Assembly (NCBI RefSeq): GCF_000269865.1
Contig: NZ_AKKV01000022.1
Location: 1 to 64,000 of the forward strand
Length of the DNA stretch: 64,000 nt
Reading direction: 5' to 3'
Source: Fictibacillus macauensis ZFHKF-1
Lineage (GTDB): Bacteria > Bacillota > Bacilli > Bacillales > Fictibacillaceae
Shown: piece after piece, positions 1 through 64,000 of the stretch
Numbering within the stretch: position 1 is the first letter of the stretch
Layout of the letters: every line of letters starts with the position of its first letter
Translations under genes and position numbers: made by a program
The notes under the pieces: generated by a model
The model's input: the letters and a program-made list of their open reading frames with translations, nothing else
Database searches by the model: none
What the model was told of the DNA's origin: nothing

Positions 1-94
1 CGCCATCTGTGCCCGCGCCCACATCTCGCCTCCGCCCGCGCCCCACGCCATCTGTGCTCGCCCCCACATCTCGGTCCCGCCTCCGCCCACCCCA
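1..94. repeat. GC-rich tandem repeat at the window edge
   Basis: Two imperfect copies of a unit of about 46 bp, each starting GCCATCTGTGC and rich in CCCGC/CCACATCTC, fill the first 94 bases. The array probably continues outside the window. It is far more C-rich than its surroundings, encodes nothing I recognise and lies just past the mntH terminator. It may be related in kind to the other CG-rich arrays in this window, but its unit differs from the 21-bp TTCGCGCGCA repeat. Confidence 0.6.
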
Positions 95-95
95 C

Positions 96-123
96 AAAAA
101 AAACCCACACACCGTGTGGGTTT
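96..123 (-). terminator. Rho-independent terminator of mntH
   Basis: The sequence AAACCCACAC-ACC-GTGTGGGTTT forms a perfect 10-bp stem. Read on the minus strand it is followed by a run of eight T. It lies 4 bases past the mntH stop codon. Confidence 0.9.
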
Positions 124-127
124 AAAG

Positions 128-1477
128 CTAGTTAAAAAATGTTCCCCATAACAAGTAAACGTTCAATACGAGGATGAGGAGGGCGACGAACCAAGCGAGC
201 CATTTGGTAATAGGCTTATTGACGAATGGGCCCATTTTATTTTTATCACTTGTGAATTTAACAAGTGGAATCACAGCAAAGGAGAGCTGTAGGGATAAAA
301 TGACTTGGCTTAGGATGAGTAGCTGTCCGGTTCCTTTTTCGCCATAGAGAAGCGTGACGATGACGGCTGGGATAATGGCGATCATGCGTGTAATGAGACG
401 GCGAATCCACGGTTTCAGGCGAATGCGTAGAAAGCCTTCCATCACGATTTGCCCAGCGAGCGTGCCTGTTAGTGTTGAGTTTTGTCCGGAGGCGAGTAGC
501 GCCACACCGAACATGATGCCAGCGATGCCTGAGCCGAGTAGCGGATCAAGTAGATGGTAAGCATCTTGAATTTCCGCCACTTCGGTATGACCGGATGTGT
601 GAAAAGCAGCGGCTGACAAAATTAAGATGGCTGCATTAATAAAGAGCGCGAGCATGAGCGCGACGGTTGAATCGATGGTCGCAAAGCGAATCGCAGAACG
701 TTTTCCTTCAAGAGAGCGGTCGTATTCCCGCGTTTGCACGATGGAGGAGTGAAGGTATAAGTTATGTGGCATAACTGTTGCTCCTAAGATCCCTAATGCA
801 ATGTAAAGCATTTGTGGATTGCTGACGATTTCCGTGCTTGGAAGAAAACCTTGTACGACCCCACCGATTTCCGGTTTGGATAAAAAGAGCTCAATGCCAA
901 AACAAACGGCAATGGTGGCAATAAGCGCAATGACGAACGCTTCGATATAGCGAAAGCCTTTGTTTTGTAACAGTAAAATTAACAATACATCAAAGGCGGT
1001 AATGCACACACCATAGACGAGTGGAATATCAAATAATAAGTTTAAGGCGATGGCGGCTCCGATGACTTCGGCTAAGTCGCAAGCGGCAATCGCAAGCTCA
1101 CATAAGATCCAAAGCATAAATGATACCGGCTTGCTATAGTGATCGCGACAAGCTTGCGCTAAATCTCTGCCAGAAACAATCCCTAATTTCGCCGATAATG
1201 CTTGCAGTAAAATTGCCATGAGATTGGAGATTAAGATAACCGAAAGCAGCGTATAGCCGAACTGTGAACCACCAGCAATGGACGTGGCCCAGTTTCCAGG
1301 GTCCATATAACCAACAGCGACTAAATAGCCGGGTCCGATAAAGCCAAGAAGGCGGCGAAAAAAACTACCGTCTTTTTTAATAGCGATGCTCCGATTGACT
1401 TCTTGTAAACTCGCCATTTCTTGCTCTTGTTTCCAGCCGTTGTTTTCTTTTTCTTTAGCTGGTCTAGCTTTTTGCAT
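128..1477 (-). CDS. mntH: Nramp-family divalent metal (Mn2+)/H+ symporter MntH
   Basis: This 449-residue polytopic membrane protein belongs to the Nramp family, which imports Mn2+ (also Fe2+ and other divalent metals) together with protons. The two family signatures are present: the TM1 motif DPGN near residue 58 and the TM6 motif MPHN near residue 240. About 11 hydrophobic segments are visible and the length is typical. The ATG start has GAGGAGG 9 bases upstream. A sigma-A-like promoter lies at 1566-1594 and a terminator directly follows the gene, so it is probably monocistronic. Bacillus homologues are repressed by MntR under Mn sufficiency; I did not find a convincing MntR box here. It sits divergently from a Zn-type P-ATPase gene. 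Confidence 0.93.
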
Positions 1478-1565
1478 AAGTCGTTCCTCCTCACGTGCGC
1501 CGTTCTTATGAAGTCCTTTTTCAAAGGTAACGATTCAACGTTCGTATAGTCTTCCTTTGTAGTAT

Positions 1566-1594
1566 ATTGTAGCGAACATAAATGTTTCCATCAA
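1566..1594 (-). promoter_or_regulatory. Sigma-A-type promoter of mntH
   Basis: On the minus strand TTGATG (1594-1589), a 17-bp spacer and TACAAT (1571-1566) form a good vegetative promoter about 90 bases upstream of the mntH start. No clear MntR operator overlaps it by eye. Confidence 0.6.
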
Positions 1595-1662
1595 GCAATA
1601 GGATTTTATTTATAAAAAAAAGTTGCCCAACGGAAAAAGTAAGAAAAATATATTTCTGAATA

Positions 1663-1692
1663 TTGACTTTTTTGAAGTTTCTCACATACTAT
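1663..1692 (+). promoter_or_regulatory. Candidate promoter of the zosA transcript
   Basis: TTGACT (1663-1668), an 18-bp spacer and TACTAT (1687-1692) resemble a sigma-A promoter. Transcription from it would give a leader of about 140 bases carrying an intrinsic terminator before the P-ATPase gene. Confidence 0.5.
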
Positions 1693-1759
1693 GGAGATAA
1701 AGTTTCCTCCATGCAAAATTCAAAAAAATAAGTGTATCACCTCGGAAGGTTGTCCGAAA

Positions 1760-1783
1760 GCTGCCAAGTAAATGGCAGCTTTT
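1760..1783 (+). terminator. Terminator-like hairpin in the zosA leader (possible attenuator)
   Basis: GCTGCC-AAGTAAAT-GGCAGC followed by TTTT sits between the candidate promoter and the P-ATPase start. A smaller hairpin, CGGA-AGGTTG-TCCG (1743-1756), lies directly upstream. The arrangement suggests attenuation, but it matches no riboswitch consensus I know (not yybP-ykoY, czcD or ykkC), so the trigger is unknown. Confidence 0.45.
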
Positions 1784-1807
1784 CTGCATTTTTAAAGGTA
1801 ATGAAAT

Positions 1808-1822
1808 TGATTCTAATTCTCA
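1808..1822 (+). promoter_or_regulatory. Fur/PerR-like box upstream of zosA
   Basis: TGATTCTAATTCTCA matches the 7-1-7 Fur-family consensus TGATAATNATTATCA at 11 of 14 fixed positions. B. subtilis zosA is a PerR-regulon gene, so a Fur-family site would fit. However, the box lies downstream of the leader hairpin and next to the ribosome binding site, so this is tentative. Confidence 0.3.
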
Positions 1823-1838
1823 GTAAGGAGGAGTGTCA

Positions 1839-3749
1839 ATGGATATGAATGCAGTCGTCCCCAAAAATGAACCATCGAAAAGGTTCCTAAGACATTCGTT
1901 GTTTCAGCATAGCGAGCTCATGTGCGCGCTAATTAGTGGTGTGCTTATTATTACCGGCTGGTTGCTTCAACGAAACGATTTTACGTATGCCTCTATTTTC
2001 TCCTATTGTATTGCATTTATGATTGGTGGCTTTGCGAAGGCAAAAGAGGGGCTTCAAGAGACGATTACAGAGCGGACCTTAAATGTAGAATTGTTGATGG
2101 TGTTGGCGGCGATTGGATCCATGATCATCGGCTATTGGGCAGAGGGCGCCATCTTAATTTTTATTTTTGCGATGAGTGGTGCGCTTGAAACGTATACGTT
2201 AAATAAAAGCAATCAGGAAATTGCCTCATTAATGGAGTTACAGCCCGAAGAAGCATTATTACTTACTTCTGACAAACAGCAGTATGTTCATGTTTCTTCG
2301 TTACAAATAGGTGATTTGATTCTTGTCAAGGCTGGAGAGCGTATTGGCATTGACGGGGTCATTGAAAAAGGACTGACGACGATCGATGAATCGTCCATTA
2401 CCGGTGAACCGCTGCCGGTGACAAAAGAAGTAACAGGAGAAGTATTTGCAGGCACGATGAACATTAGCGGCTCTATAGTTGTCCGTGTGACGAAGCGATC
2501 AACGGAAACACTTTTTCAAAAAATCATTCATCTCGTTCAGCAAGCGCAACAAGAAAAGTCGCCTTCTCAGCAATTTATCGAGTCATTTGAAGGCAAGTAT
2601 GTAAAGGGCGTGCTCCTTTTTGTAGCTCTTATGATGGTGGTGCCTCACTATCTCCTAGAGTGGAGTTGGGAGACGACGTTTTACCATGCGATTGTTTTGC
2701 TTGTTGTGGCTTCTCCTTGTGCCGTTGTAGCCTCTATTATGCCGGCTACCTTGTCTGCTATTTCGAATTGTGCTCGCAGTGGCATTTTATTTAAAGGGGG
2801 CGTTCATCTCGAAAATCTGGGTAAAATTCAAGCGATCGTTTTTGATAAAACAGGCACACTGACGGCTGGAAAGTTAACGGTGACGGATTTTGTTGTTGTA
2901 GAGGGATACGATGAACAAGACGTTCGACGGTCGGTTAGCAGTATTGAGCAACATTCCAATCACCCATTGGCAAAGGCTATTGTGCAGTATATTGGCGATG
3001 CACAAGCAGCTTATGGACTACATCACTTTCAAGATGTGCCGGGTGCTGGGGTGCGAGCACAGATTGGGGCCGACGTATGGAAAATTGGCAAAGCTGCTTT
3101 TGTTGGTGAAGCTGCGCTTGACGAACGGTTTGGTGAGGTGCTTACTTCACGTAGAAATGAAGGGAAAACGTTAATTTTCTTTCAAGTGAATGAGGAAATC
3201 GTCGGTTATTGTGCGTTGTTAGATACGATTCGTCATGATGCCCACGACGCCCTTCATTCTTTAAAAACAATCGGCATCCATTCTATTATGTTAACGGGCG
3301 ATCATGAAAAAACGGCGCAACGGCTGACGGCGGCCTTGCAGATGGAAGCGTACATTGCGGAGTGTTTACCAGAAACGAAAGGACAGCATATTCAAAAATT
3401 AAAAGAACAGTATGAGAGCGTGGCGATGGTTGGAGATGGCATTAACGATGCCCCCGCGCTAGCCACTGCAAATGTAGGGATTGCGATGGGAGAAGGAACC
3501 GATGTGGCGATTGATACGGCAGACGTTATTTTAATGAAAAATGAGCTGCAAAAACTCCCGAAAGCGGTCTTGCTTTCAAAACGAATGAATACAATTATTA
3601 AGCAAAATTTATGGTTTTCAAGCGCGGTCATCGTAGGCTTAATAATAGCTACACTAACGCAACAAATGAACTTGCCACTTGGTGTAATCGGCCATGAAGG
3701 CAGTACCATTCTTGTGATTATGAATGGCCTGCGCTTGCTAAAAGGCTAG
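1839..3749 (+). CDS. zosA: P1B-type heavy-metal ATPase, ZosA-like (zinc)
   Basis: This P-type ATPase of about 636 residues moves a heavy metal ion across the membrane using ATP. Visible are the TGEP actuator motif, the phosphorylation loop DKTGTLT, an HP motif (SNHPLAK) and the hinge GDGINDAPA. The TM metal-binding motif is SPC rather than CPC (ASPCAVV), as I recall for B. subtilis ZosA, a PerR-controlled Zn2+ uptake pump. There is no N-terminal HMA domain, also ZosA-like. A GTG at 1833 touches the AAGGAGGA ribosome site, so the ATG at 1839, with ideal spacing, is preferred. Metal specificity is inferred; a general Zn/Cd/Co ATPase is the alternative. Confidence 0.85.
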   Translation: MDMNAVVPKNEPSKRFLRHSLFQHSELMCALISGVLIITGWLLQRNDFTYASIFSYCIAFMIGGFAKAKEGLQETITERTLNVELLMVLAAIGSMIIGYWAEGAILIFIFAMSGALETYTLNKSNQEIASLMELQPEEALLLTSDKQQYVHVSSLQIGDLILVKAGERIGIDGVIEKGLTTIDESSITGEPLPVTKEVTGEVFAGTMNISGSIVVRVTKRSTETLFQKIIHLVQQAQQEKSPSQQFIESFEGKYVKGVLLFVALMMVVPHYLLEWSWETTFYHAIVLLVVASPCAVVASIMPATLSAISNCARSGILFKGGVHLENLGKIQAIVFDKTGTLTAGKLTVTDFVVVEGYDEQDVRRSVSSIEQHSNHPLAKAIVQYIGDAQAAYGLHHFQDVPGAGVRAQIGADVWKIGKAAFVGEAALDERFGEVLTSRRNEGKTLIFFQVNEEIVGYCALLDTIRHDAHDALHSLKTIGIHSIMLTGDHEKTAQRLTAALQMEAYIAECLPETKGQHIQKLKEQYESVAMVGDGINDAPALATANVGIAMGEGTDVAIDTADVILMKNELQKLPKAVLLSKRMNTIIKQNLWFSSAVIVGLIIATLTQQMNLPLGVIGHEGSTILVIMNGLRLLKG

Positions 3750-3822
3750 GTTATGAAAAAATTGTCTAAATTTCTCAGTGTAAACCGAACGTATATTCGC
3801 ATATAATAGAACAAGGATGGTG

Positions 3823-4161
3823 ATGCGAATGCTTCGGGATCGTGGCAAGCTTAAATGGCAAGGTATGTTCTTACCAGAGCATATCCAAGCGCTAAAAGAA
3901 CTGAATTGGAATCAAAGTCAAAAAAAACAACCAGAGCTTGATGAACAACAATTACAACGGATGGAGGAAACCATTCATGAAGCGATGGCGTACAATGTAC
4001 CGATTTGTTTCACGTACTATCAGAAAGGGGACTTTCATCTGTTAATTGGGCGTGTTCATTATGCAGATACGCAGCAACAGGCGCTAAGAATTGTTGATTT
4101 TCATGGCGACAGACATACGTTAAAGCTTACTGACATTATTGACGTTGCGCCACATGAATAA
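3823..4161 (+). CDS. YolD-like family protein
   Basis: This protein of 112 residues has the YolD-like signature RDRGKLKWQG followed by FLPEH near the N-terminus and ends in a small beta-rich domain. In Bacillus, YolD proteins often sit beside Y-family DNA polymerases (UvrX/YqjW) and are linked to the SOS response; no polymerase gene is adjacent here, so this is an orphan copy. Several ATGs lie close together (3817, 3823, 3829); 3823 is best spaced from AAGG. A bidirectional terminator follows. Confidence 0.75.
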   Translation: MRMLRDRGKLKWQGMFLPEHIQALKELNWNQSQKKQPELDEQQLQRMEETIHEAMAYNVPICFTYYQKGDFHLLIGRVHYADTQQQALRIVDFHGDRHTLKLTDIIDVAPHE

Positions 4162-4163
4162 TC

Positions 4164-4206
4164 AAAAACGCCAGGTGCCTTCATAAAAGGGCAACCTGGC
4201 GTTTTG
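4164..4206. terminator. Bidirectional terminator
   Basis: AAAACGCCAGGTGCC and GGCAACCTGGCGTTTT pair into a long stem flanked by A and T runs. It serves the YolD gene on the plus strand and the small membrane-protein gene on the minus strand. A decayed second copy (AACACCAGGTGCC, 4548-4560) lies beyond that gene as part of a tandem duplication. Confidence 0.85.
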
Positions 4207-4214
4207 TTGTTGTG

Positions 4215-4427
4215 TTAAACTTTGCGATTTTTTTGAGAGAAGAAGGTAAAAGCATCCCATAAGAGATAAACTGCGGAATAGAGCGCAAGTAAAACGAGCG
4301 TGGCACTTACCATCGGCAATAGCGATTCTAGTTCCAAAAAGCTAAAGCCTTCGTTCACGTCAGTTAGAAAAACAAAGTATAAAGCACAACCAATGACTGC
4401 AATGAGTCTTAACGTAATAGAAAGCAT
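4215..4427 (-). CDS. Small two-TM membrane protein, copy 1
   Basis: A 70-residue protein with two predicted membrane segments (about residues 4-22 and 36-58) separated by an acidic loop with DVNEGFSFLELES, and a basic tail ending KNRKV, which suggests a cytoplasmic C-terminus. The ATG has AGAGGTGACTCT upstream. It is 64/70 identical to the next gene. I recognise no family. Its terminator is shared with the YolD gene. Confidence 0.65.
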   Translation of the reverse strand: MLSITLRLIAVIGCALYFVFLTDVNEGFSFLELESLLPMVSATLVLLALYSAVYLLWDAFTFFSQKNRKV

Positions 4428-4591
4428 AGAGTCACCTCTTTAACTTTTCCCCAAGAATCATGCTCTAGCAACAGAGTGAAGGGGCGTTCTCTTTCTAAAG
4501 AATAGCTTTTTTTCTGACTTTTAACAAGACTGCATGTTATGGCAAACAACACCAGGTGCCTTCACATAAAAAAGCAAGCTAACGTTTTGTG

Positions 4592-4804
4592 TTAGACTTT
4601 GCGATTTTTTTGAGAGAAGAAGGTAAAAGCATCCCATAGAAGGTACACTGCGGAATAGAGCGCAAGTAAAACGAGCGTAGCACTTACCATCGGCAATAGC
4701 GTTTCTAGTTGTAATAAGCTAAAACCTTCGTTCACGTCCGTTAAAAAGACGAAGTATAAAATACAACCAATAACGGCAACAAGCCTTAAAATAATAGAAA
4801 GCAT
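4592..4804 (-). CDS. Small two-TM membrane protein, copy 2
   Basis: The 70-residue paralogue of the preceding gene, differing at six positions (T5I, I9V, A15I, F30L, E32Q, S35T), all conservative. The ribosome site and the bases just upstream of the start match the first copy, while the downstream terminator has lost perfect pairing. No function can be assigned. Retention of both frames and the mild substitutions argue that both are real genes. Confidence 0.65.
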   Translation of the reverse strand: MLSIILRLVAVIGCILYFVFLTDVNEGFSLLQLETLLPMVSATLVLLALYSAVYLLWDAFTFFSQKNRKV

Positions 4805-4942
4805 AGAGTCACCTCTTTAACTTTTACAGGAATTATTCTCTAGTAGTGTAAGGAAAAATGTGGTTTTTATACAGTGCAAAATGAGGGACGTTCTCTTTCT
4901 AAAGAATAGCTTCTTTTCTAACTTTTAACAAGACGTGCCATG

Positions 4943-6151
4943 TTACAGGTTGTTTACAGTTGAAAGTGAGCGTTGTTTCTGTAATAACATAAAGGCTAAT
5001 AATGCTGAAAAACTAATGAAAATAGAGGCAATGACATACACGCTACGAATACCATAGTGATCGGCAATAAAACCGAACAATGGAATAGAGCTTGCTGACG
5101 TTAATGATAGGAGAACGCTGCGCGCACCATAGACGTTCGGTAACTGTTCTGCATGAACACTGCTCTGAAACGCCGTTTCCTGTGAAACATCGCGGAGCTG
5201 ATAGCTTGGTCCCATCAACACACAAAGCACAAGGGAGAGCAACGGCATCGTACTGAGTCCATACAAAAGCGTAAGTAAACTAAAGCAAGCCGAGCCGACT
5301 ATCATAGCGAGTACAAGATGTCGTTTGACGAAGGAAGCAAGCGCTAACGTTAAAAAGCCGCCCACAATCGTTCCAATGTAATAACTGCCATTAATATATC
5401 CCCACCATTGCGGTGATTCATGGAGTGCCTCTGTTACATACACAAGTGTTAATGCGCCAATCCAAATCGTGCCCGCCATGCCTTCAATAACATCCATAAG
5501 GGTAACGAGACGTAAGGTCGGTTGCCGCCATAACGTTACCCAGCCGGCTTTCATCGTTGTTACTGGAGAGGCTTTTTCGGTTGTCGTTTCGGGTATATGA
5601 GGAAGCGTAAAGAAGAGCGTTAGCACGCCGCTCCATAATAAGGCAACGGTAATAAGCAGAGGAATTGTATTTCCCATTGCGATCACAAGAAAACCTGTTA
5701 GCGAATAACCAGCAATTTGCACGGTTTGCGAGCTAAGAGATAATAGACTATTGGCTTTAAGAAGCGATGGTTGTGGCACGAGATGAATAATGGTTGTGCG
5801 CAATAAAGGATTGCCCCAACCTTCTGCCAACGACACAATGAGTAAAATGAAAAGCAAATAACTGTACTGAGAAGAAAAATACGAAAAGCCAAACGTGAAA
5901 ATGGTAATGGCACTTGCTTTCACGATTTGTAATAGCAGCAATAGCTGACGAAAGGAAGCAAAGCGCCGAATGACGCTAATTGTCATCCCAGCGACAAAGC
6001 TTGTGAGCGCATTAACGAGGGGAAGAATAGCCGCTTGGAGAGCAGAACCGGTTTGTTCGTATAAAAAAGTGGTGAGAACCATGATGTACATAACATCAGC
6101 AAGTGAAAGACTTGTTGAACTATACCAATACAAAAAAAAGGGCCGTTTCAT
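4943..6151 (-). CDS. MFS transporter (about 12 TM)
   Basis: A major facilitator protein of about 402 residues with roughly 12 hydrophobic segments and a basic cytoplasmic loop in the first half (SVIRRFASFRQ). The substrate is unknown; the size and shape fit drug or macrolide efflux-type MFS proteins. ATG 6151 is preferred because AAGGAG lies 8 bases upstream, whereas ATG 6157 abuts it. It follows another MFS gene on the same strand with a hairpin between them. Confidence 0.8.
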   Translation of the reverse strand: MKRPFFLYWYSSTSLSLADVMYIMVLTTFLYEQTGSALQAAILPLVNALTSFVAGMTISVIRRFASFRQLLLLLQIVKASAITIFTFGFSYFSSQYSYLLFILLIVSLAEGWGNPLLRTTIIHLVPQPSLLKANSLLSLSSQTVQIAGYSLTGFLVIAMGNTIPLLITVALLWSGVLTLFFTLPHIPETTTEKASPVTTMKAGWVTLWRQPTLRLVTLMDVIEGMAGTIWIGALTLVYVTEALHESPQWWGYINGSYYIGTIVGGFLTLALASFVKRHLVLAMIVGSACFSLLTLLYGLSTMPLLSLVLCVLMGPSYQLRDVSQETAFQSSVHAEQLPNVYGARSVLLSLTSASSIPLFGFIADHYGIRSVYVIASIFISFSALLAFMLLQKQRSLSTVNNL

Positions 6152-6176
6152 AGTCATTCTCCTTCATATGTAACGT

Positions 6177-6202
6177 AAGCGGTTGACCGAGGCCAACCGC
6201 TT
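6177..6202. terminator. Intergenic hairpin between two MFS genes
   Basis: AAGCGGTTG-ACCGAGGC-CAACCGCTT forms a 9-bp stem just past the stop of the upstream (6206-7582) gene. There is no T run on either side, so it may be a weak terminator or a transcript-stabilising stem. Confidence 0.5.
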
Positions 6203-6205
6203 CGC

Positions 6206-7582
6206 TTAAGCAGCTTCTGATGCTTTTTTCTCTTTTGTAATGAGGGAAAAGGTCGTTAGGCAACCAACGATCGCAAGCCCGACGAGGATATAAAAAATCT
6301 GATGTAGACTGTTTGCTAGGGCGGTACCTGCTAATTCACTGCTTAACCATAAACCTGAAACAGCAATACCGACTGCTTGCCCGAGGTTGCGCATTAAATT
6401 GTTAGAACCCATCGCCGCGCCTCGTAAGTTCCAACCAACCGCCGATTGAACGGCAACCGTAAAGGTCGTGAGCGATAAGCCGAAGCCGAGCCCAAGAATC
6501 GACGTAGCGATCATCATCCAAAGAAGTGACGTACTTGCTTGAAAGAACACGGTCGGTAGTAGCCCGATAAAAATAATCGCAATCCCAACGAGGGATAGGC
6601 GTCCCGCGGAACTTTTTGGTAACCATTTTCCTGATAACACAGCACCGGTAGGCCAGGTGAGAGACATTGGCAGCATCGCAATGCCGGAATATGTAGCATT
6701 CGAATGGTTCACGCCTTGAATCCATAATGGAATGTAAAACGTAATGGCGACAAGAATGAAACCAAGTAGAAAGCCGGCAATATTGGCTACCGTAATCGCG
6801 CGAATACGAAAAAGCTGAAGCGGCAGCATCGGTTCGGACGTTTTCCGTTCAATGCGTAAAAAGACCATCACCCCAATGAAGGCAAGCAAAAACCATCCGA
6901 CAATGCTACCAGATAGTGATTTTGTTTCTTTTAGGAGCGTGAGCGCATATAAAAAGGCACTCATGCTAATGGCAAACGTCACAATGCCACCATAATCGAT
7001 TTTTTGTTTTTTCTTTTCAACGTGCTCATGAAGGCTGGTCCATAAAATAAAGAGAGCGACAATGCCAAAAGGTAAATTCATAAAAAAGACCCAATGCCAT
7101 GAAATTTGATCAACAATAAAGCCGCCAGCTAGCGGACCAATGATGCCGGCAATTCCCCACACACTACTAATATAGCCTTGCACTTTGGCGCGTTGTTCAT
7201 AGGTGAAGATATCACCAATAATTGTAAATGGAATGGTGGTGAGCGCCCCAGCACCAATTCCTTGAATTAAACGAAAAAGTACAAGCTGTCCCATCGTGGC
7301 TGCAAAGCCTGATAGAAGACTACCGATTAAAAAAATGATCACACCGCTAGCAAACATTTTTTTCCGTCCATATAAATCAGCTAACTTTCCAAAAATCGGC
7401 GTACTAATGACGGTTGCAAGCAAATAGACAGAAATAACCCACGTATATAACTGACTGCCTCCAAGGTCTCCCACAATTTTCGGCATAGCGGTCGATACAA
7501 TCGTACCCTCAATCGCCGTTAAAAACGTCGCGATCAGTAAGGCAATTGCCACAATTTTAGGTCGTGTTGCAGAATCATTCAT
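6206..7582 (-). CDS. DHA2-family (14-TM) MFS multidrug exporter
   Basis: This 458-residue protein has the hallmarks of the EmrB/QacA (DHA2) drug:H+ antiporters: TM1 motif with D/E followed by TIVSTAMPKI, motif A GKLADLYGRKK near residue 65, motif C in TM5 (GPLAGGFI) and 13-14 hydrophobic segments. Such pumps expel lipophilic cations, dyes or antibiotics. The ATG is preceded by AAGGAAGGTG. About 260 bases of non-coding DNA upstream contain no recognisable regulator gene. Confidence 0.87.
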   Translation of the reverse strand: MNDSATRPKIVAIALLIATFLTAIEGTIVSTAMPKIVGDLGGSQLYTWVISVYLLATVISTPIFGKLADLYGRKKMFASGVIIFLIGSLLSGFAATMGQLVLFRLIQGIGAGALTTIPFTIIGDIFTYEQRAKVQGYISSVWGIAGIIGPLAGGFIVDQISWHWVFFMNLPFGIVALFILWTSLHEHVEKKKQKIDYGGIVTFAISMSAFLYALTLLKETKSLSGSIVGWFLLAFIGVMVFLRIERKTSEPMLPLQLFRIRAITVANIAGFLLGFILVAITFYIPLWIQGVNHSNATYSGIAMLPMSLTWPTGAVLSGKWLPKSSAGRLSLVGIAIIFIGLLPTVFFQASTSLLWMMIATSILGLGFGLSLTTFTVAVQSAVGWNLRGAAMGSNNLMRNLGQAVGIAVSGLWLSSELAGTALANSLHQIFYILVGLAIVGCLTTFSLITKEKKASEAA

Positions 7583-7845
7583 CCAACTGCACCTTCCTTT
7601 CTATTCTTCACCAACTTATTATACATAAAAGTTTAATAAGTTTAAAGGGATTTCTTTCCTTACTTTCCTTTTTCCTTGGATTTTGTGACTAGTAGGTATG
7701 AGACGAGAGGTTACTATGCAACGATGATGGCTAAGGGTGATAAGTGATGGTTTACAACTGAAAAAAGGAGTAAATATAGCACACGATCTGTGTATACTTA
7801 CCCCAACCTTGGCTTTTAAAATCATTCTCTCTTTTTGACGAGCAT

Positions 7846-9063
7846 CTATTGGTCTTGCTCCGTCGGTGGAAGATTCGGATTGAACGTAAAGCCCGGATAT
7901 TTCACGACGGGACTATCTTCTTTGCGTAAGGAATCGACAAAGGCGGATCCAACATTTAAATTGCTTTCTACTAATGCTTTCGGGGTGAGTGCGAGCCATT
8001 GAGCAAGAGAAACATCTTCAAATCGATTGCTTTTAAACATTTCTAAAAAGCGCAATGTTTCAGTGCCGGTATTTTGGATATAATGGCCTGTAGCAAACGG
8101 AACGTAACCAACATCGCCAGCGCGATAATCGAAGGTACGCGCTGTACCGTTACCGAGAAAGACGGTCATTCGGCCTTGACCGGTCATGTAATATTGCCAT
8201 TCATCGTTATTCGGATGCCAGTGCAGTTCGCGCATGCCACCAGGCTCTACTTCAACGAGCGCCCCGGCAATCGTTTTGGACGCTGGAAAATTGGTCGAGT
8301 CAACGATCCGAACAGTACCGCCGGACGTTCGAATCGGTGGTTGTTTGAGGAGCTCGTATTTAAAGCTTTCTGGAACGACGCCGTAGGGAGAGGAAACGGC
8401 TTGTGTGGCGATTGGGCCAGGAACGGTGCTTTGATAAATGTACAGCTGCTCTTGCGGAATGTTCGCAAATTCACTGACCGGCACACCGAAGTTTGCCGAA
8501 AGAACATCCTTAGGTGTACGAGAAAACCAATCAGACAGTGATAGCGTAGATTGATCTGAGAAATCACCGTTATCAAAAATAAGCAGAAATTCACAATGCT
8601 CTAATCCTTGAATCGAGTGCGGAATGCCAGGTGGGAAATACCAGAGATCACCGGGATTAATATCGGCAATGAAATTTTGGCCATTTTGATTCACAGAAGT
8701 AATACGGGCGCGCCCTAACAATAAAAAAGCCCATTCTGCTTCTTTATGCCAATGCAACTCGCGTACGCCGCCAGCTGTTAAACACATATTAACACCAGCA
8801 AGCGTTGTAGCTACTGGTAGCTCGCGAATGGTAATTTCCCGTGACCACCCGCCAGGCTTTAAAATCATCGAGGTGTTAGAAAAAGAAAATTTTAAATTCG
8901 GAACAATCCCAGCATCGGTAACAGGAGGAACGAGAAGATCTGGGTTTTGCCGATCAATCATGACGTCGCGTGGCCCAAAGTCATACGTACCAGCAATGAT
9001 TTTCCCTTCAGCATTGCGACGAATGGGTTGCGGGATTCCTTCAGGTGCATTCCATGTTCTCAT
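7846..9063 (-). CDS. Bicupin oxalate decarboxylase (OxdC/OxdD family)
   Basis: A 405-residue Mn-dependent bicupin that in the characterised family converts oxalate to formate and CO2. Both metal sites are intact: H104, H106, E110, H149 in cupin 1 and H281, H283, E288, H327 in cupin 2, with E341 matching the second-site glutamate. The active-site lid, SENST in B. subtilis OxdC, reads SDQST at 169-173, so the catalytic Glu is Asp. The frame is open upstream to 9165, but ATG 9063 has GAGGTG at proper spacing and begins like known OxdC. No signal peptide, so probably cytosolic or spore-associated. Apparently monocistronic. Confidence 0.87.
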
Positions 9064-9201
9064 GTGACACCTCACGATCGTGTTTTTTCCATCACACATT
9101 ATGTATGCAAAAAAGAGAAAGAAAATGAGTTTTAATGAATTTTTAACTTGCGTTAGAGCGCACACTAAGTTTTACGATAAGAGGGTAGAAAGGAGCGGCA
9201 T

Positions 9202-9966
9202 ATGAAGAATTTCACTCTCATTACAGGAGCTAGCTCAGGAATAGGTTATGAAGCAGCGCATGCATTTGCTGAGCGTGGTGACCATCTCATTTTAGTAGCG
9301 CGAAGACTAGACAAGCTAGAAGCGCTGCAACAAGAACTTCGAAGCAAGTACGCTGTTGAGGTGGATATTCACACGTATGACTTAGCCGACATCGCGCAAT
9401 GTTATGCCCTATATGAAGCCGTGAAGGATCGCTCTATTAAAACGTGGATCAATAACGCAGGAATGGGCCATGTTGGGGCGATTGAAACGCAAGATTTGCA
9501 AAAAGTGGAACAGATGATGCGTTTGAATGTTGAAGCGGTAACGATTCTCTCTACTCTATACGCGCGAGACTATGCGAATACACAAGGAGCACAGCTCATT
9601 AATGTCTCATCTGGAGGCGGATATCTACTCGTTGATCAGGTTGTTACGTATTGTGCGACGAAGTTTTATGTGAGTGCCTTTACAGAAGGATTAGCGCATG
9701 AATTAAAAGCAAAAGGTGCAGCACTACAAGCAAAAGTGCTAGCTCCGGCTACAACACAATCAGAATTTTTACAGCATTCCCTAGGAGTGGACGCCTTTTC
9801 TTATGAAAAAAACATTCCAAAGTATCATACAGCAAAGGAAATGGCCCACTTTCTAGTCCAACTATATGATTCATCACAAACAGTCGGTTTTGTGAACGGT
9901 GCGACGTTTGAATTTGAATTAAAAGCACCTATTTTTCCACATGCTAGCCGACCGGTAAACAACTAA
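9202..9966 (+). CDS. Short-chain dehydrogenase/reductase
   Basis: A classical SDR of 254 residues with the cofactor motif GASSGIG (residues 8-14), NNAGMGH, the active-site Ser in VSSGGGY and the YCATK catalytic Tyr/Lys pair. An Arg after the second beta strand (ARRLDK) suggests NADPH preference. AAAGGAG precedes the ATG. It is 16 bases from the following NTF2-like gene and probably co-transcribed with it. The substrate is unknown. Confidence 0.85.
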   Translation: MKNFTLITGASSGIGYEAAHAFAERGDHLILVARRLDKLEALQQELRSKYAVEVDIHTYDLADIAQCYALYEAVKDRSIKTWINNAGMGHVGAIETQDLQKVEQMMRLNVEAVTILSTLYARDYANTQGAQLINVSSGGGYLLVDQVVTYCATKFYVSAFTEGLAHELKAKGAALQAKVLAPATTQSEFLQHSLGVDAFSYEKNIPKYHTAKEMAHFLVQLYDSSQTVGFVNGATFEFELKAPIFPHASRPVNN

Positions 9967-9982
9967 AGGAGCGTAATACACA

Positions 9983-10831
9983 ATGACAAATTTCCAACAC
10001 ACAAAAGATACACATATGGCCCTTGCCCAATATCATCGCTGGTATCAAGCGTATGAAGTAGAAATGAATGATGCACGCATTGCCAATCAATTAGATATTC
10101 TAGATCCTGAAGTAGAGATTACTTCTGGTCATCTTGGCACAACAAAAGGTACAGACGGCATCGGAGAGCGTCTTCTCCAGTTTAAAGGATGGCGCAATGC
10201 ACATCATGTACAACGTGCAAACGTAGAGCGTCTAAATGACACAACGCTTAAACTACAAGCAGATATCCATTATCAAAATATCCGTCCGGATGAAAGCCGC
10301 TATAGCTATGCGATTACGTACACAACAGAGCTAGCTCTTCAACAAGACGGGCTTCCGAAGTTTACAGTAGTGAACATTCAACCAACGGGCGAACTTGGCG
10401 AATTTGAGTTTCAAGATGCGTATGCTGACAACCGCGGGCGCTCCTTTATGCACTATTGGCTGTATTTAATGGAAACAGCAAGTACGCATCAGGAAGCATT
10501 CAAAGAATTGCTAGCACCAAGCTTTAAACTGAACCTAAGCACGTCAGCACCTGTTACGACGTGGGAGGCGTTCCAAGCTTGGCTTACAACAACAGCAAGC
10601 TCTGTCAAAGATAGCGCTCATACTGTGAAAAATTTCAGTGCTGAACAAGCAGCAGACGGCACTATTACGGTTTCTGTTGACTTTGATTGGGAAGGCCTAA
10701 CGCAAGCTGGCGAAAAAATGATCGCCGAAACACACCACGAATGGGTACTAGAAAACAACCTAGATGAGCGTTTTGCACGTATGAAAAAAATGAATGTAAC
10801 GCAAACCGTTCCCTTTCAAGTCGTAAAATAA
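9983..10831 (+). CDS. Protein with two NTF2/SnoaL-like domains
   Basis: The 282-residue protein appears to consist of two alpha+beta cone (SnoaL/NTF2-like) halves, about residues 15-140 and 150-278. Each has an N-terminal helix, an HYWLYLME or YHRWYQAYE-type helix, and a long sheet ending in a repeated V(T/S)V pattern. Such folds act as small-molecule isomerases, hydratases or binding proteins. AAGGAG precedes the ATG. With the upstream SDR it may form a two-gene modification unit; the role is not known. Confidence 0.6.
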   Translation: MTNFQHTKDTHMALAQYHRWYQAYEVEMNDARIANQLDILDPEVEITSGHLGTTKGTDGIGERLLQFKGWRNAHHVQRANVERLNDTTLKLQADIHYQNIRPDESRYSYAITYTTELALQQDGLPKFTVVNIQPTGELGEFEFQDAYADNRGRSFMHYWLYLMETASTHQEAFKELLAPSFKLNLSTSAPVTTWEAFQAWLTTTASSVKDSAHTVKNFSAEQAADGTITVSVDFDWEGLTQAGEKMIAETHHEWVLENNLDERFARMKKMNVTQTVPFQVVK

Positions 10832-10836
10832 AGACA

Positions 10837-10868
10837 AAATCCCCGTCAGCTGTGATGGGGATTTTTTT
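10837..10868. terminator. Terminator inside a convergent gene end
   Basis: AAATCCCCGTCA-GC-TGTGATGGGGATTTTTTTT is a strong intrinsic terminator for the SDR/NTF2 transcript. Its stem also encodes the last codons and stop (10846-10848) of the convergent gene on the minus strand, so one sequence does both jobs. Confidence 0.85.
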
Positions 10869-11349
10869 TAGATAGGTGTAGCGTATACTTCGTCACCGTG
10901 CGAGCATGTGCGTCGTCAAGGAACACAAGATCAATCACATGGTTGCTAGCTGTTACTCTTTTTTTCGGTAAGGAAAAATCCACAACGCCCTCATAGGTGA
11001 TGCCTGGTTTTAACATACCGATTACGTGATTACCGTCACGCGGCATCATGCCTTCTACTTGGTTAGGACCTTGTCCAGGTGGATTAATATAAAAGGTCTC
11101 AAAGGAACTCAGAGGTTGTTTGGTATTATTTTTGATGCGTAGTTTTACATGATACACGATTTCGTCATTCGCCTCTTCTGTCACCGTATACGATTGCAGC
11201 GTAAACGTTAGTTTCGGCGTGGTGATTTGTTGATGAAAGGAGAACGTTTTTTCATGAATGGTAAAGGGTGTACTGTTCACGTGATGGTATCGAAAACTAC
11301 AGGCGATGATCACGATGACACCTATAAAAAGAAAATGAATTTTTCTCAT
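10846..11349 (-). CDS. Membrane-anchored extracellular protein, DUF4352-like
   Basis: A 167-residue protein with an N-terminal hydrophobic segment (residues 4-18, with a Cys near its end but no strict lipobox) followed by a beta-sandwich-like domain. The pattern LTFTLQSYTVTEE, then VKLRIKNNTKQP and a late charged strand, recalls DUF4352 (TRF2-like immunoglobulin fold) proteins. It is the last gene of the overlapping ABC operon (4-bp overlap with the ATPase gene), so it may be an accessory or immunity-type surface protein for the exporter. Confidence 0.6.
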   Translation of the reverse strand: MRKIHFLFIGVIVIIACSFRYHHVNSTPFTIHEKTFSFHQQITTPKLTFTLQSYTVTEEANDEIVYHVKLRIKNNTKQPLSSFETFYINPPGQGPNQVEGMMPRDGNHVIGMLKPGITYEGVVDFSLPKKRVTASNHVIDLVFLDDAHARTVTKYTLHLSKKNPHHS

Positions 11350-11978
11350 GATGTGAGTGTCCCTTCATGAATTGTAAAGATCTGATCGCTCATACGCTGT
11401 AAAAAGGCTTTATCATGACTTGCGATGCATAACGTAGCACCCGCTCTTTTATAAGCATGTAACAAATTTTCTAACGCAGTAAGGCTGTTTTCGTCTAATG
11501 CATTGGTCGGTTCATCTAGCACAATAAATTCCGGGGAGCCTAACAATGCTTGCGCAATGCCAAGTTTTTGTTTCATGCCTAATGAATATTTTTTTACTTT
11601 GCGAGGATCATCTGGTTGTAAACCAACTTCTTGTAGCAGAGATGTAATGTCAGCGTTGCTTGTATCTTTTTGTAAGGAGGCGAGTAGTTGTAGGTTTTTC
11701 CTGCCCGTAAATTCTTTAATAAAGCCTGGATTTTCAAGAAGTACACCCGCGCGTACGGGAAATGGCTTTGAGCGCTGCAGTCGTTCGCCCTTTATGTATA
11801 TAGCTCCTTCATTCACCTGAATTAAACCTAAGAGCGCTCGAAATAACATCGTTTTTCCGGAGCCGTTAATTCCTTGAAACCCATATATTTTGCCCTTTTC
11901 TAAAGACAATGAAATGTGCTGTAAAACCGTATTTTTTCGAAACCGTTTCGTAATGGTACGTGCTTCAATAAACTTCAT
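11346..11978 (-). CDS. ABC transporter ATP-binding protein
   Basis: A short (210-residue) ABC ATPase with Walker A GINGSGKT (near residue 37), signature YSLGMKQKLG, Walker B FIVLDEPTNALDE and the H-loop in CIASHDKAF. It resembles the bacitracin/lantibiotic-type (BcrA/LanF) exporters that act with separate permeases. It overlaps the flanking genes by 4 bp on each side, showing translational coupling, and should energise the membrane proteins encoded upstream. Confidence 0.88.
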   Translation of the reverse strand: MKFIEARTITKRFRKNTVLQHISLSLEKGKIYGFQGINGSGKTMLFRALLGLIQVNEGAIYIKGERLQRSKPFPVRAGVLLENPGFIKEFTGRKNLQLLASLQKDTSNADITSLLQEVGLQPDDPRKVKKYSLGMKQKLGIAQALLGSPEFIVLDEPTNALDENSLTALENLLHAYKRAGATLCIASHDKAFLQRMSDQIFTIHEGTLTS

Positions 11979-12715
11979 TCAGAATTCTCCTTTTGACTGA
12001 TGATCTCTTTATTTTTAAAAATGATCGATCCTGCTAGTGCTAAGAGGATCGACAATGCAAGTAGTGCGATGACATGAAGAGCTGGGGTAGCCACCAAGCG
12101 ATTCGTCAGACTCAGATTAAACGGATTATACGGAACATTGAGAAGCGCTGTCATCGATAGCCATACAATCATAATGAGAAACGAAAATACGGCAGGAAGT
12201 ACGAGATTACACACGACATACAGTACATGTAGGACAAATGTAACCAGTAACTGAATGCTATAGATTAAGAGAAAGACACGCACATCAACGAATGAGAGTG
12301 CAGGAACGCTCGGAATCAATGAAGTGAAAATTAGGATCAGTCCAAAGTAAGTACTCGTAAAAAGAAAGGTCGAAAAGCCAATCAACAGTAGCTTACTACA
12401 CCAAACCTCCCATCTAGCGTAGCCATTCATAAAACGTGTCGTTGAGCCCCATAGTAAGTCTCGGCGCCACTGATTGCTAACAATCAAAGAACTTGCCAGA
12501 TGAAAGCTCAGCCAGTAGATGGGAAAGGTATAGTGAGACTCTCTCGAAAAGCCTCGAAATACGGCTTGAACAAGTGCAAGCGCGCTGTCATGCGGACGTA
12601 CCGTATGTTGGAAAAATACGAGTAACAATAAGCAACATACTGTTACACTGAACCTTTTATAGCAAGTCGCCGTGAATAAATAGACATCTCGTTTCAATAA
12701 TAACCAAACCTTCAT
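11975..12715 (-). CDS. ABC-type membrane subunit (6 TM)
   Basis: A 246-residue protein with about six hydrophobic segments and no other recognisable domain, beginning with a basic N-terminus. Size, topology and position directly before the ATPase gene identify it as a permease subunit of the exporter. The start overlaps the preceding stop by 4 bp. Confidence 0.65.
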   Translation of the reverse strand: MKVWLLLKRDVYLFTATCYKRFSVTVCCLLLLVFFQHTVRPHDSALALVQAVFRGFSRESHYTFPIYWLSFHLASSLIVSNQWRRDLLWGSTTRFMNGYARWEVWCSKLLLIGFSTFLFTSTYFGLILIFTSLIPSVPALSFVDVRVFLLIYSIQLLVTFVLHVLYVVCNLVLPAVFSFLIMIVWLSMTALLNVPYNPFNLSLTNRLVATPALHVIALLALSILLALAGSIIFKNKEIISQKENSE

Positions 12716-13386
12716 GATACATAATCCTTTCGAGTAAACAGTTCATAGCATAAAGCGAGTAAACATCCATCTATTCCTATGATTAGAAAAAAGGAGAACC
12801 ATCGTTCCTCTAGCGACACGGTAAACGTGTGAAGAGAAAAAATGGGGCAAACCGTTAAGTCAACTACGGTGATGCTAAAGGCTAGAATAAATGCAAGAAT
12901 CCTAGAATTTGTTGCAACCCATATGGCAAGCCACACAAGGTACACAGTTAGAAAGCCAAAGAAGATAAAAAGAGATAAAGGCAGCAATCTACTAAAGTCA
13001 TACGCGTCGTTCATATAAGGATCCGAGAGTATATACACCACACTCCAGACAAAGATGAGATTCATCATAATGATGAAGCACCCTTGGAGAAGTCCGGCGA
13101 GTAAGCCGTAATTTCTTTTTTGCCACGCAACGATTTCTGAGGTAGTTGGCATCCTATACGTACTAAAGTGCAGTAAGGCTAACGGCACCCACATGAACAA
13201 ATAGAAGTAGCGATTTTGTACAATATTCATAAGTTCCATTGTGTGAAATACTTCAGCGTGCTTACGTTCGAACTGCACTAAGTAGTGAAGGTAGATTCCA
13301 AGTAAGGCACAACAAATCAACATCACTTTCCAATGAAGTAGCAGCATCTGAAGCTGATTGAGCAATACGTTCTTACATCGTTTCAT
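12712..13386 (-). CDS. ABC-type membrane subunit (6 TM)
   Basis: A 224-residue polytopic membrane protein of the same general shape as its neighbours, with an N-terminal basic stretch then about six TM segments. It overlaps the upstream gene by 14 bp and the downstream gene by 4 bp. Sequence similarity to the other two membrane proteins is low by eye, so the operon encodes three distinct membrane subunits. Confidence 0.6.
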   Translation of the reverse strand: MKRCKNVLLNQLQMLLLHWKVMLICCALLGIYLHYLVQFERKHAEVFHTMELMNIVQNRYFYLFMWVPLALLHFSTYRMPTTSEIVAWQKRNYGLLAGLLQGCFIIMMNLIFVWSVVYILSDPYMNDAYDFSRLLPLSLFIFFGFLTVYLVWLAIWVATNSRILAFILAFSITVVDLTVCPIFSLHTFTVSLEERWFSFFLIIGIDGCLLALCYELFTRKDYVS

Positions 13387-14167
13387 GTCTGCGTGCTCCG
13401 GTGTAATAGAGTAAGCATGCTCCTAAGAACATGGCGCTGCCGACCCATACTACAAGACTACCGTTGACTTGAAAGAACAACGAATGGACGGGTAAAAAAT
13501 TCAGTGGTGTTATGTCAATCCCAGGAAAGAATACGATATTCACGCTATACAGAAGAACTTGCAAAAGAAAGCCTCCTGTCACGACCAAAAACGTATTTTT
13601 TACCCAAAAAGAGACACTTAACGAAAACACAGCATAAAGGCCAGCAAAGACGGAACAAAGTACAATATTGAGCAACATATGTACGAAAGGGTGTGAATAA
13701 AAAAGAGAAGAGAAAAGAGCAAATCCTTCATAAATACCCACATTACGATTAATCATTTCATCAGGTGGGGTGTTCGGTAAAAATAAGAAAAAGCCGAACG
13801 CGTTGAGAAGTAACGGAAGACCAACTACGATCATTCCAGTCAGGAAGGTAGTGAAAAATAGGTGGGAAAAATACGTCCTTCTCCGTAACGTTACAAATAG
13901 AGAAGAGAGTAAACCATTCTTTGAGTCCTCCTGAAAAAGGGTAGCGGCTGGAATACTTGCTAACAATGGCAAGACTAAGAAAAACACAAGTGTAATAGGA
14001 GTGCTATCGATGGATAACCATGATGTATACGGTGTGAAAATAATATCATCGTACGTGTTTATTTCTCCTACTTTCATGATCAACTGAAAGACTGCTAATG
14101 CTGTCCCGATGAGTAAGGCGTAATAACAAGAACGACGTTGTAACCGTAACGTCCAGAAGTGCATCAT
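13373..14167 (-). CDS. ABC-2-like membrane subunit, first gene of the operon
   Basis: A 264-residue protein with a long extracytoplasmic loop after TM1 (GEINTYDDIIFTPYTSW) and five more hydrophobic segments. This is the shape of ABC-2 permeases of the YhgE/LanE/G kind. AAAGGA lies 10 bases before ATG 14167; upstream in-frame ATGs have no ribosome site. It heads a five-gene overlapping operon (membrane x3, ATPase, surface protein), a layout typical of peptide export or self-immunity systems. No precursor peptide gene was seen next to it. Confidence 0.62.
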   Translation of the reverse strand: MMHFWTLRLQRRSCYYALLIGTALAVFQLIMKVGEINTYDDIIFTPYTSWLSIDSTPITLVFFLVLPLLASIPAATLFQEDSKNGLLSSLFVTLRRRTYFSHLFFTTFLTGMIVVGLPLLLNAFGFFLFLPNTPPDEMINRNVGIYEGFALFSSLFYSHPFVHMLLNIVLCSVFAGLYAVFSLSVSFWVKNTFLVVTGGFLLQVLLYSVNIVFFPGIDITPLNFLPVHSLFFQVNGSLVVWVGSAMFLGACLLYYTGARRHETM

Positions 14168-14331
14168 AAAGCTTTCGTCCTTTCTGATGTTTGTGTGTAC
14201 TAAATCGACTAGTACACATATAATACCAATGTTTGTCATCCTTAGCAATATTATTGTGAAATGATAAAAAGTGTGTAGGAGAAGGAAGAACGCGACAGCT
14301 AAGCATGCACAAAAAAACCTCCCAATCCGTC

Positions 14332-15960
14332 CTACGCTTCAATCGTTGGGCGGATCCAGAGGCTCGACAAGTCGATGTAGCCAAATTGAGTAGGCTGTAT
14401 GTTCATCAAATCAGAGGATAGCTGTGTTTGTTTGCGATCGTAATAGAGAGGGATGAGGTGGGAAGCGTGAATAAGGCTTGCTTCCATTTCTTGATTGAGC
14501 ATAGGCCACTCCTCAAATGGTGTGGATGGATAACGCAGAAGTATGGTGCGCCACTTTTCATCTTCTAGCATTGTTGAAAACGGCGAGAGCCCATTCCTTA
14601 AAAAGTAAAAAAAGGCAAACTGCTCATTCATCTCAAACACTTCGCCATGAATTAACACATCATAGCACTGTTCTTGTTTTCGATAGACCGTTTCATCAAA
14701 AGAGAGGTAGTGAAGCTCGTAAGGAATGTTATGCTGATCAAGTAAGGCTGTTAGCCATTGAACGATGTGTTCTGTATAACGCTGCACAACAATGGATAAA
14801 GGTTTCATCGTTTGTGGTAAAGAAACCGATGCTGGCGGTGGAATAACCGGATGATGTAAACAGCCGTGCTCGTTCGGCGTAAGATTGATGCTTTCGAGAC
14901 TATGCCGATGATCGACGACAAGGCGATGAATGTAATGTCGCAATGCTTCTGGAACGGCATTCGATAAAATAAGAATGCCAAAGCCGAAGCTATAGTCAAC
15001 TTGATGAGGGACAGCGGTTGTGTCAACTGGCTGTACCGTTGATTGATAGATTCTAGGGAAATCGGACGGGACTTTAATAAACTCTACCGCATCTAACAAT
15101 GGGCGCTCGCGAAAATGGTCTTTAAAGGCGAGTAAGCTCGTTTTTTGTTCATCGTTTTGTTGAAGCATAAAGGCGCCCGTACCATGAAGGCTGTGTGCGG
15201 TTTCTTTATAAATACTCGCCGTCACCATACTAAGCAAATGCAAACTATAGCTACACTGATCTCGATAGAGAAGATCGACGACAAGCGGTGCTGGTGACGT
15301 TACGGCTTGAATGGGTTGCCATACTTGCTGACAATACGGATGATGTAGGAGCTTTTGCAGGCAATACACGACATCATCGGCGGTGAGACAGGAGCCGTCA
15401 TGAAAGGTAATATCTTTTCGTATAAAAAGACGCAAGCGATCATGTAAAAGGTCCCAGCTGTGGGCAAGTTCCGGTGTAAACACGCCTGCTGCCGAAAGTG
15501 AAACGAGCCGATTGTATACGTTCGCCACGAGCATTGCGCTCTTCGCATCTGCGGCTATAATCGGATGCGTGGCTAAAAACGGATTTCGGCGTGGCACGAT
15601 CACTTTATCGCGTGTTTGTTGCTGATCACCAAACGTTGCTTGCAAAGCTTTCATCAGTTGCTGTTTATAAGGCGGCGACCAATTGTAGGATAAATATTTA
15701 CTGCTCACTTCAAGTGGCTCAGTATCCATTTCCTCTAGCACGAACTCCACATATGTTTGCTCGACATGTTTTTGCCAATGAAGCTGCGATAGCACACCGC
15801 GACCACGACCGCTCACATACGTTAACCAGCCGTCCTGCTCCCATTTGCGAAGAGAGCGAGTCAGCTGTTTCGTACTAAGAGCTAGGATATCTGCTAATTC
15901 ATCAATACGAACAGGACCGCTCGGTGTGTTTTGAAAAAGCTGTAACAGCTTAGGATCCAT
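14332..15960 (-). CDS. SgrR-like transcriptional regulator with a solute-binding domain
   Basis: A 542-residue protein with an N-terminal winged helix-turn-helix (about 1-100; RIDELADILALSTKQLTRSL) typical of SgrR_N, followed by a family-5 extracellular solute-binding-protein-like domain (about 150-440; e.g. VNVYNRLVS, LTADDVVY) used here as an intracellular sensor. E. coli SgrR senses sugar-phosphate stress; Bacillus homologues usually sit beside MFS genes. ATG 15960 has AAGGAG 10 bases upstream and overlaps the end of the preceding regulator gene, so they are co-translated. Confidence 0.8.
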   Translation of the reverse strand: MDPKLLQLFQNTPSGPVRIDELADILALSTKQLTRSLRKWEQDGWLTYVSGRGRGVLSQLHWQKHVEQTYVEFVLEEMDTEPLEVSSKYLSYNWSPPYKQQLMKALQATFGDQQQTRDKVIVPRRNPFLATHPIIAADAKSAMLVANVYNRLVSLSAAGVFTPELAHSWDLLHDRLRLFIRKDITFHDGSCLTADDVVYCLQKLLHHPYCQQVWQPIQAVTSPAPLVVDLLYRDQCSYSLHLLSMVTASIYKETAHSLHGTGAFMLQQNDEQKTSLLAFKDHFRERPLLDAVEFIKVPSDFPRIYQSTVQPVDTTAVPHQVDYSFGFGILILSNAVPEALRHYIHRLVVDHRHSLESINLTPNEHGCLHHPVIPPPASVSLPQTMKPLSIVVQRYTEHIVQWLTALLDQHNIPYELHYLSFDETVYRKQEQCYDVLIHGEVFEMNEQFAFFYFLRNGLSPFSTMLEDEKWRTILLRYPSTPFEEWPMLNQEMEASLIHASHLIPLYYDRKQTQLSSDLMNIQPTQFGYIDLSSLWIRPTIEA

Positions 15961-16606
15961 GCTGATCGTGCTCCTTATGTGCTGGTGCTGTGATGCGAAA
16001 GCGGCAATGATCACCGTTATCCGCACGACATGTTGTCCGCGTTACGTGAGGTGTATCGAGCACATGTTGAAACATTTCTGTCTCACAATGACACGCCTTT
16101 TTATACTGATTCGCGACGGCAAAGATGGGGCAATTGTATTCAATTAGTTCGTATGTATGTTCATCTTCTTCCCGCAGTTCTGTCATATAGCCTCTAGCAT
16201 CCTGTAGGGAGGCTAATTTTTCTACTCTCTCTGCAAAGGATAACGAGGCAAGTTCCCGACTATAGCTGTCCTTTTGGCGCGCACTGCGCTGTTGCAATAA
16301 ATAGTGAATCGTATCTTGGCCATGTAATGCTTCGAGGTCGTTAAGCAATTCGGTTGTTAACGTTTCATAGTTGTTCGGAAACTGTGCTTTGCCTTTGGCG
16401 CTGAGTGAAAACACGGCAATGGGTCGCCCCATCGGTTGTTTCATTTCTTGAACCTGCAGTAAACCATCGCGATCAAGAACGTTTAAATGCTTGCGTACCG
16501 CCATTTCAGTAATACCCATGTGCTTAGCAAGCAGAGCGACAGTTGACTGTTGTTCTTTTTTTAGTAGTTGTAATAATTTTTCCTTCGTAGATGTTCGAGT
16601 ACTCAA
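15950..16606 (-). CDS. SufR-like HTH regulator with a C-terminal cysteine cluster
   Basis: A regulator of about 218 residues with an N-terminal DeoR/ArsR-type winged helix (MGITEMAVRKHLNVLDRDGL) and a C-terminal ligand domain. The cysteines CPIF, CHC and TTCRADNGDHC resemble the Fe-S-binding set of SufR-type repressors. GAGGGTG overlaps a GTG at 16615, so the TTG at 16606 is the better start. The gene is divergent from the MFS gene at 16775 and overlaps the SgrR-like gene; both regulators may control that transporter. Confidence 0.7.
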   Translation of the reverse strand: MSTRTSTKEKLLQLLKKEQQSTVALLAKHMGITEMAVRKHLNVLDRDGLLQVQEMKQPMGRPIAVFSLSAKGKAQFPNNYETLTTELLNDLEALHGQDTIHYLLQQRSARQKDSYSRELASLSFAERVEKLASLQDARGYMTELREEDEHTYELIEYNCPIFAVANQYKKACHCETEMFQHVLDTPHVTRTTCRADNGDHCRFRITAPAHKEHDQHGS

Positions 16607-16774
16607 ACATCTCACCCTCTTTCTGTTCCGTCAATGATTACCATTAGTTTATCATAGAAGGGCTTGCTGCAAGAGGCTTTTCATCATAAAAAGGAGACAT
16701 GGGATGTAAAAAGTGTCTCTTTTTTCCTTTTCGTGTCTCGTTTATGATGGAGCATACAAAAGGAGGGTGAGGAA

Positions 16775-18025
16775 ATGGGATGGACACACTATCCAATCAA
16801 TATTAAAGTACGGCTCTTATCATCGTTTTTCAATCGTATGGTGACATCGGCAGTCATGCCGTTTATGGCCCTCTATTTCGCACATGAATTAAGTAAAGTG
16901 TGGGCGGGATTGTTCTTAATGGCGACTGTGTTTCTAGGCTTTCTTATGAATTTAATTGGCGGCTACATATCGGATCGTTTTCATCGTAAAAAGGTGCTCA
17001 TCCTGACGTCTTTTTCATCAGCAGTTATGTTTATCCTTATGACGCTGTCACTAATACCACGTAACAATCTCATTGTTTTGTTTGCACTGTCTTACGTCGG
17101 ATTATCAGTGGCAAGCAGTATCGGCCGACCATCGATGAATGCACTCATTATTGATTCGACAACGAAAGAAAATCGCAAAGAAATTTATGCGCTTGATTAT
17201 TGGCTGACCAATTTATCGCTGGCCATTGGAGCGGCGCTTGGTGGCTTGTTGTATAGCGAGCATAAGCTTTTGCTTTTTACGGTCTTAAGTGCAACCTCTA
17301 CGGCCATTCCGATTGCGTATCTCATTTGGCTACAAGATTCCACACAAGGCTTATTGAAAAAAGTACATAACAATGTGGTGCGCGACGTCGTTGCCAATTA
17401 TTCAAAAGCGTTACGCGATTCTGATTTTGTTAAAGTCGTTGGAGGATCGCTCTGCATTTTTGCGGCGGAATTTTCAATGAATAGTTACATTGGCGTCCGG
17501 CTCGCTGACACGTTTACACCGATAATGCTCGGGGATTTTAGGATTGATGGTGTGCGAATGTTAAGTTTCTTGAACATTGAAAATATGCTGCTCGTTGTAT
17601 GCCTAGCCTTTGTCGCCAATCGCTTGAGCAATCGCTGGCCGCCGAAAAACGTGCTCATCATCGGTCTTCTGTTGTATGGCATCGGATATAGTACGATAAC
17701 GTTTGCGAATTCTTTTATTCTCTTAATTACCTTTAGTTTTTTAGCAACAATCGGAGAATTACTGTATTCGCCGATTCGTAATGCCGAGCAAGCCAATATG
17801 ATTCCGGACGATAAGCGAGGCTCCTATTCTGCGCTTGCCAATGTATCGTTTAGTGGCGCCGACCTCGTTGCACGTTTTAGTATCGTCCTTGGTGCCTTTC
17901 TCCTACCAGCATTCATGTCGCTTTATATTGGTATCATTATTATGAGCGGTGCCTTGCTGTTATACAGTGGCTTGTATGTACGAACAACAGAAAGTGAACG
18001 TCTTAAAAAAGTAGCAATTAAATAG
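16775..18025 (+). CDS. MFS transporter
   Basis: A 416-residue 12-TM major facilitator protein with motif A GGYISDRFHRKK near residue 65 and a second-half loop ANRLSNRWPPKN. AGGAGGGTGAGGAA precedes the ATG. It is divergent from the SufR-like/SgrR-like regulator pair (distance about 170 bp), the usual arrangement of a drug or sugar efflux pump under local control. The substrate cannot be told from sequence alone. Confidence 0.8.
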   Translation: MGWTHYPINIKVRLLSSFFNRMVTSAVMPFMALYFAHELSKVWAGLFLMATVFLGFLMNLIGGYISDRFHRKKVLILTSFSSAVMFILMTLSLIPRNNLIVLFALSYVGLSVASSIGRPSMNALIIDSTTKENRKEIYALDYWLTNLSLAIGAALGGLLYSEHKLLLFTVLSATSTAIPIAYLIWLQDSTQGLLKKVHNNVVRDVVANYSKALRDSDFVKVVGGSLCIFAAEFSMNSYIGVRLADTFTPIMLGDFRIDGVRMLSFLNIENMLLVVCLAFVANRLSNRWPPKNVLIIGLLLYGIGYSTITFANSFILLITFSFLATIGELLYSPIRNAEQANMIPDDKRGSYSALANVSFSGADLVARFSIVLGAFLLPAFMSLYIGIIIMSGALLLYSGLYVRTTESERLKKVAIK

Positions 18026-18107
18026 AAGAACAGCCTTAAAAGCTATGAAACATTGTATATTCATACTATAATATGATTATTTACAAAGCTTGAAAGGGTG
18101 GACCGCC

Positions 18108-19292
18108 ATGAATCCAGTGTCTTTTTTTCCAGAAAACATTAAGAAAGCGTTAGGTAAGCCAGCACCTGGTGCGTGGATGCCAACTATACCGCCAGCGTGT
18201 ATTCGCCTAAGTTCAGGATATCCTGAACCTAGTCTTATTCCAGTTGGCCCATTGCAACAAGCAACAGAGCAACTATTAGTCGAAGAAAAAGATTTACCGC
18301 TTCACTACATAGGGAGTCCACGCACAGAGAGACTTTATACCTTTATTCAAGAACGAATGGCGCAGCGAGGAATGACTGCTTCTCGTCACGAGCTACTCAT
18401 AACGGCTGGAGCTAGCCAAGCGCTCGACTTAATTGCTCGTATTCTTTTGGATGAGGAAGCGCTCGTTGTAATGGAGGCACCTACGTACATGGAAGCTATT
18501 GAGATTTTCCGTAATTATACGGATCAACTGCTTAGTGTTCCGATCGATGGCGAAGGCTTACAAACAGAAGTGCTAGAAGCATTGCTGCAGAAGCGAAGTC
18601 GTGAGGGCAAGCCATTACCGCAGCTTCTGTATTTGATTCCTACGTTTCAAAATCCAACAGGTACGTCAATGAGCACAAAGCGTCGTCATCACGTCTTGCA
18701 GTTAGCTCTTACCTATAACTTTTTAATTTTAGAAGATGATGCCTATGGAGAGCTTGCTTTTGGGGCGCGTCCGACGTCGTTAAAGGCAATGGACACTGAA
18801 AACCGGGTGCTCTACGTTGGTTCATTATCAAAAGTAATTGCCCCTGGTTTGCGCATTGGCTGGATGGCAGGAGATGCGGCCTTTATTAAAGCGGCTGCTT
18901 GGTTTAAGAAAGATTTAGAGCATCCGTACAGTCAGGCACTGATCATGACGCTATTAGAAAATGTTTCCTATGAGGCGCACTTGAAGAAGCTGCAGAACCG
19001 ATACGAGCAGAAATGCCGTGTGCTACAAACGGCCTTGCAGGAGGCGTTCGGTGAGCAAGCTTCCTGGTACGTTCCAGGTGGTGGCTACTTTTTATGGTTA
19101 CACGTTCCAGGGATTGATGCGCAAGCAAAACTTGCTGATGCGTTGAAAGCTGGGGTGTCCTATATTCCTGGTGAGCATTTTTTCTTACGTCAGGAAGAGG
19201 GTAAGGAGTATGTGCGCCTGTCGTTTAGTATGGAAGACGAAGCGGCCATTGTGACAGGAGTACAGCGATTGAAGAGCGTTTTGTTAGATTGA
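18108..19292 (+). CDS. PLP-dependent aminotransferase (class I/II, LysN/MocR-type fold)
   Basis: A 394-residue fold-type I aminotransferase without the GntR domain of MocR proteins. PLP contacts visible are AGASQALD, QNPTG, DDAYGEL and the Schiff-base lysine in SLSKVIAPGLRIGW. The nearest families act on 2-aminoadipate, aromatic or branched-chain amino acids. AAAGGGTGG precedes ATG 18108. It stands alone on the plus strand with hairpins downstream. Confidence 0.83.
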   Translation: MNPVSFFPENIKKALGKPAPGAWMPTIPPACIRLSSGYPEPSLIPVGPLQQATEQLLVEEKDLPLHYIGSPRTERLYTFIQERMAQRGMTASRHELLITAGASQALDLIARILLDEEALVVMEAPTYMEAIEIFRNYTDQLLSVPIDGEGLQTEVLEALLQKRSREGKPLPQLLYLIPTFQNPTGTSMSTKRRHHVLQLALTYNFLILEDDAYGELAFGARPTSLKAMDTENRVLYVGSLSKVIAPGLRIGWMAGDAAFIKAAAWFKKDLEHPYSQALIMTLLENVSYEAHLKKLQNRYEQKCRVLQTALQEAFGEQASWYVPGGGYFLWLHVPGIDAQAKLADALKAGVSYIPGEHFFLRQEEGKEYVRLSFSMEDEAAIVTGVQRLKSVLLD

Positions 19293-19297
19293 AAAAA

Positions 19298-19322
19298 CCG
19301 CACTCTTGTTGGGAGAGTGCGG
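19298..19322. terminator. Hairpin after the aminotransferase gene
   Basis: CCGCACTCT-TGTTGGG-AGAGTGCGG forms a perfect 9-bp stem starting 6 bases past the stop. An A run precedes it, so it would work best as a minus-strand terminator, with the T run on that side. Confidence 0.65.
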
Positions 19323-19426
19323 CAATGGAGTTGGATTCTCAAGACGTTCATCTTAAGGGAATTTGGATATGCTTTTATTGTAATGTAGAAACGTGTCGAA
19401 AACCATTAAATAACTCTTAAATCTAG

Positions 19427-19470
19427 GGAGAGGCTGTTATGAATAGAATTTCATAACGTCTCTTTTTTAT
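19427..19470 (+). terminator. Intrinsic terminator
   Basis: GAGA and GTTATGAA pair with TTTCATAAC and GTCTC around a short loop, followed by TTTTTT. It lies in the 260-bp gap between the aminotransferase and the convergent GNAT-like gene. Confidence 0.6.
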
Positions 19471-19555
19471 TGTTCCGCATATAAAAAACGTTACGAGGGA
19501 GTGGCACTGTTTTGCCTAACGTGCTGACAACACCCTGAACGGGAAGCTTAAAAAA

Positions 19556-20365
19556 TTAGTCAGATAGCTTTTTCCATAGCGTGTTAATACAAAGTGTAGA
19601 AAAGCCGTCATCCATCATATTTTGATGCGTAATCGAACCAAATTCAACATCGGTATAGAGTGCAGTAATGCCTTTTTGATGGGCTACATTCATGCGATGA
19701 TGCAACAATGCTTTTTGCACATCATAGCCCCAATATAGAGGAAACGTAAAATCATTGGCAATGTAGCCTTCTGTACCAGCAATAAATAATGAACCAATGC
19801 CAGCGGGCTTGCCATCATAGTAGGCAATGTAATTTGGAAAATGCTCGTCGTAATAAAAGTGAGCTTTCTCTTTGCGACGCTGCGCATCAATTTTGCGACC
19901 GCTCGATTGTTCAATTAAATCGAGAAAATCTTGAACATTTTCTTCGGTGACAGGAATGATGGAAATACCTTGACGACGTTCAATGGTTTCGAGTGGCTTC
20001 GCCGTTACATACGTTTTTTGATCCGTACAAACAAAGCCTTTGCTCGCAAGGGCTTTAGCAACATCTTTCGTGAGTACGCCCGGAGTAAGTTCAAAAGCAG
20101 GTGAAATGTTTTGTGCTTCGTACCAATCGAGAATCTCATCTAAAAACGGAATAGAATCAACGCCAAAGCCCTTAACGACATTATACGTGTGGGAGTTTGG
20201 GACGTGTTCATCTGCCATAATGTGCGAGGAACCAATCACATGCGTTTTTAACTGGGTTTTTTCTAAAAAAAGCGCGCGTTTAGAGTTAAAAGCGGTCAAA
20301 GCGACTTCTAAATTTTCGAGTTTCTCCATTTCTGCTGCCATAATGTGCGTGGCTGCTTTTAACAT
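19556..20365 (-). CDS. GNAT-like acetyltransferase (two-lobed)
   Basis: A 269-residue protein whose C-terminal half has a GNAT-like pattern: ITEENVQDFLDLIEQ-type helix, YIAYYDGKPAGIGSLF (beta4/beta5) and ALLHHRMNVAHQKGI in place of a canonical Q/RxxGxG/A loop. The N-terminal half looks like a degenerate first lobe. ATG 20365 follows AAAGGATGGG; more upstream ATGs lack a ribosome site. Function unknown; the atypical CoA loop leaves activity uncertain. Confidence 0.6.
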   Translation of the reverse strand: MLKAATHIMAAEMEKLENLEVALTAFNSKRALFLEKTQLKTHVIGSSHIMADEHVPNSHTYNVVKGFGVDSIPFLDEILDWYEAQNISPAFELTPGVLTKDVAKALASKGFVCTDQKTYVTAKPLETIERRQGISIIPVTEENVQDFLDLIEQSSGRKIDAQRRKEKAHFYYDEHFPNYIAYYDGKPAGIGSLFIAGTEGYIANDFTFPLYWGYDVQKALLHHRMNVAHQKGITALYTDVEFGSITHQNMMDDGFSTLCINTLWKKLSD

Positions 20366-20434
20366 AGTAATCCCATCCTTTATCATGTGGTACAATATAT
20401 GTAAGTTATTGTAAGTTATTGTAGCATACATTAT

Positions 20435-20463
20435 AATAAAAGGCTTTCGTAAAGCCTTTTATT
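20435..20463. terminator. Perfect palindromic terminator
   Basis: AATAAAAGGCTTT-CGT-AAAGCCTTTTATT is a 13-bp stem with a 3-base loop that can act on both strands. It ends the minus-strand gene 20497-21285. A direct repeat of GTAAGTTATT (20401-20420) sits beside it. Confidence 0.85.
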
Positions 20464-20496
20464 AAGTGTACCAAAAACAATTGTGAAATGGGGAGA

Positions 20497-21285
20497 CTAA
20501 ATATGGCGTTGTACCAGGATGTCTGACCATGAGGGTTCAAGACCGGCTAAATAAGCATCTGTTGTTCTTTGTTTCACATCTTCTGATCCGCATGAAGCAA
20601 AGTAATAGGGTGAAAAGGAGACAGCTTCTATCCCTTTGTTACTTTGACGCATCGTCATATGAAAGGGGCTATTGGAAGCCTGCAGCATAAGAGAAAAAGC
20701 AGATAGGTAAGCAGAGAGTTCTTCTTGAATCGCAGAAAGAGAAAACGAGGGACTCTTCGTAATAATTGATAAGGGAATCGGTTCACCTTCACGTTTAAAA
20801 TAACCGTTTACTATATATTCTGGGCCCTCTTGCCATTGTTCAATGACAATCGCTTCGTTCTCAGAGCGCCAGGAAATTTCATGTTCGACAGCTGTAAAAA
20901 GATCATCTATTAATGATTCAATCGCTAAATGCCATTCCCCACGATGCGTAACGAGCTTTGGAGGGACGCCCTTAATCGTTCGATTGGTTTTTAAAATGAC
21001 CGGATAGGGTACATCAGTTGGATTCACATCTTGCAATAATGGAAGTGGGAGGGTCCAATAAAAAAAATGCGCATTTCGTGTTGAGAGTAAATCGCGAAAG
21101 GCTGCATGATTGTTAGCTAGACTAGCTAATGTCCATCGAGGAACAAGCGGTTGATCTATATGATTATGTTCTTTGTTAGTTGTAATATAACGTGTTTGTT
21201 CTGGTTGCTTCACAGTCGGTACAGGGAAGGCTTGTATAGAATCAAACGTGTACGATGTTGACTGTGATTGGTATAAATTTGGCAT
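20497..21285 (-). CDS. ATP-grasp-like protein, reduced
   Basis: A 262-residue protein containing pieces of an ATP-grasp fold: PYPVILKTNRTIKG (nucleotide-binding strand), VIEQWQEGPEYIVNG (the strand with the ATP-contacting Glu, then a G-x-E-Y pattern) and SPFHMTMRQSNKGIEAV near the usual metal-binding E/N strand. The length is short and the final acidic/Asn metal ligands are not evident, so it may be a reduced or non-catalytic member. ATG 21285 follows GAAGGGTGG. No partner gene is obvious. Confidence 0.45.
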   Translation of the reverse strand: MPNLYQSQSTSYTFDSIQAFPVPTVKQPEQTRYITTNKEHNHIDQPLVPRWTLASLANNHAAFRDLLSTRNAHFFYWTLPLPLLQDVNPTDVPYPVILKTNRTIKGVPPKLVTHRGEWHLAIESLIDDLFTAVEHEISWRSENEAIVIEQWQEGPEYIVNGYFKREGEPIPLSIITKSPSFSLSAIQEELSAYLSAFSLMLQASNSPFHMTMRQSNKGIEAVSFSPYYFASCGSEDVKQRTTDAYLAGLEPSWSDILVQRHI

Positions 21286-21369
21286 GTATAATATAACCAC
21301 CCTTCTTTAATGTAAGTATCGGCTAATAAGCGCTAAATGTTAAGAAGTTTTTTTAAAAAATTATGATCG

Positions 21370-21395
21370 GGGAGATGTCATAGAAACCATCTCCC
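21370..21395 (-). terminator. Terminator of the SDR pseudogene
   Basis: GGGAGATG-TCATAGAAAC-CATCTCCC with a T run further along on the minus strand, 14 bases beyond the old stop codon of the broken SDR gene. Confidence 0.6.
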
Positions 21396-21408
21396 TGTTA
21401 TTTTCAGT

Positions 21409-22194
21409 TTAATCCACAATAATACCACTCGTCATATTAAGTACCGTGCCTGTCATTGCGTTGGCAGCATCACTCGCCAGAAAGACGGCTGTGTCGGCTA
21501 TTTGCGCTAAAGTAGGCAAATGTCCTGTTAATGTATGGGTTGCTGCTTTTAGCAAGCATCGTTTCAAGCGTCATGTCAGCGAGCGTTGCATTACGGGAGA
21601 AGACCGCACGACTATGCGACCCAAGTTCTGTCGTCTCGGGAATCATATGGGAGCGGATGCAAATCGTGCGTATGCGGTAGGTGCTAAGCTCACCGGCGAG
21701 ATGGCGATTCATCGCTTCGATACTGCTACAAGCGACACAATGACCGAGAAAGCCGGGACCGGTCATTTTGGAAACGGGCGTAGAAAGGGAGAGAATGAGA
21801 CTATTAGAACGATGTTTCATGAAAGGAATAGCACCACGAGAAATGGTATAGTGGATTTGTATATCGTATTCGACGGGGAAAAGAACGCAGCATACGATAG
21901 CTCAAGAAAAGGAGTTCCATTCCAATGGCATTCACGAGCACATCAATACCACCTGCTTCTTCTGCAATCTGTTGGGTGATGGCTTGTACACGTTCTTCGT
22001 CGCGGGCATCCACAACGACCGTTGTTGCGTGCCTTCCATTTTTTTTTGATATGATGGGCGACTTCTTCTAGTGGCGCTTGCGTTCGCCCTCCTACATATT
22101 CGCTGGCACCTGCTTTTGCGACAGCCAGTGCGATCGAACGACCAATAGCACCACTTCCACCATAAATGAGCACCACTTTGTCTTGTAACAACAT
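21409..22194 (-). pseudogene. Broken short-chain dehydrogenase/reductase gene
   Basis: Three reading frames together spell one SDR: LIYGGSGAIGRS and VGGRTQAP in the first (start ATG 22194), DEERVQAITQ and GIDVLVNAIGM in the second, SLSTPVSKMTGPGFLG and SIEAMNRHLAGEL in the third, and a typical end (TGTVLNMTSGIIVD, stop at 21409). At least three frameshifts are needed; one lies at a run of nine A (minus strand) at 22039-22047. The usual YxxxK is replaced by CVACSS. A dead or decaying gene, unless the assembly is faulty here. Confidence 0.8.
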
Positions 22195-22322
22195 ACGAAT
22201 CACTCCTTTATGCGTCATGTGCTGTGGTAGAAGACCGCAACGAGCGACAAGGAGAAAAAAGAAAAATGATACACAGCGTACTTTTAGCATAAAGGAAAAA
22301 GGTTCAAAGGGGAAATAATATT

Positions 22323-23087
22323 TTAAATTTTCTGATTTTTATTGAGTGGTGGCGGACTTCGTTTTAATAAATTATACGTATCAAGAGAATTATCGACGGT
22401 GCATTGATAGGCAGGTAGCGTCCGCTCTTGATACGGAAGTGATACTTCCATATAAAGTTTTTCCTGCGTATCATTCCCAACGCCTTGCTGAGCCAAATCA
22501 AATCGGGTAGCGGCGAAATAAATCGCAGGAATATTAGCCCAGTAGCTCGCAGAATAGCACATTGCACACGGTTCGGCATTGGCATACAATTCACAACGAG
22601 AAGTGGCACCTTGTTGTGGAAGCTTGGCGGCTCCTTTCGGGATGTTAGAAAGAGACAGCACCCCTAGATCTTGACAGGCTCTGCGAATCGCTAACAGTTC
22701 AGCATGCGCTGTAATATCACTAGTAGCTGTTACTTGATTTCGTTGCAACCAATAGCGGAGAATTGTATTCGTTTCATTATCAATTTGCACAATGACGGCA
22801 GCATAAGGATACAACGTGCGATAAATCGCCGCTTGGCATGCGAGACGCAACCATTTATTGCCGATTAATTCAAGCCCTGTATAGACGCCATATGGTTTAA
22901 TATTTGAAGTTTGCGAGGGAAAGTACTTGCATTGACTCAGTGGAACACGTGTACATGTTGGGTTATAACCACTCCACGGTTGAATGTATGTTTGTGGGTT
23001 TGGAATGATTAAGGGAATGTTTGGCGGTTCGTAATATTCATTATTACCTTCGTATAAGCCGTCTGGCATCGTTTGACCGTTTGGCAT
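22323..23087 (-). CDS. Cytidine/deoxycytidylate-type deaminase with N-terminal extension
   Basis: A 254-residue protein with the zinc-dependent deaminase motifs HAE (in TAHAELLAIRRAC) and PCAMC (NAEPCAMCYSASYW), as in guanine deaminase and tRNA or dCMP deaminases. The spacing and the WANIPAIYF strand point to the guanine-deaminase/TadA branch. About 80 residues rich in Asn, Pro and Tyr precede the domain, which the small enzymes lack. ATG 23087 has AAGGAGGGG upstream. Substrate unknown. Confidence 0.72.
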   Translation of the reverse strand: MPNGQTMPDGLYEGNNEYYEPPNIPLIIPNPQTYIQPWSGYNPTCTRVPLSQCKYFPSQTSNIKPYGVYTGLELIGNKWLRLACQAAIYRTLYPYAAVIVQIDNETNTILRYWLQRNQVTATSDITAHAELLAIRRACQDLGVLSLSNIPKGAAKLPQQGATSRCELYANAEPCAMCYSASYWANIPAIYFAATRFDLAQQGVGNDTQEKLYMEVSLPYQERTLPAYQCTVDNSLDTYNLLKRSPPPLNKNQKI

Positions 23088-23175
23088 GCTACGCCCCTCC
23101 TTCCTAAAAGACAATACTAACTGTATGTGATAAACTGGAAAAAAATGAATGTATTTTTCGGAAAAATGTCGCAAC

Positions 23176-23190
23176 TTTCATAATATGAAA
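23176..23190. promoter_or_regulatory. Palindromic operator candidate upstream of the anthranilate operon
   Basis: TTTCATAATATGAAA is an almost perfect 15-bp palindrome located just upstream of the operon promoter (-35 at 23199). Its size and position suit an IclR-family dimer, and an IclR gene is the second gene of the operon. Confidence 0.45.
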
Positions 23191-23198
23191 TCCTAACA

Positions 23199-23228
23199 TT
23201 GAACATAGTAAGCGCTTTCAATTATAGT
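23199..23228 (+). promoter_or_regulatory. Promoter of the anthranilate/3-hydroxyanthranilate operon
   Basis: TTGAAC (23199-23204), an 18-bp spacer and TATAGT (23223-23228) form a sigma-A-like promoter 35 bases before the first gene. The spacer carries a cre site. Confidence 0.6.
23207..23220 (+). promoter_or_regulatory. CcpA cre site
   Basis: AGTAAGCGCTTTCA closely matches the cre consensus TGWAANCGNTNWCA, with the central AAGCGCTTT intact. It lies between the -35 and -10 elements, a position where CcpA binding blocks transcription, so the operon is predicted to be repressed by preferred carbon sources. Confidence 0.72.
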
Positions 23229-23262
23229 TTGGACAAGCTATTGAATTGAAGGAGGTTTTTAG

Positions 23263-24756
23263 GTGGGAATTCGTACTGGAGCTCAATATATCGAAGGTTT
23301 ACAGGCACGCAGTCCTGAAATATGGCTCGGTGGCCGGCGCATTACGGATGTTGTTCATGAACCAGTCTTTCGGCAGCCGATGTTAGAGATTGCCCGCTTG
23401 TATGACCTACAGCATGATCCGCTGTATCAGCATCGCATTACGCACGTATGTGAAGAAACGCAAGAACGTGTGTCCAATGCCTTTATCGTTCCTCGCAGTG
23501 CAGAAGATGTACAAGCTCGGCGCTCTTTATTTGAAGTGTATGCCGAGGCGACGTATGGCTTAATGGGGCGCACGCCCGATTTTCTAAATGTAGTCGTAAC
23601 CGGTATGGCAAGCAACGCCTGGTTTCTTAATGCGTATCATCCTGACTGGGCAACCAATATTCAAAACTATTTCCGCTATATTCGTGATCAAGACCTCTTT
23701 TTAACCCACGCTATTATTAACCCGCAAAATGATCGTAGTAAAACTTCTCATGAACAACAAGATCCTTACACACACTTAGGTGCAGTTGAAGAACGACCGG
23801 ACGGCCTGCTCGTACGCGGTGCAAAAATGCTCGCGACGCTGGCACCGATTACCGATGAGGTCATTATTTATTCGTTTCCCGGATTTCAGCCAGGTGACGA
23901 ACGCTATGCACTTGCCTTTGCATTACCACTTGATACGCCAGGCTTACGCATTATTTGTCGTGAACCGGCACAAGATGGGACGCGCTCCTTATTTGATCAT
24001 CCACTTGCCTCGCGCTTTGAAGAGATGGACGCTTTGCTTGTTTTTCACGATGTGCTCGTTCCGTGGGATCGCGTATTTCTTTATAACAATGTAGAGGCGG
24101 CTAATTTATTGTATCCAAAAACAGGTATTGCTCAGCAGCCAGCTCATCAGTCGGGTGTCCGTGGCTTAACGAAGCTTTCGTTTGCCGTTGATGTAGCGTG
24201 TCGCCTTGCTGATGCTATTGGAGTAGACGGGTATTTACACGTCCAAAATCAATTAGGTGAACTCGTTCAAAGTGTAGAAACGATTCGCGCGCTTTTACGG
24301 CAATCTGAACAAGAGGCGGAGCAATTACCTTCTGGCGAATGGATGCCTGCTTATGCGCCGCTTGAAACAATTCGTGGGCTACTGCCAGTTTTTTATCCAC
24401 GAGCAATTGAAGTCATTCAAATCATTGGTGCAGGTGGGCTGCTCATGTCGCCAACAGAAGCCGATTTTAATCAGCCAGAGTTGCAGGAAGATATGGAGCG
24501 CTATTATGTAGGACGCGAGGGGGTATCTGCTACAGAACGCGTGCGCTTATTCAAGCTTGCTTGGGATTTGTGTGGCGAAGCATTTGGACAGCGCGCGCTG
24601 CAATACGAACGCTATTATACGGGTGACCCCATCCGAAAGCGTGCCATTTTTTATGCTAACTATAAAAAGCAGACGCATTTTACTCGCGTGGATCAAGTGT
24701 TTGCTGAAGCCGATCACATCATGAAGTCTTCACAGCAAACGGAAACCTTACAATAG
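23263..24756 (+). CDS. FAD-dependent aromatic monooxygenase, HpaB family (probable anthranilate 3-monooxygenase)
   Basis: A 497-residue oxygenase component of the 4-hydroxyphenylacetate 3-hydroxylase (HpaB) family. It has the [19 protein letters not shown] flavin-site region, a central [17 protein letters not shown] stretch and the C-terminal four-helix dimer region. These enzymes use FADH2 supplied by a separate reductase. As first gene of a 3-hydroxyanthranilate operon it most likely makes that compound from anthranilate, as the Geobacillus HpaB-type anthranilate hydroxylase does. No HpaC-type reductase gene is adjacent. GTG start with GGAGG; the promoter contains a cre site. Confidence 0.82.
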
Positions 24757-24783
24757 CACGTTCTTTTTGAAGGAGGCGGCACT

Positions 24784-25521
24784 GTGATTGGTTCTGTTCA
24801 TAAAATCGCGAATATTTTAAATTGCTTTTCCGAAGAAGAGCCTGTACTTGGAAATATGGAAATTGCTCAGAAACTCGGTATGAAACCAAGTACTACGCAT
24901 CATTTGCTGCATACACTCGTCGTCGAAGGAATGCTGATTAAAGATAGCAGCAAGCACTATCGTTTAGGGTGGAAATTACTTGAGTGGGGACAGCGCGTCA
25001 TGCATCAGCGAGAGGTGCTTTCAGAAGCATTTCCACGTATTGAAGGCTTGAATCGCCGCTTTAATGGCACTGTTCATATTGGCATGCTTGATGGTGCGGA
25101 AGTTGTTTTCGTCCTAAAGTCAGCTCCAAAAGAAACGCCGGCCATTCCAACGTATGTAGGTTCACGCAAGCCTGCGTACTGTACAAGCTCTGGAAAACTA
25201 TTACTCTCTGCGCGTTCCGATTATGCATTTACGTATGAACTGAAGCAGCGAGCACCGAACACGATTACATGTGCTAGAAAGCTAGAACAGGAATTTCAGC
25301 GTATTAACAAAGAAGGCTATTCTACGAGTGATAATGAAAACGAACTCGGATTATATGGAATTGCATATCCTATTACTTCGTATGAAGGCCAAACAATTGC
25401 TGCTTTAAATCTTGTGGGAGAAGGCTGTTATATGAAGGGGAGAGATCAGATGGGCATTCGCGAACATCTTAAAGCGACGGCCGCTTGTTTATCGAAAGAG
25501 CTTGGGTATATTGGTGTCTAA
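24784..25521 (+). CDS. IclR-family transcriptional regulator
   Basis: A 245-residue regulator with an N-terminal winged HTH (about 1-60; NMEIAQKLGMKPSTTHHLLHTL) and a C-terminal effector domain (about 75-245; PAYCTSSGKLLLS, GIAYPITSYEG). IclR proteins commonly control aromatic catabolism and bind pathway intermediates. It is co-directional within the operon, starts with GTG after AAGGAGGCGG, and likely acts on the palindrome at 23176-23190. Confidence 0.87.
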   Translation: MIGSVHKIANILNCFSEEEPVLGNMEIAQKLGMKPSTTHHLLHTLVVEGMLIKDSSKHYRLGWKLLEWGQRVMHQREVLSEAFPRIEGLNRRFNGTVHIGMLDGAEVVFVLKSAPKETPAIPTYVGSRKPAYCTSSGKLLLSARSDYAFTYELKQRAPNTITCARKLEQEFQRINKEGYSTSDNENELGLYGIAYPITSYEGQTIAALNLVGEGCYMKGRDQMGIREHLKATAACLSKELGYIGV

Positions 25522-25529
25522 AATAGGAT

Positions 25530-26090
25530 GTGGAGGGTTTTATAATGACGGTAACGCATGATCGTTTATATTCTATGAATCTCTTACAGTGGATACAAGA
25601 CAATAAAGAGGCGCTACAGCCACCGGTTAATAATAAAGTGCTTTGGCAAGATTCTGAGTTTATTTGCATGATGATTGGTGGTCCGAACCGTCGCCGTGAT
25701 TTTCACGTCGATCCGTCGGATGAGTTTTTTTATCAAGTAAAAGGTGATTGTTATGTGGAATGCATTACAGAAGATGGCAGTCGCAAAGTGGTGACGGTAA
25801 AAGAGGGCGAAGTGTTTATGCTACCGGCGTTTGTTCCGCATTCACCACATCGGGTAGCCGATTCATACGGTCTCGTTATTGAGCGAAAACGTAAAAAGGG
25901 CGAGCTTGAAGATTTTGTATGGTTTTGTGATCACTGTAATGAAGAAATGCACCGGGTGACGGTGCAATTGACGGATATTGAAGTACAAGTGAAGGAGGCT
26001 ATTCATAGCTTTAATAGCGATGAGAATGTACGGCGCTGTAAGTCGTGTGGCCATATGATGTCAGCAGAGGTAGGAGAGTGGACATGGTAA
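25530..26090 (+). CDS. nbaC: 3-hydroxyanthranilate 3,4-dioxygenase
   Basis: A 186-residue cupin enzyme that opens 3-hydroxyanthranilate to 2-amino-3-carboxymuconate semialdehyde using Fe2+ and O2. The metal ligands H54, E60 and H99 and the substrate residues R50 or R51, R103 and E113 correspond to those of the Cupriavidus enzyme. The C-terminal rubredoxin-like Cys pairs (CDHC and CKSCGH), found in bacterial and not vertebrate forms, are present. AGGGTTTTATA-type weak site precedes the ATG; the end overlaps the next gene by 7 bp. Confidence 0.93.
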   Translation: MEGFIMTVTHDRLYSMNLLQWIQDNKEALQPPVNNKVLWQDSEFICMMIGGPNRRRDFHVDPSDEFFYQVKGDCYVECITEDGSRKVVTVKEGEVFMLPAFVPHSPHRVADSYGLVIERKRKKGELEDFVWFCDHCNEEMHRVTVQLTDIEVQVKEAIHSFNSDENVRRCKSCGHMMSAEVGEWTW

Positions 26091-27121
26091 TAGATTTTCA
26101 TACGCATATCATCTCAGAAGACTTTCCTGATTTTACCGAAAAATATGGCGGTGAACGCTGGCCCGTGCTGCAACGAAACTGTGCTTGCGGCGCATCCATC
26201 ATGGTTGGTGGTAAGAACTTTCGCGATGTGACGGATCAAGTATGGTGTCCGGAAAAACGCATACAAGATATGGATCGAGAAGGCGTAGACGTACAAGTGC
26301 TTTCGCCAATTCCAGTGACCTTTTCGTACTGGGCAGACGCTCATGCTGCGCGTGATATGGCGCGCTTACAAAATGAGTACATTGCCGAGGTCGTTTCCGA
26401 GCATCCGGATCGTTTCGTTGGCTTAGGAACGGTGCCGATGCAAGATGCGGAAGTGGCGATTGCGGAAATGGATCATTGTATCCATGAGTTAGGGCTCGTC
26501 GGCATTGAAATCGGTACGAATGTCAACGGCAAAAATTTAGACGATCCAAGCTTTCTATCGTTTTTTGAAATGGCAGAAAGATGGGACGTGCCGCTCTTTA
26601 TTCATCCGTGGGAAACGTTAGGACGCGAGCGTATGCCACGCCACAATCTGATGTATACAATCGGCATGCCAAGTGAAACGGCCCTTGCTGCTGCGTCGCT
26701 CGTCTGGAGCGGCATGATGGAAAAGTATCCACGGTTGAAAATTTGTTTGGCGCATGGCGGTGGTTCGTTTCCTTATTTGTTACCACGCCTGGATCAAGGC
26801 TTTGACGTCTGGCCGCATTTACGTCTAACATCACATCCACCAAGCTATTATGCGAAGCAGTTTTACTACGATTCGCTGACGTACGATGCCCAAAATGTAC
26901 GCTACATGATGGAGCGTGTTGGCGTTGACAAAATTGTCATGGGATCGGACTATCCGTTTTTATTACGAGAAATGGATCCAGGAAAGGTGATTGTAACCGA
27001 AGAGAGCTTTACAGCGGAAGAGCGCCAGCTGTTGTTAGGTGACAATGCGGCTCGCTTTTTGAATCTATCACTTGCGAAACGGGGTGTAGCACTTGCAAAC
27101 GATCCAAACGCCAGAAGTTAG
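26084..27121 (+). CDS. nbaD: 2-amino-3-carboxymuconate-6-semialdehyde decarboxylase (ACMSD)
   Basis: A 345-residue amidohydrolase-superfamily enzyme. It removes the carboxylate from the dioxygenase product to give 2-aminomuconate semialdehyde, preventing spontaneous closure to quinolinate. Zn ligands: HTH at residues 6-8 (IDFHTH), H in FIHPWE, H in LAHGGGSFPYL and D in MGSDYPF. The start ATG 26084 overlaps the dioxygenase stop; longer forms add no family sequence. It overlaps the following RidA-type gene by 29 bp. Confidence 0.92.
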   Translation: MVIDFHTHIISEDFPDFTEKYGGERWPVLQRNCACGASIMVGGKNFRDVTDQVWCPEKRIQDMDREGVDVQVLSPIPVTFSYWADAHAARDMARLQNEYIAEVVSEHPDRFVGLGTVPMQDAEVAIAEMDHCIHELGLVGIEIGTNVNGKNLDDPSFLSFFEMAERWDVPLFIHPWETLGRERMPRHNLMYTIGMPSETALAAASLVWSGMMEKYPRLKICLAHGGGSFPYLLPRLDQGFDVWPHLRLTSHPPSYYAKQFYYDSLTYDAQNVRYMMERVGVDKIVMGSDYPFLLREMDPGKVIVTEESFTAEERQLLLGDNAARFLNLSLAKRGVALANDPNARS

Positions 27122-27548
27122 ACTTGCGGCCTTAGGCTTACAGCTTCCACCGTTGCGAGCGCCGCATGGCAATTACGTACCAGGCTTACGTGTAGGCAAT
27201 CTCTTTTTTACATCAGGTCAAGGTGTGGATGGCTGTTATGGAAAAATTGGTGGAGAGCGCTCGTTACAAGAAGGCTACGAAGCGGCTCAGCAGGCAGCGC
27301 TCAATCTATTAAGTGTGCTAAAAGCAGAGTTCGGTGAGCTGTCGCGGGTTACCCGCATCGTTAAAATGCTCGCAATGATCAATTGCACGGAAGATTTTAC
27401 ACAGTTACCGCAAGTGGCAGATGGCGCTTCTGACTTATTGCGTGAAGTGTTTGGAGACCAAGGGAAACACGCGCGCTCAGCTGTCGGAATGGCTCAATTG
27501 CCAAGCGGCACAATCATTGAAATCGAATTAATCGTAGAAGTCGAGTAG
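27093..27548 (+). CDS. nbaF: RidA-family 2-aminomuconate deaminase
   Basis: A 151-residue RidA/YjgF-fold protein (FFTSGQGVDG, GEL..VTRIVKM, RSAVGMAQLPSGTIIEIE with the conserved Arg). Within nba/amn clusters this family hydrolyses 2-aminomuconate to 4-oxalocrotonate and ammonia. It is longer at the N-terminus than ordinary RidA, like known aminomuconate deaminases. The start is a TTG at 27093 with GGGGTG 8 bases upstream, inside the end of the decarboxylase gene. Confidence 0.85.
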   Translation: MQTIQTPEVRLAALGLQLPPLRAPHGNYVPGLRVGNLFFTSGQGVDGCYGKIGGERSLQEGYEAAQQAALNLLSVLKAEFGELSRVTRIVKMLAMINCTEDFTQLPQVADGASDLLREVFGDQGKHARSAVGMAQLPSGTIIEIELIVEVE

Positions 27549-27561
27549 GGAGGCGAATCGT

Positions 27562-29016
27562 GTGATTCAGAAGGTGGCAATGAAAGATGCGCAGTTATTT
27601 ATTAATGGTGAGTATGTGGAAGCAGAAGGAGGCAGAACGTTTGCCTCTATCAATCCAGCGAGTAATCAAGAGTTAGCGCGTGTGGCGTTAGGCTCGCCTC
27701 ATGATGCGCACCGAGCCATCGAAGCCGCACAGGCCGCTTTTACGAATGGGTGCTGGAGTAGACGTCCGGTAGAAGAACGCTCGCGTATTTTATGCAAAAT
27801 GGCGGACCTCATCGAAGAGCGGTGCGAGGAGCTTGCGCTGATTGAAACGCTCGATGTTGGGAAGCCGATTAAGGAAAGCCGCGGTTTTGATATTCCCCGT
27901 GCTGCCGCTAATTTTCGTTTTTTTGCCGAGATGGCGAAATACATGGTGCATGAACATTATGAGCAGCATCACATCATGTCGTATAGCAAATATGCCCCCG
28001 CTGGCGTCACGAGCCTGATCATTCCGTGGAACTTGCCTTTTATGCAATTAACGTGGAAAGCATCGGCGGCGCTCGCAGCAGGCAATACCGTCGTCGTTAA
28101 ACCGGCTTCTTATACACCACTAAGCGCGGTTATGCTTGGTGAGATTGCGAATGAGGCCGGCTTACCTCCGGGTGTGCTGAACATTGTCACCGGCCCAGGG
28201 CAGACGATGGGTGCCGCCTTAACGATGAATCCACTCGTGCGGCGCATTTCGTTTGTTGGAGAATCAGCTACTGGCAAAACGGTGATGAGCAATGCTGCCA
28301 AGCACTTGATTCCGGTATCACTTGAGCTTGGTGGAAAGTCAGCGAACATCGTATTTGAAGATGCTGATCTTGATGAAGCACTACAAGGCACGCTAGATGC
28401 CATTTATCGCAATCAAGGAGAAATATGCTTAGCAGGCTCACGCCTGTTGCTGCAAGAAAGTATCTATGATCTGTTTTTAGAAAAATTAGTGCATGCCGTT
28501 CAAGCAATTAAAGTAGGCAATCCGCTCGATGAAACGACCGATATGGGAGCGATCGTATCCGCCTCTCATTTAGAAAGCATTCATCGCTACGTCGAGTTAG
28601 GAATCGCGCAAGGTGCGAAGCTTGGTCATGGCGGACGTCGCGTCGAAGGACTAGCGCACGGCAATTACTATGAGCCGACCGTTTTGTATGACGTGGACAA
28701 TGCGATGACGGTTGCCCAAGAAGAGATCTTCGGACCGGTTTTAACCGTTATTCCGTTTAAAACAGAAGAAGATGCGATTGTGATTGCAAATGATTCAAAG
28801 TACGGGCTAGCCGGTGTCGTCTGGACGAATGATGTGCGCCGTGCACAGCGCGTCACAGCGCGTGTGGATGCGGGGCTATTATGGGTGAATTGCTGGTATA
28901 TTCGCGATTTGCGCACACCATTTGGTGGCTCAAAAGCGAGCGGCATTGGGCGCGAAGGCGGACGACATAGCTTTGAATTTTATAGCGAGGTTAAGACCGT
29001 AACGATGAAATTATAA
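27562..29016 (+). CDS. nbaE: 2-aminomuconate-6-semialdehyde dehydrogenase (ALDH superfamily)
   Basis: A 484-residue NAD-dependent aldehyde dehydrogenase. Motifs: PWNLPFMQLTWK, the catalytic Glu in LELGGKSANIVFEDADL, the catalytic Cys in NQGEICLAGSR and the C-terminal PFGGSKASGIGREGG. It oxidises 2-aminomuconate semialdehyde to 2-aminomuconate. The start is a GTG at 27562 with AGGGAGG 8 bases before; an internal ATG follows six codons later. Confidence 0.9.
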   Translation: MIQKVAMKDAQLFINGEYVEAEGGRTFASINPASNQELARVALGSPHDAHRAIEAAQAAFTNGCWSRRPVEERSRILCKMADLIEERCEELALIETLDVGKPIKESRGFDIPRAAANFRFFAEMAKYMVHEHYEQHHIMSYSKYAPAGVTSLIIPWNLPFMQLTWKASAALAAGNTVVVKPASYTPLSAVMLGEIANEAGLPPGVLNIVTGPGQTMGAALTMNPLVRRISFVGESATGKTVMSNAAKHLIPVSLELGGKSANIVFEDADLDEALQGTLDAIYRNQGEICLAGSRLLLQESIYDLFLEKLVHAVQAIKVGNPLDETTDMGAIVSASHLESIHRYVELGIAQGAKLGHGGRRVEGLAHGNYYEPTVLYDVDNAMTVAQEEIFGPVLTVIPFKTEEDAIVIANDSKYGLAGVVWTNDVRRAQRVTARVDAGLLWVNCWYIRDLRTPFGGSKASGIGREGGRHSFEFYSEVKTVTMKL

Positions 29017-29028
29017 GGAGTGTGGCAC

Positions 29029-29802
29029 ATGGAGTGGAGCGATGTTGCGGATGCGTTATGGGAAGCGGAACGAAGAGGAAATCCGATTTCGCCCTTAACG
29101 CAACAATTGCAGGAAATGAGTGTTGAAGATGCCTATTACGTACAGCAATTAGTGGCGCAAAAAAAACAAGGACTCGGTCAACGCATGATCGGTCGTAAAG
29201 TAGGATTAACAAGCGTTGCCATGCAACACATGTTGGGCGTGAACGAGCCGGACTACGGTTTGTTATTTGATGCAATGGTGATTCGTAATGGGGGTAGCGT
29301 CTCTCTTGATGCGCTCATTGCACCGAAAATAGAGGCGGAAATCGGCTTCGTATTAAAAGAACCGTTAGCGCATCGCAATGTGACATTTACCGATGTGCTA
29401 CAAGCAACCGATTATGTCGTACCAACGCTTGAAATCATTGATAGTCGCATTGAGAATTGGGACATTACATTAGCAGATACGGTAGCAGATAACGGCTCAA
29501 GTGCGCTCGTTGTTCTTGGTGAGCAGAAAACGAGCATTGCGGGCATTGATTTTCGCAGTTCGCCGATGATTTTATCGCGAAATGAAAAGATGATCGCCAC
29601 AGGAGCTGGCGCAGCGGCGCTCGGCCATCCAGCACAAGCGATTGCCTGGCTTGCCAATACACTCTATGAACGTGGCATGCCACTACAAGCGGGCGAACTC
29701 ATTTTACCAGGAGCGCTTGCTGCCGCTGAAACGGTGCTAGCGGGCGATCAATTCACAGCGCAGTTCGGGGTGCTCGGTGACGTTTGCGTTTCGTTCGTAT
29801 AG
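29029..29802 (+). CDS. nbaG: 2-oxopent-4-enoate hydratase
   Basis: A 257-residue member of the hydratase/decarboxylase (MhpD/DmpE/DmpH) family with GRKVGLTS, the metal-binding acidic pair in KIEAEIGFVL, and the S-x-I-E-x-W region. It hydrates 2-oxopent-4-enoate to 4-hydroxy-2-oxovalerate. Its paralogue at 31693 is the partner decarboxylase; which is which is judged from motif details (KIEAEIGFVL here against KIEPEIAFMM there) and could be reversed. AAGGAG precedes ATG 29029. Confidence 0.82.
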   Translation: MEWSDVADALWEAERRGNPISPLTQQLQEMSVEDAYYVQQLVAQKKQGLGQRMIGRKVGLTSVAMQHMLGVNEPDYGLLFDAMVIRNGGSVSLDALIAPKIEAEIGFVLKEPLAHRNVTFTDVLQATDYVVPTLEIIDSRIENWDITLADTVADNGSSALVVLGEQKTSIAGIDFRSSPMILSRNEKMIATGAGAAALGHPAQAIAWLANTLYERGMPLQAGELILPGALAAAETVLAGDQFTAQFGVLGDVCVSFV

Positions 29803-29814
29803 GGAGGGATTGTT

Positions 29815-30705
29815 ATGAAAGTAGCACTTCTCGGATCAGGTAATATTGGCACCGATTTGATGTATAAACTGTTGCAAAGCGATACGCTACAGCTCGTCGC
29901 GATGATCGGCATTGACGAAACGTCAGAAGGGTTGCGACGAGCAGCAGAGGCTGGGGTACAAACGTATCATAACGGCATAGACGCACTTGTCGCGAACCCC
30001 GACATGGCACAGCTTATTTTTGATGCGACGTCGGCACAAACACATAGAGAACACGCGCCTATTTTACAGTCGTTACAAAAACGCGTCATCGATCTAACAC
30101 CAGCAGCGCTCGGTCCATTCGTCTGCCCAGCCGTTTCTTCAAAAGAGGTGTACAACGAACCGAGTGTCAACATGATGACGTGTGGAGGACAAGCAACGAT
30201 TCCAATCATAGCGGCAATTGGGGCTGTAACACCTGTTTCGTACGCGGAAATTGTGGCGACGATTGCGAGCAGAAGTGCGGGACCCGGCACGCGTGCCAAT
30301 ATTGATGAATTTACCGTAACGACGAAAAAAGGCATTGAAGAAGTAGGTGGTGCTGCAGTAGGTAAAGCGATTATTTTATTAAATCCTGCCGAGCCGCCGA
30401 TTTTCATGCGCAACACTGTTTATTGTGAGTTGGATCGTGAGGTAGACGCTAAGGTGGTGGTGGCTGCCATTCATGATGTTGTCGAGCGGGTACAACGGTA
30501 CGTTCCTGGTTATCGCTTACGACAAGAGCCTCTTTTTGATGAAAACAGAGTGACCATCTTACTAGAAGTAGAAGGCGCCGGTCATTATTTTCCGCCGTAT
30601 GCAGGAAATTTAGACATTATGACGGCTGCTGCCACGATGGTTGGCGAGCAGATGGCACGCGTGCAAGGAGGAAAGCATTATGAATCGTCCCATCACGCTT
30701 ACTGA
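29815..30705 (+). CDS. nbaJ: Acetaldehyde dehydrogenase (acylating)
   Basis: A 296-residue CoA-acylating enzyme (MhpF/DmpF/BphJ family) turning acetaldehyde, NAD+ and CoA into acetyl-CoA. It has the Rossmann motif GSGNIGTD at 7-14, DATSAQTH, the catalytic Cys in [10 protein letters not shown] and the [12 protein letters not shown] dimer segment. It forms a channelling complex with the aldolase, whose gene overlaps its end by 26 bp. Confidence 0.94.
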
Positions 30706-31696
30706 AGTATGTTTGCGCGACGGCAGTCATGTAATGAATCATCAGTTTACGGTGCAACAGGTGAAACATATTGCCGCTGCATTGGATCATGCGGGTGTTC
30801 ATTACATTGAAGTGAGTCATGGTGACGGACTTGGCGGCTCAACGTTACAATATGGTCGTTCGCTCGTTAGTGAACTGACGCTCATTGAAGAGGCTGTTTC
30901 TGTTTGTCGCAACGCCAAAATCGCTGTTTTACTCATTCCCGGCATCGGAACGGTACGGGATTTAAAAGCCGCACGTGACGTAGGTGCGTCGCTTGTTCGA
31001 GTCGCGTCCCATGTGACAGAAGCGGACGTAACCGCCGAACATATACGTGTAGCTCGTGAACTAGGTATGGAAACGTGTGGTTTTCTAATGATGGCGCATA
31101 TGGCATCTGTTGAAGAGACGGTAATACAAGCGCTGAAAATGGAGCGCTATGGAGCGCAAGCTGTGTATGTCACTGATTCAGCCGGAGCGATGTTACCACA
31201 TGAAGTAAAGGCGGTCATCACCGCCTTACGCGAAGCTTTGACTATTGAAATTGGCTTTCATGGTCATAACAATTTATCGCTCGCGGTTGCGAATACGCTC
31301 GTCGCCGTTGAAGCAGGGGCAACGCGCATCGATGGGAGTGTACGCTGTCTAGGCGCAGGCGCGGGCAATGCTCAGACAGAAGTGCTGGTTGCGGTGTTAG
31401 ATCGGCTTGGAATGCAGCTTGGTATCAATTTGTATGAACTGCAAGATCTTGCTGAGCACACAATCGCTAAGCTACTGCCACATTCGCAAGAAATTACGAC
31501 CGATTCACTCATTATGGGCTACGCGGGCGTGTATTCAAGCTTTTTGCTACATGCGCAACGAGCGGCTACGCGCTTTGGTTTGGAAAGCCGTGATGTGTTA
31601 GTTGAAGTGGGGAAACGAAAAGCAGTCGGCGGCCAAGAAGATCTCATTATGGACGTAGCCGCTGAGATGGCTAAGAAAAAGGAGGCGTTGTTATGA
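30680..31696 (+). CDS. nbaI: 4-hydroxy-2-oxovalerate aldolase
   Basis: A 338-residue DRE-TIM metallolyase (BphI/DmpG/MhpE) cleaving 4-hydroxy-2-oxovalerate into pyruvate and acetaldehyde. Motifs: [15 protein letters not shown] near residue 9, the ligand pair in [14 protein letters not shown] and [14 protein letters not shown]-like loop. GGAGG precedes ATG 30680 within the end of the dehydrogenase gene, ensuring matched translation of the two complex partners. The C-terminus overlaps the next gene by 4 bp. Confidence 0.94.
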
Positions 31697-32484
31697 CCGT
31701 CGTGCGAGAGCAGTTTTTAGAAATGATTGATGTGTTAGCGAGCGCAGAACGAACGTGTCGCGAAGTGCCGCGCTTAACCGAGCAACATCCCGCTTTAACA
31801 ATCCAAGACGCGTACGCCATGCAATCGCAATGGATTCAACAAAAAATTCAACAAGGCGCCCGCCGCCTCGGCGTAAAGCTCGGCTTAACGAGTCAAGCAA
31901 AGCAACAGATGATGGGCATTCACGAAGCCATCTACGGCTATTTAGTTTCCGACATGCTTGCCTTAGAGTGGGAGCCGGTGTCCCGCTCCACACTTATTCA
32001 TCCAAAAATTGAACCAGAAATCGCTTTTATGATGAAAGAAGACTTGGCAGGCGCAAGCGTTACAGCAGAAGACGTCATACGGGCGACGAGCTATGTTGCA
32101 CCAGCACTTGAAATCATCGATAGTCGCTATCAAGATTTTAAATTTACCCACGTCGACGTTGTCGCTGATAACTGTTCTTCCGCTCGCTTTCTCATTGGCA
32201 GCACATGGATCGAACCTAGCACTGTCGATTTAAAAAGCATCGGCATGGTCATGAGTAAGAACGGAGCCGTTGCCACCACCGGCGCAGGTGCCGCCGTCCT
32301 CGGCGATCCTGCCGAAGCCGTCGCCTGGTGCGTGCGCAAACTAGCTCAGCAAAATGAGGGCTTAAAAAAAGGCGATATCGTCCTAAGCGGCGCCTTATCC
32401 GAAGCCATTCCACTAAATGCAGGCGATACCATTCAAGCTAGCTTTGGCATACTTGGGACGGTTTCATGTCATTGTGGGGAATAA
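31693..32484 (+). CDS. nbaH: 4-oxalocrotonate (2-oxo-3-hexenedioate) decarboxylase
   Basis: A 263-residue paralogue of the hydratase in this operon (GVKLGLTSQAKQQMMG, KIEPEIAFMM, EIIDSRYQDFKFT). It decarboxylates 4-oxalocrotonate to 2-oxopent-4-enoate and typically works in a complex with the hydratase. The ATG overlaps the aldolase stop (ATGA). It is the last gene of the operon; a terminator follows. The final codons and the terminator reappear in a decayed copy near 40.73 kb. Confidence 0.84.
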   Translation: MTVVREQFLEMIDVLASAERTCREVPRLTEQHPALTIQDAYAMQSQWIQQKIQQGARRLGVKLGLTSQAKQQMMGIHEAIYGYLVSDMLALEWEPVSRSTLIHPKIEPEIAFMMKEDLAGASVTAEDVIRATSYVAPALEIIDSRYQDFKFTHVDVVADNCSSARFLIGSTWIEPSTVDLKSIGMVMSKNGAVATTGAGAAVLGDPAEAVAWCVRKLAQQNEGLKKGDIVLSGALSEAIPLNAGDTIQASFGILGTVSCHCGE

Positions 32485-32496
32485 GAGAGGAACGAT

Positions 32497-32530
32497 CCGC
32501 ACAGCACAGGCAAGGAGTTGTGCGGGTTTT
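32497..32530 (+). terminator. Terminator of the anthranilate operon
   Basis: CCGCACA and TGTGCGG pair across a loop and are followed by GTTTTC. A duplicate with better pairing (CCGCACAAC/GTTGTGCGG) lies at 40776-40804. Confidence 0.75.
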
Positions 32531-32571
32531 CATGTTGTAAAGATTCGTTTACTTATGGAGGCGATAGATCA

Positions 32572-33249
32572 ATGAGACGAGTAGTTGCGCTTTTTCTTGT
32601 CATTTTTGTCGTGTTAGGTGGTGTATACGACGTTACAGCAGCCGAAAAGGTTGATAGTAAATCTAGTAGAATGGCATTTACGGTGACGGATGCGAAAGGG
32701 AAAGGCTATAAAATATTGATTAAAGATCCTAAAGATCAGCATAAAAGAGGTGCTTATGATCACTGCTCTTGGAACTGTGCTTGGGCAGGAATTAGTAAGG
32801 GAGACCATCTTTATAAAGGCAACTATAAAATATATCTACAAACAGGAGCGAACAAACCACTCAATACAAACTATAAAAAAAGTAACTATGTGTATAACAA
32901 AACGAGAAAAATGATGTATTATATTCCCTCTACATTTAAAGGCCAACCAGACCTATTTGGTTTTGCTGAAACAGAAAGTTCAAACTTAGAGTCCATCCAT
33001 TTTTACTATGTAAACAAAGGAAAAGTAGTTAAAGTAAAGAAAGAACTATTGTATTCAATAAGACCTCATTTAATAGGGAAAAACCTGTTCGAAACAGCCT
33101 CTTATGATAATACTACATTTAAGTGGTTAATCACTACGTATACTTTTTCACCTGTAAAAGGTTCTTTTAACATTAAAAAGGAGAAATATTATAGCTTTTC
33201 TAAAGGAAAGGCAATTATAAAGAAATGGAAACCGAGCTGGCGGGGATAA
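32572..33249 (+). CDS. Secreted protein of unknown family
   Basis: A 225-residue protein with a clear signal peptide (MRR, hydrophobic core to about residue 20, VTA-AE cleavage) and a mature part rich in Lys, Tyr and Asn with two close Cys (HCSWNCAW). I recognise no family. GGAGG precedes ATG 32572. Strong terminators lie on both sides, so it is monocistronic. Two partial, decayed copies of its 5' part lie at 34.07 and 40.73 kb, bracketing a toxin island. Confidence 0.75.
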   Translation: MRRVVALFLVIFVVLGGVYDVTAAEKVDSKSSRMAFTVTDAKGKGYKILIKDPKDQHKRGAYDHCSWNCAWAGISKGDHLYKGNYKIYLQTGANKPLNTNYKKSNYVYNKTRKMMYYIPSTFKGQPDLFGFAETESSNLESIHFYYVNKGKVVKVKKELLYSIRPHLIGKNLFETASYDNTTFKWLITTYTFSPVKGSFNIKKEKYYSFSKGKAIIKKWKPSWRG

Positions 33250-33259
33250 GGATGATCGA

Positions 33260-33295
33260 CAACAAAACGAGAGCGTGATTGCTCTCGTTTTGTTG
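33260..33295. terminator. Strong bidirectional terminator
   Basis: CAACAAAACGAGAGC and GCTCTCGTTTTGTTG form a 15-bp perfect stem around GTGATT. A remnant (GATTGCTCTCGTTTGC) lies at the end of the decayed copy near 41.03 kb. Confidence 0.9.
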
Positions 33296-33575
33296 GGTTG
33301 TATATGAAGTTTAAAATTGGAAAAATAGATTTTGTTTAGCCCTAAACGATTAGTTTTGTATTTCACTGTTAGAAAGAATAGTAGCGATCGAAGACTAAAA
33401 ATATCTTTAAGTTGTTTTGATAGCTTTACTAATAATGTAATATATTAGTAAAAAAAGAAGATGAAAACGCCATATAGTACAGTAAGTTTCTACAGCTTTT
33501 TCTTCAGCGGCTTACATCTGTCTTATTGCTTATTAAATGACTATATCTTGTGCAAACGTAGGTATTTCTTCTATA
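33296..33575. other. AT-rich gap with one inverted repeat
   Basis: No gene is evident. The only structure is TTACTAATA-N8-TATTAGTAA at 33426-33451, a perfect 9-bp inverted repeat that could be an operator or a hairpin. Base composition drops sharply here, marking the start of the AT-rich island. Confidence 0.4.
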
Positions 33576-33911
33576 TTAATCTTTAAAATAATCATCAATA
33601 ACTTTTTCATCACTACAGCCTACAATTAATTCACAACTATCGGGTGTCAGAAAAACCCCTAATGTTTGAACCATCATTTCTTTGCTTGCTGGATCTATGT
33701 GGTGATGCTTACCTTCTTTGTAATTATGAGCTAACCTTATCAACTCAGTTCCTAAACCTATTAGGGCATTTTTGCTCAAAAATAAGGATACTTTTGATGA
33801 TTTAGTTATTTCGTTTCCATTGCTATCAAAAACTTGTAACACACCTACATTATCTGCCAATCTTTCAAAGTCATCATTTTCATCGTTCTCTAGATCAATC
33901 AAATAGTTCAT
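33576..33911 (-). CDS. Putative immunity protein of a polymorphic toxin
   Basis: A 111-residue acidic, soluble protein (N-terminal LIDLENDENDDFERLA, later HHHIDPASKE and LGVFLTPDSCELIVG). I do not recognise its family. It lies 17 bases downstream of a toxin C-terminal fragment on the same strand, the usual toxin-immunity order, so immunity is inferred from context. A sequence TTACCTTCC-like weak site is upstream on the plus view; on the minus strand AGGAAGGTGG precedes the ATG. Confidence 0.55.
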   Translation of the reverse strand: MNYLIDLENDENDDFERLADNVGVLQVFDSNGNEITKSSKVSLFLSKNALIGLGTELIRLAHNYKEGKHHHIDPASKEMMVQTLGVFLTPDSCELIVGCSDEKVIDDYFKD

Positions 33912-33928
33912 AACATTTATCCACCTTC

Positions 33929-34068
33929 CTAAAATCTATCAATAATTTTTCCGCTTTTATCCACTATAATGTGATATGACTCTCTAGATTTCCACTTACC
34001 AGCAGAGTTTTTAGTTTGTATTTCTACATTGTAATGGTCGACTGCATTAGGATACTTCGGCCTTATAT
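33929..34068 (-). pseudogene. C-terminal fragment of a polymorphic toxin
   Basis: About 45 codons encode a tail such as YPNAVDHYNVEIQ, then WKSRESYHIIVDKSGKIID, ending in a stop 17 bases before the putative immunity gene. It looks like the last strands of a secreted toxin domain without the delivery part. Its upstream end abuts a decayed copy of the secreted-protein gene (from about 34069), so the rest was lost by rearrangement. Toxin family not identified. Confidence 0.5.
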
Positions 34069-34190
34069 ATGATATAACAGCTGCAGAAAAAATGGATAGT
34101 ACATCAAGCAAAACGGCATTTACTGTGACGGATGCGACAGGAAAAGGCTATTAACTTTTGATTACTGTTAGGGAAGAGTCAGCATAAATA
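34069..34190 (+). pseudogene. Decayed partial copy (B) of the secreted-protein gene
   Basis: The stretch matches 32625-32755 of the intact gene: ACAGCTGCAGAAAAAATGGA, then GGCATTTACTGTGACGGATG, then a weaker part through CAGCATAAA. It covers the signal-peptide end and about 40 mature codons, with an early TAA after GGCTAT. No start codon or ribosome site is retained. Confidence 0.75.
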
Positions 34191-34626
34191 GCTTTACCTT
34201 AAGTATGGTGCCCAATTTAATTTTTCAAATGACTTGATGTGCTTAAATAATGAGAAATAATCGACAACTCTGAGACCAACACTTGATTCCATATCGGCAG
34301 TATGACGTAAGTTTTTTTATTCATGAGTTGCGGATTTTATAAAGTATGTAAGCAACATGGAGACGGAAAACGATCTAGTGCTTCCTTATAGTGAAAGTTT
34401 CAAAAGTCTTTTGGAGTGCTGTTTCTGAAGAAGGTTTTCATTGACACGGATGTCGCGGTATTCTTAGCAATTTAGAAAATATGTAACGAGCGCTAACTTC
34501 AATTTTAGGCGCTCGTTGTTCGTGACAATCATAGAATAGCCGCAATTGTTAGACGATTAGAGATATCATGAATAGGTTTAAAACCTACCATCTAGACCGA
34601 TGTAATTTCGCGAAAGTGCATTCCTG
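34191..34626. other. Non-coding gap with one terminator
   Basis: No convincing gene in about 435 bases. Short reading frames here look like worn remnants but match nothing I can name. A hairpin at 34485-34517 is listed separately. Confidence 0.4.
34485..34517. terminator. Hairpin terminator candidate
   Basis: AACGAGCGC and GCGCTCGTT form a perfect 9-bp stem with a 15-base loop. There is only a short T-rich tail, so it may end the minus-strand gene starting at 35157. Confidence 0.55.
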
Positions 34627-35157
34627 TTAATTCATTTTTTCAATTACAGTTTTAAATCGTTCTGACACGAAAATAGGTATTTCCTGTCTATCACCTAATT
34701 TGAAAATATCGCTATTTTCTACTTTACTTTCATAGATTGCATATTTTCGTACATTGTATATAGTTCCGGCACTTTTTGTTTGCATTTCATGGTAATCTGA
34801 TTCTTCTAGACATAGTGCATGAACGACTTTGAGTATATTGGCAATATAATATCCTTCTACACGTTCACCGCTTTGTATTTCTACAACATCAACTGGAAAA
34901 TACTCAATTTTTGTATGTAATGTCTCCATAATCGTTTTCAATCTACTAGAGACAACAAACCATCCCATATCATTGTCAAGATAATCTGTAGGTACTTCCC
35001 CTTCATGGTGATCATATTGAAATATAAAGCGTTCATCCCAACGATTAAAGGACTTCCCCGCATTTAATTTGTATTGGTGAATACCTAAATCATTCTTATA
35101 ATAACAAATGATGTCATTTTTGCGTGTGGCATCTATGCTTAGCTTATAAAAATTCAT
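34627..35157 (-). CDS. Imm11/DUF1629-like orphan immunity protein
   Basis: A 176-residue soluble protein with the pattern DMGWFVVSSRLKTIMETLHT, KIEYFPVDVVE, then YYIANILKVVHAL. This resembles the DUF1629/Imm11 immunity family (a W.VVSe.lk..le motif followed by iefFPVei and nil.vvd.ld). No toxin gene is adjacent, so it would be an orphan protecting against toxins of neighbours. The family call rests on pattern recall only. Confidence 0.5.
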   Translation of the reverse strand: MNFYKLSIDATRKNDIICYYKNDLGIHQYKLNAGKSFNRWDERFIFQYDHHEGEVPTDYLDNDMGWFVVSSRLKTIMETLHTKIEYFPVDVVEIQSGERVEGYYIANILKVVHALCLEESDYHEMQTKSAGTIYNVRKYAIYESKVENSDIFKLGDRQEIPIFVSERFKTVIEKMN

Positions 35158-35312
35158 CTGAATCCCCTACCTTTTATTTTTTAAATGAAATCTGAGGTAA
35201 TTAAAGTAGCATGATTTGGATTCATATCTCCAGAATTTCAGATATCGACATATTAGTAGGGTAACTAGAATAGAAATGGAACACAAAAAATGTAACGATT
35301 TATTTACAAAAA

Positions 35313-35328
35313 GTAACTATAGTGTTAC
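35313..35328. promoter_or_regulatory. Operator candidate of the XRE regulator
   Basis: GTAAC-TATAGT-GTTAC is a 5-bp-arm inverted repeat between TTTACA (-35-like, 35303-35308) and the regulator gene. A related GTAACGATT lies at 35292. Autoregulation by the adjacent XRE protein is likely. Confidence 0.4.
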
Positions 35329-35367
35329 GATTAATGTAAATAAGCCATTACATTGGAGGTGTTTGTT

Positions 35368-35574
35368 TTGATTAAAAATCGAATTAAGATTTTAAGGGCT
35401 GAAAGAAATTGGACACAGGAAGCCTTGGCAGAAAAAGTTGGTATTTCAAGACAAGCTGTAATATCAATAGAAAAGTATAAATACACACCTTCTCTTGAAC
35501 TTGCATTTAAAATGGCAAAAGCATTGGATGTAAGCATAGTAGATGTATTTTTATTTGAGGAGGAAGAACAATGA
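35368..35574 (+). CDS. XRE-family (Cro/CI-type) small regulator
   Basis: A 68-residue protein that is essentially one helix-turn-helix: IKILRAERNWTQEALAEKVG then ISRQAVISIEKYKYTPSLELA. This is the YvaO/YozG-like type that pairs with a small membrane protein. TTG start with GGAGG 8 bases upstream. Overlaps the next gene by 4 bp (ATGA). Confidence 0.85.
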   Translation: MIKNRIKILRAERNWTQEALAEKVGISRQAVISIEKYKYTPSLELAFKMAKALDVSIVDVFLFEEEEQ

Positions 35575-35894
35575 CTATTAATTTTTTTGGTTTAGCTGTA
35601 ATTACTATTTTAGGTTTTTTCATATGGAAAAATGATCAGATAAGAAGAAATCTTCAAACGTCTTATAAAAATGATGAAAGATGGCAATTAATTTTGATTA
35701 AAGTGAATAATGTTACTCTCAAATTCTATAATTTACTTTCGTTGTTAGTTTTGTTAGGCTTTTTTCTTGGAACAGTAGTTGACATGACTATTGAAGTTGC
35801 ATTATCTAATATTTTCCTCGTCATGGCTGTGTTTATAATGTCACGGAATATAGTAGAGTATTCTGCTCTAAAGTATTACGACAAGAAAATGTAG
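35571..35894 (+). CDS. Small membrane protein co-encoded with the XRE regulator
   Basis: A 107-residue protein with an N-terminal TM segment (3-18), a charged cytoplasmic stretch and two further TM segments (about 53-70 and 75-92). XRE-plus-membrane-protein pairs of this kind are common in Firmicutes; the membrane partner may modulate the regulator. The start is coupled to the upstream stop. Confidence 0.65.
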   Translation: MTINFFGLAVITILGFFIWKNDQIRRNLQTSYKNDERWQLILIKVNNVTLKFYNLLSLLVLLGFFLGTVVDMTIEVALSNIFLVMAVFIMSRNIVEYSALKYYDKKM

Positions 35895-35914
35895 TTTATT
35901 GTGGGGGAGAAGGA

Positions 35915-36001
35915 ATGAACAAATTCAACATTTATAAAAAAGATATTTTGTTTTTCCTAATCTGGATAATGGGTATTTTTATCGTTTTTCACGCGTGTTG
36001 A
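35915..36001 (+). pseudogene. Membrane protein gene truncated by an IS element
   Basis: ATG with GGAGAAGG upstream, encoding 28 residues with one hydrophobic segment (DILFFLIWIMGIFIVFHA). Its TGA stop at 35999-36001 lies inside the left inverted repeat of the adjacent IS (GTTGATTATC from 35997). The frame was therefore probably longer before insertion; no continuation is evident beyond the right IS end. Confidence 0.5.
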
Positions 36002-37227
36002 TTATCTAAAATATTCCAAAAAATGTTGTAAAAAAAGAGAGTCCTCTCGTAAAATGTAAGGTGCGAACCAACACATTAAACAAAACGAGGAACTCTCATG
36101 ACCAAGCCATACCACTACACACGCGTTGATTCAAAACTTTCTATCAGAAGAAGAACTCCAAGACATTCTAGCAGCCTTTCACTTTAAAGAAACCGCCCGA
36201 AAATGCACCGTGTCGATGTTACTTGCGTACTTAGTAGAGGCCTCCATTCTCACGCCGCGGATGTTGGACCGAGCGTTGGCCTCACTGCGGTGGATCATTC
36301 CTCTTTATCCAAACACATAAAGAAGCTTGATTATGCCATCATGAAACGGATCTTTCAAGTCCTTGTTGGAAAGTTAAATCGGGCCAGACGGCGGGCTTTA
36401 CGCCTACCAAAAACCCTTCTATCCATGGACTCCACCACGATTACGGTCGGAAAATCCAGGTTGCCTTGGGCCCTTTATCACGGCCATCGCTCCGGCATCA
36501 AACTCCATGTGAGCTTTACGAACGAAACCGAGATGCCTCTTCAAATCATAGAAACCACAGGTCTGAAACACGATGGACCCATCGGAAAAGAACTCGAAGA
36601 CACGCGCTTCATTTTAGTTGGTGACCGAGCGTACTTTTCCATCGATAAAGTGAATCGCTATGTTTCAAAAGAACAAAAACAATCGTTTGTCCTTCGCCTA
36701 AAAGACAATATCCAGTTGAATCGAAAGAAATCCCTACAAAGAAGCCGTCCGCAAGGCTCGAATGTCACGGCCGATTTCACTTGCACCATGGGAACGCCGC
36801 AAAAACAAACGAAAAAACGACACCGTGTCGTCGAGTTTACCGACTATGAAGGCAAAGCCACCCGTGTCGTCACCGATTTAATGAACGTTGCCGCTGAAGA
36901 GATTGCGGAAATGTATAAATCACGCTGGGCCATCGAATCTTTTTTTCGTTGGATTAAACAACATCTAAATGTGCGGTTCTTTACGGTACAACACCCAACG
37001 CTGTGTTCAATCAGTTATTCGCGGCCATGATGGCGTACGTTTTACTCAAGTTTCTTCAGACGAGAGGGTGCAAACAAAACGACCTATAACCATTGATGTT
37101 CGTAGGCTTCACATGCCTGCTTCCTTGTCATACACTGCACCTGAAATGGCGAATCTACCTCAAAAGATCACTCGGTTTTTATCGGTTATTCACCCAATGA
37201 TATACTGTATAATTATGGTTAATCAAC
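35997..37227 (+). mobile_element. Decayed IS4-family insertion sequence
   Basis: Imperfect terminal inverted repeats bound the element: GTTGATTATC at the left (35997-36006) and GTTGATTAACC read inward from 37227 at the right. The 1.23-kb length and single DDE transposase frame suit IS4-family elements. The transposase is broken. No clear target-site duplication could be read, and the exact outer boundary may be off by a few bases. Confidence 0.7.
36098..37200 (+). pseudogene. IS4-family transposase, frameshifted
   Basis: ATG 36098 starts MTKPYHYTRV. The protein continues in another frame with IQNFLSEEELQDILAAF, then HAADVGPSVGLTAVDHSSLS, the first Asp in LLSMDSTTIT, ILVGDRAYF, and the IS4 signature YKSRWAIESFFRWIKQHLNV. 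It then shifts again to VLYGTTPNAVFNQLFAAMMA. Frameshifts lie near 36122, 36240 and 36973, a TAA interrupts at 37087, and the old stop is the TGA at 37198. It cannot make active transposase. Confidence 0.87.
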
Positions 37228-37246
37228 GCACCTTGTTTATAGTATA

Positions 37247-37762
37247 TTATTTTTGTAACTTTAAACTAACAATTAACTCATCTAAACTGTCCGAAAGATC
37301 TTCGAATGAACCTCGTTCAAAATCCTCCAATTCTATCTTTCCACTTACATTATCTAAAACAACTAACAAACCGTTCCCCTCTACACCTATTGGAGTCTTA
37401 TCAACCTTATTATGATTGTTTTTATACCCTTCTAAATTACTTTCGAAGGAGTCCAATTCAATATTTGGTAATACAGGTTCCAGCCTAATGTAATGATGAT
37501 CAATAAATCCATCTAAATCAGCAAACCAAAAAGAATTAAAATAATCATTAATCGAACTGTGCAGTTTAATTTCAAATCTTTCCTCAATCTTCGTTAAATC
37601 ATTTTTATTATTTTTTTCAATAGGTTTCCATGAAATTTCTTCTTCATCATCCATTTCACCCTGATAGATTAATGAATCAACTTCTTCGTTATAGGGCATT
37701 TTAAATAAAAAATCTAACCCTTTATCAAAATATTCTTTTCTTAAATTAAAATAGTTGCTCAT
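37247..37762 (-). CDS. Syd-like (SUKH superfamily) immunity protein
   Basis: A 171-residue acidic protein resembling SecY-interacting protein Syd and related SUKH immunity proteins: ISWKPIEKNNKNDLTKIEE, then LHSSINDYFNSFWF, a central VLPNIELDSFESNLEGY, PIGVEGNGLLVVLDN and a C-terminal SLDELI helix. It lies 29 bases after the LXG toxin stop on the same strand, the standard place for the cognate immunity gene; SUKH proteins often oppose nuclease toxins. ATG 37762 has AAGGA close upstream; earlier starts at 37774 or 37789 are possible. Confidence 0.75.
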   Translation of the reverse strand: MSNYFNLRKEYFDKGLDFLFKMPYNEEVDSLIYQGEMDDEEEISWKPIEKNNKNDLTKIEERFEIKLHSSINDYFNSFWFADLDGFIDHHYIRLEPVLPNIELDSFESNLEGYKNNHNKVDKTPIGVEGNGLLVVLDNVSGKIELEDFERGSFEDLSDSLDELIVSLKLQK

Positions 37763-37791
37763 AGCATCCTTCATTACCAAAATAATCACCC

Positions 37792-39816
37792 TTACTTTTC
37801 TAAGAATTTTTCTAATAGGTCAGCATATTTTTGATCATTTCCCCAAACTCCTGAGCTTTTCTCAGCATTATGAATCCCTCCTAAACCTGGATGTAGCTTT
37901 GAGGGAACAGCCACAGCTTGACCTCCACCACCAATGTGATGATGAATTAAAGTGTCATTATATAATTCTTTTAAATCATATTGGGGAAAATGTTTTCTAA
38001 ACTTTGTATTGTTTATAGGTGAGAATCCTAATTCTATTTTTTGTCTATTTGACTTACTAAATGCTTCTGGGTACTTCTTTAACATCTCTTTCCAATAAAA
38101 ATCTTTATCGCGTAACCAACCCTCTGCATTTGTATTTTTTTGCCCTTTACCAACATAGGGCATCTCAACAGTTAACCGTGGATCTGCAGTATATTTAGCC
38201 TCTAGCTTAACTAAATCAGCACCACGATATGTTCTAATAGGATCATTAATATCACCTATATTCTTAACCATTTCACCCGTACCTCTACCCCTGAAAAACA
38301 TTAATTGTCCTAAAGGATTATTCAATGTATTAAAGGGCAGAGATAGACCCTCAGGTGTTGTCACAATGTGTACTTTTGGTATTGATTTTGTTACTTTGGA
38401 GGTCGCATTAGAGGCGGCTTTAGCCTTACTAGCTAGACTTACAGCCCTACTACCACCAAGTACTTCTCCTCCGAATAAAAAGGTTGCTAGATTTAATGCA
38501 CCTTCTGTAAAAAAACGAGTTCGTGATTCAGCATCCCCGTTGACCACATCTCGTTCATAAGCTTGTTCTATGCTTCTTCGGACATGCTCTGCCCAATCAA
38601 TAACTTTGTTTCTAATTTTCTCAGGATGGTAAATTACATTCTCAATAAATCCCACTGTTTTTTTTGCCAAATAGCCCCGGTCTAGACCTAGTTCATATAG
38701 AACGTGGACTACTCCTTCTCCTAATCCAAGGGCACCTTCTCCAATGCCTTTAACAGTGTTTAATACACCATCTTTAAACCCCTTATTAATTTTATATCCT
38801 AATAGGAATAATTCAGCATAAAATACTGGGTTTTTTACGATAGCGGCATTTCCCTGCCATATAGTAACTGCTTTGTCTTTTGTATAGTCGACTACAGCAC
38901 TGGCTTTGTCCCAAATTGCGTGACCCCATCCTTTAACAGTGTCAAGCACGTCTTCTTCCGTGTCTTCATTGTTCATCTCAGGAAGCTCGGTCACCCATTC
39001 GTATTCAGTTATACCACCTTTGCGTGTAACTTTTACAATGGTTCCATCTGGGAACACTTGATAATCATTGCCGTTGAGGTGGAGTGTTTTTACAGGTTTA
39101 GTCGTACCTTTTTGAAAAAGTTCGCCTGTTAAGCGTCGATAAGCCCCTTCTTTGGCTAAAGATTCAGGTTTGAATCTGGTAAATAGGTCTTTATTCCCGG
39201 CGAGAGAACCCAGTACTTCATCGCTATTCTTATTATAAGCATTGCTCATTTTCTGTAGATAGTTTGTTAATGTAGTAAGCTCATGTTCAATCGTTTTTAG
39301 TGCTTTTTCGGACGTTTGATCAAATTCGGTTACATCGGTTAGCGTAGTTAAAATGGCTTGTTTCGCCTGGCTAATAGCATCAGAGATGTGTACTTCATTT
39401 AACTTCCTTACGTCCACGATATGGCTTACATTGCTCAGAGCATTGTTTACATTGTCTATTAATGAGTGGGCATCTAATTGCGAACGGCTGAGACCTTGAA
39501 GAAGATCATGTTGTAAAAAAGAAGTTCTAATATGACCTTGAGGATTGGTCTCTACGTGCTGTAAGGATTTCGTAATAGTAGTTAATGTTTTCTTATACGT
39601 AGTTAGTGTGTGATGCAAGTAAGTGAGAAAGGGGTCGTGCACGGTTTTAAAGTATGTTCGAATGCCATTTCCAGTTTGACCTTTCAACTCATTTTGTAAG
39701 CTAGTAAGATGTTTAATAGAGAGTTGAAGGGCTTTTAATTGCTCGTCAATGGGACTAATGGCTTGTTCAATGGCTTTGGTTCCTGCCTGAAATGACTGGA
39801 CGTCTACAACCTTCAT
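37792..39816 (-). CDS. LXG-domain polymorphic toxin with HNH/EndoVII-type nuclease tail
   Basis: A 674-residue type VII-secreted toxin. The N-terminal LXG domain (about 1-225; MKVVDVQSFQAGTKAIEQAI and long coiled helices) delivers it. A pretoxin region follows, with a hydrophobic patch near 440-470, and the C-terminal domain carries HHHIGGGGQAVAVPSKLHPG (HHH at 625-627) and GGIHN (H649), typical of HNH/endonuclease VII-fold toxins. Upstream genes encode two YwqI/YwqH-like helpers; downstream is a Syd-like immunity gene. AGGTGG precedes the ATG. The ESX secretion genes are not in this window. Confidence 0.88.
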   Translation of the reverse strand: MKVVDVQSFQAGTKAIEQAISPIDEQLKALQLSIKHLTSLQNELKGQTGNGIRTYFKTVHDPFLTYLHHTLTTYKKTLTTITKSLQHVETNPQGHIRTSFLQHDLLQGLSRSQLDAHSLIDNVNNALSNVSHIVDVRKLNEVHISDAISQAKQAILTTLTDVTEFDQTSEKALKTIEHELTTLTNYLQKMSNAYNKNSDEVLGSLAGNKDLFTRFKPESLAKEGAYRRLTGELFQKGTTKPVKTLHLNGNDYQVFPDGTIVKVTRKGGITEYEWVTELPEMNNEDTEEDVLDTVKGWGHAIWDKASAVVDYTKDKAVTIWQGNAAIVKNPVFYAELFLLGYKINKGFKDGVLNTVKGIGEGALGLGEGVVHVLYELGLDRGYLAKKTVGFIENVIYHPEKIRNKVIDWAEHVRRSIEQAYERDVVNGDAESRTRFFTEGALNLATFLFGGEVLGGSRAVSLASKAKAASNATSKVTKSIPKVHIVTTPEGLSLPFNTLNNPLGQLMFFRGRGTGEMVKNIGDINDPIRTYRGADLVKLEAKYTADPRLTVEMPYVGKGQKNTNAEGWLRDKDFYWKEMLKKYPEAFSKSNRQKIELGFSPINNTKFRKHFPQYDLKELYNDTLIHHHIGGGGQAVAVPSKLHPGLGGIHNAEKSSGVWGNDQKYADLLEKFLEK

Positions 39817-39833
39817 TTTACCACCTACCTGTG

Positions 39834-40112
39834 TTATTTCATAAGAAATTGTTCCCCCGCTTGTTGATCGACTTTTTTCATACGATCGACGGACTTTTTA
39901 GCCATATCTTGATTTTCGAGAATAAAGCTATGATAGTTTTCTAATAGTGTTTGTAGCTGTTTGCTTATTTTATTGATTTGTTCAACCGTAGCTAATGTAT
40001 TACCATGACCGATGGTATGAGGAATGGCGGTTTTTACCGATTCTGCTTTTTTACGCATGTCAGCTAATGCTTGCTCGACTGCTTGAAACTGAATTGCAAT
40101 TTCCATATTCAT
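39834..40112 (-). CDS. LXG-associated small helical protein, YwqI-like (DUF5344)
   Basis: A 92-residue helical-hairpin protein (QAVEQALADMRKKAESV; NKISKQLQTLLENYHSF; QQAGEQF near the end), matching YwqI/DUF5344 proteins encoded just before LXG toxins. Such helpers bind the LXG domain to form the export complex. ATG 40112 has AAGGAG 8 bases upstream; its stop is 17 bases from the toxin start. Confidence 0.8.
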   Translation of the reverse strand: MNMEIAIQFQAVEQALADMRKKAESVKTAIPHTIGHGNTLATVEQINKISKQLQTLLENYHSFILENQDMAKKSVDRMKKVDQQAGEQFLMK

Positions 40113-40132
40113 GAATACCACTCCTTATTTCT

Positions 40133-40483
40133 TTATTTCTTAAGTGCTTGTTGATGTTGAACAAGCTCAGTTTTTATTGTTTTTTCTAACTGAGAACTCG
40201 ATGTTTGTAACGCACTAATTTTGTTTTGAATTATTGTTATCGCTCCAGAGAGTTGTTTCATTAGTTCTTTGTAGCCGGTATAAAGGGTAGCACGTTTTTT
40301 ATCGAATTGATCGGCTTTACTCCCAGACCATTCGTTTTTGTGCAATTTAGGCTCAGTACACTTACTTTCACCTTGAGTGAAATGTTCTTGTAACGACTCT
40401 AATTTTTTTTGACAGCGTTGTAAGTCAAGAATATCTTCCTTATTCCTGCTTAACTGACTGTTTAAAGGAGAGAGATCAAGCAA
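40133..40483 (-). CDS. LXG-associated helical protein, YwqH-like (DUF5082)
   Basis: A 116-residue coiled-coil protein with a WSGSKA turn (near residue 53) in place of WXG, typical of YwqH/DUF5082 partners of LXG toxins. It starts with TTG (GGTGG upstream) and is the first gene of the helper-helper-toxin-immunity operon. Together with the YwqI-like protein it should target the toxin to the ESX/Yuk machinery. Confidence 0.78.
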   Translation of the reverse strand: MLDLSPLNSQLSRNKEDILDLQRCQKKLESLQEHFTQGESKCTEPKLHKNEWSGSKADQFDKKRATLYTGYKELMKQLSGAITIIQNKISALQTSSSQLEKTIKTELVQHQQALKK

Positions 40484-40732
40484 GTCAACACCACCAATCC
40501 TTCACTGTTTTAATATAAAAAATTTAATCTTCTGCATAATACTCCTTAGGATAAATTATCCAATTAAATTATGTGTGATTCAATAGGCGGAAATACGTAA
40601 TCATCTATAGTAGATTTATCCTAGTTTGCTGATCGTTAACTTTATCGAGGTCAGATTAATGCTGCAGGCTGATGCTATATTTCATTAAGGAAATTAAAAA
40701 TAACACAACGCAGATACAGGGAAGGACACATT
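40484..40732. other. Upstream region of the LXG operon
   Basis: About 250 AT-rich bases with no gene. It must hold the promoter of the LXG operon (minus strand), but no clear -35/-10 pair stood out. Confidence 0.35.
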
Positions 40733-41037
40733 TGCAACGGTTTCATGTCATTGTGGGGAATAAGGAAGGAGCAATCCGCACAACATCTTCAAGGAGTTGT
40801 GCGGGTCTTAATGTTATGAAAATACGTTTATTTGCGGAGAAAATATATCAATGAGCGAGTATTTGTGCTTTTTGTCGTATTTATATTGTTAGGTGGCGAA
40901 TATGACGTTACAGCTGGAGAAAAAATGAATAGTAAATCTAGCAAAATGGCATTTACTGTGATGTATGCGACAGGGAAAAGTTATAAACTATTCTAAGGGT
41001 AGTGAATTATAAAGAAGTAGATTGCTCTCGTTTGCTT
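40733..41037 (+). pseudogene. Decayed copy (C) of the operon end plus secreted-protein gene
   Basis: Colinear with 32465-33288. It begins inside the last codons of the 4-oxalocrotonate decarboxylase gene (ACGGTTTCATGTCATTGTGG), continues through the terminator (CCGCACAAC/GTTGTGCGG), the gap and the start of the secreted-protein gene. It then skips most of that gene and resumes at AATTATAAAGAA and GATTGCTCTCGTTT near its 3' end and terminator. A 1-base deletion after ATGAG shifts the frame. This proves a segmental duplication, not a shared motif. Confidence 0.88.
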
Positions 41038-41247
41038 TATACGGTTTAGTTTTTTTTTGCTTTCCATTGCTCTATATGATTAGCTGAATAATACCATCTC
41101 TCAACTCAATAAATTTAAATAGATGATTCCAGAACAATACCGGAATCACCTTTTAACTGTTAAAACCAAATCAAGATTGCTATCTACTTTAAAATGTAGA
41201 AACAAAGGACTAAGTTAAAAAAACAATTAATATTTAACATTATCAAA
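41038..41247. other. Non-coding gap
   Basis: AT-rich sequence between copy C and the RiPP-locus terminator. No gene or structure seen. Confidence 0.35.
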
Positions 41248-41278
41248 GACACCTTCGTATTCAAGCTTCGAAGATGTC
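41248..41278 (-). terminator. Terminator of the candidate RiPP operon
   Basis: On the minus strand GACATCTTCG and CGAAGGTGTC pair (one G-U) around AAGCTTGAATA, followed by TTTG. It is 41 bases past the stop of the M50 protease gene. Confidence 0.65.
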
Positions 41279-41318
41279 CTTATGATTATAAAACATAAAT
41301 TAAGTATTCTTTAAATGT

Positions 41319-42539
41319 TTAATCTAATGAGATTGGTCTATTAGACACTCGGTTAGATTTCCAGGTTTTAATCCAAGAATAGATTAGTATACCAGTTGGA
41401 ATACTTGAAATAGCAATAAAAATTAATGCATCCCAAAATGCAATAGAGAGTATATTACTATGCAAAGCTTTCATTATTGCGATAGATAAAAATTTTAATA
41501 AAGCAGGTATAGACACTATAATAAATATACCTATAGCCCAAATTACACCTAATAAATAAAACCATACGTATTTTTGCATGATTTTTTTTTCGTATTGATC
41601 AATGTTTTGAAGTTCTATAGTTTGCTCTTTAGATATTCTTTTAGTTAACTTTCTTATATACAATCTTGTATTATGCAAAAGATTATTGCATTTAAAATAA
41701 GTAGTAAAAACATAATACATATCAGTCTCTAAATAAAACATAAATTGAAAAGCAATAGCTAGTACACAATGTAAATTTATTAATTTTATTATGTTTAATA
41801 ATACGATATTCATTTCTATACCTATTGTATTGAGTAAAAGAAATACTACTCCTATACCGAATAATGCGCCATCCCATGCCATACCTGCAAGTAAAGCTCT
41901 ATATCTTTTGTTATGTGGTAGAAGTACTATGTTAGACATATCAGTTTCCACTACTGGAAAAACAAGTCGGTGTCCTAAACCAATTCGACTGTTTATACCT
42001 AATGATTTAGCTGCCATTAAATGTGCAAATTCATGCTTAAATATTAAGATCCAACCTAGTAAAGTTGCAAAAATAATAGATGAGGAGATTGAATCAAATA
42101 CAAAAATATCTTGATATGTAGGAATAAAAGTAGTATTTGAAATACATATACACATACCTACCAATAAAAATAAGATATAAATAAAATAAGCAAAATTACT
42201 AAATAAGAGCCTTGAAACAGTAGGACTTAAATTTTTGAAGTGACTTTTATCCTCTACAACATCATTTATAATGACACCATCTACTTTATATACAAATTGT
42301 AAATCGTTTACTAAATTTTCTGCAAAATCTAAAACGTCGACTTCTATGCCACGTTCTTGCATGATTTTAGAAATGTCACTAGTTGTTAATTGTTGGTCAT
42401 ATAAATCTATTATTTCAATAGCTATATTCGGTAAGATTACAAAGTTACTTTCATCAGTTCTACCAATTAAATATTCTTCTGAATTCTCTTTACGTCTTTG
42501 AAGATTATGCATTGTAAGAAAGGATGATTCATTTACCAA
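41319..42539 (-). CDS. M50-family membrane zinc protease with N-terminal PqqD-like domain (RiPP maturation)
   Basis: A 406-residue protein. Residues 1-95 look like a PqqD/RiPP-recognition-type winged helix (YLIGRTDESNFVILPNIAIE; DLYDQQLTTSDISKIMQERG). The rest has about seven TM segments with the site-2-protease motif HEFAH at 169-173 and a WDG in the LDG/NPDG position (residues 216-218). Such enzymes cleave peptides in or at the membrane; here it is expected to trim or release the small modified peptide. TTG start with GAGGTGA upstream, 12 bases after the adenylating-enzyme stop. A terminator follows. Confidence 0.75.
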   Translation of the reverse strand: MVNESSFLTMHNLQRRKENSEEYLIGRTDESNFVILPNIAIEIIDLYDQQLTTSDISKIMQERGIEVDVLDFAENLVNDLQFVYKVDGVIINDVVEDKSHFKNLSPTVSRLLFSNFAYFIYILFLLVGMCICISNTTFIPTYQDIFVFDSISSSIIFATLLGWILIFKHEFAHLMAAKSLGINSRIGLGHRLVFPVVETDMSNIVLLPHNKRYRALLAGMAWDGALFGIGVVFLLLNTIGIEMNIVLLNIIKLINLHCVLAIAFQFMFYLETDMYYVFTTYFKCNNLLHNTRLYIRKLTKRISKEQTIELQNIDQYEKKIMQKYVWFYLLGVIWAIGIFIIVSIPALLKFLSIAIMKALHSNILSIAFWDALIFIAISSIPTGILIYSWIKTWKSNRVSNRPISLD

Positions 42540-42551
42540 GACAAGTCACCT

Positions 42552-43718
42552 CTATCGTTTTACTACGCCTTTATTGAAATCATAATATTGGTCAAATAAC
42601 TCAAATAGAGTTTCATTTTGAGGTTTATCACCACAGGTTGGACAGGAAACTTCTTTATCCCATTTGGTTAGTTCAGTTAACTCAAAATTCATAAAATCTA
42701 TCATTAATAATTTCCCGGAAGATTCAGGTGCTTGTATATCACTTAATAGCTTGAAAATTTCAGAACAGATTATACCAGTAATAATCATAATATTTGGAGA
42801 AGTGGCCATGTTAGAGGGAATAAAATTCAATTCTAGAAAATTTTTTATGATTGTATAGTAATTCTCTATTTCTCTTATATTTTTTGTGTACATACAATCT
42901 ATACAACCTGTAATATTAGGTATTATAGTTTGAAACTGTCCTAAATGTATGTTTATTCCTCCTGAAATAAAAGGTATATTTTTATTTACACATACCTCAT
43001 TAATCCATCTTGGAAGTAATAAGTATGGTTGGTCTGCAGCTAAAACTACTAAATCTGTATTTTCTATACATGAATCAGCAGTGTGTAAACTGTCAATTTC
43101 CATATTACAAGTTTCAATAATCATATCTGAATAATATTTATCCATAAATTCTTTAGCGACATCAATTTTGAATCTCCCAATATCATTCTCTTTAAATAAC
43201 ATTTGTCGATTAAAATTACTTAAACTTACGGTATCGAAATCTATAATTTTAACATTTTTTATACCAAGTCCTGCAAGATTAAATAGAATACTACATCCAA
43301 AAGCCCCCATGCCAATGATTGTAATTCTTTTTTTAGAAAGAATATCTTGGTATTTACATGGATCTTCGTTTGGAGCGGTGAAGTGTGAAAAATAATTAAT
43401 ATTACCTTTAAATCTTTCTTTTTCTTTAATAGATAGAGAGTGTTGAGATGGGTCAGTATGCAATAAAAAACCAAGATCTTTTAATGATAAAATGGCTTCA
43501 TTAACTTCTTCTAGAGTAATACACGGAAAATCTTGATTCAGGAGATGAAAAATTGTTTTTGCATTATGGGAACCATCTAGTAAAGTTATAAGACGATAGA
43601 TAGAACCAGTAGGATCTTCTATATCGTATACTTTATCTGCAGTTACACCCAATCTAAGATGTCCAGAGAGTAAGTGGTGGAAAGGATACAATGGATTAAA
43701 TTTAGGTCTACTGTACAC
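42552..43718 (-). CDS. E1/ThiF-like adenylating enzyme with N-terminal peptide-binding domain (RiPP synthetase)
   Basis: A 388-residue enzyme. Residues 1-95 resemble the leader-binding clamp of TOMM/MccB-type proteins (ITLLDGSHNAKTIFHLLNQD; ILSLKDLGFLL). Residues 125-370 form an E1-like nucleotide domain: GMGAFG at 136-141, DFDTVSLSNFNRQMLF from residue 160, and two zinc CxxC pairs (CIDC and CPTC). The fold activates a carboxylate with ATP, as MccB and ThiF do. It follows two tiny Cys-containing peptide genes. GTG start with AAGGGGG upstream. The product chemistry is unknown. Confidence 0.8.
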   Translation of the reverse strand: MYSRPKFNPLYPFHHLLSGHLRLGVTADKVYDIEDPTGSIYRLITLLDGSHNAKTIFHLLNQDFPCITLEEVNEAILSLKDLGFLLHTDPSQHSLSIKEKERFKGNINYFSHFTAPNEDPCKYQDILSKKRITIIGMGAFGCSILFNLAGLGIKNVKIIDFDTVSLSNFNRQMLFKENDIGRFKIDVAKEFMDKYYSDMIIETCNMEIDSLHTADSCIENTDLVVLAADQPYLLLPRWINEVCVNKNIPFISGGINIHLGQFQTIIPNITGCIDCMYTKNIREIENYYTIIKNFLELNFIPSNMATSPNIMIITGIICSEIFKLLSDIQAPESSGKLLMIDFMNFELTELTKWDKEVSCPTCGDKPQNETLFELFDQYYDFNKGVVKR

Positions 43719-43740
43719 ATTTAAACCCCCTTATGGAATG

Positions 43741-43776
43741 AAAGGAATATTGTGGGAAACCCTACAATATTCCTTT
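43741..43776 (-). promoter_or_regulatory. Long stem-loop between precursor genes and modification genes
   Basis: AAAGGAATATTGTGGG and CCCTACAATATTCCTTT pair almost perfectly over 16 bp. On the minus (coding) strand no T run follows, so it should act as a partial terminator or processing/stability element that keeps precursor mRNA more abundant than enzyme mRNA. Confidence 0.65.
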
Positions 43777-43782
43777 TTATAA

Positions 43783-43863
43783 TTAGCAACTACCTAAGCC
43801 AGGGCATAATTCAGCGTCCATAGTAGCTTTTACCTTTTCAACCTTTTTTGCGACGATTTTCAT
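43783..43863 (-). CDS. RiPP precursor peptide A (26 aa)
   Basis: Read on the minus strand: GGGAGG, 7-base spacer, ATG, then 26 codons encoding a basic leader (KIVAKKVEKVKATMDAE) and the C-terminal core LCPGLGSC, then TAA. It is too short for usual gene calling but has a perfect ribosome site and a near-identical neighbour. The two copies differ at six synonymous third positions and at no shared amino acid. The two Cys and Gly/Pro-rich end are the likely modification site. Confidence 0.82.
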   Translation of the reverse strand: MKIVAKKVEKVKATMDAELCPGLGSC

Positions 43864-43896
43864 AGTTACACCTCCCAGTGTTTTTTTTATTAGGGC

Positions 43897-43980
43897 TTAG
43901 CAACTACCTAAGCCAGGGCATAACTCAGCATCCATAGTAGCTTTCACTTTTTCAACTTTTTTTGCGACAATTTTCAACAT
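43897..43980 (-). CDS. RiPP precursor peptide B (27 aa)
   Basis: Minus strand: AAAGGGGGTGAAT then ATG TTG, followed by the same 25 residues as peptide A, ending LCPGLGSC and TAA. It is the first gene of the locus, 33 bases before peptide A. Only the extra Leu at position 2 distinguishes the two products. A second AAAGGAGG lies about 50 bases upstream without an ordinary start codon. Confidence 0.82.
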   Translation of the reverse strand: MLKIVAKKVEKVKATMDAELCPGLGSC

Positions 43981-44052
43981 ATTCACCCCCTTTAATATAA
44001 TTCTATTTATTCTGTATTTTCTGTTAATAACCTCCTTTGGTTTGTGTTTTTT

Positions 44053-44083
44053 TACTAAAAAATACATAAATGGTACTAAAAAA
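44053..44083. promoter_or_regulatory. 21-bp-spaced direct repeats upstream of the RiPP precursors
   Basis: TACTAAAAAA occurs at 44053-44062 and again at 44074-44083, a period of exactly two helical turns. Direct repeats with this spacing are typical binding sites of LytTR-type response regulators controlling bacteriocin genes (PlnC/AgrA class). They lie about 75-100 bases upstream of precursor B. No such regulator gene is in the window. Confidence 0.45.
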
Positions 44084-44183
44084 CTAGAATAAGATTATAG
44101 ATGTCGTGAAGCAAGCGAGGGTATGTTTCAATAATTATGTGAAGCAGTCACTTCGGGATGAGTACCTGTGACATTTAAATTAG

Positions 44184-44351
44184 ATGGCCGTCTTTTTGCT
44201 AGTGGGCGCGTTGCTAGTATTTCCGTCACAACGAGGCTGTATAATACCTATTAAACTGCTATATGGCATGTTTATTGCCGCATATAGTTATATGATTATT
44301 CGTTTTATGGAAGAAACAAAAGCAGGTCAGAAAGAATCATTCCACTCATAA
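44184..44351 (+). CDS. Doubtful small membrane protein or gene remnant
   Basis: A 55-codon frame (MAVFLLVGALLVFPSQRG, then a second hydrophobic stretch around YGMFIAAYSYMIIRF, ending in a charged tail). There is no ribosome site, and a TAG directly precedes the ATG, so it may be the remnant of a larger membrane-protein gene. It occupies most of the 470-bp gap between the RiPP precursors and the MaoC-like gene. Confidence 0.25.
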   Translation: MAVFLLVGALLVFPSQRGCIIPIKLLYGMFIAAYSYMIIRFMEETKAGQKESFHS

Positions 44352-44450
44352 GCTATAGCAACGGCTGCTGTAAAAAAGAGAAAAGGAATATGCCACTTTT
44401 TGCCGAAATTTGTATAAGAGACAAAGAAATAGTGTGAAGGGGAATGTGTG

Positions 44451-44831
44451 ATGCAAAAAGGTGATGTTTTTTCGTATTCTCGATCTTTTACAGTAGAAGA
44501 AGTGCTTCATTTCGGCGAATTATCTGGCGATCAAGGGCGCCATCATGTGGAGCTAGACGACAAAGGACGCTTGATGGTACAAGGCTTATTAACGGCAAGT
44601 TTAGGAACGAAAATTGGCGGTGATATGCACTATATCGCACGCCAAATGAATAGTGAATTTGTGCGTCCTGTCTTTACGGGCGATGTGATTACATGTGAGG
44701 TAACATTGATGAATGTCGAGCCGAGCGACGGCTATGTGAAAGTGAGCATTGAATCGGTTACGCGCAATCAACAGGGTAAAGAAGTGTTGCTGGCAACGAG
44801 TCATGGCATTATTCGAAAGGATGAGGCCTAG
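44451..44831 (+). CDS. MaoC-like (hot-dog fold) dehydratase family protein
   Basis: A 126-residue hot-dog protein with FTVEEVLHFGELSGDQGRHH (the acyl-CoA hydratase-like H-x-D-x region altered to DQGRHH) and ARQMNSEFVRPVFTGDVITC (the typical central helix and strand). Members hydrate enoyl-CoA or act as thioester-binding proteins. ATG 44451 has AAGGGG 8 bases upstream. It lies 1 base from the next gene, so the two are co-transcribed. Confidence 0.7.
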   Translation: MQKGDVFSYSRSFTVEEVLHFGELSGDQGRHHVELDDKGRLMVQGLLTASLGTKIGGDMHYIARQMNSEFVRPVFTGDVITCEVTLMNVEPSDGYVKVSIESVTRNQQGKEVLLATSHGIIRKDEA

Positions 44832-44832
44832 T

Positions 44833-45816
44833 ATGGGCGGGAGCGGATTTTATCAAAAGCTAAGTAGCTATAGTGAAACGTTTCAGCAGGTAAGGGAAGC
44901 GCATCGATGGTCGAGTTTGCCGAAACAATCGATGATGATGATTGCTGCCCTCTATACGATTCACCAAAAGCCGTTTCAAAAAGATCAGTTTAATGATCTC
45001 ACGCTTTATATAAAAGAACATGCGGGTCGCTTTAGTCCCTTAAAATCGGTGTACCGTTATTCAATGGCTGCCATTATGGACGTTCAATTCGATTATCCAG
45101 AAGAGGCGTTTCAACAGCTTGTGTCTCTTTATAATCGCCTGGTGGCGGCGCGTTTTAAGCGAGGAATCTTTACGTATATGGCGGCTGAAATTATGCTAAG
45201 TCATGCGCAAGAAGTATTAGATGAAGACATTGCAAGAACGATGGCCATCTACCGGGGAATGGCTAAGCATCATGCGTTTCTAACGTCAGAAAGTGATTAT
45301 CCGCTGGCTGCTTTATTGGCAGGTCGCAACGAATCGGTAGAGCTACTGTTAGAAAAAATGGAGATTTTTTATAGCGCACTCGTGAAAGGGTCGTTTACAC
45401 GTGGCAATGATCTGCAGTTTTTAAGTCATATTTTATCGTTAGGAAATAGCGATGAACAGCTGCTTATTGAACGTGCTGAATCTGTGTATCGTACATTCAA
45501 AAATGAAGGACAGCGTCCAAAAGGGATGTTTTACCCAATCATCGGCATGCTTGCACTTTTAAAAGATGGTGAACAGGCGGTTAAAACGATCCTACAAGGT
45601 GCACAGGAAATGGGTTATTCCAAACATTTTCGCTGGTCAAAGGACATTAATATCATGATGTCAGCACAGCTCTATTTAAGTGATCATATGGATGATGCGT
45701 CGTTCTTAAAAACCGGGTTAGTCGCATCGATTGAAGCCATTATGCAAGCCCAACAAGCAGCTGTCATGGCAGCGGTGGCTGTATCGGTATCAACGAGCTC
45801 GACATCATCGTACTGA
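44833..45816 (+). CDS. DUF4003 family protein
   Basis: A 327-residue, mostly helical protein of the Firmicutes DUF4003 type (ALYTIHQKPFQKDQF; ESDYPLAALLAGR; KGMFYPIIGMLALL), ending in an Ala/Ser/Thr-rich tail. No enzyme motif is seen and no function is known. The start at 44833 follows the MaoC-like stop by one base; a longer frame upstream would lie within that gene in another frame. Confidence 0.72.
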   Translation: MGGSGFYQKLSSYSETFQQVREAHRWSSLPKQSMMMIAALYTIHQKPFQKDQFNDLTLYIKEHAGRFSPLKSVYRYSMAAIMDVQFDYPEEAFQQLVSLYNRLVAARFKRGIFTYMAAEIMLSHAQEVLDEDIARTMAIYRGMAKHHAFLTSESDYPLAALLAGRNESVELLLEKMEIFYSALVKGSFTRGNDLQFLSHILSLGNSDEQLLIERAESVYRTFKNEGQRPKGMFYPIIGMLALLKDGEQAVKTILQGAQEMGYSKHFRWSKDINIMMSAQLYLSDHMDDASFLKTGLVASIEAIMQAQQAAVMAAVAVSVSTSSTSSY

Positions 45817-45820
45817 ATAG

Positions 45821-45864
45821 AATGAAAAGAGATCCTTTCACCGTGATAAGAATCTCTTTTCATT
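45821..45864. terminator. Bidirectional terminator between convergent genes
   Basis: AATGAAAAGAGAT and ATCTCTTTTCATT form a perfect 13-bp stem with A/T-rich flanks, shared by the DUF4003 and PCYCGC genes. Confidence 0.88.
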
Positions 45865-45868
45865 GCTT

Positions 45869-46366
45869 CTAAATGGAAGGTGTAGGTGTGGGCTTTCCCT
45901 GCTTCTTTTCATAAGTAGTATCGATTTTTTTTCTAATCTCCTTCACAGATTTTCCGTTTTTATAGTCCATGATAGACTGAGCCGCGATTTCTAAACAAAC
46001 TCCGCATTTTGTTCCGTGATCATCCCAAACAATCGCCCCATTTTGCTTATTTTCATGAACAAAACAATCATAATTATTTTTATGATGAACACTATCACCA
46101 CAGCCACAGTAGCAAGGAATCTTCTCTAATAATTTCTTATGCTGTGCTACGGCTTGATAAAGTACTTGCATTTCTTCTGGTTTCTTTTGTAAAAATGATG
46201 GTAACGTAGCTACTCCAGTTGTTTCTTGCCGGAGATCAGCTGCTCCGTGCTCTGCAGACGGCTGATGCTGTGTTTTTGATTCAGCCGTTGTATTTGTTTT
46301 TTGATTTGAACACGCGATGAGAGAAGATAATGCTATGAGTAATACGAGTGTTTTTCCTGTTTTCAT
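45869..46366 (-). CDS. PCYCGC-motif lipoprotein
   Basis: A 165-residue lipoprotein: signal peptide MKTGKTLVLLIALSSLIAC with the lipobox Cys at 19, a polar linker, then the domain with PCYCGCGD, DCFVH and KCGVCLEI. This Bacillus family (PF13798 type) is secreted and Cys-rich; a metal or redox role is assumed but unproven. ATG 46366 gives the best signal peptide, although AAAGGGAG is 15 bases away. Confidence 0.83.
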   Translation of the reverse strand: MKTGKTLVLLIALSSLIACSNQKTNTTAESKTQHQPSAEHGAADLRQETTGVATLPSFLQKKPEEMQVLYQAVAQHKKLLEKIPCYCGCGDSVHHKNNYDCFVHENKQNGAIVWDDHGTKCGVCLEIAAQSIMDYKNGKSVKEIRKKIDTTYEKKQGKPTPTPSI

Positions 46367-46494
46367 AAATGTCTCAACAACTCCCTTTGTTCGATAGATA
46401 TCTTTTATAGCATAAAATCTGGTAGTCATAGTGTATCATGCAAAAGAAGATGGACGTGCAGTTTTTGTAGAAAGTTTTTATAAAATAGGACCTG

Positions 46495-46523
46495 TTAACT
46501 TTTTGTAAAAGCAGTATACTATA
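46495..46523 (+). promoter_or_regulatory. Promoter of the beta-lactamase-like lipoprotein gene
   Basis: TTAACT (46495-46500), a 17-bp spacer and TACTAT (46518-46523) form a sigma-A-type promoter about 40 bases before the gene. Confidence 0.55.
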
Positions 46524-46563
46524 GGGAGTAATTGGAATTTAAAGGGGGAACACCGTTGCCGAT

Positions 46564-47679
46564 ATGGCAGCTGAAAAGATGCGTAAAATAGTAACTTTGA
46601 TTGCCTTATCATCCATGATGCTTGCTGGATGTACGACTAGCTCTGCCTTGTCACAAAAAGAAGAACCATCGTATGTAACGCACTATGCGCAAAATCATAC
46701 GGAGACGAGTGTTGTTGTGACGAGAAATGGTAAAACGCTTGTTTCGTATCAAGCACATAAGCCACGTGTGTTAGCAAGCACAATGAAAGTACTCGTTGCC
46801 CTTGAATATGCGCGCCAAGCAGCAAAAGGTAAGCTCCAGCCAACAGAACGTATTCCGCTCGCTGACTTAGCTCGCTATTATGTGAAGGGAACCGATGGCG
46901 GTGCTCATGAGAATTGGCTTCACGTGATGAAAGAACGCAAGGAAATTGTGAACGAAACGGTAGCGCTTGAAAGTGTTGCCAAAGGAATGATTCAATTTAG
47001 CTCGAATGCGAATACAGAGTACATGATGCATCGCCTTGGCATGCAGGCAGTAAATAATGTACGAAAATGGATGAACATGCCTCACCAAGAACCACTGTAT
47101 CCCTTTAGCTCCGCTGTACTCATTCCAACCTATTATAAAGAAAAGCATCCTAAGCTTTCCGAGCGTGCGCTTTATGAACACGTAAAACGATTACCACCAA
47201 GACAATACCGGAGCTTAAGTGAGAAGCTATTTAAGCAAATAGGAAAAGGCAAGACGTTTACTCATCATGTATGGAATAAACAGTTCGATGCCTTATGGGG
47301 AGATCGCTTACCGAAAGGCACGGCCGCAGAGTATGCTGCCTTAATGCGACGTCTAAATGCAAAAAAAGAATTTTCAAAAGCCATGCAAACACGGCTAGAT
47401 GCGGTGATGGAAGGTGTAATGGATCATCCTCGCAATCAAAAATGGCTGCGCTATGCAGGTCAAAAAGGTGGCTCTACAACGACAGTAGCCACCAATGTCG
47501 TGTATGCGACCGATAAGCACGGCAACCATACGGAAATCGTCTATTTCGCAGAACACGTTCCCGAGCGCTCATATGAAAAATTAACCCGAAATATGAATCC
47601 ATGGGTAGTTGCGATTCTGCGTGATGAAGCATTTCGAAAAAAAGTACAATCGATACAAACAGGGAAGAAGTCCGAGTAA
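46564..47679 (+). CDS. Class A beta-lactamase-like serine hydrolase lipoprotein
   Basis: A 371-residue lipoprotein (lipobox LAGC near residue 23) of the serine beta-lactamase/DD-peptidase superfamily. The catalytic STMK motif is near residue 79, SNAN replaces the SxN loop near 145, and KGGS takes the KTG place near 302. Similar Bacillus proteins are annotated as serine hydrolases with unknown substrate; true beta-lactamase activity is unproven. The ATG at 46564 is 15 bases from AAAGGGGG; ATG 46579 is an alternative. Confidence 0.78.
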   Translation: MAAEKMRKIVTLIALSSMMLAGCTTSSALSQKEEPSYVTHYAQNHTETSVVVTRNGKTLVSYQAHKPRVLASTMKVLVALEYARQAAKGKLQPTERIPLADLARYYVKGTDGGAHENWLHVMKERKEIVNETVALESVAKGMIQFSSNANTEYMMHRLGMQAVNNVRKWMNMPHQEPLYPFSSAVLIPTYYKEKHPKLSERALYEHVKRLPPRQYRSLSEKLFKQIGKGKTFTHHVWNKQFDALWGDRLPKGTAAEYAALMRRLNAKKEFSKAMQTRLDAVMEGVMDHPRNQKWLRYAGQKGGSTTTVATNVVYATDKHGNHTEIVYFAEHVPERSYEKLTRNMNPWVVAILRDEAFRKKVQSIQTGKKSE

Positions 47680-47693
47680 GGGCTTCTTTTTTT
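47665..47693 (+). terminator. Terminator of the serine hydrolase gene
   Basis: AAGAAGTCC and GGGCTTCTT pair around GAGTAA and are followed by a long T run. The stem includes the last codons and stop of the gene. Confidence 0.8.
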
Positions 47694-47750
47694 ATGGAAG
47701 GAAAAAAGGCGTGTAAAGGCGAAAGTTAGAGAAACGAAAGCGAGGTGAAA

Positions 47751-47782
47751 CTGCTACTACGAGTCTATATTTTTAGTAGCAG
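47751..47782 (+). promoter_or_regulatory. Leader hairpin touching a ribosome site
   Basis: CTGCTACTA and TAGTAGCAG form a perfect 9-bp stem directly before, and partly overlapping, the AGGAAG ribosome site of the GNAT gene at 47789. It could dampen translation. Confidence 0.4.
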
Positions 47783-47788
47783 GAAGAA

Positions 47789-48297
47789 ATGATCATTCGA
47801 GAAGCAACAATCGCTGACGCCGAGTCGCTAGTAGCCATTCAACAAGATGTCATCGCAGAAGAGCTTTTTTTACTCACTACACTTGCTGAATGGAATCAAA
47901 CGATCTCACAACAAAGAGAATGCAGCGAATTTTAGCGAACGATCTTGAAACGATTCTTGTAGCACAAGATGGGGAGCGGGTAATCGGATGGATCGTCTTT
48001 CAATCGTCTTCGCGGCAACGCTTGCGACATACAGGATCATTTGGCATGATGCTCAGAAAAGAAGCGCGCAATAAAGGTATTGGGACGCTTCTGTTACAAG
48101 CCCTGCTAGAGTGGGCCGAGCATCATCCGGTCATTGAAAAGGTTTGTTTAGGTGTATTAGCAACGAATACGGCTGCCATCGCGCTCTATACGAAGCTTGG
48201 TTTTCAAGAAGAAGGGCGAAAAATTAATGAAGTGAAGATGCGTAGTGGTGACTATGTGGATGATGTGTTGATGTATCGATTTGTAAAAAATTTGTAG
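47789..48297 (+). pseudogene. GNAT acetyltransferase with a single-base frameshift
   Basis: The N-terminal part from ATG 47789 (IIREATIADAESLVAIQQD; FLLTTLAEWNQTISQQRE) and the C-terminal part (QRILANDLETILVAQDG; ARNKGIGTLLLQALLEWA, the acetyl-CoA loop) are in different frames joined near 47921. The reading GAATGCAGCGA lacks one base of what was probably a Trp codon. The total length of 509 bases is one short of a multiple of three, consistent with a single deletion. It may be a recent mutation or a sequencing error. Confidence 0.8.
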
Positions 48298-48365
48298 CGA
48301 TGGCGAGTTTCTGTTATACTCTAAATAAGAACATATGTTCTAAAAAACTAAATGAGGTGCTCTGC

Positions 48366-48791
48366 ATGGTGACGAAGCTTTTTCCGTATTTCGTAATGAA
48401 TGGTAATGGACAGGAAGCTGTAGCGTTCTATAAGGAAGCGTTAGGCGCAACGGTTGTGAGCTTACAAACGTTTGGTGATTTACCGGAAGATCAAGAACGA
48501 CCTTTGCCAGCTGAAGTGAAAAATCGTATCATGAACGCTCATTTAACGATTGGTGAAGCGGAGTTTATGCTGTCGGATACCTTTCCAGGTCAAGGACATG
48601 ACGTAGGCTCGCATGTAACAGCGGCGCTTACGTTCTCCGATCAGCCAACAACAGAAGCCGTATTCTCACGGTTAAAAGAAGGTGGCACGGTTACGATGGA
48701 ACTACAGCCTACATTTTGGAGCCCCGCGTACGGTCAAGTAACCGATCGGTTCGGAGTGATGTGGCAAGTGTCAGCTGAGGCAGTAGAATAA
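48366..48791 (+). CDS. VOC-family (PhnB/glyoxalase-like) protein
   Basis: A 141-residue vicinal-oxygen-chelate fold protein of the PhnB/YqcK-like type (FPYFVMNGNGQEAVAFYKEA; LTIGEAEFMLSD; YGQVTDRFGVMWQVS). The metal site is incomplete, as is usual in PhnB-like proteins. GAGGTG precedes ATG 48366. Function unknown. Confidence 0.82.
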   Translation: MVTKLFPYFVMNGNGQEAVAFYKEALGATVVSLQTFGDLPEDQERPLPAEVKNRIMNAHLTIGEAEFMLSDTFPGQGHDVGSHVTAALTFSDQPTTEAVFSRLKEGGTVTMELQPTFWSPAYGQVTDRFGVMWQVSAEAVE

Positions 48792-48818
48792 GCAACAGAG
48801 GATGGGACAAACTCATAA

Positions 48819-48861
48819 AAAATGGCTTCATCATCGTTTTTGGATGCTGAAGCCATTTTTT
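48819..48861. terminator. Terminator-type dispersed hairpin (copy 1)
   Basis: AAATGGCTTCA and TGAAGCCATTT pair, with A and T runs on the outside, preceded by GATGGGACAAACTCAT. A close relative in inverse orientation lies at 63279-63325, also beside a 21-bp repeat array and next to GGGACTT. The two look like one dispersed element. Confidence 0.75.
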
Positions 48862-49025
48862 TGTGACGCTTGTTCTTTTTCATTTTAGATCGGCTTGCGC
48901 TCAAGTTTTCTGTCGTGAACGCAACGTCTCATTTTTGTTCTTACCTGTAGTAGGTCCAATGCAAAAGCATGTCAGAGAGGGTAGAACTCTCTATAAATAA
49001 TATTGAATGATCTTGGAAAAAGTGA

Positions 49026-49200
49026 ATTGCACGCGGGGGCGCTTAGTTCGCGCGCAAGGGAACCCGATTCGCGCGCAGAGGCACTTGGTTCGCGCGCCGG
49101 AGCATCCGATTCGCGCGCAGGGACGCTCGTTTCGCGCGCAAACAAGTCAAATCCTCTTTCCGAGCATGTGCAAGGGACCAAAAAGAGAGAAAATCAAGAG
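49026..49200 (+). repeat. 21-bp TTCGCGCGCA tandem array, block 1
   Basis: Units start at 49047, 49068, 49089, 49110 and 49131 (exactly 21 bp apart), with a degenerate one at 49026. Each begins TTCGCGCG followed by an 11-12-base variable part. The array ends in a conserved tail (AACAAGTCAAATCC; CATGTGCAAGGGACC; AAAAAGAGAG) that recurs after block 2. Open frames on both strands are a by-product of the 21-bp (7-codon) period, not genes. Confidence 0.88.
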
Positions 49201-49271
49201 CTAAGCTTGTAAATGCACCCAAAAACGAGTGAAAAAGCATGTAAGCCATGTGATGATCTCGAAAAGATCGA

Positions 49272-49458
49272 TTCGCGCGCAGGGACCCTCAAATCGCGCG
49301 CAGGGATGCTCGGTTCGCGCGCAGAGACCCTCAAATCGCGCGCAGGAGCACTTGTTTCGCGCGCAGGGACCTTTGATTCGCGCGCAGGAGCACTCAATTC
49401 ACGCGCAAACAAGTCAAATCCTCTCTCCGACCATGTGCAAGGGACCAAAAAGAGAGCA
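49272..49458 (+). repeat. 21-bp TTCGCGCGCA tandem array, block 2
   Basis: Seven units at 49272, 49293, 49314, 49335, 49356, 49377 and 49398, phase perfect, with cores TTCGCGCGCA or ATCGCGCGCA. It ends with the same tail as block 1 (CATGTGCAAGGGACC then AAAAAGAGAG). The whole block plus tail is thus a duplicated module. The core contains the palindrome CGCGCG. Confidence 0.88.
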
Positions 49459-49506
49459 AATTAGTCACAAAACTGTGGATATGGTGTGTCCGAAGTCCTT
49501 TTTGTA

Positions 49507-50238
49507 TTAGTTACGATTCAGTTTTGAAAGAAAACGCAGAATTTCAAGGTACAGCCAAACGAGTGTCAGAATGAGGGAAAAGCCCGCATACCATTCCATA
49601 TATTTTGGCGCTTGTTGGTGAGCACCTGACTCAATAAAGTTAAAGTCAAGAATTAGATTCAAGGCTGCAATTCCGATAATGATTAAAGAAATGCCAATCC
49701 CAATCCAGCCCGTTTCATGTAGAAACGGTACATTCATAGAAAAAAGACGCAGAACAAAATCAAATAAATAAACGAGCAACACGCCAAATGACGCGGCGAT
49801 GACACCACTGCGAAACTTCGCGGTCACCTTGATCCATCCTAATCGATAAACAAGGAGCATCGCTAGTAATATACTAAAGGTTAGAAGCAGTGCTTGTGTC
49901 GTAATCCCGCTATATTGCATGGAATAATAGGCGCTAATGCCGCCGAGTGCCAGTCCTTCTAACATCGCGTATAGTGGCCCGAGGTAAGGCGATGCTTGTG
50001 GAGCAAACGTTAAGATAAAAGCTGTAATAAAAGCACCAATGGCTCCGGCAATGATGAGTGATGAAACGTCGATTCCTTGATAGGCTTGATACCATGTGTA
50101 CAGCGCGGTAGCTGCAAGGAATACAAGGAGAATCAATGTTTTGTTAATGGTTCCTGAAATTGTCATAGGCGCATCGCCGCCGAGTCCTCGCAATTGTCGG
50201 AACGTTTTTTCTCGTAAACTTGGATTTGAACTACGCAT
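49507..50238 (-). CDS. Bax inhibitor-1/YccA-family membrane protein
   Basis: A 243-residue protein with about seven TM segments (family BI-1, YccA branch): N-terminal NPSLREKTFRQL, APMTISGTINKTLILL, then YAMLEGLALGGISAYY and a C-terminal NFIESGAHQQAPKYMEWY. Bacterial members are pH-sensitive Ca2+ leak channels or modulators of membrane proteases. GAGGAGG precedes ATG 50238. Confidence 0.87.
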   Translation of the reverse strand: MRSSNPSLREKTFRQLRGLGGDAPMTISGTINKTLILLVFLAATALYTWYQAYQGIDVSSLIIAGAIGAFITAFILTFAPQASPYLGPLYAMLEGLALGGISAYYSMQYSGITTQALLLTFSILLAMLLVYRLGWIKVTAKFRSGVIAASFGVLLVYLFDFVLRLFSMNVPFLHETGWIGIGISLIIIGIAALNLILDFNFIESGAHQQAPKYMEWYAGFSLILTLVWLYLEILRFLSKLNRN

Positions 50239-50447
50239 GTAAAAACCTCCTCTTTTCTTCATATACCTCAAACTATACCAGATATTAACTGATTATTTAT
50301 TTTTTACACAATACATATGAAAAATGGTAGTTTAGTCATTGTGAAAACTAGGAAATTAGCAATGAATCTAAGGGTGGTAAATAAAGGATTGTGTCAACTT
50401 TTGTAGAAATTCTGTTGTGTAGGTTATTTGAGAAGGGGGGGTTACGT

Positions 50448-51032
50448 ATGATTCAAGGAATACAAACAGAATTACGTCCCATTTCAATGGATGATTTTAA
50501 GCGAACGTATGAATGGCGCAATGATGAAGAAATTGCGCGACTAGAGGCAGCGGATTGGTTGTATCGTCATAGCCATGTGCCATTAGCGCGCATTGAAAAG
50601 GCGTATGAGGAAATTTTAAAGCTCGATGCGCGGGAAATGGGCGAGTTTGCCATTTATACGAAGGAAGAAACACCAGTACATATTGGGATGATCGGCTATC
50701 GCGATGTGCATCTTGTTTCCCGTAAATGTGCGGTCGGTATTGGGATTGGCGACAAGCGATATTGGGGTAATGGCTACGGAACCGATGCCATGAAAGCATT
50801 GCTGCATTATTTATTTCAAACGATGAATATGCACCGCGTTCAACTCGATACGTTTAGCGGGAATGAACGGGCCGTGCAATCGTATAAAAAATGCGGTTTT
50901 GTAGAAGAAGGGCGTCGTCGTGAAGATGTGTATTGTGACGGTATGTATTATGATACGGTCATGATGGGCGTTCTGCGCAAAGACTTTGTGGCGCTTGATT
51001 ATACTCCGCAAAAAGCAATAACTACTGTGTAA
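50448..51032 (+). CDS. GNAT acetyltransferase (RimJ/RimL type)
   Basis: A 194-residue N-acetyltransferase: LRPISMDDFKRTYEWRNDEE, IGIGDKRYWGNGYGTDAMKA (acetyl-CoA loop) and NERAVQSYKKCGFVEEGRRR. The substrate is unknown; related to RimL and spermidine acetyltransferase types. AAGGGGGGG precedes ATG 50448; a terminator follows. Confidence 0.86.
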   Translation: MIQGIQTELRPISMDDFKRTYEWRNDEEIARLEAADWLYRHSHVPLARIEKAYEEILKLDAREMGEFAIYTKEETPVHIGMIGYRDVHLVSRKCAVGIGIGDKRYWGNGYGTDAMKALLHYLFQTMNMHRVQLDTFSGNERAVQSYKKCGFVEEGRRREDVYCDGMYYDTVMMGVLRKDFVALDYTPQKAITTV

Positions 51033-51056
51033 AAACCGTCAATTGGCGGTTTTTTT
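51032..51056 (+). terminator. Terminator of the GNAT gene
   Basis: AAACCGTCAATTGGCGGTTT folds into an 8-10-bp stem (one G-U) followed by more T, directly after the stop codon. Confidence 0.8.
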
Positions 51057-51114
51057 CATGTGTAACGTAAGAGATTTGGTATAATAAGACAACAGAAATA
51101 GGAAAGGAATGATG

Positions 51115-51579
51115 ATGTTGTCTCATATTCGTGTGCGTGCAGGCGCACTAATCATGCAAGATGAAGCGCTATTAATGGTGAAATATGATCATCCGACGCG
51201 CGGTGTGTTTTATGATTTTCCCGCCGGTGGAGCTGAGCCCGGTGAATCGCTAAGCGAAACGGTTTTACGCGAAGCAAAAGAAGAGGCGAATGCCGACGTG
51301 ATCGTAGGCCCTATCGCGGTTGTGTATGAGTATGTACCGCAACATAATCAGAAAAAGTATGGCAGTCAGCATACACTCGTCATGTTATTTGACTGCAAGC
51401 TACAAGCATCCTCAGTACCCTCTTTACCTGCTACACCCGATCCGTATGAAGTCGATGTAGTTTGGTTGCCGCTTTCACAGATGCATGAGGTCGAGCTTTA
51501 TGCAAATATCGCACCTCAGCTTTTAGACTATGTAAAGCAACAACGTTCCATTGAATTAATTGAAGAACATACGTTATAA
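51115..51579 (+). CDS. Nudix hydrolase
   Basis: A protein of about 154 residues with the Nudix box GGAEPGESLSETVLREAKEE (the Gly after EEx is Asn), which binds Mg2+ and hydrolyses nucleoside-diphosphate derivatives. Three ATGs in a row (51109, 51112, 51115) follow AGGAAAGGA; the last has the best spacing. TATAAT at 51080 marks a likely promoter. Specificity unknown. Confidence 0.83.
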   Translation: MLSHIRVRAGALIMQDEALLMVKYDHPTRGVFYDFPAGGAEPGESLSETVLREAKEEANADVIVGPIAVVYEYVPQHNQKKYGSQHTLVMLFDCKLQASSVPSLPATPDPYEVDVVWLPLSQMHEVELYANIAPQLLDYVKQQRSIELIEEHTL

Positions 51580-51594
51580 CAGCGAGGAGCGATT

Positions 51595-52026
51595 TTGGTG
51601 AAAATTGTAGAGCAGTGGAACGACCAAGATAGTGAGTATATTCGTCTCAAAGTAATTGAACATAATCTTCGGTGTCTCGGGCCTCGTCAAATAACGCCCA
51701 CGAAAAAACAAAGCTATATCATTCGCGACGAGCATGACAAAATTGTTGGCGGTATTACCGGAACGATGTATTGGCAACATCTATATATCGATTTTTTATG
51801 GGTAGATGAGTCGTTACGTGGTCAAGACTATGGCTCACAGCTGATCGATTCCATGGAGCAATATGCGCGGGATGAGCAGTGCCGCTTGATCGTCGTTGAT
51901 ACCTTTAGTTTTCAAGCACCCGCTTTTTACGAGAAAAAAGGCTTCGTACAAGTGGGTGTAATTGAAGATTTTCCAGCATCGCATGCTAAATACTTTTATG
52001 AAAAACGATTGTGTCAACAGGAATAG
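51595..52026 (+). CDS. GNAT acetyltransferase
   Basis: A 143-residue protein with IVGGITGTMYWQHLYIDFLW, the CoA loop LRGQDYGSQLIDSMEQYA and a typical end APAFYEKKGFVQVG. It resembles the YjdJ/PhnO-like small GNATs often next to Nudix genes. GAGGAG precedes a TTG (51595) and GTG (51598); either may be used. It lies 15 bases after the Nudix gene. Confidence 0.82.
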   Translation: MVKIVEQWNDQDSEYIRLKVIEHNLRCLGPRQITPTKKQSYIIRDEHDKIVGGITGTMYWQHLYIDFLWVDESLRGQDYGSQLIDSMEQYARDEQCRLIVVDTFSFQAPAFYEKKGFVQVGVIEDFPASHAKYFYEKRLCQQE

Positions 52027-52073
52027 TGATGTTAATATATGTTAAATCAACCTATTTTACAAGGGGATATAAT

Positions 52074-52340
52074 GTGAAAAGACTAGCTGGCTTATTATCG
52101 GTTCTGTGTTCACTGGCTGCTGTATTGTTTTTTTATTGGATAGCGATTGATGCTGATTACATAGGTGATTCTTCCGATTTCTGGTTTGTATTCATGCTTG
52201 CTCTTGCCATCATTTTTCTGCTGCTCACCGAAAAAGGGAAGTGGCGCCTAATGGCGACCAGTGTCCTGCTTGGCATGGGTGCGCTCGGCGTCCTTTATAC
52301 AGCGTTTTTAATGATTTCTAGCAAGTTTGGATGGATGTAA
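52074..52340 (+). CDS. Small three-TM membrane protein
   Basis: An 88-residue protein with three hydrophobic segments (about 4-22, 33-50, 58-80). GTG 52074 follows AAGGGGATATAAT. No family recognised. It may be co-transcribed with the GNAT gene, 47 bases upstream. Confidence 0.6.
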   Translation: MKRLAGLLSVLCSLAAVLFFYWIAIDADYIGDSSDFWFVFMLALAIIFLLLTEKGKWRLMATSVLLGMGALGVLYTAFLMISSKFGWM

Positions 52341-52454
52341 GTGCAGATTGCTCGTCATTAGAGTGCTTTTTCTTCGGGTAAAGAAGAGAAAGTGCTTTTT
52401 TTGTACCAATAGTATAAAAAAATTTTCATATTTGTGCTGTAGCTGTTAAAAACG

Positions 52455-52476
52455 GTGTACTATAAAGCTAGTACAC
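52455..52476. promoter_or_regulatory. Palindrome upstream of the Ter cluster
   Basis: GTGTACTA-TAAAGC-TAGTACAC is an 8-bp-arm perfect inverted repeat in the 330-bp gap before the first TerD gene. It could be an operator or, with TACTAT inside, part of a promoter. No known regulator consensus fits. Confidence 0.4.
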
Positions 52477-52585
52477 TAGTTCAATTACTTCAGCATTGTT
52501 CCGATACTAGGTATGTACAAATGACTAGAATGACATTCGTTGCGCTTAGGCATGGTGTTGGAACGACGACGAAAAAGATAATAAT

Positions 52586-52614
52586 TTGTCAGTTTAGGTA
52601 ATATTTGATACGAT
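52586..52614 (+). promoter_or_regulatory. Candidate promoter of the TerD-TerC operon
   Basis: TTGTCA (52586-52591), a 17-bp spacer and TACGAT (52609-52614) lie about 60 bases before the first TerD gene. I found no convincing sigma-B or ECF-sigma promoter, though the B. subtilis counterpart uses them. Confidence 0.45.
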
Positions 52615-52672
52615 TATTGTGTAGAATCACGCTGGAGTGATTTCGCGACTAACAAAAAAAGGTGGTAATATT

Positions 52673-53272
52673 TTGGCAATCACATTACAAAAAGGACAAA
52701 AGGTTGATTTAACCAAAGGTAAAGCAGGTCTAACGTCCTTAATGGTCGGATTAGGCTGGGATCCTGTGCAACCGAAGAAAGCCGGTTTTTTCGCTTCATT
52801 AAAGCCTAGCGCGAATATTGATTGCGATGCATCCGTGCTTATGTTGGACGAACAGGGGAAAGTGGCGAATAATAAAGACGTTATTTATTTTGGAAACCAA
52901 CAAAGTCTTTGCAAAAGTGTGAAGCACATGGGCGATAACCTCACGGGCGAAGGCGAAGGTGATGATGAACAAGTATTTGTTGACCTGAGCCGTATTCCTC
53001 AAAACATTCACCGTCTTGTGTTTGTCGTGAACATCTATAGTTGTGTGAGCAGAAAACAAGATTTTGGAATGATTGAGAATGCGTATATTCGCGTCTTAAA
53101 TTCTTCATCAAATGAGTCACTACTTCATTTTAATTTATCCGATCATTACGGCGGTCTTACTTCTCTCGTCGCTGGCGAAATCTATCGTTACAACGGAGAG
53201 TGGAAATTTAATGCGATTGGTGATGGGACAAAAGATACCTCCCTTGAAGAAATCGTACGCCGCTATCGTTAA
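52673..53272 (+). CDS. TerD-family stress protein (divergent)
   Basis: A 199-residue TerD-domain protein, likely calcium-binding: [46 protein letters not shown] and the C-terminal [18 protein letters not shown]. An insert with several Cys and Lys (residues 45-60, 80-90) and a non-standard tail set it apart from the next two. TTG start with GGTGG upstream. Cytosolic; stress and tellurite resistance role by family. Confidence 0.85.
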   Translation: MAITLQKGQKVDLTKGKAGLTSLMVGLGWDPVQPKKAGFFASLKPSANIDCDASVLMLDEQGKVANNKDVIYFGNQQSLCKSVKHMGDNLTGEGEGDDEQVFVDLSRIPQNIHRLVFVVNIYSCVSRKQDFGMIENAYIRVLNSSSNESLLHFNLSDHYGGLTSLVAGEIYRYNGEWKFNAIGDGTKDTSLEEIVRRYR

Positions 53273-53313
53273 GAAACACTAATAAACTATAAAACTAAAA
53301 GGTAGGGATCCAC

Positions 53314-53895
53314 ATGGGTATTTCATTAGCTAAAGGACAAAAAGTAGATTTAACAAAAGGAAATCCTGGTTTAACGTCTGTTGTAATCGGACTTGGTTGG
53401 GATACGAACAAGTATGACGGCGGTTCTGATTTTGACCTTGACTCATCAGCGTTCTTATTAACAAACACAGGTAAAGTAGGCAACGAAAAAGATTTTGTAT
53501 TCTTTAACAACCTACAAGGTGGTAATGGTTCTGTCGTACATACAGGCGATAACTTAACAGGTGCTGGAGACGGAGACGATGAGCAAATTAAAATCGATCT
53601 TGCGAAGATTCCAGCTGAAATCGATAAGGTTGCTTTTACAATTACGATTCACGATGCAGAGGCGCGCAGCCAAAACTTCGGTCAAGTATCAAATTCGTTC
53701 GTTCGTGTTATTAACGAGCAAAGCGGCGAAGAATTAATTCGCTATGACCTAGGAGAAGACTTCTCTATTGAAACAGCGATCGTCGTTGCTGAGCTTTACC
53801 GTCATAATGGCGAGTGGAAATTCAACGCAATCGGCAGTGGCTTCCAAGGTGGACTAGCTGCACTTGCAACAAATTTCGGATTACAAGTTAACTAA
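53314..53895 (+). CDS. TerD-family protein (YceD-like)
   Basis: A 193-residue canonical Ter[41 protein letters not shown] (Ca-ligating acidic loop), [19 protein letters not shown] and [16 protein letters not shown]. It is close to B. subtilis YceD/GSP16M-like proteins. AGGTAGGG precedes the ATG. Second gene of the operon. Confidence 0.92.
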
Positions 53896-53928
53896 TTTAC
53901 GAGAGAACAAACGAAGGGAGCCGGCACA

Positions 53929-54504
53929 GTGATTCAACTATCAAAAGGACAACGCATTGATTTAACGAAGACAAACCCAGGTTTGACCCGAGTGATTGCA
54001 GGACTTGGTTGGGACACGAATAACTATTCAGGTGGCTATGATTTTGACTTGGATGCTTCGGCTTTTCTGGCAGATGAAGCGGGTAAAGTCACGAACGAGC
54101 GTGAATTTATCTTCTATAACAATTTACAAGATCCGAGCGAAGCGGTTGTTCATACAGGGGATAATCGCACGGGTGAAGGTGAAGGCGATGATGAGCAAAT
54201 CAAAATCGACTTTAGCAAAGTGCCAGCGCACGTCCATCGCATTGCGATTACCGTAACGATTCATGATGCCCTGGCGCGCTCGCAAAACTTCGGTCAAGTA
54301 TCAAATGCCTTCGTACGACTTGTAGATGAAGATACGAATCGAGAAGTGCTTCGTTATGATTTAGGAGAAGACTTTTCCATTGAGACAGCGATCGTCGTCG
54401 CGGAACTATATCGTCATAATGGTGAATGGAAATTCAATGCCATTGGAAGCGGGTTTCAAGGTGGACTAGCAGCGCTTTGTCAAAATTATGGACTAAGCGT
54501 GTAA
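53929..54504 (+). CDS. TerD-family protein (YceE-like)
   Basis: A 191-residue canonical TerD paralogue of the previous gene ([73 protein letters not shown]). GTG start with AGGGAG upstream. A T-run-less hairpin lies between it and the terC gene. Confidence 0.92.
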
Positions 54505-54513
54505 GTGAGGGAG

Positions 54514-54533
54514 AAGGGTGCACATGCACCCTT
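54514..54533 (+). terminator. Hairpin between terD and terC
   Basis: AAGGGTGCACATGCACCCTT is a perfect 20-bp palindrome without a T run, 10 bases after the TerD stop. It is a likely partial terminator or mRNA-stabilising element that lowers terC expression relative to the terD genes. Confidence 0.6.
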
Positions 54534-54582
54534 TCGCTATTGAAAAAAAAGGTTGCTTTAAGCAAAGGGGTCATTAAACTAC

Positions 54583-55302
54583 ATGGATTTTTTTAGACAA
54601 TTAGTTGAAACGTACGGATCATTCTTTTCGCTGGATGCTTTGCAACAAGTATTCACAAATCCTGCTGCGTGGGGTGTCATTGGGACGCTTGTTATTTTAG
54701 AAGGATTGCTGTCGGCGGATAATGCGCTTGTGTTAGCCGTTATGGTTCGTCACTTACCAAAAGATCAGCAAAAGAAAGCCTTGTTCTATGGTATTATTGG
54801 TGCTTATGTTTTCCGTTTTCTTGCCATTGGTATCGGGGTATTCCTCGTTAAATTTACAGCCATTAAAATTATCGGTGGTCTGTACTTACTCTGGTTAGCT
54901 TATTCTAACTTGAAAAATGGTGAAGAGGAAGGCGAAACAAAAAACAAAGGGCAAGGTTTCTGGAAAACGGTTATTGCTGTTGAAATTATGGACATCGCAT
55001 TTAGTTTAGATAGCGTCATTGCAGCGTTTGGTGTCTCAAACCAAGTGTGGGTATTGTTCCTTGGTGGACTTCTTGGCGTACTGATGATGCGTGGTGTCGC
55101 TCAATTGTTCTTAAAATTAATTGAGAAAGTACCAGAGCTTGAGAAAACAGCCTTCATTTTAATTGCCATTATTGGGGTGAAAATGATTGCGGGTGCCTTT
55201 GGCTTCCACGTACCAGAACTATTGTTCTTTGGTATTTTACTAGCGATCTTTGGAGCAACATTTATCGTTCATGCTGTGCGCAAACCAAAAGAAACGCATT
55301 AA
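54583..55302 (+). CDS. TerC-family integral membrane protein (YceF-like)
   Basis: A 239-residue TerC protein with about seven TM segments. It has the family signatures LVILEGLLSADNALVLAVMV (with the intramembrane Asp) and VEIMDIAFSLDSVIAAFGVS. TerC proteins act with TerD proteins and are implicated in metal ion (Mn) export and metalation of secreted enzymes. ATG follows AAAGGGG. The operon ends at a strong terminator. Confidence 0.93.
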   Translation: MDFFRQLVETYGSFFSLDALQQVFTNPAAWGVIGTLVILEGLLSADNALVLAVMVRHLPKDQQKKALFYGIIGAYVFRFLAIGIGVFLVKFTAIKIIGGLYLLWLAYSNLKNGEEEGETKNKGQGFWKTVIAVEIMDIAFSLDSVIAAFGVSNQVWVLFLGGLLGVLMMRGVAQLFLKLIEKVPELEKTAFILIAIIGVKMIAGAFGFHVPELLFFGILLAIFGATFIVHAVRKPKETH

Positions 55303-55313
55303 TAATAGAAAGT

Positions 55314-55350
55314 AAAGGCAATCACTGCAATCAGTGCTTTGCCTTTCTTT
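55314..55350 (+). terminator. Terminator dividing the Ter cluster
   Basis: AAAGGCAA and TTGCCTTT form an outer stem, CACTG and CAGTG an inner one, followed by CTTTTT. It separates the TerD-TerC transcript from the lyase-PRTase-StiP-HAD transcript. Confidence 0.8.
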
Positions 55351-55382
55351 TTACTCAATTTAAGAAAGAAAGGAGGATTTGC

Positions 55383-56510
55383 TTGCGACATTTTCAATAT
55401 TTAAGTCAGGAGCTAGAGCAGCGCCTCTTTTACCAGCTTCCCCAATCCTTTTCGAAAAACAGTGATAAGGCATGGATTGCTCATGGCTTAGGGGCCGCTT
55501 TATATATGCCGGCAACACGAGCGCGTATTGCGCAAGATATTGTAACGAAAAAGCACCGAGGTCTTATGACGATGATTCTGTGCTTAGAAGATAGCATTGA
55601 AGATGAGCGCGTTCCAGAAGCAGAACACAATATCATTCAAGAACTAACAACACTAGCACGGTACGTAGCAAATGGAGTGCTAGAGGAAGAAGCACTGCCT
55701 TTTCTTTTTATCCGTGTGCGGAACGAGGAGCAGATGGAGCGGCTTGCGCGTGGATTAGATCAATCCTTGCGACTCGTAACCGGGTTTGTGTTTCCAAAGT
55801 TCACATCAGAAAATGGGCCGCGTTATTTGGCAGTATTAGCACAGCTCAATGGTCGTTATCGCACGATGCTTTATGGCATGCCCATTTTAGAATCACCGGT
55901 CATCATGTATAAAGAAAGTCGCCTGAACGAATTGCAAGCGCTATTAAAACTCTTTCTGCTCTATGAGGAATGGATTTTAAATATCCGTATAGGAGCGACT
56001 GATTTTTCCGGATTGTTCGGTTTGCGACGTCGTCCGGATGAGACGATTTATGATGTCGGTGTGATTGCAGATTGCTTCGCCGATCTTGTGAATACCTTTC
56101 GTCGGGAGCCCTATCCCTTCGTACTTTCTGGTCCTGTTTGGGAATATTTCGAATCGCAACCATCTCTACAATCGTTTACAGGACTTTTAAAAGAAGTGCG
56201 GCTCGATCAATTAAATGGTTTCATCGGGAAAACGATTATTCATCCAACGCATATTATACCGGTGCAGGCCATGTATACCGTCTCGCATGAAGAATATTGT
56301 GATGCCAAAAGCATTCTCGAACGAGGTGCGGGTGGCGTGATGAAAAGCACGTATAGCAATAAAATGAATGAAGCCAAGCCACATTATGCTTGGGCAAAAA
56401 ACGTTATGCAACAATCAAAGATATATGGAGTGTTACGACATGACAAAACAAGCATCGACTTACTGTCCCATTACAAAGAAGTACCACATCTTGGATTCTA
56501 TCGAAGTTGA
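55383..56510 (+). CDS. HpcH/HpaI aldolase/citrate-lyase-like protein of the Ter biosynthetic module
   Basis: A 375-residue TIM-barrel lyase-like protein (CitE/HpcH superfamily): LGAALYMPATRARIAQDIV, ILCLEDSIEDERVPEAEHNI (metal-binding acidic region), FIRVRNEEQM and FVFPKFTSENG. Ter gene clusters often carry this family beside a PRTase, a HAD and StiP, thought to make an unknown nucleoside-like or modified compound. TTG start with AGGAGG upstream. The next gene starts 71 bp before its end. Confidence 0.8.
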   Translation: MRHFQYLSQELEQRLFYQLPQSFSKNSDKAWIAHGLGAALYMPATRARIAQDIVTKKHRGLMTMILCLEDSIEDERVPEAEHNIIQELTTLARYVANGVLEEEALPFLFIRVRNEEQMERLARGLDQSLRLVTGFVFPKFTSENGPRYLAVLAQLNGRYRTMLYGMPILESPVIMYKESRLNELQALLKLFLLYEEWILNIRIGATDFSGLFGLRRRPDETIYDVGVIADCFADLVNTFRREPYPFVLSGPVWEYFESQPSLQSFTGLLKEVRLDQLNGFIGKTIIHPTHIIPVQAMYTVSHEEYCDAKSILERGAGGVMKSTYSNKMNEAKPHYAWAKNVMQQSKIYGVLRHDKTSIDLLSHYKEVPHLGFYRS

Positions 56511-57834
56511 TGTGCGTGTGACCGAAAATACGTATGATCTGGCGCTATCGCAATTGTTTACGATGGCGGCACGAAAAAATAAAAAACGGAGCTTTTTATT
56601 CGTAAGTAATGTGCTTGGAAAGCATATTTCCGTCGTACCTGCTGTCTCTCTTTTATACGGTCGAGCGTTGGCAGCTACGTATGTAAATATGCAGCAGCTC
56701 GCACCATTGTCGTATGAACCAACGCTAAAAGAAGTGTTGAAACAAGGAGAAGAACAGGCGGCGATTGCCTTCTATGAAACCATTCGTAACGATCGCTATC
56801 GTCTCCAAGAACAGACGCTATTTATCGGTTTTGCGGAAACGGCAACGGCCCTTGGACATGCTGTGTTTGAAGCGTTTGAAAACGGTATGTACGTTCATAC
56901 GACCCGCGAACAGCTTCTGCATCAGCCCGAGACGCTTACCTTTGAAGAGGAGCATTCGCATGCGACGGCTCAGCGCTGTTATGTACAAGAAAATTGGCTG
57001 CAACATGACGGACCCGTCGTTCTTGTTGATGATGAAATTACGACAGGGAAAACAGCACTCAACATTATTGAAGATCTTCATGCGCGCTATCCACGAAAAG
57101 CCTATACCGTTCTTTCACTATTAGATTGGCGAACGAGTGAGCATGTAGCAGCCTGTCGAGCCGTAGAGCAAGCACTTGGCATTACAATTACGTTCTGTTC
57201 CTTATTGCGAGGCGACATAGAAGTAAAGGGTTCACCGCTTGCTCAAGAAAAACCGTATGAATATCACGCTTTACAAGACAGTCCAGCGCCAACAATTAAG
57301 CATCATGCGCTAGGGCAAAACGTATCTGCATCCGCCCTTTATAGCGCTGGAACCGAACAAAATGATTCGCCGTACCTTGTCTATACGGGACGATTTGGCT
57401 TACAAGCAGAGCAGCAAGCAGCAGTAGATACGTATTGTTCCGAAGTAGCTCGCTCTTTACAGCCATTCGTCATCTCGCCCGAACGGACGCTATGTCTAGG
57501 CACAGGGGAATTTATGTACATTCCTATGAAAATAGCAGGACATCTTGGGGTTACGGCCTACCATTCCACAACTCGCAGTCCTGTGCATCGCGAAGAGCGC
57601 CCACACTATGGGGTGCAAAACGGTATTAGCTTTACAAGTTTGGAAGAGAAGTCACTGCTAAATTACGTGTATAACATTCCGTATGGAGCGTATGATGACC
57701 TGTTTTTATTCATCGAACGTCATCATTCACAGGAGGCGTTACAGTCGATCCTTGCTTCACTTAGTAAAACAGGGGTTCAGAGAATTCATCTCGTTACACA
57801 TACCCCGGCACACGTAGGAAAGGAAACAACATGA
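56440..57834 (+). CDS. Phosphoribosyltransferase-domain protein of the Ter module
   Basis: A 464-residue protein with an N-terminal type-I PRTase domain (about 40-260; the PRPP motif VVLVDDEITTGKTALN near residue 195) and a C-terminal TRSP-type domain (about 290-460; LCLGTGEFMYIPMKIAGHLG; YHSTTRSPVH). Its ATG (GGAG upstream) overlaps the lyase gene by 71 bp and its stop overlaps the StiP gene start, so expression is coupled. It probably transfers ribose-phosphate to the module's product. Confidence 0.85.
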   Translation: MTKQASTYCPITKKYHILDSIEVDVRVTENTYDLALSQLFTMAARKNKKRSFLFVSNVLGKHISVVPAVSLLYGRALAATYVNMQQLAPLSYEPTLKEVLKQGEEQAAIAFYETIRNDRYRLQEQTLFIGFAETATALGHAVFEAFENGMYVHTTREQLLHQPETLTFEEEHSHATAQRCYVQENWLQHDGPVVLVDDEITTGKTALNIIEDLHARYPRKAYTVLSLLDWRTSEHVAACRAVEQALGITITFCSLLRGDIEVKGSPLAQEKPYEYHALQDSPAPTIKHHALGQNVSASALYSAGTEQNDSPYLVYTGRFGLQAEQQAAVDTYCSEVARSLQPFVISPERTLCLGTGEFMYIPMKIAGHLGVTAYHSTTRSPVHREERPHYGVQNGISFTSLEEKSLLNYVYNIPYGAYDDLFLFIERHHSQEALQSILASLSKTGVQRIHLVTHTPAHVGKETT

Positions 57835-58928
57835 AATCAATCGGTAGTTATCCTCAGGAAGACGTTACGTTTCTTGTAAAAGATTTAAGTGATATTGAGA
57901 TGGAGAGAGGAACAAAAGAGCGTGAAGCCGCCATTCAATCGGGTACCCATTATTCAGAAATGTTACCGATTGAATATGAGCCAACTGCAGAATATATGGC
58001 GCTATATCATGAATCGCTTACACGCAATGCAAGCAAGCTAGCGCTTTGTACAGGCGTTGTTAGTACGCGCATGTATCATAAATTTAACGACCAACCCTTT
58101 GTACTCGTTTCCCTTGCGCGCGCCGGAACTCCTGTAGGGATTTTAATAAAGCGGTATTTAGAAACGCAATTTCAGTGTCATGTGCCGCACTATAGCATTT
58201 CCATTATTCGCGATCGCGGCATTGATGAAGTGGCGCTGCGTTATATTTTAGATCGTCATCCCGGTTGCCAGTTACAATTTGTAGATGGTTGGACAGGAAA
58301 AGGGGCGATTACGAAAGAATTAACCGCATCCTGTCAGCGTTACTATGAAAAATATGGCGTCTCGTTGGATGACGAACTGGCCGTGCTAGCAGATCCAGGG
58401 TATTGCTCGTCTCTTTTTGGTACGCGTGAGGATTTCTTGATTCCAAGTGCATGCTTAAATTCAACGGTTTCAGGGCTTGTTAGTCGCACGGTGTTAAATA
58501 GGCAGTGGATTGGTGAGGGTGATTTTCATGGTGCGAAATATTATAAGCACTTAGAAGAAAAAGACGTTTCTGTTGCGTTTATTGAAGAAGTGGCTCGTCA
58601 TTTTAAAGACGTTCATGAAGAAGCAGTGCGTCGTGGCGCGAAAAAGGAAGATACGACGCTCACATGGCGTGGGCTTGCTGATCTCCAATCCATTCAAGAA
58701 GATTTTCACATTGAAAATATGAATTTCATTAAGCCTGGTGTTGGCGAAACAACGCGTGTGCTTCTGCGCAGAGTTCCGTGGAAAATCTTAGTGAAAGATA
58801 AGCAGGATCAGCGCATTCAACATATTTTATTGCTTGCTCGTGATCGGGGCGTAACCGTGGAACAGTATGAAAAAATGACGTATACGTGCTGCGGTCTCAT
58901 CCAACCGCTTACAGGAGGGGTAGAATGA
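57831..58928 (+). CDS. StiP (PRTase-like/cysteine) protein with a C-terminal PELOTA domain
   Basis: A 365-residue protein of the StiP family: VLVSLARAGTPVGILIKRYL, YSISIIRDRGIDEVALRYIL and LADPGYCSSLFGTREDFLIP, followed by a PELOTA-type RNA-binding segment (about 290-360; IQHILLLARDRGVTVEQYEK). It is encoded in many Ter operons. The name implies a cysteine protease, but the fold is also linked to PRTases, so activity is unsettled. AGGAAAGGAA upstream; 4-bp overlaps at both ends. Confidence 0.83.
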   Translation: MKSIGSYPQEDVTFLVKDLSDIEMERGTKEREAAIQSGTHYSEMLPIEYEPTAEYMALYHESLTRNASKLALCTGVVSTRMYHKFNDQPFVLVSLARAGTPVGILIKRYLETQFQCHVPHYSISIIRDRGIDEVALRYILDRHPGCQLQFVDGWTGKGAITKELTASCQRYYEKYGVSLDDELAVLADPGYCSSLFGTREDFLIPSACLNSTVSGLVSRTVLNRQWIGEGDFHGAKYYKHLEEKDVSVAFIEEVARHFKDVHEEAVRRGAKKEDTTLTWRGLADLQSIQEDFHIENMNFIKPGVGETTRVLLRRVPWKILVKDKQDQRIQHILLLARDRGVTVEQYEKMTYTCCGLIQPLTGGVE

Positions 58929-59722
58929 TTTTTGCAAGTGATTTAGATCGAACGTTACTCTATTCGAAGGCATCGGCAGCGCGCGATTGTGAGGACATGA
59001 TCGTCATGGAGATGTTAGAACAACAGCCCATTTCTTATATGACAAAAGAGGCACTCGCACAGTTGCAGCAGCTTCATTCTGAAATGCTATTTATTCCGGT
59101 AACCACACGCACGGTGGAGCAGTATGAGCGCATTTCGTTCTTGCAAGCAAGCGGAATAGCACCGAAATATGCGGTGACGAGCAATGGTGGAAACATTATA
59201 ATAGATGGTAAAATAGATAGAGAATGGAAACGTCATATAGCGCAAAAAATGCAGACAACATGTATAACGATCATGGATGTACGCAAAAAATTCCAAGAAA
59301 TTTCCGGAGACTGGATTCTTAAAGAACGAACCGCCGATGAATTATTTTTTTATTGTGTGATTGATCGATCCAAGTTACCGCAGGAAGATGTGGAGACGTT
59401 CTGTAGCTGGGCGAAAGAGCAAGGTTGGGAAAGTTCACTTCAAGGAAGAAAGCTGTATTTCGTGCCATCAGCTGTTAATAAGTATGAGCCAATCGCGTAC
59501 ATTCAAACGTTAGAAAACGAACCGCAGTACATGGCGGCAGGAGATTCTCAGCTTGATTACTGCTTACTAGCCCAGGCCACACACGCCTTCGTGCCAGCAC
59601 ACGGTGAATTAGCTGACAACCCTCATCCGTTCCTAGAAACAACGCAACGAGGAGCGGCGGCGGCTTACGAAATCCTGCAACGCGTAAGAGCGCTTTCTCC
59701 TATGAAGGTTGCTTTTTCGTAA
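58925..59722 (+). CDS. HAD-superfamily phosphatase (Cof-like) of the Ter module
   Basis: A 265-residue HAD hydrolase: motif I ASDLDRTLLYS (residues 4-14), motif II PVTTRT, cap domain (about 80-190) and the late MAAGDSQLDYCLLA motif with the metal-binding Asp. ATG overlaps the StiP stop (ATGA). In this module it likely dephosphorylates the product of the lyase, PRTase and StiP steps. Confidence 0.87.
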   Translation: MIFASDLDRTLLYSKASAARDCEDMIVMEMLEQQPISYMTKEALAQLQQLHSEMLFIPVTTRTVEQYERISFLQASGIAPKYAVTSNGGNIIIDGKIDREWKRHIAQKMQTTCITIMDVRKKFQEISGDWILKERTADELFFYCVIDRSKLPQEDVETFCSWAKEQGWESSLQGRKLYFVPSAVNKYEPIAYIQTLENEPQYMAAGDSQLDYCLLAQATHAFVPAHGELADNPHPFLETTQRGAAAAYEILQRVRALSPMKVAFS

Positions 59723-59942
59723 ATGAGATAACGAACAAAAGAAACAGAAGAGCAACTGTACCAAGCGAAGCAATCAGTGTGCGCGTTATGTCGTGGAGTT
59801 GAAAGTAGAGAAAGAAAGACAAGAAGCATTGCACAACGCACACATCTACAATATTCATTGCGCGCGATGAAACAACTTCTTTATAGGATGAGAGCGCAGT
59901 CATGACCTCTTCGTCTTTCTTTCGCGATACATAATGTCTCAT
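59700..59942 (-). CDS. Small two-TM membrane protein
   Basis: An 80-residue protein with a charged N-terminal cytoplasmic part (SRKKDEEVMTALSSYKE) and two TM segments (about 30-48, 55-74). GGAG lies 8 bases before ATG 59942. Its 3' end overlaps the convergent HAD gene by 23 bp. No family known. Confidence 0.55.
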   Translation of the reverse strand: MRHYVSRKKDEEVMTALSSYKEVVSSRAMNIVDVCVVQCFLSFFLYFQLHDITRTLIASLGTVALLFLLFVISFTKKQPS

Positions 59943-60046
59943 AGGGCGATCTCCTTTTTTTATAGTCTCTAGAATATAAGTATGCGAACAATGCGCGTAA
60001 TATAAACAATCACTACGAAACAAAAGCAAGAGGAGCTTTGAAAGCA

Positions 60047-60280
60047 ATGATTAACTTAGAAAAAAGCGAACCGGATTTAATGACTTATAAAATTATGGAA
60101 TCTAGTAAAGCGTGCGAAGAATGGGGCATTCATACATCTACGTTACGCAAGCGAATTCAAGATTTCCCAAAAGGAACGATCCGAAAAATCGGCAACAGCT
60201 ATGCGGTTACACGTAGAGGAATGTTCTCAGTGTTCGGCGTTCCGAAAGAGAATTATTATAATGAACGGAGTGGATCTTAA
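60047..60280 (+). CDS. Small helix-turn-helix-like protein
   Basis: A 77-residue protein with a MerR/AlpA-like HTH pattern (YKIMESSKACEEWGIHTSTL, then KRIQDFPKGTIRKIGNSYAV), resembling phage- or plasmid-type helix-turn-helix proteins in which a start helix is followed by a wing with RKIGNSY. AGGAG is 11 bases before the ATG. Its TAA directly abuts the ATG of the TerD-TerB gene, so it may regulate or be translated with it. Confidence 0.6.
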   Translation: MINLEKSEPDLMTYKIMESSKACEEWGIHTSTLRKRIQDFPKGTIRKIGNSYAVTRRGMFSVFGVPKENYYNERSGS

Positions 60281-61747
60281 ATGAGCGTACGGTTAAAAAA
60301 GGGACAAAAAGTAGACTTAACGAAAAGTAACCCGGGGTTATTTAAACTATCAGTTGGCTTAGGTTGGGATGTAAACGAACAGGGTGGCCCAAGCTATGAC
60401 TTAGATGCTTCAGCTTTTTTACTGCAAGAGACAGGAAAAGTTCGCTCTGAGCAAGATTTTATTTTTTATAACAATCCCATTGGTGCAAACTCTTCTGTGG
60501 TGTATGAAGGTGATAACCGCACAGGTGTTGGTAACCATGATGATGAGGTCATTCGCATAGACTTAATTCAAGTCCCTACGCACATTCAACGCATTGCCTT
60601 TACGATTACGATTCATGATGCGGCGCAAAAAGGACAAAGCTTCGGACACATTCGTAATGCCTACGTGCGCATTTTTGATGATCAAACGGGGCGAGAGCTT
60701 ATTCGCTATGATTTAGGGCATGAATTTTCTGTAGAAACGGCGGTCGTCGCAGCTGAACTATATCGCCATAATGGCGAGTGGAAGTTCAACGCGATTGGAA
60801 GCGGTTTTCAAGGAGGTCTAGCGGCTTTATGTAGCAACTTTGGCATTGATGTAGAAGACGAGCCTGCTTCACCAGCTAGTGGCTACTCTAGCATGCCAAG
60901 CCAGTCGCAGAACTATCAGCAAAATGGAATGGCAGGTCAGCCTGGAGGCTACGGTCAAAGCGGAGCCAGCGGTCAAATGAGCGGCTATGGTCAAAGTGGA
61001 GCCAGCGGTCAAATGAGTGGTTACGGTCAGCCTGGAAGCTATCATCAAGCAAGCATGCCAGCTCATACGGGCGGCGGTGTACCAACATATGGCCAAGGTG
61101 TGCAAGGTAATCAATCTACGATGAATGCGTGTCCACGCTGTCACTCCCAAAACATTAGCACAGGGAAAAAGGGCTTTGGCATCGGAAAAGCAGCGATCGG
61201 TGGTCTCATTCTTGGACCCGTCGGTTTGCTCGGCGGCTTTATCGGTGGAAACAAAGTGAAATTTACGTGTAATTCTTGCGGCAACAAGTGGTCTCCGGAT
61301 CAAAAAGATTGGTCTGCATGGGCTAATGAACAGAAGCATAAAACGCAAGAGCTCTTTAACCGTTTTAAAAGTCAAGATGTGTTAGATGCGGTCGTCGCAT
61401 GTTTTGCGCTCGTTAGTATGGCGGATGGCTCTCTTTCTGAAATTGAGCGTCAAAAAGTGAATGAATTTATTCATAATAGTGAAGAATTACGCGTATTTGA
61501 AACGCATAAAGTGCAGCAGCGCTTTCAAGATTTTGTTAGCATGCTGCAACGAAACTTCATGGTCGGACGCAATGATGCTCTTAAAGCCATTAACCGCATT
61601 CGTCAAAAGCCGGAAATTGCTCGTACGGTCGTACATTATGGTGTGGCAATCGGCTTTGCTGATGGGGTATTTGAGCAAAGTGAGAAAAATGCGATCATTG
61701 ATATTTGTCGTGAATTATCGTTAAATTCAGCAGAGTTTCTATCATAA
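60281..61747 (+). CDS. TerD-zinc ribbon-TerB fusion protein
   Basis: A 488-residue mosaic. Residues 1-190 are a TerD domain ([35 protein letters not shown]). Residues 195-280 are a Gly/Gln/Ser-rich linker with two tandem 12-residue repeats GYGQSGASGQMS. Residues 283-342 hold a zinc ribbon (CPRC and CNSC) with a Gly-rich hydrophobic hairpin between. Residues 345-488 are a TerB-like helical domain (ALVSMADGSLSEIERQKVN; GFADGVFEQSEKNAI). TerD and TerB functions in one chain suggest a membrane-proximal stress scaffold. Confidence 0.88.
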   Translation: MSVRLKKGQKVDLTKSNPGLFKLSVGLGWDVNEQGGPSYDLDASAFLLQETGKVRSEQDFIFYNNPIGANSSVVYEGDNRTGVGNHDDEVIRIDLIQVPTHIQRIAFTITIHDAAQKGQSFGHIRNAYVRIFDDQTGRELIRYDLGHEFSVETAVVAAELYRHNGEWKFNAIGSGFQGGLAALCSNFGIDVEDEPASPASGYSSMPSQSQNYQQNGMAGQPGGYGQSGASGQMSGYGQSGASGQMSGYGQPGSYHQASMPAHTGGGVPTYGQGVQGNQSTMNACPRCHSQNISTGKKGFGIGKAAIGGLILGPVGLLGGFIGGNKVKFTCNSCGNKWSPDQKDWSAWANEQKHKTQELFNRFKSQDVLDAVVACFALVSMADGSLSEIERQKVNEFIHNSEELRVFETHKVQQRFQDFVSMLQRNFMVGRNDALKAINRIRQKPEIARTVVHYGVAIGFADGVFEQSEKNAIIDICRELSLNSAEFLS

Positions 61748-61752
61748 GAAAA

Positions 61753-61779
61753 AGGGGCGCTTCGGCGCTCTCTTTTTTT
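61753..61779 (+). terminator. Terminator of the TerD-TerB gene
   Basis: GGGGCGC-TTCG-GCGCTCTC with a stable TTCG tetraloop, followed by TTTTTTT. Confidence 0.85.
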
Positions 61780-61838
61780 GTTTACAAAAAATACCTGTAG
61801 TGCTATACTATTCGAAATTTATGGAAGGGGTTAGAAGT

Positions 61839-62399
61839 ATGGAGGAGAATGGAGTACAGATGCCACAAGAAGTAGAGACGGAGCGCTTACTAATGCGCCT
61901 ACCTTGTCGTGAAGATGGGGTGGCAGTAAATGCCGCTATTGTCGCATCGTTTGCAGAGCTTCAGCCGTGGTTACCTTTTGCACAAAGCATTCCACCTGTG
62001 TTAGAAACGACAGAAAATCTTATGAGCGCGCGAGAGAAATTTTTAGCAGGAAATTCATTTCGCTATCTACTATTTTTAAAAGAAAGTGGCGCGTTTGTTG
62101 GAACTGCGAGTATACAAGGAGTAGATTGGGAGCTTCCGAAGTGTGAGATTGGGTATTGGTTACATAGTGAGCATAGCGGACATGGGTATATGCGCGAAGC
62201 GGTTCAAAAGCTAGTTGAACTTGGCCTGCAACAAGCGCAGTTTAAACGAATGGAAATCCGTTGTGAGACAGAGAATATAAAAAGTCGTGCTATTGCAGAA
62301 GCACTCGGCTTTGAACTAGAAGGCATTTTACGCAATGACGATTGGTCAGCCGATGGTTTACGCCTAACCGATACGTGCATTTATGCAGTCATTGCCTAA
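61839..62399 (+). CDS. GNAT acetyltransferase (RimJ/RimL type)
   Basis: A 186-residue RimJ/RimL-like acetyltransferase: ETERLLMRLPCREDGVAVNA, CEIGYWLHSEHSGHGYMREA (CoA-binding loop) and NIKSRAIAEALGFELEGILR. Family members acetylate ribosomal-protein N-termini or antibiotics; the target here is unknown. AAGGGG precedes ATG 61839; monocistronic. Confidence 0.86.
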   Translation: MEENGVQMPQEVETERLLMRLPCREDGVAVNAAIVASFAELQPWLPFAQSIPPVLETTENLMSAREKFLAGNSFRYLLFLKESGAFVGTASIQGVDWELPKCEIGYWLHSEHSGHGYMREAVQKLVELGLQQAQFKRMEIRCETENIKSRAIAEALGFELEGILRNDDWSADGLRLTDTCIYAVIA

Positions 62400-63047
62400 G
62401 GATTGAGCAGAGATGGAGATTAGAAGAATGCAAGAAAAAGAGCGTTATTTTCTCGGAGTTTTTGAGGGAGATGTTCGTAGGGTTTAGCCAAAGAGATTAC
62501 ACTAGAATTCTTTGACTTATTGATGAGGGCACCGTATTTGTTGCTCGAAAAGCATACTTGATAACGAATCACGTGCTGCAGGCGATAGAAGCAGTCGTAG
62601 TACGATAAGGGATCACTCACTATGGTCTGCATGGTGGCTATCCTCGGGCACACGTTTCTTAAGCGCAACTTTTTGGTGAGGTGACTTGATTGGAGCGCGA
62701 TATGTCCCGCTGCACCAGGTAAAAAAAAACAAATAAAGGTGCTATAAACCACTACTTCCTCTCTTTTTTGTCATATTAGAGGGCTTGTCTCTTGACTTGT
62801 TCTCTTTTTCTGCTCTTTCGCATGTCCTGAGGGGATTTTGTCTTGCTTATGCGCGATTCAAGTGTTTCTGCGCGTCAAACTCATCTGCACGCAACTCAAT
62901 ACTTTGACCTTGTTTAAGTTCTTTTTTTCATAATCTTGCTCTTTTTACACGTAATTCTGGTGTTTGTCGTTAATTTAGCACTGTTTTCATGTGAATCTAG
63001 TACTTTATGCACGTAATTTTGTTGTTTTTAAGCATGATTCCTCTTCT
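62400..63047. other. Gene-poor stretch with decayed repeat units
   Basis: No convincing gene. A 110-codon minus-strand frame (62420-62752) has an AGAGAGGAAG-like site before a GTG but no family resemblance, so it is not called. From about 62860 on, degenerate motifs (TGCGCGATTC, TGCGCGTCAA, TGCACGCAAC, GCACGTAATT) look like worn copies of the 21-bp repeat that becomes regular at 63048. Confidence 0.4.
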
Positions 63048-63215
63048 TGCGCGCGAACGCCACTCCTCTGCGCGCGAACGAAGCCTCTCTGCGCGCGAAC
63101 GGGGCCTCTCTGCGCGCGAACGGAGTACCTCTGCGCGCGAACGAAGCCTCTCAGCGCGCGACCGAAGCCTCTTTGCGCGCGACCACCATCCCTCTGCGCG
63201 CAAACCCCTCTTTTT
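63048..63215 (-). repeat. 21-bp TTCGCGCGCA tandem array, third copy (inverse orientation)
   Basis: Eight units at 63048, 63069, 63090, 63111, 63132, 63153, 63174 and 63195, strictly 21 bp apart, each TGCGCGCGAA-like plus a CCTCTC-rich spacer. Read on the minus strand this is the same TTCGCGCGCAGAGG unit as at 49 kb, 14 kb away. A dispersed-hairpin relative follows at 63279-63325. Open frames in all phases are artefacts of the repeat. Confidence 0.88.
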
Positions 63216-63278
63216 GCCATTACTAAAGAGCTTGCCTCCCCTTACATGCTTCTCATCTCACGTGCCTACAAGCGATAT

Positions 63279-63325
63279 AAAAAATGGCACTCATCACCTT
63301 AACTCGATGATGAAAGCCATTTTTT
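63279..63325. terminator. Terminator-type dispersed hairpin (copy 2)
   Basis: AAAAAATGGC, TCATCA, a loop, TGATGA and GCCATTTTTT pair with a short internal bulge. It mirrors the element at 48819-48861 and lies beside the third 21-bp array. On the minus strand it is preceded by GGCTGGGACTT. Confidence 0.7.
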
Positions 63326-63347
63326 AAGTCCCAGCCTCTTTATTTGT

Positions 63348-63785
63348 TTAAAGAATACCTTGTCCCGTAAAGCGAGCAGTTGCAATTGGAGTTGTAACGG
63401 CTACGAAGTCAAGACGCACGCCAAGCTTTGTAAAGACTGGTCTTAAAATATTGTAAAAGTAACGGCTTGTTTGTTCTAAGCTTGGTGAAAAAGGTACAAA
63501 CGCTGGTGGATATTTTATTTCTGGTGGTACTGGTTCGCCTTCTTGGACGAGTGTGCGCCGATCATACCGTGAACGAATGAGACGATTGAAGACGTCTTGT
63601 ACCGTTAAGGCATCGATAATGAATCCGGGTTCAGGAAAAATCGGTTTTGTGTTACTAACACCGATTGTGACATTAATAATCGGATACTTTGGAACGTATC
63701 CATAATCGGTTAACACACGATCGATATACACTTTATTTTGGACAGCTAGTGTAGTAGCAGAAATGGGTCCATTGGTAGAAGCCAT
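63348..63785 (-). CDS. Hypothetical protein, tandem paralogue 1
   Basis: A 145-residue soluble protein: a 90-residue N-terminal part (ALTVQDVFNRLIRSRYDRRT) and a C-terminal part (SPSLEQTSRYFYNILRPVFT, KLGVRLDFVAVTTPIATARF). No TM segment, signal or family recognised. AGGAGG precedes the ATG. Its C-terminal half is almost identical to that of the next gene upstream, so the pair arose by tandem duplication. Co-transcribed with it on the minus strand. Confidence 0.65.
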   Translation of the reverse strand: MASTNGPISATTLAVQNKVYIDRVLTDYGYVPKYPIINVTIGVSNTKPIFPEPGFIIDALTVQDVFNRLIRSRYDRRTLVQEGEPVPPEIKYPPAFVPFSPSLEQTSRYFYNILRPVFTKLGVRLDFVAVTTPIATARFTGQGIL

Positions 63786-63800
63786 ACGTTTTTCCTCCTG

Positions 63801-64000
63801 TTATAGAATGCCTTGTCCCGTAAAACGAGCTGTCGCAATGGGGCTCATTACGGCTACAAAATCTAAACGCACGCCAAGTTTTGTAAAGACGGGCCGCAAT
63901 ATACTAAAAAAGTAGCGACTCGTTTCTTCTAAACTAGGTGAAAAAGGGACGTACGCGACTGGACGTGTAATTTCCGGTGGATAAGGCTGTCCTTCTTGCA
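63801..64000 (-). CDS. Hypothetical protein, tandem paralogue 2 (cut by window end)
   Basis: The last 66 codons of a minus-strand gene whose stop is TAA at 63801-63803. It ends with VPFSPSLEETSRYFFSILRP, then FTKLGVRLDFVAV and ARFTGQGIL, closely matching the neighbouring 145-residue protein. The rest lies outside the window. Function unknown. Confidence 0.65.
   Translation of the reverse strand, partial: QEGQPYPPEITRPVAYVPFSPSLEETSRYFFSILRPVFTKLGVRLDFVAVMSPIATARFTGQGIL

Follow-up and report, generated by a model that had tools for sequence, protein, structure and literature searches.

The DNA analyzed here is a 64,000-nucleotide stretch from Fictibacillus macauensis ZFHKF-1 (the window). It carries an operon of four genes: two copies of a short precursor gene, a ThiF-like enzyme, and an M50 protease. 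A strong hairpin, absent from the original prediction, lies between precursor B and the ThiF gene. The features of the operon are as follows.

43897..43980, minus strand: precursor gene A, 27 residues, MLKIVAKKVEKVKATMDAELCPGLGSC; recognized by its reading frame, its ribosome site GGGGGTGA, and leader-type precursors in related loci
43783..43863, minus strand: precursor gene B, 26 residues, MKIVAKKVEKVKATMDAELCPGLGSC; ribosome site GGGAGGTG; leader (residues 1-14) and core (residues 15-26) putatively assigned
43741..43776, minus strand: hairpin with a 13-bp inverted repeat, separating the precursors from the enzyme genes; z = -3.9
42552..43718, minus strand: ThiF/E1-like adenylyltransferase, 388 residues; PF00899, E = 4.7e-49; key residues invariant in 35/35 proteins
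41319..42539, minus strand: M50 intramembrane metalloprotease, 406 residues; TTG start; HExxH at 169-173 and Asp273; PqqD-like N-terminal domain (family level)

The operon is best read as a ThiF-like adenylyltransferase (TLAT) RiPP pathway whose partner is an RRE-M50 protease of a daptide-like kind; its four genes appear to make a modified peptide. No transporter or exporter gene is among the four. An Rfam search of positions 41000-44500 gave no match, and promoter-like sites in the operon region occurred at chance level. No empty site could be demonstrated within the genus, because the flanking genes were too divergent and non-syntenic in the two genomes compared. A terminator had been proposed after the M50 gene, but the evidence for it proved weak: the one terminator-like site, 41151-41121, was no excess over shuffled sequences (mean 1.1).

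Precursor peptides and the adjacent hairpin

Precursors A and B are the same peptide except for one extra Leu in A, and both genes have good ribosome sites. Over the shared codons the two copies differ at six positions, all of them third positions and all synonymous; the probability that six random single changes would all be synonymous is ~8e-5. The original prediction of two short, well-initiated genes encoding one peptide under selection was thereby confirmed. Purifying patterns of the same kind were found among the relatives, where the variable codons were synonymous in 4/4 cases in the AVAA group (10 regions with only 2 distinct sequences), in 6/6 in the CHYR group (2 sequences), and in 14/16 in the RPGT group (8 distinct sequences).

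The probable leader of the window's precursor is basic and spans about residues 1-14 (MKIVAKKVEKVKAT); the core is MDAELCPGLGSC. Across the relatives, leaders were conserved and tails were variable, ending in CPGLGSC, CMGSPVC, CVAC, CVDC, AVAA, GGTSV, or VIPYGG. The precursor of the sister locus L032 is identical to precursor B over the first 14 residues and has a different core; its CMGSPVC tail keeps the C-x5-C spacing of the window, with four of the five intervening residues changed. Most of the relatives' cores (AVAA, GGTSV, VIPYGG, NHHA, RPGT) contain no cysteine. Precursor copies also occurred in tandem, with eight in L085 and five each in L042 and L045.

Of 41 loci, 36 had a stable hairpin (z below -2) 3' of the precursor. 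It may be a partial terminator or attenuator or an RNA stabilizer, and its predicted effect is that more precursor than enzyme would be made. The hairpin also bears on another explanation, namely that the short frames encode no product precursors and serve instead as the leader peptides of an attenuator that regulates the ThiF and M50 genes. Its position 3' of the last short frame is what such an attenuator would show. The tandem copies, up to eight of them, argue against it, as do the amino acid-level conservation of the basic N terminus across families with a variable C terminus and the clamp domain on the neighboring enzyme. We regard this explanation as very improbable.

The ThiF-like enzyme and the M50 protease

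In the ThiF-like protein, the ATP-site residues Arg171, Lys184, and Asp229 and the zinc-type cysteines Cys272, Cys275, Cys359, and Cys362 were invariant in all 35 aligned sequences. The best solved relatives were MccB and PaaA, with the NEDD8 E1 close behind (9.2e-23). Approximately residues 1-95 form an N-terminal clamp/RRE; a profile built from 16 such N termini found PaaA with E = 3.8e-8, in support of the leader-clamp-like N terminus proposed at the outset. Two of 17 ThiF matches of one family contained an internal stop, which was counted against the RiPP reading. Structure models computed from two-sequence alignments reached pLDDT values of 43.6 and 48.7, too poor for use.

Membership of the pair in a ubiquitin-like conjugation or anti-phage system with a CBASS/Bil-like E1 was considered. 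PADLOC E1-E2 models did match the ThiF-like protein through their E1 portion (best E = 2.4e-17), but the generic E1 domain alone aligned; in the top-scoring model this amounted to 164 of 593 profile positions. Neither the operon nor the seven neighboring genes scanned include an E2, ubiquitin-like, JAB, or CD-NTase partner, and the closest solved structures were MccB and PaaA, despite the proximity of the NEDD8 E1. We give this assignment hardly any credence.

The Pfam match of the M50 protease itself fell short of the curated threshold (E = 0.0039; 17 versus 27.2 bits). Its HExxH motif and Asp273 were nevertheless invariant in all 44 aligned non-redundant homologues, the window's own protein included. 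The PqqD-like N terminus originally ascribed to the protein held at the family level, with PF05402 matching 12 of 17 M50 N termini at E ≤ 1 (best 6.3e-6); the N terminus encoded in the window was not one of the 12. A profile of the 17 N termini found no solved structure (best E = 0.14). Likewise, the daptide intramembrane protease model NF041824 matched three of six M50 relatives (best 2.9e-11) and did not match the window's protein.

Association of precursors and enzymes in related loci

The expectation that short frames are conserved beside homologous enzyme pairs was borne out. In an order-wide sample of 21 ThiF loci, a leader-type short frame, judged by eye, was found near 20 ThiF relatives (one on the divergent strand), and an M50 relative was present in 17. 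Leader-type frames were about 40 times denser upstream (72 in 79,919 bp) than in the rest of the same loci (31 in 1.39 million strand-bases), as counted with a leader motif written after examples had been seen. Distances between ThiF proteins correlated with distances between M50 proteins (r = 0.92, n = 31 loci; 0 of 2000 permutations). The pair also occurred in all four actinomycete plasmid loci inspected, and other Gram-positive bacteria carry comparable enzyme-protease pairs accompanied by short peptides that vary. The proposal of a RiPP-type system composed of precursor, E1-like enzyme, and M50 protease was thus supported by conserved leaders, variable cores, tandem copies, pairing, and intact catalytic residues.

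When regions were seeded with the M50 protease, ThiF was absent from 15 of 38; thus, the M50 family is not dependent on ThiF. The leader style was alike in M50 loci with and without ThiF, which suggests a system of swappable modules. Among the 23 regions that held ThiF, six (L097-L099, L103, L108, and L110) had no recognized precursor. The L103 contig begins 100 bases before the ThiF gene. A direct scan of genome contigs with the window's ThiF returned 12 pattern matches and no relative, and a three-sequence M50 profile gave one match, at the same locus as L033 in Bacillus sp. EAC. No match was obtained for the window's ThiF in viral contigs or for the M50 protein in phage records.

Proposed chemistry and relation to known systems

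The operon's gene content and conservation, the selection on the peptide, the catalytic residues, the pairing of the enzymes, and the hairpin are direct observations, and from them we infer the following pathway. The ThiF-like enzyme would bind the basic leader through its clamp/RRE and spend ATP to adenylate the C-terminal carboxylate of the precursor. In the window's peptide, the activated C terminus would then react with a side chain within the same peptide, most likely that of Cys20, and so close a thiolactone of seven residues, C-P-G-L-G-S-C. The M50 protease, with its PqqD-like domain, would bind the same leader in the membrane and cut near the conserved Thr14, and the modified tail of about 12 residues might leave the cell through the action of this protease, no transporter being encoded in the operon. 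For a core MDAELCPGLGSC cut free at Thr14, the calculated [M+H]+ values are 1195.479 without modification, 1177.469 with water lost (as thiolactone, lactone, or imide), 1193.464 for the disulfide, 1194.495 for the amide, and 1524.532 for an AMP conjugate. The product may serve as a signal or an antibiotic. We consider a minimal RiPP operon with C-terminal adenylation, a Cys20 thiolactone, and M50 cleavage and release somewhat better than an even prospect.

An internal side-chain acid had been offered as another adenylation site. In the relatives with precursor MKIQAKKVESVRTTAVAA (10 regions; ThiF 40-43% identical), no acidic residue occurs outside the leader, so that the C terminus is the sole candidate carboxylate there. 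Because these relatives keep the same enzyme pair, the side-chain option is disfavored. Since most of the relatives' cores have no cysteine, ring closure as a thiolactone cannot be what all members of the family have in common.

A thiolactone between Glu35 and Cys39 is made by GrcB, which is likewise ThiF-like and carries an RRE (PMC12250964), and the window's enzyme might analogously activate the side chain of Glu18 and join it to the thiol of Cys26, a thiolactone of reverse orientation. Four distinct two-cysteine cores (the window's, that of L032, and two in L084) share a C-terminal cysteine. This cysteine is unexplained by a thiolactone between Cys20 and the C terminus, for which Cys20 alone suffices, and would be better accounted for by a disulfide or by a thiolactone from Glu to the terminal Cys. 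ELC is common to the window and L032, and the L084 core AECVAC has the i,i+4 spacing of the GRC type. In the window, however, Glu lies eight residues ahead of Cys, Glu is missing from the other L084 core, AICVDC, and the cores of the AVAA-type relatives contain no acidic residue and no Cys. The radical SAM genes of grc have no counterpart among the operon's four genes or the seven scanned neighbors. On balance, the GrcB-like route is unlikely.

Capture of the C terminus by an external group (ammonia, an amine, or a nucleotide) or by a backbone amide would fit every core, AVAA included, and would give an amide, imide, or nucleotide conjugate, the cysteines forming only a disulfide. EnfB reportedly makes a macrocyclic imide or amide at the C terminus (PMC12250964), a structure in need of further NMR work according to PMC12150305, and MccB makes a nucleotide conjugate. 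The N-P bond of MccB, however, sits at a C-terminal Asn (PMC12150305), which the window's peptide does not have, and the operon contains no nucleotide-tailoring or amine-supplying gene. We rate such capture as not negligible, though rather improbable.

TLAT RiPPs (microcin C, pantocin A, GRC, enterofaecin, and Ind) are described in PMC12250964 and PMC12150305. The operon resembles them in its ThiF/E1 catalytic domain with N-terminal clamp/RRE, its intact ATP-site Arg, Lys, and Asp, and an adjacent short precursor with conserved leader and variable core. It differs in partner, an M50 protease in place of an exporter, an M16 protease, or radical SAM enzymes; in its basic leader with KKVEKV; and in a core that contains none of the motifs given in those two papers (C-terminal Asn, WWIVI, NWYFI). 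It is not of the microcin C type, having a terminal Cys and no exporter gene, nor of the enterofaecin/Ind type, given its core and its M50 rather than M16 (Ind) protease.

RRE-fused intramembrane site-2 proteases occur in daptide clusters (excerpts of PMC10036551). The daptide protease MpaP is similarly an RRE/PqqD-like domain fused to an M50-type protease, a likeness that holds here at the family level; C-terminal modification, demonstrated for daptides in the same excerpts, is predicted for the operon. Unlike daptides, the operon has a ThiF-like modifying enzyme, no MpaD/MpaM-type enzymes, no ELExMEAP motif, and a terminal Cys instead of the invariant C-terminal Thr. The pearlin proteases TglG/TmoG and the epipeptide protease EpeP, the latter thought to cleave and export, are also membrane M50 proteases that free a modified peptide end or product (PMC10885120, in part), but they act with other modifying enzymes on other precursors.

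If the favored Cys20 thiolactone is right, the window's product would share the bond between a Cys side chain and the C terminus with Agr-type autoinducing peptides. AgrB forms its thiolactone ring by proteolysis, whereas the operon's ring would come from an ATP-using E1 enzyme. Thiolactone rings and AgrD/AgrB are mentioned in PMC12250964.

The original statement that no RiPP class with just these parts is described stood for the ThiF-M50 pair, of which no description was found in the titles and abstracts of the matches listed; its two halves are each described separately. The sole listed paper joining ThiF, M50, and a biosynthetic gene cluster, PMC12643537, is unrelated, judging from its excerpt. 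We tentatively raise the possibility, itself doubtful, of a new RiPP class in Bacillota and Actinomycetota, in which a clamp-bearing E1 activates very short precursors at the C terminus, and the product is both cut and released, without a transporter, by an M50 protease equipped with an RRE; the window's product would be an ATP-built, Agr-independent seven-residue thiolactone, probably a signal. Nearly every described ThiF-like RiPP enzyme makes a different bond (PMC12150305). The present branch is sizeable and its parts unusually small, with putative cores down to four residues (AVAA), two enzymes, and an operon that lacks a transporter. Specific products and masses can be predicted for it; it also offers a simple system for asking how an E1 enzyme picks its nucleophile, and is suited to testing M50 proteases for a role in RiPP release and export. 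The ThiF/M50 pair may be among the network clusters left unannotated in PMC12150305 (Figure S1).

Organization and distribution of the operon

The precursor, ThiF, and M50 genes are arranged on the minus strand within 43980-41319 as follows.

43897-43980, minus: short precursor gene A, 27 residues (reading frame and ribosome site)
43783-43863, minus: short precursor gene B, same peptide, 26 residues (reading frame and ribosome site)
42552-43718, minus: ThiF/E1-fold protein, 388 residues (same direction as the precursors)
41319-42539, minus: M50-type membrane protease, 406 residues (same direction as the precursors)

Good ribosome sites precede both precursor genes, and 12 bases separate ThiF from M50. 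Codon comparison of genes A and B revealed six differences, all synonymous. The original prediction had correctly observed twin genes for one peptide with synonymous differences only, and its reading as a RiPP-type precursor/E1/M50 system was right in outline. The GC content of the operon was 29.3% versus 42.3% for the whole window; values this low occurred in 6 of 307 sliding windows, operon-overlapping ones included. A genome search found a single M50 of this kind in the source genome, and a distant relative (27-31% identity) was present in 4 other genomes among 34 of the source family. Occurrence of the locus was patchy: within the family of L032, the nearest relative, 1 of 18 genomes carried it, as did 1 of 19 within that of L033 and 16 of 39 in a further family. 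The operon is probably an acquired locus.

A competition locus (37247-40483) adjoins the operon. It encodes an LXG toxin with an HNH nuclease end (Tox-HNH-HHH), DUF5344 and YwqH-like partners, and a Syd/SUKH-2 protein, likely for immunity. Two tandem arrays (49038-49141 and 49268-49407) consist of 21/42-base units around TTCGCGCGCA.

Conservation of precursors and the ThiF-M50 pair

When 397 genomes sampled across the order were searched with ThiF, 22 matches reached E<=1e-25; they came from 21 genomes and included the window's own. An M50 relative was present at 17 of the 21 other loci: in 13 it immediately followed ThiF on the same strand, in three it lay beyond an intervening gene (apparently split in L050), and in one it was divergent. 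The M50-less loci (L034-L036, L040) carried a transporter-type or ABC-type gene downstream, as read from sequence by eye. Inspection by eye also located a leader-type short frame close to ThiF in 20 of the 21 loci (on the divergent strand in L037) and none near ThiF in L051. The short frames are thus conserved beside homologous ThiF/M50 pairs, a point that the original prediction had put forward for checking. Searching 398 genomes drawn from the class with M50 (E<=1e-20) gave matches in 35; of the 47 matches besides the window's own, 39 lay inside 38 examined regions, two were L038 and L039, and six were left out. ThiF was present in 23 of these regions, with M50 downstream on the same strand in 22 and upstream in L108. 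A precursor was recognised in 17 of the 23 and not in L097-L099, L103, L108, and L110; the L103 contig starts 100 bases before ThiF.

Upstream of ThiF/M50, a precursor motif composed after examples had been seen hit 72 short frames across 79,919 bp; the remainder of those regions gave 31 hits in 1.39 million strand-bases. Counting the window, 63 regions were scanned and 43 contained a matching frame; those of L051 and L108 were spurious. L032, the nearest relative, with ThiF 55% and M50 about 58% identical to the window's, encodes MKIVAKKVEKVKATRDMELCMGSPVC, in which residues 1-14 are identical to the window's, 6 of 12 core residues differ, and the cysteine-cysteine spacing is kept.

Precursors of other loci
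L033 (Bacillus sp. EAC): VKIQVKKVEKVRTTMDQVNV
L084: LKIQAKRVEQVRTTAECVAC and MKIQARKVEQVKTTAICVDC
L085: eight copies of the MKIQAKKVEMVRTTAAAGGTSV type
Ten regions: MKIQAKKVESVRTTAVAA
L096: MKIQAKKVESVRTTLLNAT
L100: MKIKAKKVESVRTTVFTSNV

Across precursor groups, named by core or end motif, variable codons were mainly synonymous (AVAA, 4/4 in two distinct sequences; CHYR, 6/6; NHHA, 1/1; RPGT, 14/16). A different peptide of 43 residues, VKKLTTVVAAILLTLGF..., is conserved in L042, L044, and L045 ahead of the tandem PYGG-type precursors.

With near-duplicates and the short L100 protein excluded, 35 non-redundant ThiFs were compared, representing the window and 34 of 47 loci; R171, Q172, K184, D229, and four cysteines were invariant. 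By sequence, the best solved relatives were MccB (3.3e-24) and PaaA (6.9e-24), closely followed by NEDD8 E1 (9.2e-23); MoeB (1.4e-18) and ThiF (2.5e-14) were more remote. The profile of the ThiF N-termini matched PaaA (3.8e-8), in agreement with the proposed leader-clamp-like N-terminus. All 44 non-redundant M50s compared (the window's and 43 out of 58 others) share H169, E170, H173, and D273, and hydrophobic stretches flank the HExxH motif in the window's M50. The sequence-based search found no solved relative of M50. The predicted PqqD-like character of its N-terminal domain held at family level, where 12 of 17 N-termini matched at E<=1 (best 6.3e-6), but the profile of the M50 N-termini matched no solved structure. 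The ThiF and M50 N-termini aligned with each other (93% probability, 46 columns). The NCBI daptide intramembrane protease model matched 3 of 6 M50 relatives (best 2.9e-11) and not the window's own.

ThiF and M50 distances correlated with r=0.92 (31 loci), uncorrected for shared host history. In the ThiF tree, the window's protein fell into a 9-row group (100/99 support) together with L032 and with members of further families in the class, apart from those of its own family (L006-L009); hence, ThiF and M50 appear to travel as a pair. ThiF was directly followed by an M50 relative in all four actinomycete plasmid loci examined (Nocardia, two Streptomyces, Actinacidiphila). Beside other plasmid ThiF relatives that were examined, the place of M50 was taken by a transporter gene (MFS or ABC) or by different genes. 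Two of the four held a candidate precursor with a Bacillota-like end (RRLDKKETTGLPCSGNGAS, RRLERVETTNSPCANAS), a likeness noticed post hoc; upstream of the pair, candidates on the Nocardia (L152) and Actinacidiphila (L155) plasmids end in KKETTGLPCSGNGAS and ERVETTNSPCANAS. In L048-L050, triplicate RPGT-type precursors and ThiF lie between two ABC substrate-binding-protein genes, perhaps for product uptake or sensing, followed by M50 and MFS genes.

Proposed processing of the peptide

ThiF-like RiPP enzymes adenylate a carboxylate, which is then attacked by differing nucleophiles (PMC12150305). In MKIQAKKVESVRTTAVAA, leader Glu9 is the only acid apart from the C-terminus, so the C-terminus is likely the adenylation site there and, by homology, in the window's peptide. 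Cys20 would then likely capture the activated C-terminus, giving a seven-residue thiolactone in the window's core. A C-terminal Cys is common to all four distinct two-Cys cores, and this residue would be better explained by a Glu-Cys thiolactone like that of GrcB, another ThiF-like RiPP enzyme, or by a disulfide than by the Cys20-C-terminus thiolactone.

M50 proteases trim modified residues off the C-terminal end of pearlin scaffolds and also liberate epipeptides (PMC10885120); RRE-assisted leader removal from daptides by MpaP is described in PMC10036551. By analogy, the window's M50 would cut or release the peptide. Precursor conservation in the close clade stops at Thr14, which suggests a cut site there. 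Among the matches listed, no published description of the ThiF-M50 pair with these precursors was found, each half being known, which upholds the statement that no described RiPP class has just these parts. Assigned from sequence, the operon would be a variant within the ThiF-like adenylyltransferase RiPPs.

Hairpin and M50 without ThiF

In 36 of 41 loci (L051 and L108 excluded), the 90 bases 3' of the last precursor were more stably folded than their shuffles (z below -2). A control within the downstream gene (ThiF, or M50 if ThiF was absent) reached this level in 0 of 41, and sequence ahead of the precursor did so in 6 of 41. The hairpin, a 13-bp inverted repeat in the window, is conserved in position and variable in sequence. 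In peptide operons, such hairpins commonly serve to terminate part of the transcripts between the precursor and enzyme genes, which may also be their role here.

M50 occurred without ThiF in 15 of the 38 M50-seeded regions. In eight (L101, L102, L104-L107, L109, L112), CWWC-type peptides of 19-23 residues, e.g. MKIRKLKKVKVTCWWCILFPKG, lie directly upstream of M50, preceded by a gene for an HD-GYP-like membrane protein (labeled by eye, three of eight proteins read). Judged by their genes, these loci represent a second peptide-protease system. In the other seven (L113-L118, L121), M50 is followed by a gene for a TPR-like protein of ~700-750 residues (labeled by eye, two of seven read), and six have an MKKxxVKKTEAVKLT-type peptide upstream of M50. 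Since leader style was alike with and without ThiF, M50, not ThiF, may be the shared core of a wider group.
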